A stretch of DNA of 37,015 nucleotides from an uncultured Paracoccaceae bacterium (GTDB lineage: Bacteria; Pseudomonadota; Alphaproteobacteria; Rhodobacterales; Rhodobacteraceae): assembly GCA_937883775.1 (NCBI GenBank), contig CAKZXZ010000098.1:1-37015 (forward strand), read 5' to 3'. Shown here piece after piece: positions 1 through 37,015 of the stretch. The notes under the pieces are model-generated. The model saw only the letters and a program-made list of their open reading frames with translations, was not told the origin of the DNA and did no database searches. A program made the translations under genes and the position numbers. Each line of letters starts with the position of its first letter. Positions within the stretch are counted from its first letter, which is position 1.

Positions 1-197
1 CGGGTGAAGGTCGCGCGACCGGTCTTGCGGTCGATGGACACGCGGATGTCCATTTCGCTGCCGTAGCGCGACTTCGCCGCACGGGCGAGGCTTTCTTCCA
101 TCGCTTCGACCACCAGTGCGGGGTCGATCATCTTTTCACGGGCCACGGCCTCGGCAGTTTGGAGCAGCTCCAGCTGGTTTGCGGAAGTGATCGCCAT
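1..197 (-). CDS. nusA: Transcription termination/antitermination factor NusA, N-terminal part (runs off left edge)
   Basis: Only the first 65 codons are present. They read [19 protein letters not shown] and continue through [17 protein letters not shown] and [20 protein letters not shown], which is the characteristic N-terminal RNA-polymerase-binding domain of NusA. NusA binds the elongating polymerase and modulates pausing, intrinsic termination and rRNA antitermination. The ATG at 197-195 has an excellent Shine-Dalgarno sequence, AAGGAGG, at about 203-209. That site lies inside the end of rimP, whose stop codon sits two bases before the nusA start, so the two are surely one operon with coupled translation. 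The S1 and KH domains would lie beyond the left edge. Identification is firm from the domain sequence and the rimP neighbour. Confidence 0.95.
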
Positions 198-199
198 TG

Positions 200-781
200 T
201 CAGTCCTCCTTGGACCCTTGGGTCTGGGTTTCTTCTTCGATTGCGTCGAAGTCGTCTTCGTTCACAATGCCAGCCGCTTTGCGCTGCTTGAGCATCTCTT
301 TAATCAGATCATCGGTCAGCACCAGCTTGGCGTCCGACAGCCAGTCAAACTGCAAACCAATCGTGCCTTCGTCGATATTAATCAGGACCTCATCGCCCTC
401 AATCCCCGCCAATTCGCCTTTAAAGCGGCGGCGGCCATCAATCAGCTCGGTCGTTTCGATCTTCGCCTCATAGCCTTCCCATTGGTCAAAATCCTTGAGC
501 CGGGTCAGGGGGCGGTCGATGCCGGGGCTGGACACCTCAAGCGTGTAGGCGTCCAAAATAGGGTCTTCGACGTCCAGCACAGCCGACACCGCCGTGCTGA
601 CCTGCGCACATTCATCGACCTCAATCGCGCCATCAGGGCGCTGCACCATCAGTTGCAGCGTGCTTTCTTTGCCGCTCATCAAACGCACGCGCACAAGCTC
701 AAACCCCAGACCCTCAATCACAGGGGTCAGGATTTCAGCCATACGTTTGTCGATGGCAGCTTTGGCGATCAGATCAGACAT
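200..781 (-). CDS. rimP: Ribosome maturation factor RimP
   Basis: The 193-residue protein matches RimP in length and architecture. The N-terminal domain contains [18 protein letters not shown] and the family hallmark [20 protein letters not shown] followed by [15 protein letters not shown]. The C-terminal half is the SH3-like barrel. An acidic tail ([13 protein letters not shown]) follows. RimP assists late 30S subunit assembly in the cytoplasm. The order rimP-nusA is the conserved bacterial arrangement, and here the genes are separated by only two bases. The start ATG is at 781-779. An intrinsic terminator ends only about 20 nt upstream of it, which raises the question of how rimP-nusA is transcribed (see findings). 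Confidence 0.96.
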
Positions 782-802
782 TCAAGGCTTTCGCATAAGC
801 AC

Positions 803-826
803 AAAAAAACGGGCGCGCGGCCCGTT
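803..826 (-). terminator. Intrinsic terminator or attenuator just upstream of rimP
   Basis: On the minus strand a perfect 7-bp GC-rich stem, AACGGGC / GCCCGTT (826-820 and 814-808) with a 5-nt loop, is followed at once by a run of seven Ts (809-803). This is a textbook Rho-independent terminator. It lies downstream of the solute-binding-protein gene that ends at 913 and ends about 20 nt before the rimP start codon. It may simply end the upstream transcript, or it may act as an attenuator in the rimP-nusA leader. Confidence 0.8.
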
Positions 827-879
827 ACGATTTCCGGTGGAGCGTTAGGTTTGGACCCCAGCGCGCCGCTGTTGATCTG

Positions 880-908
880 CATATACGGAGCCGCGACCGA
901 GTCTGCAA
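880..908 (-). promoter_or_regulatory. Candidate sigma-70-like promoter for rimP-nusA
   Basis: Reading the minus strand, TTGCAG (908-903) is followed after 17 nt by TATATG (885-880). This is a weak but correctly spaced -35/-10 pair, placed between the stop of the upstream gene and the terminator hairpin at 803-826. If used, transcription would start near 873 and the rimP leader would contain the hairpin. The hexamers match the consensus only in part (3/6 and 4/6), so this is a suggestion only. Confidence 0.3.
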
Positions 909-912
909 GCCC

Positions 913-2235
913 TTAGGCGAACCACCACCGTTCGGCGATGCGGCTGCTGTCCAGTGACGCCAATGCGCCAATCGTTTCAGGGTGTATCAGCGTTTTGCGA
1001 TGCGCATCCACATAATCAGCAAAAGCGGGAATTACCTCAATGCCTTCCTCGGCCGTGATCTTTTGCATCTCTGCATAAATCTCACCACGGCGCTTACTGT
1101 CGGTCGTCGCACGCGCTTCTTTCAACAGTGCTTTGAATCGAGGCGTGTCCGGGTGCTTGAGGGTGGAGAACATCCAGTCTTCAGTCATCCTTCCATCGCG
1201 GAACGACACACGAGAGAGATCCTTTAGCAAAAGCTTCGGACCTTCCGACACGGGAACCTCAACCTCGGTGTAATAGGTGTTTCCAGGACCGATGGGATGA
1301 TCTTGCGCGACCGATCCATAGCCGTGCAACAATTCGGTCACGATCCCTTCACGGTCAATCTCTTGACGCAGCACATCCCGCGGCGCCCCCATCTCTTCGG
1401 GGTCCAGCACCATGTGACGGGTGCCACGCGCGACGGCAAGATCAATATCTGCGCGCCCTTTTAGATAGGGAATGGCATCAAACGGCACATCCCCAACCGC
1501 ATCAACCTGATTGCTCAGCAATGCCGTCATACGCGCCGTACTGTCCGAAATCGGGTGCAGCTCAACCGCGTCAAACCAGCCAGCTTTGCCGTCTTTGTAA
1601 TGACCGGCAACACGCTCGAGCTTTAAAATACCGTCTTCTTCCTGCGCGACACGATAGAGGCCCGTTCCGATTCCACGTGTGATCGCCTCGCCCATTTGAC
1701 GGGCGGGATAAATCACCAGCTGCGGATCGGCGAGAAGGAAAGGAAAATCAGCATTAGGCTCTTCCAATGTGATCCGAACTTTGCGGTCACCAAGCTTCTG
1801 AATATCCTTCATTTGGCAAGCAAACGGGATCGCAGCACTTTCCTTGCTCCGCTGATAAAATGTCAGACTTTCGACAACATCATCCGCCCCAAAAGGGCGG
1901 CCATTATGGAAAGTTACGTCAGAGCGCAGTGTAAAGGTCCAGACGGTCGCATCAACAGAGCCTTCCCAGCTTTCAGCCAATTCACCGACGAGCTGACCTT
2001 GCGCTGTCACTTCGGTCAGGCAATCAAACACGCAGCCTTGGGCGGCAACTCGCATCAGTGGATCAAAGACCTGACGGGCATCCCAGCTGATGCCATTGCT
2101 TTCCAACCCCAAACGCAATGTCCCCCCGCGTTTGGGTTGCGCCTGCAAAGGCACACCGGTCGCGGCAAGCACACCTGCCAGCGCACCAGAGGTCAAAAGA
2201 CCCCGCCGTGAGATATGTCTTTGTTTAAAACTCAA
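913..2235 (-). CDS. ABC transporter substrate-binding protein, family 5 (peptide/nickel type), Tat-exported
   Basis: This 440-residue protein starts with a twin-arginine signal (SRRGLLTSGALAGVLA, arginines 10-11) and a likely cleavage site after LQA near residue 32. The mature part begins KRGGTLRLGLES and contains the family-5 features LAESWEGSVDATVWTFTLR and VTFHNGRPFGADDVVESL. Relatives such as DppA and OppA bind peptides or nickel in the periplasm and deliver them to an ABC permease. At 440 residues it is shorter than the usual 500 or so. No permease or ATPase gene lies nearby, so it is an orphan here and its ligand cannot be inferred. The start is TTG (2235-2233) with AAGGGAA about 8 nt upstream. 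It lies 65 nt after pip and may be co-transcribed with it. Confidence 0.88.
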   Translation of the reverse strand: MSFKQRHISRRGLLTSGALAGVLAATGVPLQAQPKRGGTLRLGLESNGISWDARQVFDPLMRVAAQGCVFDCLTEVTAQGQLVGELAESWEGSVDATVWTFTLRSDVTFHNGRPFGADDVVESLTFYQRSKESAAIPFACQMKDIQKLGDRKVRITLEEPNADFPFLLADPQLVIYPARQMGEAITRGIGTGLYRVAQEEDGILKLERVAGHYKDGKAGWFDAVELHPISDSTARMTALLSNQVDAVGDVPFDAIPYLKGRADIDLAVARGTRHMVLDPEEMGAPRDVLRQEIDREGIVTELLHGYGSVAQDHPIGPGNTYYTEVEVPVSEGPKLLLKDLSRVSFRDGRMTEDWMFSTLKHPDTPRFKALLKEARATTDSKRRGEIYAEMQKITAEEGIEVIPAFADYVDAHRKTLIHPETIGALASLDSSRIAERWWFA

Positions 2236-2300
2236 AAGAAATTCCCTTGATTCGGGCCTGTAGAGTAACGGGCGAAAACATGCCGACCAAGCAAAACTGA

Positions 2301-3290
2301 TTACAGACCAAGACGTTCTGGCTTATCCCGCAAACTATCCATCGTGCGGACCAATTCGGCACTGATCCCAGGTTCTGATAAGGCGTGTCCCGCTTTGGGA
2401 ACCATCTTCATCTCGCATTTCGGCCAGGCTGTGGACAAAGCGTATGCCGACCGGGGTGGACAGATCATATCATATCGTCCCTGCACAATCTTGCCGGGTA
2501 TGTCTTTCAAAAGCGATGCGTTCTTTAGGATTTGCCCATCTTCTTCCAAAAACGCCTTGTTTGCGAAGTAATGGTTTTCAAGCCGCGCAAAGGCCCGGGC
2601 GTAGTCTGCAGGGCTTTCGCCCGTCGCGCCTGTATTCTCAATCGATGCCAGCGCGTTTTCCCACGCGGCCCAGGCACGACCGTAACGTGTCTCCATCACC
2701 AGATCGCCGGAAAAGAGCCTGCGATTATAAGCGGTTATCATGTCGAAACGCTCGTCTTCGGGGATCGGGTCGACAAACCGCTGCCATAAGTCAGGCCAAA
2801 AACCACCCGCACCACCCTGATAGAACCAGTCCAGTTCTGCCTGCGTGGCCAGAAAAACGCCGCGCAACGCCAGATAGGCCGCACGCTCGGGATGGGTCTG
2901 CGCATAGACAAGCGCCAAGGTCGCGCCCCAGCTACCGCCAAAGACGATCCATCGGTCGATCTGCAACGTCTCGCGGATCAGCTCGATATCGCGCACCAAA
3001 TGCCATGTTGTGTTGTCTTTGATACTTGCGTGGGGTTTCGAACGCCCGCATCCACGCTGATCGAATAGAACGATACGATAGGCAGCGGGATCAAAGTAAC
3101 GCCGCATTGCGGGGCTGCAGCCTCCGCCCGGACCACCATGAAGAACGATTACGGGGATGCCATCAGGGTTGCCGCATTGCTCCATGTAAATGCGATGGCC
3201 ATCACCCACATCAAACATCCGTTGATCGAAGGGATCAATCGGAGGATAGAGGAATTGAGCTGCGCTCTTTTGGCCAGAGAATTTGTCCAT
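2301..3290 (-). CDS. pip: Proline iminopeptidase (S33 alpha/beta hydrolase)
   Basis: The enzyme releases N-terminal proline from peptides in the cytoplasm. The family signature is complete: the oxyanion segment [11 protein letters not shown] (about residues 50-60), FDQRGCGRS (76-84), the nucleophile elbow [10 protein letters not shown] with Ser120, a late Asp in GRYDMICPP and the His in AGHALSEPG. The called start is ATG 3290-3288, because AGGGA lies about 5 nt upstream and MDKFSGQ fits the family's usual N terminus. An in-frame ATG at 3326 would add 12 residues but lacks a good ribosome-binding site. The gene is divergent from ubiG with about 56 nt between the chosen starts, so their promoters must overlap. 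Confidence 0.94.
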
Positions 3291-3346
3291 ACTGTCCCTA
3301 TATAACGCAGCAAAGGGTTCTGCCATCCAGCACAGGAAAAAGAAAC

Positions 3347-4090
3347 GTGACGCAGATGCAAAATACGGTCGATACGTCGGAAGTGGCCAAATTTGAAGCC
3401 ATGGCGGCGGAATGGTGGGACCCGAACGGGAAATTCAAACCGCTGCATATGCTTAATCCCTGCCGATTAGATTATATTACGTCGCAAATCGCAGCCGAGT
3501 TTGATCGCGATCTGAATGAAACCACCCCGTTTGCTGGATTGCGCCTGCTTGATATCGGTTGCGGCGGCGGCTTGCTCTCCGAGCCAATGGCGCGGCTGGG
3601 TGCAACGGTTGTCGGCGCTGACGCAGCCGAAGGGAATATTCCTGTCGCACAGGTGCATGCCACCAGGTCGGGGCTAGAGATCGACTATCGCCACACAACC
3701 GCAGAGGCACTTGCAGACGCGGGAGAGCAGTTCGATATCGTGCTGAATATGGAAGTGGTCGAGCATGTCGCCGACCCGCTTGCCTATCTGACGGCTTGCC
3801 AGATGCTGCTCAAAAAAGGCGGATTGCACCTGTGTTCGACACTGAATCGAAACCCCAAAAGCTATCTTGCGGCGATTATTGGGGCTGAACATGTGATGCG
3901 TTGGTTGCCCAAAGGCACACATGATTGGTCAAAGTTCATCACGCCCGATGAATTGTTTGATCTGCTGACCAAAGCGGGCCTCGATCCAGTGGATCGCAAG
4001 GGCTTTGTCTTTAATCCGGTGACGTGGACCTGGTCATTGTCGGACCGTGATCTCAGCGTGAACTACGTCACGACCAGTTTGAAAAACTAG
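3347..4090 (+). CDS. ubiG: Ubiquinone biosynthesis O-methyltransferase UbiG
   Basis: UbiG carries out both SAM-dependent O-methylations of ubiquinone synthesis. The 247-residue protein contains the family-specific opening [20 protein letters not shown] and the next segment [16 protein letters not shown]. It also has the SAM motif [21 protein letters not shown], the motif [11 protein letters not shown], and the late segment [17 protein letters not shown]. The open frame extends upstream to 3026, but that part is antisense to pip and is not protein-like. GTG at 3347 is preferred because AGGA lies 9 nt before it; the ATG at 3356 is too far from that site. Its stop shares CTAG (4087-4090) with the stop of the convergent marR gene. 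Confidence 0.96.
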
Positions 4091-4530
4091 TCATCACTCG
4101 ACAGGTTTTTACGCAGTGTCCTAAGCACCGGCACCGCAGCGCGAACATTCTCGGGGCCAAGATCGCGAACCGTTTCGCCTATCAGCGGCGAGATGACAGC
4201 AATGGCAGCATCGCGTGCCGCGCGGCCTGCCGGGCTGATGGCCACCATCTTGCGCCGTGCGTCATCCCAATCAGGACGGATATGCACATAGCCCGCCCAT
4301 TCAAGCTTGCTTAACGTGTTGGTCATGGCACCCCGCGTCAGATGAAACGCCTTGGCCAATTGCGCCGGAGAGCGTTCATCCCCGACATGTGCCAGATGAT
4401 TCAAGACCGAGAAATGCGACAGCTCCATCCCTTTCGGCAAAAGCCGAGAGATCCGATTACGCGTCAGTTGCTCTGTCATCAGAATCTCACTGAACAGCGC
4501 AACCGCAAGAGGGTCGTTTTTATCAGTCAT
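4087..4530 (-). CDS. MarR-family transcriptional regulator
   Basis: The 147-residue protein has the winged-helix layout of MarR dimers. A helical N terminus ([21 protein letters not shown]) is followed by the DNA-binding helices [22 protein letters not shown] and [18 protein letters not shown], and the wing motif [15 protein letters not shown]. The ligand and target are unknown. Its ATG overlaps the stop of the upstream amidase gene as ATGA (4527-4530), so the two are translationally coupled at the end of the comF-grxC-amidase run. It may control that run or the nearby ubiG; this is inference. Confidence 0.9.
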
Positions 4531-5363
4531 TCCGGGCCTGTGAAACTACGCGTATGGGTTAAAGACGGGATGCTGTCTCTTACCGTTTCAGCTTGAGAAA
4601 GGTCCAGAGATATCAGCGATATACCAGGCTCTTGGCCTGCATCATACAGGATTTCACCCCAAGGCGAAATGGCCATCGAGTGACCATATGTTTTGCGTGG
4701 TTTTCCATTTTGTGCAGCATGGGTTCCGGTCTGCGCCGGAGCCAAAACAAAACTGCCTGTTTCAATCGCGCGCGCTTTCAAAAGCGGTTCCCAATGTGAC
4801 GGCCCGGTCCCGGTCGAAAACGCCGACGGTGCCGTCAGAATAGTTGCGCCAGCTTGTGCCAAAGCGCGATAAAGATACGGAAAGCGGATGTCATAACAGA
4901 TCGAGAGGCCAAGTCGCGCGCGATCGATATCGGCGACAACGGCCCGCTCTCCAGGGCGATACCCTTTCGATTCGTGATAGCTTTCGGTCAGGGACACAGT
5001 CACATCAAACATGTGCATCTTGTCGTAACGTGCCACAATACGTCCGTCTGGCCCGATCAGGAAAGAGCGGTTGGCAAAGCGCCCATCTGTATCTTCGGTC
5101 TTGAGCGCAAGCGATCCGATCAACAGCCAAATGCCCAGCGCCTGTGCCTGGGCTCTAAGCGCAGCGAGCGTTTGATCCTCGGCCTCTGTCTGAAGCGCAT
5201 CCATCTGATGCGCGCGGGACGACGACACACAATTGGTCACTTCCGGGGTCAGGACAAAACGCGCGCCGGCTGCCGCTGCCTCGGCAATGAAAGCCTGGGT
5301 CACTGGCAGGTTCTCTGCGGGCATATCGCCCGAATTCAGCTGGATCAGAGCCGTTTTAAGCAT
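4527..5363 (-). CDS. Carbon-nitrogen hydrolase, Nit1/Nit2-like amidase
   Basis: This 278-residue nitrilase-superfamily protein has the full Glu-Lys-Cys triad: Glu41 in FVLTPEVTN, Lys115 in RYDKMHMFD and Cys156 in LSICYDIRFP. The segment YDKMHMFDVTV and the overall length fit the Nit subgroup, whose characterised members hydrolyse deaminated glutathione or omega-amides of 2-oxo acids. The start ATG directly abuts the stop codon of grxC, and the end overlaps marR. Placement beside a glutaredoxin gene makes the deaminated-glutathione amidase role attractive, but the substrate is not shown by the sequence. Confidence 0.92.
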   Translation of the reverse strand: MLKTALIQLNSGDMPAENLPVTQAFIAEAAAAGARFVLTPEVTNCVSSSRAHQMDALQTEAEDQTLAALRAQAQALGIWLLIGSLALKTEDTDGRFANRSFLIGPDGRIVARYDKMHMFDVTVSLTESYHESKGYRPGERAVVADIDRARLGLSICYDIRFPYLYRALAQAGATILTAPSAFSTGTGPSHWEPLLKARAIETGSFVLAPAQTGTHAAQNGKPRKTYGHSMAISPWGEILYDAGQEPGISLISLDLSQAETVRDSIPSLTHTRSFTGPE

Positions 5364-5621
5364 CTACGCTGCGAGCAGGGCATCCAGCTTGCCGGCCTTC
5401 TCCAACGCAAAAAGATCATCACATCCGCCGACATGGATATCCCCAATGAAAATCTGCGGGACCGTGCGGCCACCATTTGCCCGCTTAATCATCTCGGGCT
5501 TTTTCGATGGATCGCGCAAGACGTCAATCTCGGAAAAGCTGGCGCCTTTCTGCGTCAGTAGCCGTTTGGCTGCATGACAAAAGCCGCATAGGGGGGAGGT
5601 ATAAATCTCAATCGGTTGCAT
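5364..5621 (-). CDS. grxC: Glutaredoxin 3
   Basis: With the start at 5621 the protein is 85 residues, the standard length for glutaredoxin 3. It reads MQPIEIYTSPLCGFCHAAKR, with a CGFC redox site (Cys12, Cys15), the cis-proline segment GGRTVPQIFIGD and the glutathione-binding HVGGCDDL. It reduces protein disulfides and glutathione mixed disulfides in the cytoplasm. The ATG at 5621-5619 is chosen because AAGGA lies 7 nt upstream. Starts at 5627 (too near that site) and 5672 (abutting the comF stop, no site) are less likely. The variant CGFC replaces the common CPYC. It is followed with zero spacing by the amidase gene. Confidence 0.94.
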   Translation of the reverse strand: MQPIEIYTSPLCGFCHAAKRLLTQKGASFSEIDVLRDPSKKPEMIKRANGGRTVPQIFIGDIHVGGCDDLFALEKAGKLDALLAA

Positions 5622-5672
5622 CGACATGTCCTTTTTCGCACCGCGACCCGTAACGAGCGCGACCGTAGACAT

Positions 5673-6389
5673 TTAGGTCTCTTTTGCAACGCGTGCCAGC
5701 ACTGCGACATTTACGTTGGCCGCACCTGCTGCATTCAGCGCCTCTGCGCAGGCCGCGAGCGTCGCCCCCGAAGTCATCACATCATCTACCAACAACACAT
5801 CCTGACCCGTCACCGTACCTTCATGCACTTTCGGCACATCAATCATCCCGGCCAAAGCCTCAAACCGCGCCTCACGGGACAAACCGTCAAGTGAACGTGT
5901 CGGCAACCGGCGTTCAAGAACCTCCGGGCGATAGGCCAAACCGCTAAGCCGCCCCAACGCACGACCAAGTTCAGCCGATTGGTTATATCGCCGCTGCACA
6001 CGCCTGCGCCAATGGAGCGGAACCGGAACGATCAGCGTTTTTTCGGTCAAAAGGCCCTTTGTTGCATTAAGCAGCCAACGCGCCGCCGGTCGTGCCAGAT
6101 CCGTGCGATCACCATGTTTCAAGGCAAGCACCAGCTTGCGTCCTGTTTCGGAATAGACAAACGCCGCGCGGCCACGGGTCCAGGGACGTGCAATCACCAT
6201 ACAATCATCGCAAAGGACGATATCGCTGTCTTCGCCAGGCAACGGCACACCGCAGCAATCACACACAAGACCCGAGATGAAATGGACACCATGCCAGCAC
6301 GTTCCACACAACGCGTCATCCTGTTCGACCAAGGCATCGCAGGTCAGGCACTGCGCCGGATATAACAGGCGCAAGACGCTTTGCATCAT
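5673..6389 (-). CDS. comF: ComF-family phosphoribosyltransferase-like protein
   Basis: The 238-residue protein has an N-terminal zinc-finger region with four CxxC pairs (CLTC, CGTC, CDCC, CDDC) and a C-terminal PRTase fold with the PRPP-binding loop DVLLVDDVMTSGATL. The middle contains LVLALKHGDR, IVPVPLHWRR and RRYNQSAELG, all typical of ComF. In naturally competent bacteria ComF acts in the cytosol during DNA uptake; in many others its exact role is unknown. GGGAG precedes the two adjacent ATG codons at 6389 and 6386. The gene is divergent from the NDUFAF5-like gene with only 26 nt between start codons. Confidence 0.92.
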   Translation of the reverse strand: MMQSVLRLLYPAQCLTCDALVEQDDALCGTCWHGVHFISGLVCDCCGVPLPGEDSDIVLCDDCMVIARPWTRGRAAFVYSETGRKLVLALKHGDRTDLARPAARWLLNATKGLLTEKTLIVPVPLHWRRRVQRRYNQSAELGRALGRLSGLAYRPEVLERRLPTRSLDGLSREARFEALAGMIDVPKVHEGTVTGQDVLLVDDVMTSGATLAACAEALNAAGAANVNVAVLARVAKET

Positions 6390-6415
6390 GATCGCTCCCT
6401 TCTACATAGCGGTGC

Positions 6416-7255
6416 ATGAACAACGCACCGATCCTGACAGACCGCACAGCCCTGCTGCATCACCGCGCCCGTGTGGGCGATGGTGACGATCTGTTCCTGC
6501 ATGCGCAGGCGGCCAATGAACTGCATGAAAGACTGCAAGAGGTTAACAGGACGTTTACCAATATTGCGATCGTGACAGGTTTTCCGCGATTTTGGGAAGA
6601 TCAGTTTCCGGGCGCGCACATGATCGAGGACACAGACACACTTGATCTAACTGTCGATACCTACGATCTGGTGATCCACGCAATGGCTTTGCATTGGGCC
6701 AATGATCCCGTCGGCCAATTGATCCAGTGCCATCGCGCGCTCAAAAGCGATGGGCTTTTTCTGTGCGTATGCCTTGGAGGTCAGACGTTGAACGAATTGC
6801 GCAGCGTTCTGGCGCAGGCCGAGACAACCTTGCGCGGCGGCCTGTCACCCCGCGTCGCCCCGATGGGAGAGGTGCGCGATTTTGGGGGATTGCTGCAACG
6901 AGCTGGCTTTGCGCTGCCTGTTGCAGACACCACGGCTGTTCAGGTCGCGTATCAAAGCATGCTGCACCTGATGCGTGACTTGCGGCGTATGGGCGAAACC
7001 AGTGCTCTTGCGATGCGCAGCAAACAGCCTTTGCACCGCGACCTCCTGCAGGAGGCAGAGCGTATCTACAGGGATCATTTTTCGGCACAAGACGACCGTA
7101 TCATGGCCACGTTTGAGCTAATTTTTCTGTCGGGCTGGGTACCAGATGACAGCCAACAAAAGCCTTTACGCCCAGGCTCGGCAAAACAACGCTTGGCCGA
7201 CGCGCTTGGAACACCTGAATTGCGGCTAGACGATCCCGCAGACTCATCCAAATGA
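6416..7255 (+). CDS. NDUFAF5-like (BioC-related) protein, probable complex I assembly factor
   Basis: This 279-residue protein has a class I methyltransferase fold. Its central and C-terminal parts resemble NDUFAF5: ALHWANDPVGQLIQCHRALK, DGLFLCVCLGGQTLNELR, AETTLRGGLSPRVAP and LLQRAGFALPVADT, then VAYQSMLHLMRDLRRMGE. NDUFAF5 modifies an arginine of the complex I subunit NDUFS7 during assembly. The glycine-rich SAM motif I expected near residues 45-60 is replaced by IAIVTGFPRFWEDQFPGA, which lacks GxGxG. It is therefore uncertain whether SAM is bound in the usual way. Older annotations would call it BioC, but biotin genes are absent here. The ATG lies 26 nt from the comF start on the other strand, with no strong ribosome-binding site. 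Confidence 0.82.
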   Translation: MNNAPILTDRTALLHHRARVGDGDDLFLHAQAANELHERLQEVNRTFTNIAIVTGFPRFWEDQFPGAHMIEDTDTLDLTVDTYDLVIHAMALHWANDPVGQLIQCHRALKSDGLFLCVCLGGQTLNELRSVLAQAETTLRGGLSPRVAPMGEVRDFGGLLQRAGFALPVADTTAVQVAYQSMLHLMRDLRRMGETSALAMRSKQPLHRDLLQEAERIYRDHFSAQDDRIMATFELIFLSGWVPDDSQQKPLRPGSAKQRLADALGTPELRLDDPADSSK

Positions 7256-7316
7256 TTGACGTAGCCGTATAAGTCATTAACTGCACATCACGCACCTTAT
7301 CTGATATCGGAACTTC

Positions 7317-8417
7317 ATGATGCTCGATGCGAAATCCGGCGCGGCTTTGACCGACCTAGCTCCAATGGAAGCGACCTGCCCCATCCACGCTGATGAAGAT
7401 CACCCAAAGGTGCCTCCTGCGCGCACTGGGATCTTGCTCGCCAATCTCGGGACACCGGATAATTACGACTACTGGTCCATGCGCCGCTATCTGAACGAGT
7501 TCCTGTCAGACCGCCGCGTGATCGACTATTCGCCCTGGATTTGGCAGCCGTTGTTGCAGCTTATCATTTTGACAAAACGTCCGTTTTCATCTGGTGCTGC
7601 CTATAAATCGATCTGGAATGAAGAGGCGGGCGAAAGCCCGTTGATGACCATTACCAAAGATCAAACGGCAAAGATAAAAGCAGCTATGAAAGCGCGCTAT
7701 GGCGATCAGGTTATGGTCGATTTTTGCATGCGCTATGGCAATCCATCGACCAAATCAAAGGTGCGTGCAATGCGCGAAGCCGGGTGCCAGCGCATCCTCT
7801 TCTTTCCGCTTTATCCGCATTATGCCGGGGCCACATCAGCCACCGCGAATGATGAATTTTTCCGGTCATTGACCCATGAGAAGTGGCAACCTGCAGTTCG
7901 CACAGTCCCCGCTTACTTCGACAATCCGAAATATATCGACGCGCTGGCGCAATCCATTGACCGGACCTATGCGGGGATGGAAAGCAAGCCGGATATCCTT
8001 GTTTGTTCGTATCACGGGGTGCCAAAGCGGTATCTTCTGGAGGGTGATCCTTACCATTGCCAGTGTCAGAAAACGACACGACTGCTGAAAGAGCGGTTGG
8101 GTTGGGCGGACACCGAGATCAAGACAACATTCCAAAGCCGCTTCGGCCCAGAGGAATGGCTCAAGCCATATACAGTTGAAGAGGTTGCGCGCCTTGCCGA
8201 AGAGGGCAAGAAAAAGATTGCTGTCTGCGCACCCGCATTTTCGGCCGATTGCATCGAGACGCTGGAAGAGATCAACGAAGAGATCAAGGAAAGCTTTGAA
8301 GAGGCTGGCGGTGAAGAGTTCACCTACATCCCTTGCCTCAATGATGACGAAGCCCACATCGAAGCATTGTCTTGCGTCATTGACGACAACCTTGCCGGTT
8401 GGCTGGATCGGATTTGA
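7317..8417 (+). CDS. hemH: Ferrochelatase
   Basis: Ferrochelatase inserts Fe2+ into protoporphyrin IX, the last step of haem synthesis. The 366-residue protein has the opening GILLANLGTPDNYDYWSMRR and YLNEFLSDRRVID, the segment LFFPLYPHYAGATSAT, the metal-binding His in CSYHGVPKRYL and the acidic motif PAFSADCIETLEEINEE. It carries an N-terminal extension of about 35 residues before the conserved core (MMLDAKSGAALTDLAPMEAT...). ATG codons at 7317 and 7320 are both possible; only a weak CGGAA site precedes them. It lies 61 nt after the NDUFAF5-like gene in the same direction and ends at a strong terminator. Confidence 0.96.
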   Translation: MMLDAKSGAALTDLAPMEATCPIHADEDHPKVPPARTGILLANLGTPDNYDYWSMRRYLNEFLSDRRVIDYSPWIWQPLLQLIILTKRPFSSGAAYKSIWNEEAGESPLMTITKDQTAKIKAAMKARYGDQVMVDFCMRYGNPSTKSKVRAMREAGCQRILFFPLYPHYAGATSATANDEFFRSLTHEKWQPAVRTVPAYFDNPKYIDALAQSIDRTYAGMESKPDILVCSYHGVPKRYLLEGDPYHCQCQKTTRLLKERLGWADTEIKTTFQSRFGPEEWLKPYTVEEVARLAEEGKKKIAVCAPAFSADCIETLEEINEEIKESFEEAGGEEFTYIPCLNDDEAHIEALSCVIDDNLAGWLDRI

Positions 8418-8443
8418 GCGTAAAGTCTTTCAAACAAGCATGA

Positions 8444-8475
8444 AAAAAGGCGGTGGAGCGATCCACCGCCTTTTT
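8444..8475. terminator. Bidirectional intrinsic terminator between hemH and the small exported peptide gene
   Basis: A perfect 14-bp inverted repeat, AAAAAGGCGGTGGA (8444-8457) and TCCACCGCCTTTTT (8462-8475), encloses a 4-nt loop. The GC-rich core is flanked by an A-run on one side and a T-run on the other, so it can terminate transcription from both hemH on the plus strand and the peptide gene on the minus strand. It is the strongest terminator seen in the window. Confidence 0.95.
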
Positions 8476-8494
8476 AAATGTATCGTTTCTGAAC

Positions 8495-8677
8495 TTAGTG
8501 GGATGCAGCAGCAGCTACGATCGCCAGAAGCAGAAGCGGGATGATGATGCCACCAGCGGAAGTGCCGGACTGCTCTTCAACGATAACTTCGGGCTCCACG
8601 ATGGGATCCGACATTGCACCAGCAAAAGCAGTGGAAGCAGCAGCAGTAAACGCAGCAGCAAGAACGATTTTCTTCAT
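8495..8677 (-). CDS. Small exported hydrophobic peptide of unknown function (60 aa)
   Basis: The peptide has a clear signal sequence (MKKIVLAAAFTAAASTAFAG, predicted cleavage after AFA near residue 18). A short acidic stretch follows (SDPIVEPEVIVEEQSGTSAG), and the peptide ends with a hydrophobic segment (GGIIIPLLLLAIVAAAASH) that may span the membrane. The start ATG at 8677-8675 has GGAGG 5 nt upstream. The open frame reaches back to 8752, but that part has no ribosome-binding site and is not needed. I do not recognise a function. It has its own terminator and about 150 nt of upstream sequence, so it is probably expressed alone. The peptide could be a small envelope protein; this is inference from topology only. 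Confidence 0.85.
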   Translation of the reverse strand: MKKIVLAAAFTAAASTAFAGAMSDPIVEPEVIVEEQSGTSAGGIIIPLLLLAIVAAAASH

Positions 8678-8824
8678 GTTAACCTCCAGATATTGCCTGA
8701 ACACGTATTTGATTGAGGACGTGCAGACACCCAAGACTGTACCTCGTATCAACTTCTAAGCAGGAAGCTTTGCGAATTGCAAACGCATCTTCGACATGTT
8801 TCCGCCCAGAACGCGAGGATGTCG
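8678..8824. other. Intergenic region with an orphan palindrome
   Basis: This 147-nt stretch separates the small peptide gene from the end of the first L,D-transpeptidase gene, both on the minus strand. It contains the inverted repeat TTTGC-GAATT-GCAAA at 8769-8783, lying about 90-105 nt upstream of the peptide start codon, which is a plausible operator position. No convincing promoter hexamers and no T-tailed hairpin were seen. Confidence 0.4.
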
Positions 8825-9412
8825 TCAAATAAGCAACACTTGTGTGCCGACGCCGGTTAACGCGTAAAGCTCCTGAATATGCTCATTATAAAGACCGATA
8901 CAGCCATTGGACGACCGGCGGCCGATCTTGCGCGTGTCGTGGGTTCCGTGGATCCGGTAATAGGTCCAGGACAGATACAGCGCATGCGTGCCCAGCGGAT
9001 TGTCGGGGCCGGGGCCCACAAAATCGGGCCACTCGGGGTTCCGCTTTTTCATCGAAGGTGTCGGACGCCAGCTGGGGCCTTCAACTTTGCGCACAACACT
9101 GGTGCGCCCGGTCCGTGTCAGGTCATCTGTCAACGGCACAGAAGTTGGGTATAGCTTATAAATCGACTGATCCGCAGACCAGTAATGCAGCGCGCGGGAG
9201 GTCGTATCCACAAGACAGGCGCCACCCTTCAGGTTACTGAAATAGGGACGCCAATCCAAAGACCGGAACGACGAGATGTTGCGGCGCACAATCTCGACCG
9301 GTTCTTCCATTTGCGTGGTATTTTCGGTTTGCGCTGTTGCCGGAACGGCCCCTGCACCCAGAGCGGCAGCACTGGTGGCAAGAAAAGCGCGTCTGTCGAA
9401 TGACTTGGCCAT
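8825..9412 (-). CDS. L,D-transpeptidase (YkuD domain), exported
   Basis: This 195-residue protein opens with a Tat-like signal peptide (DRRAFLATSAAALGAGAVPATAQ). The YkuD catalytic region is near the C terminus: LGTHALYLSWTYYRIHGTHD followed by RRSSNGCIGLYN, with the catalytic Cys in SNGCIGL and the conserved His in IHGTHD. Such enzymes form 3-3 cross-links in peptidoglycan or attach proteins to it, in the periplasm. The ATG at 9412 has GGAG about 7 nt upstream. It is divergent from the CAP-domain lipoprotein gene, and a second L,D-transpeptidase gene lies beyond that, so this is a small envelope cluster. Confidence 0.93.
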   Translation of the reverse strand: MAKSFDRRAFLATSAAALGAGAVPATAQTENTTQMEEPVEIVRRNISSFRSLDWRPYFSNLKGGACLVDTTSRALHYWSADQSIYKLYPTSVPLTDDLTRTGRTSVVRKVEGPSWRPTPSMKKRNPEWPDFVGPGPDNPLGTHALYLSWTYYRIHGTHDTRKIGRRSSNGCIGLYNEHIQELYALTGVGTQVLLI

Positions 9413-9572
9413 CTGGTAACTCCATCTTCACGACTAAGTGATCCAGACATATGGCCTGAAAGCCGCAGTCGCAAATCAAAGAAGCGTTAGATTGCCTATT
9501 TCAAATGAAACCGGGTTTGATCTGCAACGACCTTGCGATAGGGGTTTTTCGAAACTTCGATCAGGTGGGCAT

Positions 9573-10145
9573 ATGTTGCGTCTAACACTTCTTTTCGTCT
9601 CGTCTTTGTTCGTACTATCCGCATGTACGGCACCGACAGGCACGGGCACAGGCGCGCAAGAACGGCGCGGCAACTTCAAGATCACGGCGCGCGAAAGCAA
9701 CCGCATCCAGTTCCGCGTGCTCGATTCGATCAACGTGATCCGCCAGAACGCAAATGTGGGCCCTGTTGAGCTGAACTCACAACTCAACGCGGCCGCCGCA
9801 ACCCATTCCCGCGACATGTCGGTGCAAAATCGCCCATGGCACTTTGGGTCAGACGGCTCTTCACCGTTAGATCGGGTGCGGCGTGTCGGCTACACAGGTG
9901 CGTTGATCGGCGAGAACATCTCGGAAACGTATGAGAGCGATCTCGATACGCTGGCGGCTTGGATGCAACAGCCTGATACGCGCCGCACCATTGTGGATCC
10001 TGACGCGCGTGACCTTGGTTTTGCCTGGTTTCAAGAACCCAATGGCAAGATCTGGTGGACACTTGTGATGGGCAACCCGGCCACAGCGGCCCCTGTCGTC
10101 ACACCCAATCCACCCGCAAACCAAGGTCCGCCCGCACGCGGCTAG
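9573..10145 (+). CDS. CAP-domain (SCP/PR1-like) lipoprotein
   Basis: The 190-residue protein begins with a lipoprotein signal, MLRLTLLFVSSLFVLSACTA, with the lipobox LSAC giving a lipidated Cys at residue 17. The CAP domain follows, with NSQLNAAAATHSRDM, HFGSDGSSPLDRVRRVGYTG, IGENISETYES and ARDLGFAWFQEPNGKIWW. The tail is proline-rich. CAP proteins are common in envelopes, but the bacterial role is poorly known. The frame is open from 9438, but ATG 9573 with AGGTGG 4 nt upstream gives the proper signal sequence. Its stop shares CTAG (10142-10145) with the convergent second L,D-transpeptidase. Confidence 0.9.
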   Translation: MLRLTLLFVSSLFVLSACTAPTGTGTGAQERRGNFKITARESNRIQFRVLDSINVIRQNANVGPVELNSQLNAAAATHSRDMSVQNRPWHFGSDGSSPLDRVRRVGYTGALIGENISETYESDLDTLAAWMQQPDTRRTIVDPDARDLGFAWFQEPNGKIWWTLVMGNPATAAPVVTPNPPANQGPPARG

Positions 10146-10642
10146 GGCAAAATGGTGATTGGTGTTCCGTTTGGCACCATTGCGTAAATCTCCTCCATCT
10201 CTCGGTCGGTAACCGCGATACAGCCCCAGGTCCAATCCGCTTCTGGACTTTTGAAGTTGGGGCCGCGCCCATGGATAAAGATATCGCCACCAGGCTTTTC
10301 GCCCAGCTTGAACGCTTCCAGGCGATCTTCGGCATTCGGATAGTTGATCCCGATGGACAGATGAAATCGACTGTTCGGGTTGCGACGATCGATTAGATAG
10401 TTCCCCTCAGGAGTTTTACCGTCACCTTCGATTTTCTTATCGCCGACCGGCGCAAAGCCAAGATCGAAGTCATATTTCTTCAAGATCGTATCGTTATGCA
10501 TGAGAAACATCTCGCGCCGCTCTTTATAAACCCAGATCCGGGTCACTTCCGGTCCGTCATAGGTCCTGAACTTTGAGGGAGGCGAACACGCTGCAATCGT
10601 GGCCAAAAGAGCCATCATAAAGATGAGTTTGAAAAACCGCAT
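10142..10642 (-). CDS. L,D-transpeptidase (YkuD domain), lipoprotein
   Basis: This is a second, distinct YkuD protein of 166 residues. The start at 10642 gives a lipoprotein signal MRFFKLIFMMALLATIAACS with lipobox IAAC. The catalytic domain runs from VTRIWVYKERREMFL through GDGKTPEGNYLIDRRNPNSR to IFIHGRGPNFK and WTWGCIAVTDREMEEIY, with His in IHGRG and Cys in WGCIAV. It probably acts on peptidoglycan from the membrane face. An upstream ATG at 10684 would bury the signal sequence and is less likely. It follows the sodium channel gene by about 63 nt and may be the last gene of the long minus-strand run that starts at hslO. Confidence 0.92.
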   Translation of the reverse strand: MRFFKLIFMMALLATIAACSPPSKFRTYDGPEVTRIWVYKERREMFLMHNDTILKKYDFDLGFAPVGDKKIEGDGKTPEGNYLIDRRNPNSRFHLSIGINYPNAEDRLEAFKLGEKPGGDIFIHGRGPNFKSPEADWTWGCIAVTDREMEEIYAMVPNGTPITILP

Positions 10643-10705
10643 TGTCTGCCCGTGCCCAAGTCTTCTTTGTTTTGCAATTCGCATACAGCAAAACGGGACA
10701 TCGCA

Positions 10706-11470
10706 CTAGGATTTATCGATCCGCTTTTCGATTGCCTCAAGCCGTGCAAGCACCTGATCGCGATACGCATCGGTACGCTCGTTTTCTTCGGCGGAATGCG
10801 CATCTTGCATCGAGTTCACGATCAAACCAACCAGCAGGTTCACCACCGCAAAAGTTGTGACCATGATAAACGGCACAAAGAATAGCCAGGCAAAGGGATA
10901 CACTTCCATCACAGGGCGCACGATGCCCATCGACCAGCTTTCCAGCGTCATGATCTGGAACAGCGAATAGGCCGACGCCCCAAGGCTGCCAAACCATTCC
11001 GGGAACTGTGTACCGAAAAGCTTGGTAGCCATGACAGCGCCAATGTAGAAAATGATGCCCATCAAAAGAAAGACAGACCCCATCCCAGGCAAGGCGGTTA
11101 CGAAACCCTCGACCACACGGCGCAGGCGCGGCGCTGCTGAAATAACGCGAAGCACCCGCAAGATACGAAGCGCCCGCAGAACAGAAAAGCCTTGCGTGGC
11201 CGGGATCAGCGACACGGCCACAATCGCAAAATCGAACAGGTTCCATCCTGATCGGAAAAAGCGGCCGCCATATGCAATCAGCTTCAAAGCCAACTCAACC
11301 ACGAAAACTGCCAGACACAGCCTATCAAGTGACAGGATCAGCGGCCCAAATGACGCCATGAGCGTATCTGACGTCTCCATTCCAAGGAGGATGGCGTTGA
11401 AAAGGATCACTCCGATAATGCCATTGCGCACAATGGATCTTTCCAAAAAATTTTCCAGCTGTGCGCGCAT
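10706..11470 (-). CDS. Bacterial voltage-gated sodium channel (NaChBac/NavAb family)
   Basis: This 254-residue single-domain six-helix channel subunit would form a homotetramer in the inner membrane. The voltage sensor S4 is VLRALRILRVLRVISAAPRL, with arginines every third residue at 99, 102, 105 and 108. The pore has the selectivity filter TLESWSM at residues 175-181, identical to the Na+-selective filter of NavAb and followed by GIVRP as in that channel. S6 is FIMVTTFAVVNLLVGLIVNS. The C terminus (about 223-253) is a predicted coiled coil. It lies 23 nt after the RNA methyltransferase gene. Ion selectivity is inferred from the filter; the physiological trigger is unknown. Confidence 0.95.
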   Translation of the reverse strand: MRAQLENFLERSIVRNGIIGVILFNAILLGMETSDTLMASFGPLILSLDRLCLAVFVVELALKLIAYGGRFFRSGWNLFDFAIVAVSLIPATQGFSVLRALRILRVLRVISAAPRLRRVVEGFVTALPGMGSVFLLMGIIFYIGAVMATKLFGTQFPEWFGSLGASAYSLFQIMTLESWSMGIVRPVMEVYPFAWLFFVPFIMVTTFAVVNLLVGLIVNSMQDAHSAEENERTDAYRDQVLARLEAIEKRIDKS

Positions 11471-11493
11471 AGTCGGCGTCCCTCAGTCTCGCG

Positions 11494-12720
11494 TTAGACG
11501 CTCATATCGGTGCGTGTGAAGCTGGCTGCAAGCTCCACATGCGGGGACCAGCGGAATTGGTCGATAACTGTGACCCAATTCAGCCGATATCCCCCATCGG
11601 TCAACACTTTTGCATCGCGCGCGAAAGTGACCGGATTACAGGATACAAACGCAATTTGCGCCACGTTAGAGCCGATAAAATGCTGCACCTGCGCCTCCGC
11701 TCCAGCACGTGGCGGATCGATAACAACCGCATCAAACGGCGCAAGTTCGTCGGCATCAAGTGGCCTGCGATAAAGATCGCGCGTTTCCGTCGTAACTTTT
11801 TTCAAACCCTGAGACATGCGCCAACCTGCATCCAACGCTTCCATCATGTCCGGTACCGCCTCGATGGCATGAACCGGCGCACGGCGCGCAAGGGGCAACG
11901 CAAAAGTCCCGCAGCCTGCAAACAGATCGAGGATAGCCTTGGCTCCTTTCGTGGCCTCTTCCACAGCGGAAAGCAGCCTCACCTCACCATGCTTGGTGGC
12001 TTGAAGAAACGCACCGGCTGGTGGGGTGACATTGACGTCACCGAACTGCTGTGTCGGCGGTGTCAGCGTCAGCAACAACTCGCCATTCCAGCTGAGGCGC
12101 GCCAGCTTGGCGTCTTGTGCGAACTGGGCCATTTCAAAACGCAAGGTGTCGGTCATCTCTTTGGCGCCATCAACAGCCAGATCGAGGCCTGCATCAGCGG
12201 CCGTCACCGTAAAAGACACCTCACTTTTTCGGGATGCTATTTGTACGGTAAGCGTCTCTAACAAAGGCAATATCGCGATAATCGCAGGCGTAAGCACTGC
12301 GCAATCGGGGACTGGCGTCAACGTATCGGACCCGCGTCCGTGAAAACCGACAATCGCGCCTTTCTTCGTGCGGCGCCCCGAAAGCTTTGCACGCCGTCGC
12401 GCATGAGACGGAGAGGTTTCGATGGCTCTGATATCGGCATTGATGCCCTGCGCAGCCAACGCCATTTGCACAACACCGGCCTTCCAACTTGCGACAAAAC
12501 CTTCATCCGCGTGCTGCAAGGAACAGCCACCGCATGAATTATAATGCCGGCACGGCGCTTTTACCCGATGCTCGGACGGCGTGATGATCCGGGGCGCGGC
12601 CAGCACTCCATCGCGCACCTCACCATCGACAATCTCATTGGGTAAGGTGCGCGGCACAAAAACGGGGCCCTCGGCGATCCCATCGCCCAGATGACCAAGC
12701 CGCAAAATTTCAAAACTCAT
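11494..12720 (-). CDS. TrmA/RlmD-like 23S rRNA or tRNA (uracil-5-)-methyltransferase
   Basis: The 408-residue class I SAM-dependent RNA methyltransferase has four candidate Fe-S cysteines: Cys57, Cys63 and Cys66 in APCRHYNSCGGCSLQH, and Cys140 in PVPDCAVL. The C-terminal catalytic part has AILDLFAGCGTFALPLARRA (SAM motif), VVIDPPRAGAEAQV and the catalytic-cysteine motif FVSCNPVTFARD. These are hallmarks of the RumA/TrmA family that methylates uridine C5. Which RNA is the target cannot be told from sequence. The start at 12720 overlaps the stop of the preceding ABC gene as ATGA; an upstream start at 12768 lies inside that gene and is rejected. Confidence 0.92.
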   Translation of the reverse strand: MSFEILRLGHLGDGIAEGPVFVPRTLPNEIVDGEVRDGVLAAPRIITPSEHRVKAPCRHYNSCGGCSLQHADEGFVASWKAGVVQMALAAQGINADIRAIETSPSHARRRAKLSGRRTKKGAIVGFHGRGSDTLTPVPDCAVLTPAIIAILPLLETLTVQIASRKSEVSFTVTAADAGLDLAVDGAKEMTDTLRFEMAQFAQDAKLARLSWNGELLLTLTPPTQQFGDVNVTPPAGAFLQATKHGEVRLLSAVEEATKGAKAILDLFAGCGTFALPLARRAPVHAIEAVPDMMEALDAGWRMSQGLKKVTTETRDLYRRPLDADELAPFDAVVIDPPRAGAEAQVQHFIGSNVAQIAFVSCNPVTFARDAKVLTDGGYRLNWVTVIDQFRWSPHVELAASFTRTDMSV

Positions 12721-14549
12721 TCCGCTGCCTCTTTCGCAGTGATGAAGCCGCCTGATTGCCGTTGCCAATACCGCGCGTAAAGCCCTTCTTGGGCAAGCAG
12801 CGTTTCATGTGTGCCTTCTTCGACAATGCGGCCTTCATCCAGCACGATGATACGGTCCATCTGGCTTAACGTGGACAGCCGATGCGCAATCGCCAGGACG
12901 GTTTTGCCATCCATCACCCGCTCCAATGCGGTCTGGATTGCAGCCTCAACCTCACTATCCAGCGCGCTTGTCGCCTCGTCCAACACAAGCACTGGCGCAT
13001 CTTTCAGGATCGCACGCGCCAGCGCAATCCGCTGACGTTGCCCACCAGACAGCTTCACGCCACGCTCGCCCAGATGGGCGTCGTATCCTGAGCGCCCCAT
13101 ATGGTCCTTCAGCTTTTCGATAAAATCATGCGCTTCCGCGCTTTTCGCTGCCGAAACCACAGCGTCGGTATCCGCATCTGGCCGCCCATACAGAATGTTG
13201 TCACGCGCCGAGCGATTGAACATCGCAGTCTCTTGCGTGACCATCCCGATATTGTGCCGCAGATCATGCTGAGACACATCGCGCACATTATGCCCGTCCA
13301 GAAAAACAGCACCTTTTTCGGTGTCATAGAGCCTTAAAAGCAACGCCACCAAGGTTGATTTACCTGCGCCAGAAGCACCGACAATGCCTAGCTTTTCACC
13401 CGGTGCAATCTTGAGCGAGACGCCCGAAAGCCCCCCCGCATCACCTCCATACGCAAAATCGACATTGCGAAATTCAATGGCGCCTTCCGCATTTTCAAGC
13501 AAGCGCGGCTGATCCGGATCGGTCAGTTCGTGCGGTGGCGTCAGGGTGCGCATGCCATCTTCGACTTCGCCCACATTCGCGTAGATGCCGAGCAGCGTAA
13601 AGCTGACCCAACCCGTCATCTGCGCCAATCGAATAGAGATCGCACCCGCAGCGGCGATGTCACCCGCGCTTGCCTGACCGATGGACCAGAAATGCAACGA
13701 CGTACCGACAAGAAGTACAGGCAGCGTGCCGGCAAGCGCAATCAGCGACAGACGGAACTTGGCTGAGAAGATACCTTGCGCAATAGACTTCTCGCGGAAA
13801 TGGGCCATCGCGCCCAGCGCCGCTTTGTCTTCGTGATCGTCATGAGCAAAAAGCTTTACAGTTTTGATGTTCGTGACCGTATCCACGATCTGCCCCGTGA
13901 CAACAGCCCGCGCCCCTGCGCGCGCAGCCGATAGCACGCGAATACGCGGCATAAACCAGGCGATCAGACCAATATAAAGAACCATCCAGACAACAAGGAT
14001 CAGCGACACGGTCGAGTTGACAGCTGTCAACAAGACGGCAGACCCGACAAGTGACGCCAAAGCGAAGGCGACCACGTTGATACATTCGGCAGCCACATCC
14101 GCCATCGCCCGCGCACATTGCATTTGTTTTTGGGCGATACGGCCTGCGAAATCGTTGTCAAAAAAGCCAACGGACTGGCCAAGCGTCCAACGGTGCAGCC
14201 GCGAATTGACGAGGGGTATCAGGTTTGAAGTGACAACAACGTTGCTCATCAAAGCACCGATGCCCGCCCAAATCGGCCTGAACAGCAAAAAGAAGACAAG
14301 CGCCCAGATGAAAAGCGCGCGATTATCAGCAAAAACAGTTTCCGGTTGCGCGCTGAGAGCTGCATCGACAACCCAACCCAGAAACAGCGCGCTGACGACC
14401 TCCAAAACACCTGTTATCGCCGACACAAGCGCAGCAAGGCCCATAACTGGCCACGCACCCGACAAGCCCCACCGGAAAAAGCGCAAAAGCGTGCGGGGGG
14501 GCGCGCCTTCAGATGGCTGAAACGCATCAATCCAATCGTAGATTTTCAT
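12717..14549 (-). CDS. ABC exporter half-transporter (membrane and ATPase domains fused), second of pair
   Basis: The 610-residue protein has an N-terminal six-helix exporter domain (about 1-330) and a C-terminal ATPase. The ATPase motifs are complete: Walker A IVGASGAGKSTLVALLL, Q-loop VTQETAMF, signature KLSGGQRQRIALARA, Walker B PVLVLDEATSALDSE and H-loop AIAHRLSTL. The transmembrane part contains LGQSVGFFDNDFAGRIAQKQ, typical of lipid or multidrug exporters. Its start (ATG 14549) overlaps the stop of the previous ABC gene as ATGA. The two proteins share layout and C-terminal ends (YWQRQSGGFITA and FWQRQSGGFINT), so they are duplicated partners and probably form a heterodimer. The substrate is unknown. 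The in-frame start at 14594 lies inside the neighbouring gene. Confidence 0.94.
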   Translation of the reverse strand: MKIYDWIDAFQPSEGAPPRTLLRFFRWGLSGAWPVMGLAALVSAITGVLEVVSALFLGWVVDAALSAQPETVFADNRALFIWALVFFLLFRPIWAGIGALMSNVVVTSNLIPLVNSRLHRWTLGQSVGFFDNDFAGRIAQKQMQCARAMADVAAECINVVAFALASLVGSAVLLTAVNSTVSLILVVWMVLYIGLIAWFMPRIRVLSAARAGARAVVTGQIVDTVTNIKTVKLFAHDDHEDKAALGAMAHFREKSIAQGIFSAKFRLSLIALAGTLPVLLVGTSLHFWSIGQASAGDIAAAGAISIRLAQMTGWVSFTLLGIYANVGEVEDGMRTLTPPHELTDPDQPRLLENAEGAIEFRNVDFAYGGDAGGLSGVSLKIAPGEKLGIVGASGAGKSTLVALLLRLYDTEKGAVFLDGHNVRDVSQHDLRHNIGMVTQETAMFNRSARDNILYGRPDADTDAVVSAAKSAEAHDFIEKLKDHMGRSGYDAHLGERGVKLSGGQRQRIALARAILKDAPVLVLDEATSALDSEVEAAIQTALERVMDGKTVLAIAHRLSTLSQMDRIIVLDEGRIVEEGTHETLLAQEGLYARYWQRQSGGFITAKEAAE

Positions 14550-16387
14550 TCGGCGGCCTGCGTGTTGATGAATCCACCGGACTGACGCTGCCAAAACGCG
14601 TGGTAAAGCCCGCCCTTGGCCAAAAGCGCCTCGTGGTTGCCCTCTTCAACGATTTTGCCACCGTCGAGAACCAGAATGCGGTCCATTTGCGAGATAGTAG
14701 AAAGCCGGTGCGCAATGGCGATCACGGTTTTACCTTCCATCATACCATACAGCGTTTTCTGAATCTCGGCCTCGACCTCGCTATCAAGCGCACTGGTCGC
14801 CTCATCCAAAAGCAAGATCGGTGCATCTTTGAGAATTGCGCGGGCCAGCGTAATCCGTTGGCGCTGACCCCCCGAAAGCTTCACGCCGCGTTCGCCAACT
14901 TGCGCATCATAGCCCGTGCGGCCCTGCTGGTCCTCGAGATCAAGGATGAACTCATGCGCCTCGGCCTGTCGTGCTGCCTCTAGCATCTCTTCCTCGGTTG
15001 CATCGGGCCGACCGTAAAGAATGTTCTCACGGACAGATCGGTGCAAAAGAGCACTGTCTTGCTGGACGGTGCCAATCACGGTGCGCAAGCTGTCTTGCTG
15101 AACCTGCGTGATATCCTGGTCGTCAATTAAAACGCGCCCGCTATCGGGGTCATAAAACCGCAAAAGCAGCTTGATTAGGGTCGATTTTCCTGCACCGGAC
15201 CGTCCGATCAACCCGACCTTTTCGCCTGGTTGGATGGTGAGTGTAAGACGATCAAGCCCGCCGGTCCCGCGCCCATAATGGTGCGAGAGATCAACCAAAT
15301 CGATTTGCCCCTTGGTAAATTCCAGAGGTTTCGCATCAGGCCCATCAACAAGGCTGATCGGCTGGGCAATCGTTTCCATGCCTTCTGCAACAATGCCGAG
15401 ATTGCGGAAGAAAGACGACAGTGCCCACATGATCCATCCTGTCATGGCATTCAGGCGCAACGTGAGCGCGGTGGCCGCCGCGATGACACCAACAGTGGCG
15501 TTTCCCAAAGTCCAAAGCGCAATAGCCCAGCCAACGACACCAACGATCAACAAACCGTTCAGCGTGACCAACGCAACATCCATGATGGTGTAAATCCGCA
15601 TCTCTTTCTGGAAGGTGATGCGAGTGTCTTCGATCGCCTCATAGGCATATTCGAGCTCTCGGTCATGATGAGCAAACATTTTGACCGCATGGATATTCGT
15701 GTAGCTGTCAACAACGCGTCCTGTCACCTCAGAACGCGCTTCCGATGCCGCCTTGGACGCAGGTTCTATCCGGCTGATTGTCCACCGAACCAACAGAGCA
15801 TAAAGGCCAAACCAGATCACAAGCGGCACAGCGAGACGCGGATCGGCATTCATCAACAGAACCGCAGCACCGATAAGATACGCCAGGGCGAATGAAATCG
15901 CGTCGAAGATCTGAAAGACGGCTTCGCCGGCAGCAGGGGGCGTCTGCATGATGCGGTTGGCGATACGGCCAGCGAAATCATTTTCGAACCAACCCACAGA
16001 CTGGCGCAAAACATGCCGATGAGCCCGCCATCGAACCAAAGTCCCAAAGTTTGGCAGGATCGCATTGTTCAGCAAAAGCACATCAAGAGCTTGCAACGCG
16101 GGCCGCAACAGCAAGATCGCTGCCGCGACCAGAATCAACTCAAACCCGTTTTCCGCCCAAAAGTCGGCTGGGGTGGTTTCACCTAACAAGTCGACGATGC
16201 GCCCCATGTAGAAAATCAGCGCCACCTCGACGGCGGCAACTACAACTGACATCAAACCCGCACAAACAAAGACTTTTTTGAACGGCTTTGAATACTCGCG
16301 CAGGAACGGCCACAGCCGGGTTGGCGGCGTGTTGGTCTCCTCATACGGGGTATAAGGATCGACAAGCTGTTCAAAAAAGCGAAGCAC
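14546..16387 (-). CDS. ABC exporter half-transporter, first of pair
   Basis: The 613-residue partner of the following gene has the same architecture: a membrane domain with LRQSVGWFENDFAGRIANRI, and an ATPase domain with Walker A LIGRSGAGKSTLIKLLLRFY, signature KLSGGQRQRITLARA, Walker B PILLLDEATSALDSE and H-loop AIAHRLSTI. All catalytic residues are present in both subunits, so no site is visibly degenerate. The likely start is GTG at 16387. It is preceded by GGAAGG about 10 nt upstream, held within a potential hairpin (16388-16413). The gene lies 37 nt after a LysE-family exporter gene. Substrate unknown. Confidence 0.94.
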   Translation of the reverse strand: MLRFFEQLVDPYTPYEETNTPPTRLWPFLREYSKPFKKVFVCAGLMSVVVAAVEVALIFYMGRIVDLLGETTPADFWAENGFELILVAAAILLLRPALQALDVLLLNNAILPNFGTLVRWRAHRHVLRQSVGWFENDFAGRIANRIMQTPPAAGEAVFQIFDAISFALAYLIGAAVLLMNADPRLAVPLVIWFGLYALLVRWTISRIEPASKAASEARSEVTGRVVDSYTNIHAVKMFAHHDRELEYAYEAIEDTRITFQKEMRIYTIMDVALVTLNGLLIVGVVGWAIALWTLGNATVGVIAAATALTLRLNAMTGWIMWALSSFFRNLGIVAEGMETIAQPISLVDGPDAKPLEFTKGQIDLVDLSHHYGRGTGGLDRLTLTIQPGEKVGLIGRSGAGKSTLIKLLLRFYDPDSGRVLIDDQDITQVQQDSLRTVIGTVQQDSALLHRSVRENILYGRPDATEEEMLEAARQAEAHEFILDLEDQQGRTGYDAQVGERGVKLSGGQRQRITLARAILKDAPILLLDEATSALDSEVEAEIQKTLYGMMEGKTVIAIAHRLSTISQMDRILVLDGGKIVEEGNHEALLAKGGLYHAFWQRQSGGFINTQAAE

Positions 16388-16413
16388 GGGGGAGCGGCCT
16401 TCCGATTACCCCC
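16388..16413 (-). promoter_or_regulatory. Possible hairpin masking the ribosome-binding site of the first ABC gene
   Basis: Immediately before the GTG start, the minus strand carries GGGGG (16413-16409) and CCCCC (16392-16388), able to pair across a 16-nt loop. Within the loop, CGG-AAGG-CCG can form a second small stem whose loop is the Shine-Dalgarno core AAGG. If formed in the mRNA it would restrict ribosome access. This is seen in sequence; function is inference. Confidence 0.35.
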
Positions 16414-16424
16414 GTCATATAGGC

Positions 16425-17015
16425 CTATTGCGGCGACAAGAAAACCAGCGGCGCAAAAGCAGCAAGCAAAAGCGCCATGCCGCGCATGAAAAAGCGCCAA
16501 GCGGTCGGATTTCTAAGAAGGTAGGCCAGCAAAGCACCCATTGTGCTCCAGAAAAGGCATACAAAAAGGTTGATACCGGAAAATGCACTTGCGAGACGCG
16601 CGGCGGCAACCAAAGGATCACTGGTGGTGACATAAGCCATCGCACTTAGCGCAACGGCCCAAACCTTGGGGTTAACCCACTGAAAAAGAACAGCCTCGAC
16701 AAAGGTGAATGGCCTATCTTGCGCTGTATCAGCCTTGGACGCCTGTGCGTTCCAAAGTTTCCATGCCATGTAGAGGATCCACAAGCTGGCAAGGATCTTT
16801 AGCGCGATTGTCAGTGCTGGCTGCGCAAGAAGCAGCGCACCGATTCCGTATCCCGTTAGCCCCGATGTGACGCCAACGCCAAAAGCGACGCCCAAGACAT
16901 GCGGAAGTGTTCTTTGAAAGCCAAACCGCGCAGCGGAGGCCGTAATCAGAATGACATTTGGACCGGGGGAAAAAAGGCCAAAAAAGACAAACAGGAGAAG
17001 CGGATCAAAGTTCAT
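16425..17015 (-). CDS. LysE/RhtB-family amino-acid exporter
   Basis: The 196-residue membrane protein opens with the family's hallmark GLFSPGPNVILITASAARFG. It continues through GVAFGVGVTSGLTGYGIGAL, an alanine- and leucine-rich helix and VEAVLFQWVNPKVWAVALSA, another conserved segment of LysE-type exporters, and ends in two further hydrophobic helices. Members export amino acids or analogues across the inner membrane; the substrate here is unknown. The ATG at 17015 lies 19 nt after the cca stop, so it is probably in the same transcription unit. Confidence 0.92.
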   Translation of the reverse strand: MNFDPLLLFVFFGLFSPGPNVILITASAARFGFQRTLPHVLGVAFGVGVTSGLTGYGIGALLLAQPALTIALKILASLWILYMAWKLWNAQASKADTAQDRPFTFVEAVLFQWVNPKVWAVALSAMAYVTTSDPLVAAARLASAFSGINLFVCLFWSTMGALLAYLLRNPTAWRFFMRGMALLLAAFAPLVFLSPQ

Positions 17016-17034
17016 ATCAATCGTACAAGGCGTG

Positions 17035-18174
17035 CTAGAGCCGCATAAGTCTGGATTTCGTCAGCGTAAAGTCCGACGCGATCCAGGCATTTTCAAGTTT
17101 TCTAAGACGCTCTCCCAAGGCGGCACCTTGATAAGCTGGCATGAGATCGGCAGCCCGGATCGGAAAGGTTTGGCCAGCACCCCCTTTGGCTTTGGCAAGA
17201 TCAATCGGGTCAACGGGTTGCTCAAAAAAGGCAGCACGCAGATGCAAGGCTGCGGCTGCATCCATTGCACCAAGGGCGTAACCAAGGCCGGCAGGCGATT
17301 GAGTAGAGGCGGCGGCGTCGCGCAAGAGACGCACGCGCTGCGCATCAGCATTCGAGAGCCGCAGATGTTCCGCAGGGTCCTCACCGCCCAGCGCAGCAAG
17401 ACGCAGGATCGGATCGATTGCATGGGACGCGATCAGCACAAAGACCGCTTTCGGATCACCGCCCGGCAGGACCTTCTGAAGCACACCACTTTGCTGCATT
17501 GCTCCAAGGCTTGGCCCAGGGTCAGGCGCACCTAGCAATTTGAGCATTTCTGCGCCAATCCGCTCTTTCGAAATACCATTCAGGCCTTCCGATAAAGCGG
17601 CACAGGCTGCAAGACCCTCTGGATCAAGCCCAGCAGCCGGGTCGGCATACCAGGCATGAAACCGGAAAAACCGCAGGATACGCAGATAATCCTCGCGAAT
17701 ACGCTGCTCGGCTTCGTCAATAAACCGAAGCCGGCCTGCTTTTAGGTCCGCCAACCCACCCAGCGGATCAATTACGGTACCTTCGAAATCTGCATAAAGC
17801 GCGTTCATCGTGAAATCACGGCGGCGGGCGTCTTCGATTATGTCGCCCGTAAAAGCGACCGTGGCATGACGACCATCCGTGGCGATATCCTGCCGGAATG
17901 TCGTGACTTCAAGCGGGACATCATGAGCAATAATAGTGACGGTTCCGTGTTTCAGACCGGTCGGAATGGCCTTGAGGCCAGCATGATCGGCAAGCGACAA
18001 AACGGTTTTGGGCAACGCATCGCTCGCGATATCCAAATCGGTCGCCGGTGCATTCAAAAGCGCGTTTCGCACGCAACCGCCAACAAACAACGCCTGATGA
18101 CCTGCATCACGCAACAGTCTCATCACCTCCTGCGCCCCAGGATTATGCAGCCAGTCAGCGGTCAGGCGGGTCAT
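17035..18174 (-). CDS. cca: CCA tRNA nucleotidyltransferase
   Basis: The 379-residue class II nucleotidyltransferase has the motif LFVGGCVRNALLNAPATDLD, with the DxD metal-binding pair in DLDIA. Next come TVTIIAHDVPLEVTTFRQD, RRDFTMNALYAD and the RNA-binding segment RIREDYLRILRFFRFHAWYA. It adds or repairs the 3' CCA end of tRNAs. The start ATG at 18174 overlaps the stop of the upstream Nudix gene as ATGA, which makes the longer frame reaching 18279 unlikely. A poly(A) polymerase role cannot be strictly excluded in this family, but a single such gene in alphaproteobacteria is normally the CCA enzyme. Confidence 0.94.
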   Translation of the reverse strand: MTRLTADWLHNPGAQEVMRLLRDAGHQALFVGGCVRNALLNAPATDLDIASDALPKTVLSLADHAGLKAIPTGLKHGTVTIIAHDVPLEVTTFRQDIATDGRHATVAFTGDIIEDARRRDFTMNALYADFEGTVIDPLGGLADLKAGRLRFIDEAEQRIREDYLRILRFFRFHAWYADPAAGLDPEGLAACAALSEGLNGISKERIGAEMLKLLGAPDPGPSLGAMQQSGVLQKVLPGGDPKAVFVLIASHAIDPILRLAALGGEDPAEHLRLSNADAQRVRLLRDAAASTQSPAGLGYALGAMDAAAALHLRAAFFEQPVDPIDLAKAKGGAGQTFPIRAADLMPAYQGAALGERLRKLENAWIASDFTLTKSRLMRL

Positions 18175-18818
18175 GACGCCATCGGACCGGCAAGTGATCG
18201 CAAGATCCGCGCTGTCGCCCCCCAGATGTAATAGGGGCCATACGGCACCGCGAAGTACCGGCGGCGCATGCCACGCCAACGACGGCCTTCGATCAGATAA
18301 TTCGCCGGATCAAGAACATGGATTAGCGGGACTGTGAATACCTCTGCCACTTCTCCAGGTTCGGCGATCGCTGCAAAATCGTCTCTAATCAAGCCCAATA
18401 CAGGCTGAACCTTGAAGCTGGTCACGGTTTCATGGATCGGCAAGTCACCAAAGATCTCGACATGGGAAGGCGGTAAGCCAATTTCCTCGCGCGCTTCACG
18501 TAGAGCGGTTGCATGCAGCGTTTCATCACTTGCGTCACGTTTGCCACCGGGAAAAGCGATCTGCCCGGGATGGTGTTTCATACCGGACGCGCGCTTGGTC
18601 AGGATCAGATGCACCCCATCGGGACGCTGCCAAATCGGGATCAACACTGCGGCCTCTCGCAGCTTTCGCCCCTTTGGAAGGATAACGTCCGGATTAAGAT
18701 CATAGTCGGACGACCGCACCAAAGCGTTGGCAGCGGTCGCCCTTAGCCGCGCGATAAGATCAGGCGCTTGCACCTGATGTCCCGGCTTCAAACCCCAATG
18801 TGTCAGGTTCAAATTCAT
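18171..18818 (-). CDS. CoA pyrophosphatase-type Nudix hydrolase
   Basis: The 215-residue protein carries both signatures of the NudL/CoAse subgroup: the upstream motif LTKRASGMKHHPGQIAFPGG and the Nudix box GGKRDASDETLHATALREAR followed by EEIGL. Such enzymes cleave CoA and its derivatives to 3',5'-ADP and 4'-phosphopantetheine. The ATG at 18818 has GGAG 6 nt upstream, encoded within the zinc-binding end of hslO, and the two genes overlap by 59 nt in different frames. The stop overlaps the cca start. The conserved neighbourhood hslO-nudix-cca supports co-expression. Confidence 0.92.
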   Translation of the reverse strand: MNLNLTHWGLKPGHQVQAPDLIARLRATAANALVRSSDYDLNPDVILPKGRKLREAAVLIPIWQRPDGVHLILTKRASGMKHHPGQIAFPGGKRDASDETLHATALREAREEIGLPPSHVEIFGDLPIHETVTSFKVQPVLGLIRDDFAAIAEPGEVAEVFTVPLIHVLDPANYLIEGRRWRGMRRRYFAVPYGPYYIWGATARILRSLAGPMAS

Positions 18819-19758
18819 AATGCGCTCCGCAGAACTGACAGTCTGCAGTGACCTTGCCCTCATCCGTTGTCATATGGGCAATGTCCTTGGCCGAATAAAT
18901 CGACAGGCTTTGGCGCACGCGATCTGGCGAACACGTGCACCCAAACTCAACAGGCTGCTCGGGGTAAATACGCGGTTGCTCTTCATGAAAGAGGCGCAAA
19001 AGCAGATCATTAGGGTGAACAGTCGGACCAATCAGCTCAAGCTCTTCGACAGTATCGAGCAGAATATTCGCACGGCCCCAGTTTTCCTGATCGTCGTCAT
19101 CAAGAATATCCTGCGCGTTCAGTAGGCCACCTTCGCCGCTGCCGCCCTCACCAGTTGCAAATGGTGAAGCTTTGGGCATGTGCTGCAACATCACGCCACC
19201 GGCGCGCCAGCTGACATCACCTCCGGGCGTCTGGGACTGGCCAAAGGTCAGCTCAAACCGGGTTGGCAATTGCTCGGACTGGGCAAAATACGTCTCGGCG
19301 CATGCCTTTATCGACTCTCCGGCGATTGGCGTAATCCCTTGGTAAGGTGTCATGCCTTTGCCCTGATCGATGAGTATCGCGAAGTACCCCTTGCCGATCT
19401 GCGGGAAAGCGTCCCCGTCAGGATCCAGCCGCGTTTCATCGAAACTGGCATAGGCACGAAGCTGCGCGGGCTTCCCCTCCGCCGAAGGCCCATAATAATC
19501 TGTTGCAATCAGACGGGCAGGCCCATCGCCCCGCACTTGCAAAGACAGCTTCCAGCGCAGGTCAATCGTTTGACCGATGAGGGCGGTGAGCAATGTCATT
19601 TCAGCCACCAGCGCTTCGATTGCTGATGGATAATCATGCTGTGACAACACGGCATCCAGCACACCATCAAGGCGCGCGACGCGGCCGCGGATATCGGCTC
19701 CATCAAGCTGAAAAGGTAGGACGGTATCGTCCATGTTAAGCGGGCTTGTCTGTGACAT
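18760..19758 (-). CDS. hslO: Redox-regulated holding chaperone Hsp33
   Basis: Hsp33 is a cytosolic chaperone activated by oxidative unfolding. The 332-residue protein has the N-terminal domain with LDGADIRGRVARLDGVLDAV and WKLSLQVRGDGPARLIATDY. It also has ITPIAGESIKACAETYFAQS and the C-terminal zinc switch CTC followed about 30 residues later by CQFC. The final residues (DTLGFEAGTSGASA) are read from DNA that also encodes the start of the Nudix protein. An acidic, glycine-rich insert (EGGSGEGG, DDDDQE) sits in the linker. The ATG at 19758 has GGAA 6 nt upstream. It is the first gene of the nine-gene minus-strand run. Confidence 0.95.
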   Translation of the reverse strand: MSQTSPLNMDDTVLPFQLDGADIRGRVARLDGVLDAVLSQHDYPSAIEALVAEMTLLTALIGQTIDLRWKLSLQVRGDGPARLIATDYYGPSAEGKPAQLRAYASFDETRLDPDGDAFPQIGKGYFAILIDQGKGMTPYQGITPIAGESIKACAETYFAQSEQLPTRFELTFGQSQTPGGDVSWRAGGVMLQHMPKASPFATGEGGSGEGGLLNAQDILDDDDQENWGRANILLDTVEELELIGPTVHPNDLLLRLFHEEQPRIYPEQPVEFGCTCSPDRVRQSLSIYSAKDIAHMTTDEGKVTADCQFCGAHYEFEPDTLGFEAGTSGASA

Positions 19759-19837
19759 GGGGGTTTCCTAATGCGCCACCAATTGGCATACCGCGTCCAT
19801 ATAGGCGCGGCAAGGCTGCGTCCAAGTGGAGACGGCT

Positions 19838-20278
19838 ATGATGAGACGGCATGGCGAGCAGATTGTCAGAGGCCAGCACTATAAAACGCGGCCAGGCGTC
19901 TACGCGATCTTGCCGCTTGCAACGCGCATTTTACTCACCCACCAAGCCGCGCCCACCCCAGAATTTCAGCTGCCAGGTGGCGGTATTGATCCAGGGGAGG
20001 GGCCTCTTCAAGCGCTACACCGCGAGGTCATTGAAGAGACCGGTTGGCGTATTGCGCGACCCCGCAAGTTGGGGGCGTATCGGCGCTTTACCTTTCTGCC
20101 AGACTATCAGCTTTGGGCCGAAAAGATCTGTCATATCTATGTCGCACATCCTGTCCATCCGCATGGTCCCCCCAAGGAGGACGGCCATAGCGCTGTCCAA
20201 GTCGACGCCGCGTTAGCGCAGGAACTTGTCGCAAGCGATGGAGACCGTGCTTTTCTGACCCAGTTCTTACAGGTCTAG
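19838..20278 (+). CDS. Nudix hydrolase of unknown substrate
   Basis: The 146-residue protein has a complete Nudix box, GGGIDPGEGPLQALHREVIE followed by ETGW, preceded by TRPGVYAILPLATRILLTHQ and PEFQLPGGG. The substrate cannot be told from sequence; it differs from the CoA-type Nudix at 18171-18818. The ATG at 19838 with GGAG 6 nt upstream is preferred over the in-frame GTG at 19826. Its end overlaps the convergent response-regulator gene by 12 nt, so no terminator separates them. Confidence 0.9.
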   Translation: MMRRHGEQIVRGQHYKTRPGVYAILPLATRILLTHQAAPTPEFQLPGGGIDPGEGPLQALHREVIEETGWRIARPRKLGAYRRFTFLPDYQLWAEKICHIYVAHPVHPHGPPKEDGHSAVQVDAALAQELVASDGDRAFLTQFLQV

Positions 20279-21553
20279 CTTTTTCTTGAACTCAAAAAGA
20301 ATGCCCGACACGTCGTCAGCCATGTCCTGACCACCGGCAAACTCACTCAAATCCCACATAAGAGCTTCCATAAAGGATTGCCCTTTCAGCTGATGATTAC
20401 GTTTCAAAAGATCAGCGACTCCATCGTCATCAAGGCCGTGACCAGACGGATCGGCACATTCGATCACGCCATCCGACAAAATGACAAGCCGGTCCCCCGG
20501 CACCATGGAAAATGTGACATCCTCAAACTCTGCCGTCGGCAAGAGGCCAACTGGCATCCCGCCTTCACCCAGTTCGATCACGCTCCCGTCTGTGTTCTGT
20601 AAAAGCGGATGCGGATGACCTGCCTGGCACAGAACCCCATCACCTGTCGCCAGATCGAAATTCACAAGCGCAATAGTGAAGTAATGCTCTGTCTCGACTT
20701 CCCGTTGGATCATCGTGTTGAGATCAGACACGGCATCAGCAGGAGAACGCGGCGCATATTGATGCTTGCCAATCCTTTGCAAAGCGACGTTTTGCTCTGG
20801 TGCGGCTGCAGACAATTGCCCGGCAAGACGCGCTGTCAACAATGCAGATGAAACACCGTGACCGGACACATCAATCGAGTAAAATCCAACAAAACGATCA
20901 TTGATCGGAAAGAAGCCAACCAGATCGCCCCCCACATGACCACTGGGTTTTAACAGAAGCGAAACATCTGCACTGGCAAGCGAGAAAAAGCGCTGTGGCA
21001 CCAGCGATTGCTGCAATTTGCGCGCTTCGAGCAGGTCATTATCGAGGACAGAGTAAAGTTCTTTCAATTCATCAAGCGAAGCTGCCAGAAGCGCATTCTT
21101 TTCAGTTAACCTGCGCTGCATGTCGACAATGCGGTCGCCGGCCCTGATACGCGCCAGAATTTCGGCCGGGATAAAGGGTTTCGTCAGAAAATCATCAGCG
21201 CCGGCATCAAGACCAACCGCGATATCCGCCTTTTCAGCCTTGGACGTCAGCAAGATAAAATAGCCATATCCCTCTTTCTCGACTTGGCGAAAGGCGCGGC
21301 AAAACGCAATGCCATCCATGCCTGGCATCATCCAATCGCTTATGACCAGATCAACACTGTGCTGTTCACAAAGTGCCAAAGCATCCTGACCAGAGGCCGC
21401 TTCGATGACATCAAATCCATTTCTTTGAAGGGATTTGGATAGCAATCTGCGCTGTCCTGCGCTGTCATCCACCACAAGGATCGTCCGCACCGCCCGGTTA
21501 TCGGGCGCCGATGCTTCAGCGATCTCAAAGTTGGTTTCACGTAATGACGTCAC
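20267..21553 (-). CDS. Response regulator with PP2C-type (SpoIIE/RsbU-like) phosphatase output
   Basis: The 428-residue protein has a receiver domain (about 23-140) with phospho-acceptor Asp73 in LVISDWMMPGMDG, Thr103 and Lys125 in LTKPF. A coiled-coil linker follows (about 145-185, RRLTEKNALLAASLDELKEL). The C-terminal PPM phosphatase has metal-binding acids in HVGGDLVGFF, YSIDVSGHGVSSALLT, ILSDGVIECADPSG and MADDVSGILFEF. Such proteins dephosphorylate anti-sigma-factor antagonists in partner-switching pathways. No anti-sigma or antagonist gene is visible nearby. The start is GTG 21553 with AGGA 9 nt upstream. It is divergent from the Hpt gene at 21700, its likely phosphorelay partner. Confidence 0.94.
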   Translation of the reverse strand: MTSLRETNFEIAEASAPDNRAVRTILVVDDSAGQRRLLSKSLQRNGFDVIEAASGQDALALCEQHSVDLVISDWMMPGMDGIAFCRAFRQVEKEGYGYFILLTSKAEKADIAVGLDAGADDFLTKPFIPAEILARIRAGDRIVDMQRRLTEKNALLAASLDELKELYSVLDNDLLEARKLQQSLVPQRFFSLASADVSLLLKPSGHVGGDLVGFFPINDRFVGFYSIDVSGHGVSSALLTARLAGQLSAAAPEQNVALQRIGKHQYAPRSPADAVSDLNTMIQREVETEHYFTIALVNFDLATGDGVLCQAGHPHPLLQNTDGSVIELGEGGMPVGLLPTAEFEDVTFSMVPGDRLVILSDGVIECADPSGHGLDDDGVADLLKRNHQLKGQSFMEALMWDLSEFAGGQDMADDVSGILFEFKKKLDL

Positions 21554-21620
21554 ATCAAGATATCCTGTAAAAACAGCGCGAATGTGGTTCGATGCGACTT
21601 AACAAACGGTAAAACTTCAA

Positions 21621-21642
21621 ATTGGAGCTTCTAAAATCCAAT
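21621..21642. promoter_or_regulatory. Inverted repeat between the response regulator and Hpt genes
   Basis: ATTGGA (21621-21626) and TCCAAT (21637-21642) form a perfect 6-bp inverted repeat with a 10-nt spacer. It sits in the AT-rich 146-nt gap between two divergent signalling genes. It could be an operator or lie over a promoter; no confident -35/-10 pair was found here. Confidence 0.35.
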
Positions 21643-21699
21643 CTTAAACATCTTGTTCACGACTCCGGACGACACTGTGCGCAGCGGCTGGAGGTAATC

Positions 21700-22011
21700 A
21701 TGATCGATTGGACCCGCATCGACGATTTGAAACACGAACTTGGTGAGGACGATTTCGAAGAGGTGTTCGAAATTTTCCTGGATGAGGTTCAAGACAGCGT
21801 TGATAGTCTTAAGAACGCCCCCAAGGGCACAGCGCTCGAGGCGATCCTTCATTCGGTAAAAGGCAATGCGATAACGGTCGGCTTTTCAAAGCTTGCTGAA
21901 CTTGCCGGAGCGGGCGAGCTTAAGGCAGGGCAGGGCAGCGATGTAAACCTGCAAGAAATTGCAGCAGCCCATTCTGAGAGCAAAACGGCGTATGCCTGTG
22001 GGCCGCCTTAG
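21700..22011 (+). CDS. Stand-alone Hpt (histidine phosphotransfer) protein
   Basis: This 103-residue helical protein contains the phosphotransfer motif LHSVKGNAITVGF, with the phospho-accepting His at residue 51 and the canonical K and G after it. Preceding helices include LGEDDFEEVFEIFLDEVQDS, typical of Hpt domains. Such proteins shuttle phosphate between response regulators in a phosphorelay. ATG 21700 has GGAGG 5 nt upstream; the frame upstream to 21622 is not needed. It is divergent from the PP2C response regulator, and no histidine kinase is visible in the window. Its stop lies 2 nt from that of ilvA. Confidence 0.9.
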   Translation: MIDWTRIDDLKHELGEDDFEEVFEIFLDEVQDSVDSLKNAPKGTALEAILHSVKGNAITVGFSKLAELAGAGELKAGQGSDVNLQEIAAAHSESKTAYACGPP

Positions 22012-22013
22012 GT

Positions 22014-23261
22014 TCAGATAACAAACTCGGCCAACGTCTCGTCATTGGTAATGTCGCGATAGGTAAAGCCCGCCTCAACAAGCTTTGTGGTCAACGCATC
22101 GAAGTTACCAGCGTCAGACGTCTCGATCCCGATGAGAACCGAACCGAAGTTGCGCGCTGACTTCTTTAGATACTCAAACCGGGCAATATCATCGTCAGGG
22201 CCGAGCATATTCAGAAAGTCCTTCAACGCACCCGGACGCTGCGGCATCCGCAAAATGAAATACTTTTTCACACCGGAGTATCGCTGCGCGCGCTCTTTGA
22301 CTTCAGGGAGACGCTCAAAATCGAAATTTCCACCTGACGTGATGCAAACCACGGTCTTGCCTTTAATCTGATCTGCCAGCGTTGGCAGAACATCGATCGT
22401 CAAGGCGCCAGCTGGCTCTAGAACGATGCCTTCGACGTTCAGCATCTCAAGAATAGTCGTGCAAATTCTGTCCTCTGGCGCGACCAGAATGTTAGGGGCT
22501 GGCACTGTCTTAAGAACCGAAAACGTGGCCTCACCAATCCGGGCAACCGCAGCGCCATCTACAAACGTGTCGACGGAATTTAACGAAGTCGGATGGCCTG
22601 CCTCAATCGCAGCAGTCAGATTGGCACCACCAGCCGGTTCAACAAATCGCGTCTGGGTGTCCGGCGCTTCGGCTTGAAGATAACTCAACACACCGGATGA
22701 GACCCCACCGCCACCAACCGGCAAAACCACCATGTCAGGAGCTGTCGGCAAATCGCGCAACATCTCCACCGCGACAGTCGCCTGGCCTTCAATCACATCT
22801 TCATCGTCAAACGGCGATAGGAAATGTGCGCCAACCTCGTCGCTATAGGCTTGCGCTTCGGCAAGCGTAACATCGAAGTAATCCCCGATCAGACGAATTT
22901 CGACTGCGTCCCCACCAAAGATCCGGGTCTTATCAATTTTTTGCTGCGGCGTTGTCACGGGCATGAAAATCACACCGCGTTTTCCAAAATGCCGACAGTT
23001 GAACGCAACGCCCTGCGCATGATTTCCCGCACTTGCACAGACGAACAACTCTTGATCGGGCGTGTGGGCCAAAACCTTACGCATTGCATTGAATGCGCCA
23101 CGGATTTTGTAGGACCGCACAGGTGTTAAATCCTCGCGCTTGAGCCAGATATCCGCGCCGAATTTCGCGGAAAGATGGTCGTTGCGCTGAAGCGGTGTCG
23201 CGGGGAAAACCTCGCGCATTGCGATCTCGGCCTTGCGGGCGTTTTCGGAAAAGGTACTCAT
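22014..23261 (-). CDS. ilvA: Threonine ammonia-lyase (threonine dehydratase)
   Basis: This PLP enzyme deaminates threonine to 2-oxobutanoate, the first step of isoleucine synthesis. The 415-residue protein has the PLP lysine, Lys52, in VRSYKIRGAFNAM, the substrate loop CASAGNHAQGVAF and the phosphate-binding PVGGGGVSSGV. A C-terminal ACT-like regulatory domain starts near KKYFILRMPQRPGALKDFL. A single regulatory domain and this length fit the short IlvA form. ATG 23261 is chosen for its usual MSTFSENARKAE start; no strong ribosome-binding site precedes it, and the frame reaches back to 23291. It is divergent from argG and convergent with the Hpt gene. Confidence 0.94.
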   Translation of the reverse strand: MSTFSENARKAEIAMREVFPATPLQRNDHLSAKFGADIWLKREDLTPVRSYKIRGAFNAMRKVLAHTPDQELFVCASAGNHAQGVAFNCRHFGKRGVIFMPVTTPQQKIDKTRIFGGDAVEIRLIGDYFDVTLAEAQAYSDEVGAHFLSPFDDEDVIEGQATVAVEMLRDLPTAPDMVVLPVGGGGVSSGVLSYLQAEAPDTQTRFVEPAGGANLTAAIEAGHPTSLNSVDTFVDGAAVARIGEATFSVLKTVPAPNILVAPEDRICTTILEMLNVEGIVLEPAGALTIDVLPTLADQIKGKTVVCITSGGNFDFERLPEVKERAQRYSGVKKYFILRMPQRPGALKDFLNMLGPDDDIARFEYLKKSARNFGSVLIGIETSDAGNFDALTTKLVEAGFTYRDITNDETLAEFVI

Positions 23262-23375
23262 GGCGCTGCAATGCCGAAAAAACCGTGTCAAAGCAAGCGC
23301 GCGCGCACCTTGCCCTGATGCGCAAAACCCGGTATCGCCCGCGTGGTTTGACCTGACGAAGAACGGAGCCCTCCC

Positions 23376-24596
23376 ATGTCTGCGCCCAAGAAAGTCGTAC
23401 TGGCCTATTCCGGCGGCCTTGATACCTCGATCATTCTGAAGTGGTTGCAGACGGAATATGGCTGTGAAGTCGTGACGTTCACTGCTGATCTGGGGCAGGG
23501 CGAAGAGCTGGAACCCGCGCGCAAGAAGGCCGAGATGATGGGTGCCTCCGACATCTATATCGAGGACCTGCGCGAGGAGTTTGTCCGCGATTTTGTCTTC
23601 CCGATGTTCCGGGCGAACGCGCTTTATGAAGGGCTTTATTTGCTTGGGACCTCCATCGCGCGGCCCCTAATTTCGAAGCGTTTGATCGAGATCGCAGAAG
23701 AAACCGGCGCAGATGCCGTCGCTCATGGCGCAACCGGCAAAGGCAACGATCAGGTCCGTTTTGAGCTGGCGGCCTATGCGCTGAACCCCGACATCAAGGT
23801 GATCGCACCTTGGCGGGAATGGGATTTATCGAGCCGCACCAAGCTGATCGACTTTGCCGAAAAGAACCAAATCCCGATCGCAAAAGACAAGCGCGGCGAG
23901 GCGCCGTTTAGCGTAGACGCGAACCTTCTGCACACATCATCTGAAGGCAAAGTGCTGGAAGATCCTGCTGTTGAAGCACCTGATTACGTTTATCAGCGCA
24001 CTGTGGCCCCCGAGGACGCCCCGAACGAGGCGGAGTTCGTCGAGGTCGGGTTTGAAAAAGGCGATGCCGTTTCGATCAATGGCGAGACGATGAGCCCCGC
24101 AACGATTCTCACCAAGCTAAACGAGCTGGGCGGCAAGCACGGCGTGGGCCGTCTTGATCTGGTCGAAGGTCGGTTCGTTGGCATGAAATCCCGTGGGATC
24201 TACGAGACACCCGGCGGCACCATCCTGCTAGAAGCTCATCGCGGCATCGAGCAGATCACGCTGGATCGCGGCGCCGCCCATCTGAAAGACGAGCTGATGC
24301 CGCGCTACGCAGAGCTTGTCTATAATGGTTTCTGGTTCTCACCTGAGCGGGATATGCTGCAAGCGGCCATCGACAAAAGTCAGGAGCATGTCTCTGGCAC
24401 GGTCCGGTTGAAGCTTTACAAAGGGTCTGTGCGCACGGTGGGGCGTTGGTCGGATATGTCGCTTTACAGCGAAGAGCATGTGACGTTTGAGGATGATGCC
24501 GGTGCCTATGACCAAAAGGACGCGGCAGGCTTTATCCAGCTGAACGCGCTGCGTCTGCGTCTGATTGCAATGCGGAACCGTCGGCTGAAAGACTGA
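23376..24596 (+). CDS. argG: Argininosuccinate synthase
   Basis: The enzyme joins citrulline and aspartate with ATP in arginine synthesis. The 406-residue protein has the nucleotide-binding loop [34 protein letters not shown], the segment [20 protein letters not shown] and the C-terminal [20 protein letters not shown]. Length matches the family. ATG 23376 has GGAG about 8 nt upstream. Its last 65 nt overlap, on the opposite strand, the end of the sulfotransferase-like gene. Confidence 0.97.
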
Positions 24597-25311
24597 AAGC
24601 CTTGAGGCGCTCGTAATAGGGCAGCGCCTCTTCTACTATCTCGGCATAGCGCCCTGACAACTTGGGAAGTGGCCCTTCCGCACCTGCAAATCCTGTAGAC
24701 CGATGCACCGCCCCGTACCAATGTGCCGCCCAAACACCATCATTGGGGTGACCACCTGCGGGCCAGCCCAGCATCTTTTCCGTCCAAACGATGCCCAGCG
24801 CCAGACAAAGCGTTTGCAACATTTCACGCGGGCTTTGTCGGATATCATAGCTATCAATCACGGGTGGAGGCGCGCCCAGATCATCGGCGACCTGTTCAAA
24901 CAGATCTGTCTGTTGTGCAAAGCCAAGATCAGCCAAGACAGGCTCTTCGTATTTCTTCGCAAAACTCGCTAGAACGCGCGCTGGATGACGGATCAGAAAG
25001 ACGTTCTGTACCTGTCGCATCCAGTCACGCGGCATGCCTTGGATCATATGTTGACACATATGTTTTTGGTAAAACAGTTTCTGTTTCTGCGGAATTACAC
25101 CCAAACAACGATCTGCGACAGCCTGACCGTCCACCTCGCCGGCCGCGAGGATATCACCGCGCATCGGGTGCTCTAACCCGGTTCGCGATAGATAAGCTGC
25201 ATAAAAAGGCTCGTCCCAAACCGCACAATCACCACGTGCAGCAAAGGCATACATCATGGCAGTCGATAGATTTCTAGGCCCAGACCACATCGCGATATGA
25301 CTTGTCAGCAC
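24532..25311 (-). CDS. Sulfotransferase-like protein
   Basis: The 259-residue protein begins close to a P-loop-like motif [20 protein letters not shown], followed by [20 protein letters not shown]. Later come [12 protein letters not shown] and the second PAPS-binding type segment [20 protein letters not shown]. This pattern is that of a small bacterial sulfotransferase-like family; the substrate is unknown and sulfotransfer is not proven. GTG 25311 (AGGA 8 nt upstream) is preferred; GTG 25338 lies inside a palindromic block. The last 20 or so residues are encoded antisense to the argG 3' end and look like a non-conserved tail. Confidence 0.8.
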
Positions 25312-25333
25312 TCGAGCAATCCTCGCAATGATT

Positions 25334-25356
25334 GTCACGCCTGCGTGACGTCACGC
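25334..25356. promoter_or_regulatory. Triple 7-mer palindromic block, candidate operator
   Basis: Three copies of one 7-mer occur in alternating orientation: GTCACGC (25334-25340), GCGTGAC (25343-25349) and GTCACGC (25350-25356). Copies two and three form a perfect 14-bp palindrome, GCGTGACGTCACGC. The block lies between divergent sulfotransferase-like and msrA genes, and a second palindrome, GATCGCGATC, is at 25373-25382. This suits a dimeric regulator; its identity is unknown. Confidence 0.5.
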
Positions 25357-25414
25357 GGAGGTGAGTTGGTTAGATCGCGATCATTATCCACTCTGCGCAC
25401 AAAGGAGAACACAG

Positions 25415-26080
25415 ATGACGATCACTTTAAGTCAATTTAAGCCACTTATTCTGGGCGTTGCCATCACATTCGGTTCGGTATTGCACTGCTCCGAGGCAAA
25501 GGCCGCAGACACCGATGTTGTAACCGTTGCTGGCGGTTGTTTTTGGTGTGTCGAGTCTGACTTTGAAAGCGTGCCTGGCGTGATCGAGGTTGTGTCTGGC
25601 TATACTGGTGGGACTGTCAAAAACCCCACCTACAAAGATGTCACAAGCGGCAAGAGCGGCCATTATGAAGCCGTACAGATTGAGTTTGACACCGCTACGA
25701 TCAGCGCTGAAACACTTCTGTCCATGTTCTTCAGATCGATTGATCCTACAGATGCGGGCGGTCAATTTTGTGATCGTGGCGAAAGCTATAGTACCGCAAT
25801 TTTCGTCTCTAATTCCGCGGAACAGGCGGCTGCAAAGGAGGTCCGCGCTGAAGCAGAAGCTGCTTTGGGGCAGGAAATCGTGACACCTATCCTGCAAGAG
25901 GCAGAGTTCTATCCCGCTGAAGAATACCATCAGGATTACTACAAAAGCTCGGACGTGATCCTGACGCGTTTTGGGCCAAAGACCAAGAAAGAGGCCTACA
26001 AGCGGTATCGGAATGCGTGCGGGCGCGATGATCGCGTGAAACAATTATGGGGCAGCACGGCACCCTTCGTCGGCGGCTAA
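25415..26080 (+). CDS. msrA: Exported peptide-methionine (S)-S-oxide reductase
   Basis: MsrA repairs S-sulfoxides of methionine. The 221-residue protein has an N-terminal signal peptide ending ...SVLHCSEAKA near residue 30, so it is probably periplasmic, unlike most cytosolic MsrA. The catalytic motif is GGCFWCVESDF with Cys42. Other family segments are VVSGYTGGTVKNPTYKDVTS, GHYEAVQIEFD, DPTDAGGQFCDRGESYST and FYPAEEYHQDYY. ATG 25415 has AAGGAG 7 nt upstream; the longer frame from 25361 lacks this. Its stop overlaps the convergent kinase gene in CTAA (26077-26080). Confidence 0.95.
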   Translation: MTITLSQFKPLILGVAITFGSVLHCSEAKAADTDVVTVAGGCFWCVESDFESVPGVIEVVSGYTGGTVKNPTYKDVTSGKSGHYEAVQIEFDTATISAETLLSMFFRSIDPTDAGGQFCDRGESYSTAIFVSNSAEQAAAKEVRAEAEAALGQEIVTPILQEAEFYPAEEYHQDYYKSSDVILTRFGPKTKKEAYKRYRNACGRDDRVKQLWGSTAPFVGG

Positions 26081-26946
26081 AGCTGCATGAACTCCTGGAC
26101 CTCAAGCAGGTCCGGGATCACATCGGCGGTACCGTGACGCGTAACCATAAGCGCCGCGGCGATGCTTGCCTGGCCAATGGCCTGCTCCATCGGCATCCCG
26201 CGATCAAGACCGGCAAGCCAAAACCCGGTGAACGTGTCACCCGCGCCTGTCGTATCGACGGCTTCGACCAAGATAGCGTCAAACACCCTGGTGTTCCCGG
26301 AATGCAGCCATCGACAGCCGTTTGCACCCAGCGTTACGATAATGTCTGTCACTGGCAATTCAGCGAGTGAGATGCCAAGCCCGACTTCTAACTGTTGTGC
26401 CTCAATCTCATTCAGGATCAAAAGATCGATGTAATCGAGGACGTTTTGCACCGCTGAAACTTCAAAAGGGGCGGCCGCATAACAAACGGAAAGACCCATC
26501 TCCTTTGCGGTTCGTGCGGCATGTTGTTGAGCATTCGTTTCATTCTGAATGACACAGATATCGCCAGTTCGGGCCTCGGCCAAAGCTGCAGAGATCGCAT
26601 CCTCAGCAATCTTGGCGTTTGCGCCTGCATTCAGCAGAATCTGATTTTCTCCTGATGGGTCTACGGCAATGATGGCTGTGCCAGTCATCGCTTCGATCAT
26701 CATAATATGCCGCGTATCAACGCCGTATTCGAGAAGACGATCCTTTGGCCAAGAACGATCCCGGCCTACAGCGCCGATATGACAAACACGCGCTGCAGCA
26801 CGGGCGGCAGCAACCGACATATTGGCACCCTTGCCACCTAACCCTTCGGTCACTTTCTGCGCGGCCAGTGTCTCTCCCGCCGCAGGCAGATGTGGGACCT
26901 GATAGAACAGATCGACGTTGATCGAGCCAAGATTATAGATCGTCAT
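26077..26946 (-). CDS. PfkB-family carbohydrate kinase, ribokinase-like
   Basis: The 289-residue protein begins [20 protein letters not shown] and has the first PfkB signature TEGLGGKGANMSVAAARAAA, then IGAVGRD, and the second signature VDTTGAGDTFTGFWLAGLD with the catalytic Asp in GAGD. Ribokinase is the nearest well-known relative, but the sugar substrate is not certain. The ATG overlaps the maeB stop as ATGA (26943-26946), so translation is coupled to the malic enzyme gene. Whether the pairing has metabolic meaning is unknown. Confidence 0.88.
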   Translation of the reverse strand: MTIYNLGSINVDLFYQVPHLPAAGETLAAQKVTEGLGGKGANMSVAAARAAARVCHIGAVGRDRSWPKDRLLEYGVDTRHIMMIEAMTGTAIIAVDPSGENQILLNAGANAKIAEDAISAALAEARTGDICVIQNETNAQQHAARTAKEMGLSVCYAAAPFEVSAVQNVLDYIDLLILNEIEAQQLEVGLGISLAELPVTDIIVTLGANGCRWLHSGNTRVFDAILVEAVDTTGAGDTFTGFWLAGLDRGMPMEQAIGQASIAAALMVTRHGTADVIPDLLEVQEFMQL

Positions 26947-29198
26947 TTGACGTTACAGGCGGCGATGACGGCCATATTCATAATATCGTTCACAGTCGAT
27001 CCCGTCGAACAGATCTGAATGGGACGATCAACACCGGTTAGGATCGGCCCAATCACAGTGGCACCTGCCATCTCTTGCATCAGCTTGACCGAAATCGAGG
27101 CTGAGTGCCGCGCCGGCACAACAAGGACGTTCGCGGGGCCGGTCAAACGTGAAAACGGATAGGCTTCACGGGCTTTGGTGTTCAGCGCAACATCGACCGT
27201 CATCTCGCCTTCATACTCAAAATCAACACCACGTTGATCGAGCACTTTTGGCGCCATATGCATTTTTTCGGCTCGCTCGGAAATCGGATAGCCGAAGGTC
27301 GAAAAACTCACAAAAGCGACACGCGGATCAAGGCCAAAGGTGCGCGCCACTTCAGCGCCGCGCTCGGCGATGTTTGCCAGATCAGTTTCATCCGGCCATT
27401 CGTAGACAAGCGTATCGGTTATCAGAACGATGCGCCCGCGATGCAGAATAGCGGTTACACCAACGACATCGTCACCCGCGCTTACATCAAAGACGTGGTT
27501 CATCAACCCAAGTACATGCGCAGATTTACGCGTGGCCCCCGTGACCAGCCCGTCAGCATGACCATGTGCCAGCATGAGAGCCGAGAAAACATGTCGATCA
27601 CGAGCAGCCAGCCTGTGGATGTCCGTGCTGTCAAATCCTTTCCGGTTCAGGCGTTCATACAGAAAGTCTTTATATGCATCGAGATGCGGTGTGTTTGCCG
27701 CGTTAACGACAGTTAGCTCGCGGACAGCATCACCTAGGCCAGCCCCATCAAGGCGCATTTTAACATCATCTTCGCGCCCCACGACCAACGCCTTACCCAT
27801 TCCGGACCGCTGATAGGTAACGGCCGCACGCAGTACACGTTCGTCATCACCTTCGGCGAAAACCATGGTCGCTTGCTTGGACCTTGCGCGCGCATTAAGC
27901 CCGCGCAAAATCGAGGCTGTCGGATCCATACGGGACTTGAGCGTCAGCTCATAATTGTCGATATCGACGATGGGACGGCGTGCGGCGCCCGTCTCCATCC
28001 CTGCCTTCGCAACCGCGGGCGGGATCGTGTAGATCAGGCGCGGATCAAATGGCGTCGGGATAATGTAATCGCGTCCGAACGTCAGCTTGCGACCATAGGC
28101 CATTGCGACCTCATCAGGCACATCTTCACGCGCCAACTCCGCAAGCGCCTGCGCACACGCAATCTTCATCTCGTCATTGATAGCGCGCGCATGAATGTCC
28201 AAAGCACCTCGAAACAGATATGGAAATCCCAGGACGTTATTGACTTGATTAGGGTAATCTGATCGTCCGGTGGCAACGATCGCATCAACGCGAACCTCAT
28301 GGGCCTCTTCAGGCGTAGTTTCAGGGTCCGGGTTTGCCATTGCAAAAATCACCGGATTATCCGCCATACTCGCCACCATTTCCTTGGTGACAGCCCCTTT
28401 GGCAGAAACACCAAGGAACACGTCTGCATCGCGCATCGCATCTTCCAAAGATCGGGCATCCGTTCGGGCTGCATGACCTGATTTCCACTGGTTCATCCCT
28501 TCGGTGCGGCCCTGGAAAATGACGCCTTTGGTATCACAAACGATGCAATTGTCGTGCTTGGCACCCATCACCTTCAGCAATTCGATACAAGCAATCCCGG
28601 CAGCTCCAGCGCCATTGAGAACAATTTTACAATCCTCGATTTTCTTACCGGTCAAATGCAGCGCGTTAATCAGGCCAGCGGCGCAAATCACGGCCGTTCC
28701 ATGCTGGTCGTCATGGAACACCGGGATGTCCATCTCTTCCTTGAGGCGCTGCTCGATTATGAAGCATTCAGGCGCTTTGATATCTTCAAGGTTAATGCCG
28801 CCAAAGGTCGGGCCCATCAGCTTGACCGCTTGAATGAAGGCTTCGGGATCTTCGGTGTCCAGCTCGATATCGATAGAGTTCACATCGGCAAACCGTTTGA
28901 ACAAAACCGACTTGCCTTCCATCACCGGCTTGGACGCCAAAGCGCCTAAATTGCCCAAGCCCAGCACTGCCGTACCGTTGGAAATGACCGCGACCAAATT
29001 CCCTTTGTTGGTATAATCATAAGCGGTCTCAGGCGCCTGTGCGATTTCTTCGCAAGGCACCGCGACACCCGGCGAATAGGCCAATGACAAGTCACGTTGC
29101 GTCGTCATCGGGACGGTCGCTGTTACCTCAAATTTGCCCGGCGTTGGCTCTAGATGAAAGGCCAGCGCATCCTCACGCGTGTATTTGGTATTCGACAT
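26943..29198 (-). CDS. maeB: NADP-dependent malic enzyme with C-terminal phosphotransacetylase-like domain
   Basis: The 751-residue MaeB-type protein has an N-terminal malic enzyme part with [37 protein letters not shown] and the NAD(P)-binding motif [20 protein letters not shown]. The C-terminal PTA-like domain spans roughly 430-750 and includes [36 protein letters not shown] and [20 protein letters not shown]. It decarboxylates malate to pyruvate; the PTA-like part is thought to be regulatory. ATG 29198 gives the usual [15 protein letters not shown] start; the frame to 29276 has no better site. It is divergent from mutS. Confidence 0.95.
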
Positions 29199-29347
29199 CG
29201 GCAAACGCGTCCTCTCTTCAAAAGTGAGGGGCACTATTCCCCATTTGTCAGCCGAACGGAACCGAAGAATTGGCACAGGCCAGGCCCTTCCATCCCTGAC
29301 ATCGCTTGAGTAGTCTGGCGCAACAAAATACCGAAGGGGGCAATCGG

Positions 29348-31978
29348 GTGAACGCGGCGATCACGCCCATGATGGCGCAATTTCTTGAGATCAAGGCCGA
29401 GTATCCGGATGCGTTGCTCTTCTATCGGATGGGCGACTTTTACGAGTTGTTCTTCGAAGATGCTGTTATAGCAGCCGAAGCGCTGGATATCGCATTGACC
29501 AAGCGCGGCAAACATCTGGGCGAAGATATTCCGATGTGCGGCGTCCCGGTGCACGCAGCCGAAAGTTATTTGCTCACGCTGATCCGCAAGCAATTTCGTG
29601 TCGCAGTTTGCGAACAGCTGGAAAGCCCGGCAGAGGCGAAGAAGCGCGGCTCGAAATCAGTGGTGAAACGAGGCGTCGTTCGGCTGGTAACGCCAGGCAC
29701 CTTGACCGAAGAAAGCTTGCTGGAGGCGCGGCGGCACAACTTCCTTGCCAGCTTCGCCGAGGTTCGGGAAAAAGGGGCTGTTGCTTGGGTCGATATCTCG
29801 ACCGGGGCTCTGCATGTCATTCCATGCCCAAGACCAAAGCTGGGTTTTGAGCTGGCGCGGATCGCTCCGCGTGAGGTTCTTGTTTCAGAGACGCTTGAAG
29901 CGGATTTGGCCGAAATAGTCTCTGAATCCGGCGCGCATCTGACAGGTCTTGCGCGGGGGTCTTTCGACAGCACTGCAGCCGAAGGGCGCTTGTCACAGGT
30001 ATTTGGTGTCGCTGGCCTGGACGGGTTCGGTCAATTTGATCGCGCTGAGATGGCTGCGCTTCTCGCTTTGGTCGATTACCTTGATCTGACCCAAAAGGGG
30101 AATATTCCCCTGCTGCGCCCTCCGGTGAAAGAGGCGCTGGGCGGGACCATGCAGATTGATCCGGCCACGCGTCGCAATCTGGAACTGACGGCCAGCCTGT
30201 CTGGTGGGCGCGATGGATCGCTGATTGCAGCGATTGACCGAACTGTGACTGCCGCTGGCGGACGGCTTTTGGAGCAACGCCTGTCCGCGCCATCCTGTGA
30301 CCTGGGAGTGATCGCCGAGCGGCACAAAGCGGTACAATATGCAGCAGAGCAAACACGGTTTCGGACCGATATTCGTGACGCTTTGCGCAATGTGCCTGAT
30401 CTTGACCGGGCGCTTTCCCGGCTGGCACTTGATCGCGGCGGGCCACGTGATCTGGCTGCAATCCGTAATGGGCTCGCCGCTGCGAGCGCATTGGTGCCAC
30501 CAAAGGACCTCCCGGCCTCCCTCTCCGAAGCTTATGGCGCGTTTGAAGGCCATAAGACATTGATTGATCTACTGGACGATGCGCTGATTGCTGAGCCGCC
30601 ACTGCTTGCGCGCGATGGTGGCTTCATTGCATCCGACTATGACGCCGATCTTGACGAAGCCCGCATACTTCGTGACGAGGGGCGTGGTGTCGTGGCTGGG
30701 TTACAGAAAACCTATGCCGAAATGACCAACATCTCGTCACTCAAGATCAAGCATAACAATGTGCTTGGCTATTTCATCGAGACAACGGCGACCCATGCCG
30801 AAAAAATGCTCTCGGACCCGTTGAGCGAGACCTTCATCCATCGGCAAACGACAGCAAATCAAGTGCGCTTCACAACGGTCGAATTGTCCGAACTCGAAAC
30901 AAAGATTTTGAACGCTGGCAGTCGCGCGCTTGAGATCGAAAAGCGGCTCTATAACAGCCTGAAAGACGCAGTTCTTGAAAAATCAGCCGAGATTGGCTCC
31001 GCCTCCAAAGCACTTGCGGAAATCGATGTTACGACCGCACTAGCCGACCTTGCTATCGGTGAAGATTGGACGTGCCCCAAGATGGACGATTCTCGTCGCT
31101 TTGTCGTGACAGGTGGACGCCATCCCGTGGTTGAGCACGCCCTGCGCAAACAAAGCGGGGCACCGTTTGTCGCCAATAATTGCACCTTGGGTGAGGATGA
31201 TCCACGAATTTGGCTCCTGACCGGCCCCAATATGGCAGGTAAGTCGACCTTCCTTCGACAGAACGCGCTTATTGCGCTTTTGGCGCAGATGGGATCATTT
31301 GTGCCAGCCTCGGCCGCGCATATTGGGTTGGTGTCGCAACTATTTTCACGGGTTGGCGCATCGGATGACCTCGCACGCGGGCGTTCGACCTTCATGGTCG
31401 AAATGGTCGAAACAGCCGCAATCCTGAACCAAGCCGACAGGCGCGCATTGGTGATTTTAGACGAAATTGGGCGTGGCACTGCCACGTATGACGGCCTCTC
31501 GATCGCTTGGGCGACGCTGGAACACCTGCATGATGAGAATAAATGTCGCGCACTTTTTGCAACGCATTATCATGAACTTACGGCGCTTTCGTCACGAATG
31601 GATGGTGTCGACAATGCAACCGTCACCGTCAAGGAATGGGACGGAGAAGTTATCTTCCTGCATGAAGTAAAACGTGGCGCAGCAGATCGGTCTTACGGTG
31701 TGCAGGTCGCACGACTGGCAGGGCTACCCGGAAAGGTCGTAAACCGCGCAAAGACAATTTTGGCAGAACTGGAAAGCGGTGAAGGCAGTGGCGGCGCAAA
31801 AGTCGCGACCTTGATCGACGACTTGCCTTTATTTGCAACGACACAAGACACGCCTGTGCCTGTGCCTCAATCCTCGGATGTTGAAGCGCGGCTTGATGAT
31901 GTCGTGCCAGATGAATTAACGCCCAAGGATGCGCTTGGGCTTATCTATGAATTGAAAGCGCTGTCGAAGAAGCCTTAG
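29348..31978 (+). CDS. mutS: DNA mismatch repair protein MutS
   Basis: The 876-residue protein has all MutS domains. The mismatch-contacting motif is in ALLFYRMGDFYELFFEDA; the connector, lever and clamp follow (e.g. NVLGYFIETTATHAEKM). The ATPase has Walker A LLTGPNMAGKSTFLRQNALI (near residue 626), VGASDDLARGRSTFMVEM, Walker B LVILDEIGRGTATYDGLS and the conserved ATHYHEL. GTG 29348 is chosen because AAGGGGG lies 7 nt upstream; TTG 29306 is rejected. Its stop overlaps the grpE stop within TTAG (31975-31978). Confidence 0.96.
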   Translation: MNAAITPMMAQFLEIKAEYPDALLFYRMGDFYELFFEDAVIAAEALDIALTKRGKHLGEDIPMCGVPVHAAESYLLTLIRKQFRVAVCEQLESPAEAKKRGSKSVVKRGVVRLVTPGTLTEESLLEARRHNFLASFAEVREKGAVAWVDISTGALHVIPCPRPKLGFELARIAPREVLVSETLEADLAEIVSESGAHLTGLARGSFDSTAAEGRLSQVFGVAGLDGFGQFDRAEMAALLALVDYLDLTQKGNIPLLRPPVKEALGGTMQIDPATRRNLELTASLSGGRDGSLIAAIDRTVTAAGGRLLEQRLSAPSCDLGVIAERHKAVQYAAEQTRFRTDIRDALRNVPDLDRALSRLALDRGGPRDLAAIRNGLAAASALVPPKDLPASLSEAYGAFEGHKTLIDLLDDALIAEPPLLARDGGFIASDYDADLDEARILRDEGRGVVAGLQKTYAEMTNISSLKIKHNNVLGYFIETTATHAEKMLSDPLSETFIHRQTTANQVRFTTVELSELETKILNAGSRALEIEKRLYNSLKDAVLEKSAEIGSASKALAEIDVTTALADLAIGEDWTCPKMDDSRRFVVTGGRHPVVEHALRKQSGAPFVANNCTLGEDDPRIWLLTGPNMAGKSTFLRQNALIALLAQMGSFVPASAAHIGLVSQLFSRVGASDDLARGRSTFMVEMVETAAILNQADRRALVILDEIGRGTATYDGLSIAWATLEHLHDENKCRALFATHYHELTALSSRMDGVDNATVTVKEWDGEVIFLHEVKRGAADRSYGVQVARLAGLPGKVVNRAKTILAELESGEGSGGAKVATLIDDLPLFATTQDTPVPVPQSSDVEARLDDVVPDELTPKDALGLIYELKALSKKP

Positions 31979-32538
31979 CCAGGCGTTGACGACACACCAA
32001 CCTGTGCAGGGCGCAGCAGCCGATCGTAAAGCATGAACCCTTCCGCAGCGACCTGAATGATATCGCCAGCTTTTGTGTCGGGCACAGGTGCTTCGAACAT
32101 CGCCTGATGCAGCTGCGGATCAAACTTATCACCGACTTTCGGTGAAATAGGCTCGATCCCGTGCTTTTTGAACGTGTTCAGAAGCTCACGCATCGTCAGT
32201 TCGACACCTTCGATCAATGCGGCAGACACCTCTTTCTGTTCGTCAGTCGCAGCCTCAACCGCGCGCTTCATGTTGTCATAGACAGGCAGCAGATCGCGCG
32301 CCAATTTCGAACCGCCATACTGCTCTGCTTCGCGGCGATCCCGGTCCGAGCGTTTGCGCGAGTTTTCAGCATCAGCCAAGGCGCGCATGAAGCGGTCTTT
32401 ATACTCATCCCGTTCTGCCTTCAGCGCATCAAGCTCAAGCGCTTCGTCGTCATACTCCATGGCATCCTCGGCAAATTCCTCTGCCTCAGCCATTTCCACA
32501 TCGTCCAGAAACTCGTCTTCTTTCTTCGCGTCTGCCAT
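31975..32538 (-). CDS. grpE: Nucleotide exchange factor GrpE
   Basis: GrpE releases ADP from DnaK. The 187-residue protein has an acidic N terminus (EDEFLDDVEMAEAEEFAEDA), a long coiled coil (LDALKAERDEYKDRFMRAL, ADAENSRKRSDRDRREAEQY) and the beta-domain with HGIEPISPKVGDKFDPQLHQ, followed by AMFEAPVPD. It follows hrcA by 12 nt, giving an hrcA-grpE operon. The preceding ribosome-binding site is purine-rich but weak. Its tail (RPAQVGVSSTPG) reaches a stop overlapping that of mutS. Confidence 0.96.
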   Translation of the reverse strand: MADAKKEDEFLDDVEMAEAEEFAEDAMEYDDEALELDALKAERDEYKDRFMRALADAENSRKRSDRDRREAEQYGGSKLARDLLPVYDNMKRAVEAATDEQKEVSAALIEGVELTMRELLNTFKKHGIEPISPKVGDKFDPQLHQAMFEAPVPDTKAGDIIQVAAEGFMLYDRLLRPAQVGVSSTPG

Positions 32539-32550
32539 CTACTTTTCTTT

Positions 32551-33615
32551 CTAGCCCCGGTCCGAGATCAATTTCCCGACCAACTGCGCGGTGTAATCGA
32601 CGATGGGCACAATCCGTCCGTAATTGAGACGGGTCGGCCCAATGACGCCAACGGCACCAATGATCTTACGGTCCGCGTTCATATAGGGAGAGACCACCAA
32701 AGAGGAACCCGAAAGTGAAAAAAGCTTGTTCTCGGAACCGATAAAAATGCGCACACCATCGCCTTCATCGGTGAGTTCAAGGAATTCAGCGATATCACGC
32801 TTGCGCTCCAGATCATCAAAGAGCGTTTTTATAAGATCAAGATCCGCCGTCTCGGCCTCTGAATTCAACAGATTCGCCCGCCCCCGCACGATCAGGCGTT
32901 CATGCAAATCCCCCTCATTCTCCCAAACAGCAAGACCGCTTTCGACAAGTTCATGTGCTAATTTGTCTATCTCTTGCCGCCTGGTAGAAATATCTTTCGA
33001 CATCGTGCGTCGTAGCTCTGTGAGCGTTTTTCCCTCAGCAAGCGCGTTCAGGAAATTTGCAGCCTCGCGCATCGAGGATGGGGTTTGCCCCAGAGGCGGC
33101 GTGAACACGCGGTTCTCAACGTGGCCATCCGCAAAGACCAGAACAACCAACGCACGATCCGGGCCTAGCGAAACAAATTCAATATGCTTGATCGGGGCCT
33201 CATGCTTGGGGGTAAGAACAAGGCTTGCCCCTTGCGTAATACCTGACAACGCAGAACCGACGCGATCCAGCATGCCCGAGACGTCAGACTCGTTTGATGT
33301 CAAAGTCCGCTCGATACGGTCACGGTCTTCAGTTTGCAGATCAGCGACTTCGAGAATACCGTCGACAAACATCCTTAAACCAAGCTGCGTCGGAACCCGC
33401 CCAGCCGAGATATGTGGACTGTCGAGCAAACCCAAATATTCCAGATCCTGCATCACATTTCGGATTGTTGCCGCGCTCACTCGTTCGGACATTGTGCGGG
33501 TCAGCGTCCGCGAACCAACCGGGTCACCGCTGTCCAGATATCCTTCGACGACGCGGCGAAAAACTTCGCGCGACCGTTCGTTCATCTGATCGAGGATTTT
33601 CGGTTCGTCCGACAT
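32551..33615 (-). CDS. hrcA: Heat-inducible transcription repressor HrcA
   Basis: HrcA represses groESL-type heat-shock genes by binding the CIRCE element. The 354-residue protein opens with KILDQMNERSREVFRRVVEG, the winged-helix segment YLDSGDPVGSRTLTRTMSER and VSAATIRNVMQDLEYLGLLD, and SPHISAGRVPTQLGLRMFVD. The C terminus is IGAVGVIGPTRLNYGRIVPI. ATG 33615 is chosen: a good promoter at 33641-33668 would start transcription near 33634, which excludes the ATG at 33642, and GGGAA precedes 33615. The ATG at 33627 is possible but would leave about 7 nt of leader. The gene is divergent from rph. Confidence 0.94.
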   Translation of the reverse strand: MSDEPKILDQMNERSREVFRRVVEGYLDSGDPVGSRTLTRTMSERVSAATIRNVMQDLEYLGLLDSPHISAGRVPTQLGLRMFVDGILEVADLQTEDRDRIERTLTSNESDVSGMLDRVGSALSGITQGASLVLTPKHEAPIKHIEFVSLGPDRALVVLVFADGHVENRVFTPPLGQTPSSMREAANFLNALAEGKTLTELRRTMSKDISTRRQEIDKLAHELVESGLAVWENEGDLHERLIVRGRANLLNSEAETADLDLIKTLFDDLERKRDIAEFLELTDEGDGVRIFIGSENKLFSLSGSSLVVSPYMNADRKIIGAVGVIGPTRLNYGRIVPIVDYTAQLVGKLISDRG

Positions 33616-33640
33616 CGCCGTTCCCATTGGAGCCCCACTC

Positions 33641-33668
33641 ATTAAATCTGTCTGGCTGACATCGTCAA
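33641..33668 (-). promoter_or_regulatory. Sigma-70-type promoter for hrcA-grpE
   Basis: On the minus strand TTGACG (33668-33663) and TTTAAT (33646-33641) are separated by 16 nt. Each matches consensus at five of six positions, making this the best promoter found by eye in the window. Transcription would start near 33634. No CIRCE inverted repeat (TTAGCACTC-N9-GAGTGCTAA) is present nearby. Confidence 0.65.
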
Positions 33669-33729
33669 TCGGGGTTGCGCTCTAGCTTAAGAGATAGGTA
33701 TCCCACAGTTAAACATCAAAGGATGAGCT

Positions 33730-34443
33730 ATGAGACCTTCGGGCAGAGCGCTGGATGACATGCGCACAATTTCGATTGAGACGGACGTGACCCGCCATGC
33801 GGAAGGGTCATGTCTCATCAAATGCGGCGATACCCATGTTTTGTGCACCGCGTCGGTCGACGAGCGTGTGCCACCTTTCCTGAAGAACAGTGGTTTGGGG
33901 TGGGTGACGGCCGAATACGGCATGCTACCGCGGGCGACCCACACACGAATGCGGCGAGAAGCAAAAAACGGTCAGTCCGGGCGTACACAGGAGATCCAGC
34001 GCCTGATCGGTCGGAGCCTGCGCGCAGGTGTTGATCGCGTTGCCATGGGTGAACGCCAGATCGTTGTGGATTGCGACGTCATTCAAGCAGATGGCGGAAC
34101 GCGCTGTGCCTCTATCACCGGCGGCTGGGTTGCGCTGCGAATGGCTGTGAACAAACTGATAAAGGCGGGCGATATTGTGACCGATCCGCTTGTCGATCAT
34201 ATCGCTGCAGTGAGCTGCGGAATATATGCAGGCCAAGCCGTTCTTGATCTGGACTACCCCGAGGACAGTGAAGCCGGTGTAGACGGGAACTTCATCATCA
34301 CGGGCTCTGGTCAGTTGGTCGAAGTGCAAATGTCAGCCGAAGGCGCAACATTTAGCCGGGCGCAGATGGATCAGCTTGTCGATCTGGCCGAAAAAGGCGT
34401 TACCGAATTGGTTGCTGCGCAGAAGGCAGCAGTAGGTGCGTAA
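33730..34443 (+). CDS. rph: Ribonuclease PH
   Basis: RNase PH is a phosphorolytic 3'-5' exoribonuclease that trims tRNA and rRNA ends. The 237-residue protein begins [20 protein letters not shown]. It has [56 protein letters not shown] and [20 protein letters not shown], all strongly conserved. AAGGA lies 6 nt before the ATG. It starts a plus-strand run rph-rdgB-hemW; the first two overlap by 8 nt. Confidence 0.97.
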
Positions 34444-35047
34444 ATTCGTCGAAAATAAATTGGTGATCGCCTCGCATAACACAGGCAAGGTCCGCGAAAT
34501 CGGTGATCTTCTGAAACCTTTCGGTGTCGAGGTCATTTCAGCCGGTGCGCTTGGACTCGAAGAACCCGATGAGACAGAAGACAACTTCATCGGTAACGCC
34601 CAGATCAAAGCGCATTTCGCAGCGAAAGAAAGCGGCATGCCTGCGCTCTCGGACGATAGCGGCATTTCTGTTGATGCTCTGGGCGGCGCGCCAGGCGTTT
34701 ACACCGCTGATTGGGCTGAAACACCTGATGGTCGTGACTTTCCAATGGCGATGGAAAAGGTCTGGGCCGAACTTGAAAAAGTAAACGCGCCCACACCGCG
34801 AGACGCCCAATTCAATTGCACGCTTTGCCTCGCCTGGCCCGATGGTCATGACGAGGTATTCGAGGGCATCGTACGTGGGCAGGTCGTCTGGCCAATGCGT
34901 GGCGAGCATGGGTTTGGCTTTGATCCAGTGTTCCTTCCGGATGGTGAAACCGAAACATTCGGTGAAATGGATCCCGCCAAAAAACACGCGATGAGTCATC
35001 GCGCAGATGCGTTTGCAAAGCTCGTCGCAGGCTGTTTTGACGACTGA
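34436..35047 (+). CDS. rdgB: RdgB/HAM1-family non-canonical purine NTP pyrophosphatase
   Basis: The enzyme removes ITP, dITP and XTP from the nucleotide pool. The 203-residue protein has [20 protein letters not shown] near its start, then [59 protein letters not shown] and [12 protein letters not shown], the family hallmarks. The start is GTG 34436, within the end of rph, with AAGG about 9 nt upstream. It overlaps the start of hemW by up to 41 nt. Confidence 0.95.
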
Positions 35048-36200
35048 AGACTGGCAGAATTCGGGCTTTGGCCTGTATCTGCACTGGCCATTTTGTCAGG
35101 CCAAATGTCCGTACTGTGACTTCAACTCTCATGTATCCGACAAAGTCGATCAGCGCAGGTGGCTCTCGGCTTTTCGCTCGGAAATTGCGCGTTATGGGGC
35201 TTTGACCAAAGGCCGCGTTTTGAACACGATATTCTTTGGCGGTGGTACACCAAGCCTGATGCAGCCAGACACCGTCGCAGGAATTCTTGAGGCTGCACGC
35301 AAAACCTGGACGTTTGCCAACGATATCGAGATTTCGCTTGAGGCTAATCCAACCTCAATTGAAGCCGCAAAATTTGCAGCATTCCGCGACGCAGGCGTTA
35401 ACCGTGTTTCGATGGGGATGCAGGCACTTAATGATAATGATCTCAAACGGCTTGGCCGTCTTCATTCAGTCGCTGACGGCAAGCGCGCGTTTGAAATCGC
35501 ACGGCATAGCTTTGATCGAGTTAGCTTTGATCTGATCTATGCGAGGCAAGATCAAACCCTTGCGCAATGGGAAGCCGAGTTGCGTGAAGCACTCTCGATG
35601 GCGGTCGATCATCTGTCACTATATCAACTGACGATCGAAGAAGGCACTGCATTCGGCGCCAGGTATGATCGCGGTTTGTTACGGGGTTTGCCAGATGATG
35701 ATGTTTCGGCGGACATGTATGAGCTTACTCAAGAGCTTTGTGTTGAGCATGGATTTGCCGGCTATGAAGTCTCTAACCATGCCAAAGGCGGTGCTTTCTC
35801 GAAGCACAATATGATCTACTGGACCTATGGCGACTATGTGGGAATTGGCCCAGGTGCGCATGGCCGTGTCACGATTAAGGGTGAAAAACGGGCAACAACA
35901 ACCTCATTGATGCCGGACGCCTGGTTGAACCAGGTCGAGCTGACAGGAAGTGGAGATGCAACCTCTGAAGTAGTCAGCCCCGCAGATCAAACTGTTGAAA
36001 TGTTAATGATGGGTCTTCGTGTTGAACAAGGCGTTGATCTAAAAAGGCTTGAACCTCTACAAAGAAATCGACATTTCTTAAATAATATCAATAGCTTAAA
36101 AGATATGGGGCTTATCGATGTTGAAGGCGGATTTCTGAAGGTGCTCAGCAAAGGTAAGCCATTGCTTAATGCGATCCTTCGTGAATTGCTGGTTGATTAA
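35007..36200 (+). CDS. hemW: Radical SAM heme chaperone HemW
   Basis: The 397-residue protein has the radical SAM cluster motif [13 protein letters not shown] (Cys30, Cys34, Cys37), preceded by [10 protein letters not shown]. It continues with [47 protein letters not shown] and [16 protein letters not shown], as in HemW. HemW is thought to carry haem to respiratory enzymes; old annotations call it coproporphyrinogen oxidase. The start is uncertain: ATG 35007, or TTG 35037 with a closer AGG. The last 150 or so bases are clearly more AT-rich than the rest. Its stop overlaps the parB stop within TTAA (36197-36200). Confidence 0.93.
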
Positions 36201-37015
36201 CGATCGATCAAAGAAAGAACGCGGCAAATCTCGTCAAGCTGTTCAAGTGATGAATAGGTGACGCTCACCTTACCGCGATTGGTGATCGCATCGTGCGCGA
36301 TATCCACCTTCATACCTGTTGCTGCTTTTAGATCTCCCTCCAGAGCTTTCGTATCTGCATCTTTAGGGGGCGCCGTTGATATCGATTTGCCCTTATTCGT
36401 GTCTGTTTTTGGCGCTTTTACAAGTCTTTCGGTTTCCCGAACAGATAAGCCATCCTTCACAATCAGCTTTGCCAGCTCAGACGCGTTATCACTTGTGACA
36501 AGGGCACGCGCGTGACCTGAGGACAGCTGGCCTGATCGTACAAAGGCTTGAACATCCTCAGGCAGTTGAAGCAATCGCATAAGGTTCGCGATATGGCTGC
36601 GACTCTTACCCATAGCTTCAGCGAGCTTTTCCTGCGTGTGGCCGAAGGTTTCCATGAGCTGCTGATAGCCGGCGCCTTCCTCAAGGGGGTTCAGATCTTC
36701 GCGTTGAATATTCTCAATGATCGCAAATTCAAGAACTTGGGTATCGTCTAATTCGCGAATAACGACAGGAACATCATGTAGTTGCGCAAGTTGAGCTGCG
36801 CGCCAGCGACGTTCGCCCGCAACGATCTGGAATTCAGCATCAGCTAGGCGCCGAACGATCAACGGCTGAATAATCCCGTTTTCCCGAATTGATGCCGCAA
36901 GCTCCTGTAACTCAGGCTCGGAAAAACTCCGGCGTGGCTGATCCGGATTCGGTTTAATCTGCTCTACCGGGATCGCTGTTTCGGCACGGCGAGTTTGCGT
37001 TGCAGTTTCTCGTGC
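36197..37015 (-). CDS. parB: Chromosome-partitioning protein ParB (5' end beyond the right edge)
   Basis: The frame is open through the right edge, giving 272 residues with the C terminus complete. It includes IPVEQIKPNPDQPRRSF, the ParB box-I region, and VAGERRWRAAQLAQLHDVPV, the CTPase motif GERRxRA. The helix-turn-helix region follows (KLAEAMGKSRSHIANLMRLL), then the linker and C-terminal dimerisation region (VTYSSLEQLDEICRVLSLI). ParB binds parS sites near the origin and slides as a CTP-dependent clamp to segregate chromosomes with ParA, whose gene is probably just outside the window. TTG at 36862 is an internal codon, not the start. Confidence 0.96.
   Translation of the reverse strand, partial: ARETATQTRRAETAIPVEQIKPNPDQPRRSFSEPELQELAASIRENGIIQPLIVRRLADAEFQIVAGERRWRAAQLAQLHDVPVVIRELDDTQVLEFAIIENIQREDLNPLEEGAGYQQLMETFGHTQEKLAEAMGKSRSHIANLMRLLQLPEDVQAFVRSGQLSSGHARALVTSDNASELAKLIVKDGLSVRETERLVKAPKTDTNKGKSISTAPPKDADTKALEGDLKAATGMKVDIAHDAITNRGKVSVTYSSLEQLDEICRVLSLIDR

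Follow-up and report, generated by a model that had tools for sequence, protein, structure and literature searches.

The block of short repeats between the divergent sulfotransferase and msrA genes is very probably a double operator for CenR, lying in the promoter of a predicted periplasmic methionine sulfoxide reductase. The initial annotation of this DNA had held that no known regulator could be assigned to the block; published CenR sites now allow that assignment with good support. The block fits the site bound by CenR, a known cell-envelope stress regulator, and would thus be a new example of a known system.

Two dyads in the predicted msrA promoter

Coordinates refer to the window, which is the whole 37,015-nucleotide stretch of DNA analysed. 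The three 7-mers described in the initial annotation are present, with GTCACGC at 25334–25340 and 25350–25356 and its inverted copy GCGTGAC at 25343–25349, as are the perfect 14-bp palindrome at 25343–25356 and, after the block, a second palindrome, GATCGCGATC, at 25373–25382. The 7-mers belong to a larger unit, TCAC-N6-GTGA-N2-TCAC-N6-GTGA-N-TTG (25335–25368), which reads from 25335 as TCAC-GCCTGC-GTGA, CG, TCAC-GCGGAG-GTGA, G and TTGGTT; its fourth arm, GTGA at 25361–25364, and the adjoining TTG had been overlooked. This unit holds two dyads, 16 bp apart on the + strand, both of which fit TCAC-N6-GTGA and T-[CG]-[AG]-C-N6-GTGA exactly. The distal dyad (TCAC-GCCTGC-GTGA, 25335–25348) forms with its flanks GTCAC-N6-GTGAC (25334–25349), a pattern occurring once in the window. 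The proximal dyad (TCAC-GCGGAG-GTGA, 25351–25364) ends 1 nt before the predicted −35 element, and the 14-bp palindrome is made of the inner arms of both dyads.

The predicted msrA promoter consists of the −35 element TTGGTT (25366–25371, + strand), a 17-bp spacer and the −10 element CACTCT (25389–25394, + strand; CAnnnT). The TTG lies 17 nt after the distal dyad, as it does for 45 of the 64 exact dyads of relatives, and the CA and T columns of the −10 element are conserved in the footprint described below. A generic sigma-70 promoter scan found no promoter at the msrA −35/−10. Downstream follow AAAGGAG, by its sequence a likely ribosome-binding site (25401–25407, + strand), and the ATG of msrA at 25415. 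We infer that transcription starts near the first base of AAAGGAG, which would centre the distal dyad at about −60 and the proximal dyad at about −44.

Family matches bear out the divergent neighbours named in the initial annotation. The msrA gene (25415–26080, + strand) encodes a peptide methionine (S)-S-oxide reductase (PF01625, E 1.1e-55; TIGR00401 above the cut-off), and an N-terminal signal-like stretch suggests that the protein is periplasmic. The sulfotransferase gene (24532–25311, − strand, from the list of open reading frames; PF19798, E 4.3e-78) has an uncertain start codon, with a possible GTG start further upstream, at 25338, that would reach into the distal dyad. A plasmid search with the region returned 5 weak matches, all to msrA alone.

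As a chance control, we used 100 first-order Markov shuffles of the window. Perfect 14-bp palindromes were no rarity, with 4 in the window against a mean of 3.05 and a maximum of 7 per shuffle. The triple of a 7-mer, its reverse complement and the same 7-mer, with gaps of at most 3, had one occurrence in the window; 1 of the 100 shuffles contained such a triple, and none contained the tandem TCAC-N6-GTGA-N2-TCAC-N6-GTGA. Thus, the triple is the signal and the palindrome is not, and the palindrome was rejected as a functional unit. GATCGCGATC was likewise rejected as a part of the element: it lies in the spacer between −35 and −10, has a second copy in the window (at 3503, besides 25373), and is missing from the corresponding place in both congeners.

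Conservation of the element with msrA

We scanned 94 msrA upstream regions, namely those of the window, of 80 genome contigs (the best 80 of 578 relatives), of 2 congeners and of 11 further family genomes, for the 11-base core TCAC-N6-GTGA-N17-TTG. Among the best 80 of 578 relatives, all 11 core bases were matched in 45 upstreams, 10 in 11, 9 in 20 and fewer in 4. Random windows from the same loci (n = 1629) matched 11 core bases in no case, 10 in 10 and 9 in 37, and none of the reversed upstreams exceeded 9. In the 90 of 94 upstreams with at least 9 of the 11 core bases, the conserved columns were the dyad, the TTG 17 nt on and CAnnnT 20 nt further; the random-window control matters here because these 90 had been selected by the core. 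This comparison of relatives' msrA promoters gives good support to the view, taken in the initial annotation, that the block is a regulator's site.

The full tandem occurs in a minority of relatives. Its exact version was found in 13 of 198 family genomes, the window's own included, and msrA was adjacent in all 13. Most relatives keep the distal dyad while the proximal one varies; the latter is identical in both congeners and less conserved than the distal dyad across the wider family.

Such family-wide conservation at a fixed distance to TTG and CAnnnT makes it hardly credible that we are looking at chance palindromes, or at an RNA hairpin or terminator element to which no protein binds, even though 14-bp palindromes of this kind are not rare in the window. 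The dyads also lie upstream of the inferred start, and the sole terminator-like match in 25200–25500 is elsewhere, at 25208–25222.

The initial annotation had suggested that a regulator may control both flanking genes. For msrA this agrees with the data, as at least 10 of the 11 core bases were kept whichever gene lay upstream (argG, 6 of 8; aminotransferase, 20 of 29; sulfotransferase, 13 of 22; other, 17 of 21). For the sulfotransferase it does not: where that gene does not adjoin msrA, a TSRC-N6-GTGA site was present in 1 of 28 loci. Since the core stays with msrA under any neighbour and 27 of the 28 non-adjacent sulfotransferases are without the site, we assign it to the msrA promoter and take the block to be a conserved, msrA-specific promoter operator. 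A shared operator, with a near-symmetric block controlling both msrA and the divergent sulfotransferase, seems rather unlikely. The block does lie between the two genes, its − strand reads as the tandem with 3 mismatches, and the sulfotransferase is directly divergent from msrA in 22 of the best 80 of 578 relatives; against this stand the persistence of the core beside argG, aminotransferase and other genes, the near absence of the site from non-adjacent sulfotransferases, and a − strand without a TTG in the proper position. Sharing is compatible with CenR control of msrA, so that the two readings are not exclusive, and an effect on the sulfotransferase is conceivable because the block is nearly symmetric.

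In many relatives' msrA upstreams, the distal dyad is preceded at about 10 bp (offsets −11 to −7) by a GTAAAC-like element, which replaces the TCAC arm in some of them and is absent from the window. It may be a third half-site.

Match to published CenR sites

In Sinorhizobium meliloti, CenR binds AGTCAC-N6-GTGACT beside the −35 element of the srlA promoter, where mutations in the arms lower activity and a mutated competitor fails to compete (PMC9561847). The corresponding Rhodobacter sphaeroides study gives 31 sites and names the motif TGA-N8-TGA, described as a direct repeat; CenR appears there as an envelope-stress regulator, reported to be essential, whose targets include dsbC, cenR, rpoH1 (by ChIP, expression and gel shift) and an activated msrA (PMC9275681). 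The link to oxidation suggested in the initial annotation fits these data loosely, with dsbC and an msrA among the targets of a regulator that answers envelope stress.

The srlA promoter resembles the window in having the inverted repeat GTCAC-N6-GTGAC directly upstream of −35, and we count its tie to oxidative-stress tolerance as a further likeness (PMC9561847). However, srlA has one box, centred at −42, whereas the window has two, at about −60 and −44; the srlA product is a thioredoxin-fold protein, not MsrA, and S. meliloti belongs to a different order of Alphaproteobacteria. The 15-bp sites of the R. sphaeroides regulon fit T-[CG]-[AG]-C-N6-GTGA and mostly precede the −35 element of the genes that are activated, both as in the window; they are called direct repeats (PMC9275681), whereas the msrA footprint here is an inverted repeat. 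The predicted boxes of the window lie upstream of and close to the predicted −35, the proximal one 1 nt and the distal one 17 nt before TTG, and the same distances were seen in 3 of 22 (1 nt) and 2 of 22 (17 nt) located R. sphaeroides sites.

The 30 published R. sphaeroides sites that we used to build a CenR matrix did not include that of msrA. Among 74,002 window positions, the distal dyad ranked 1 (− strand) and 3 (+ strand) and the proximal dyad 5; ranks 2 and 4 fell to unrelated places, 9441 and 30235. Scores of at least 10 were reached by 58 of 80 msrA upstreams (best 80 of 578) versus 48 of 1346 control windows, with a matrix that is weak, its leave-one-out scores for known sites running from −7.3 to 14.3. 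Of the 30 published sites, 18 carry C at position 2, 11 carry G and 1 carries T. The msrA footprint mostly has C at position 5 (70%), where G or A predominates in the published sites (25 of 30); both boxes of the window carry G there. We predict the distal dyad to be a CenR box from its conserved core, its matrix ranks and its S. meliloti form, and the proximal dyad to be a second one from its rank and its identity in both congeners.

Within the accessible parts of the literature on methionine regulators (PMC4239095) and on the R. sphaeroides network (PMC4344238), nothing matched the block's site, and the accessible Brucella CenR literature gives no site (PMC10746171). In the literature searched, CenKR and msrA were named together in PMC9275681 only, and no report of a tandem CenR site at msrA was found among papers screened mostly by title and the start of the abstract.

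The genome designated G053 was taken as R. sphaeroides because 23 of the 26 published sites (out of 31) that we sought were found in stretches at their published coordinates; those of RSP_0915, RSP_1024 and rpoH1 were not found in the stretches so fetched. The CenR-activated R. sphaeroides MsrA (RSP_0559) shares 41–44% identity with that of the window over the core domain only, and it is the only MsrA matched in G053. Orthology of the two was rejected, as they belong to different MsrA lineages. The G053 msrA upstream (L133) has the published CenR site TGGCGCGAGCGTGAT and, 31 bp downstream, a second box-like sequence, TGCCGTCAGCGTGA, followed after 1 nt by a TCG, a possible −35 element; this promoter, too, may be two-boxed. 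No tandem was found in G053 at up to 3 mismatches.

The cenR gene and its own promoter

Seven OmpR-type DNA-binding matches were found in the window's own genome, and six of them were examined in sequence. One protein showed 88.6% identity over 228 amino acids to the ORF that G053 has at the published position of cenR, and it has, by manual count, D11–13, D51 and D56, as mentioned for CenR. Upstream of this candidate cenR lies ACACGAGAGCGTGAG, the published R. sphaeroides cenR site being ACACGAGCGCGTGAG; the CenR matrix scored this published-type site at 10.3 and another at a higher 12.4. A motif search for CenK in 40 kb of G053 around the guessed position of RSP_1056 found none.

Across the family, 33 genomes gave 31 cenR matches. 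In the upstreams of the best 30, NCAC-N6-GTGA was present in 26 and was followed by TTG 16 or 17 nt on in 25 of these 26; none of the 30 matched in the reversed control. The layout is that of the msrA distal dyad. Many cenR promoters (L172–L197) also share a conserved TTGAAACA upstream of the CenR box, which we take to resemble a heat-shock sigma −35 element. RpoHI is reported to control cenR (PMC9275681).

Further tandems and pattern searches

At up to 3 mismatches, the tandem occurred in the window's own genome at two places beyond the block, which itself matched on both strands; the reversed pattern occurred nowhere. The first place precedes an rpoH gene whose family match exceeds the cut-off; a TTC hexamer there is followed 17 bp later by CATATT, and this tandem recurs in both congeners. 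Its possible counterpart in R. sphaeroides, rpoH1, is among the published CenR targets. The second place precedes the gene of a tiny lipoprotein, beside a gene judged by eye to be ATP-sulfurylase-like; this tandem was found at up to 3 mismatches in one of the two congeners and, by eye, in the other with one base less. The lipoprotein (L092 in the window's genome, L162 and L167 in the congeners; position 1501) is about 35–60 amino acids long and has runs of MMKED-like repeats in the congeners.

With the rpoH tandem and the cenR promoters in hand, it is improbable that a different regulator with a similar TCAC-N6-GTGA site, such as another OmpR-type response regulator, controls msrA instead. The genome has six further OmpR-type DNA-binding matches, the msrA footprint departs from published CenR sites at position 5, and the msrA that CenR is reported to activate is no ortholog of the window's, all of which would suit such a regulator. 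Yet the promoters of cenR itself share the dyad and the 16–17 nt distance to TTG, the same tandem stands before rpoH, and S. meliloti CenR directly binds such an inverted repeat (PMC9561847). Moreover, the upstreams of five other response-regulator genes scored 4.8–8.7 with the CenR matrix, against 10.3 for the published-type site upstream of cenR.

Broader searches also turned up other elements. TCAC-N6-GTGA-N17-TTG had 13 places in the three genus genomes: 3 at msrA, 2 at a TelA-like gene and 8 in a repeated intergenic element. The repeated element has copies of a gene for a small exported protein (MKFALISALVVAAAPAFA...) nearby in the congeners G001 and G002 (L116, L118, L122, L119, L123) and was not found at the same exactness in the window's genome. 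Its 8 places (7 loci viewed) and the TelA-like matches were excluded from the evidence for CenR. The TelA-like gene (L114 and L117, in the congeners; position 1501) follows a YihA/EngB-like GTPase gene, both named by eye, and is a possible further CenR target. TSRC-N6-GTGA-N-TTG likewise had 13 places in the three genus genomes, 3 of them at msrA and several within genes; in the window's own genome it gave 3 places versus 4 in the reversed control, and thus no enrichment. These places were not clearly connected with R. sphaeroides targets. Besides the similarity between the MsrA proteins, there was one 34% match, to an ORF from a stretch holding an R. sphaeroides target, which was judged unrelated.

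Discussion

We propose that phosphorylated CenR, the OmpR-family response regulator of the CenK–CenR envelope-stress system, would bind the distal dyad at about −60 and also the proximal dyad at about −44, where it would touch the −35 element. Bound CenR would then help RNA polymerase on the weak promoter TTGGTT-17 bp-CACTCT, so that envelope stress would raise MsrA, and the two boxes may cooperate.

We give roughly even chances to a wider reading, in which CenR promoters fall into two classes 16 bp apart: a distal one at about −60, seen in most of the msrA and cenR promoters that we examined in Rhodobacteraceae, and a proximal class at about −44, exemplified by S. meliloti srlA and R. sphaeroides RSP_1199. 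Both would be stacked in the window's genus, at msrA, rpoH and the tiny lipoprotein gene, for a stronger or more switch-like output, and CenR control of methionine-sulfoxide repair would have been kept across non-orthologous MsrA proteins.

If the msrA block is indeed a double CenR operator, it favours TCAC-N6-GTGA as an inverted repeat for the CenR core over a plain direct repeat. As CenR is reported essential in R. sphaeroides (PMC9275681), a sharper site would aid the prediction of its targets. The msrA promoter would also lend itself to tests, being compact and having each of its two boxes at a defined position. For the family, it would mean that the CenK–CenR regulon reaches periplasmic methionine repair across many Rhodobacteraceae.
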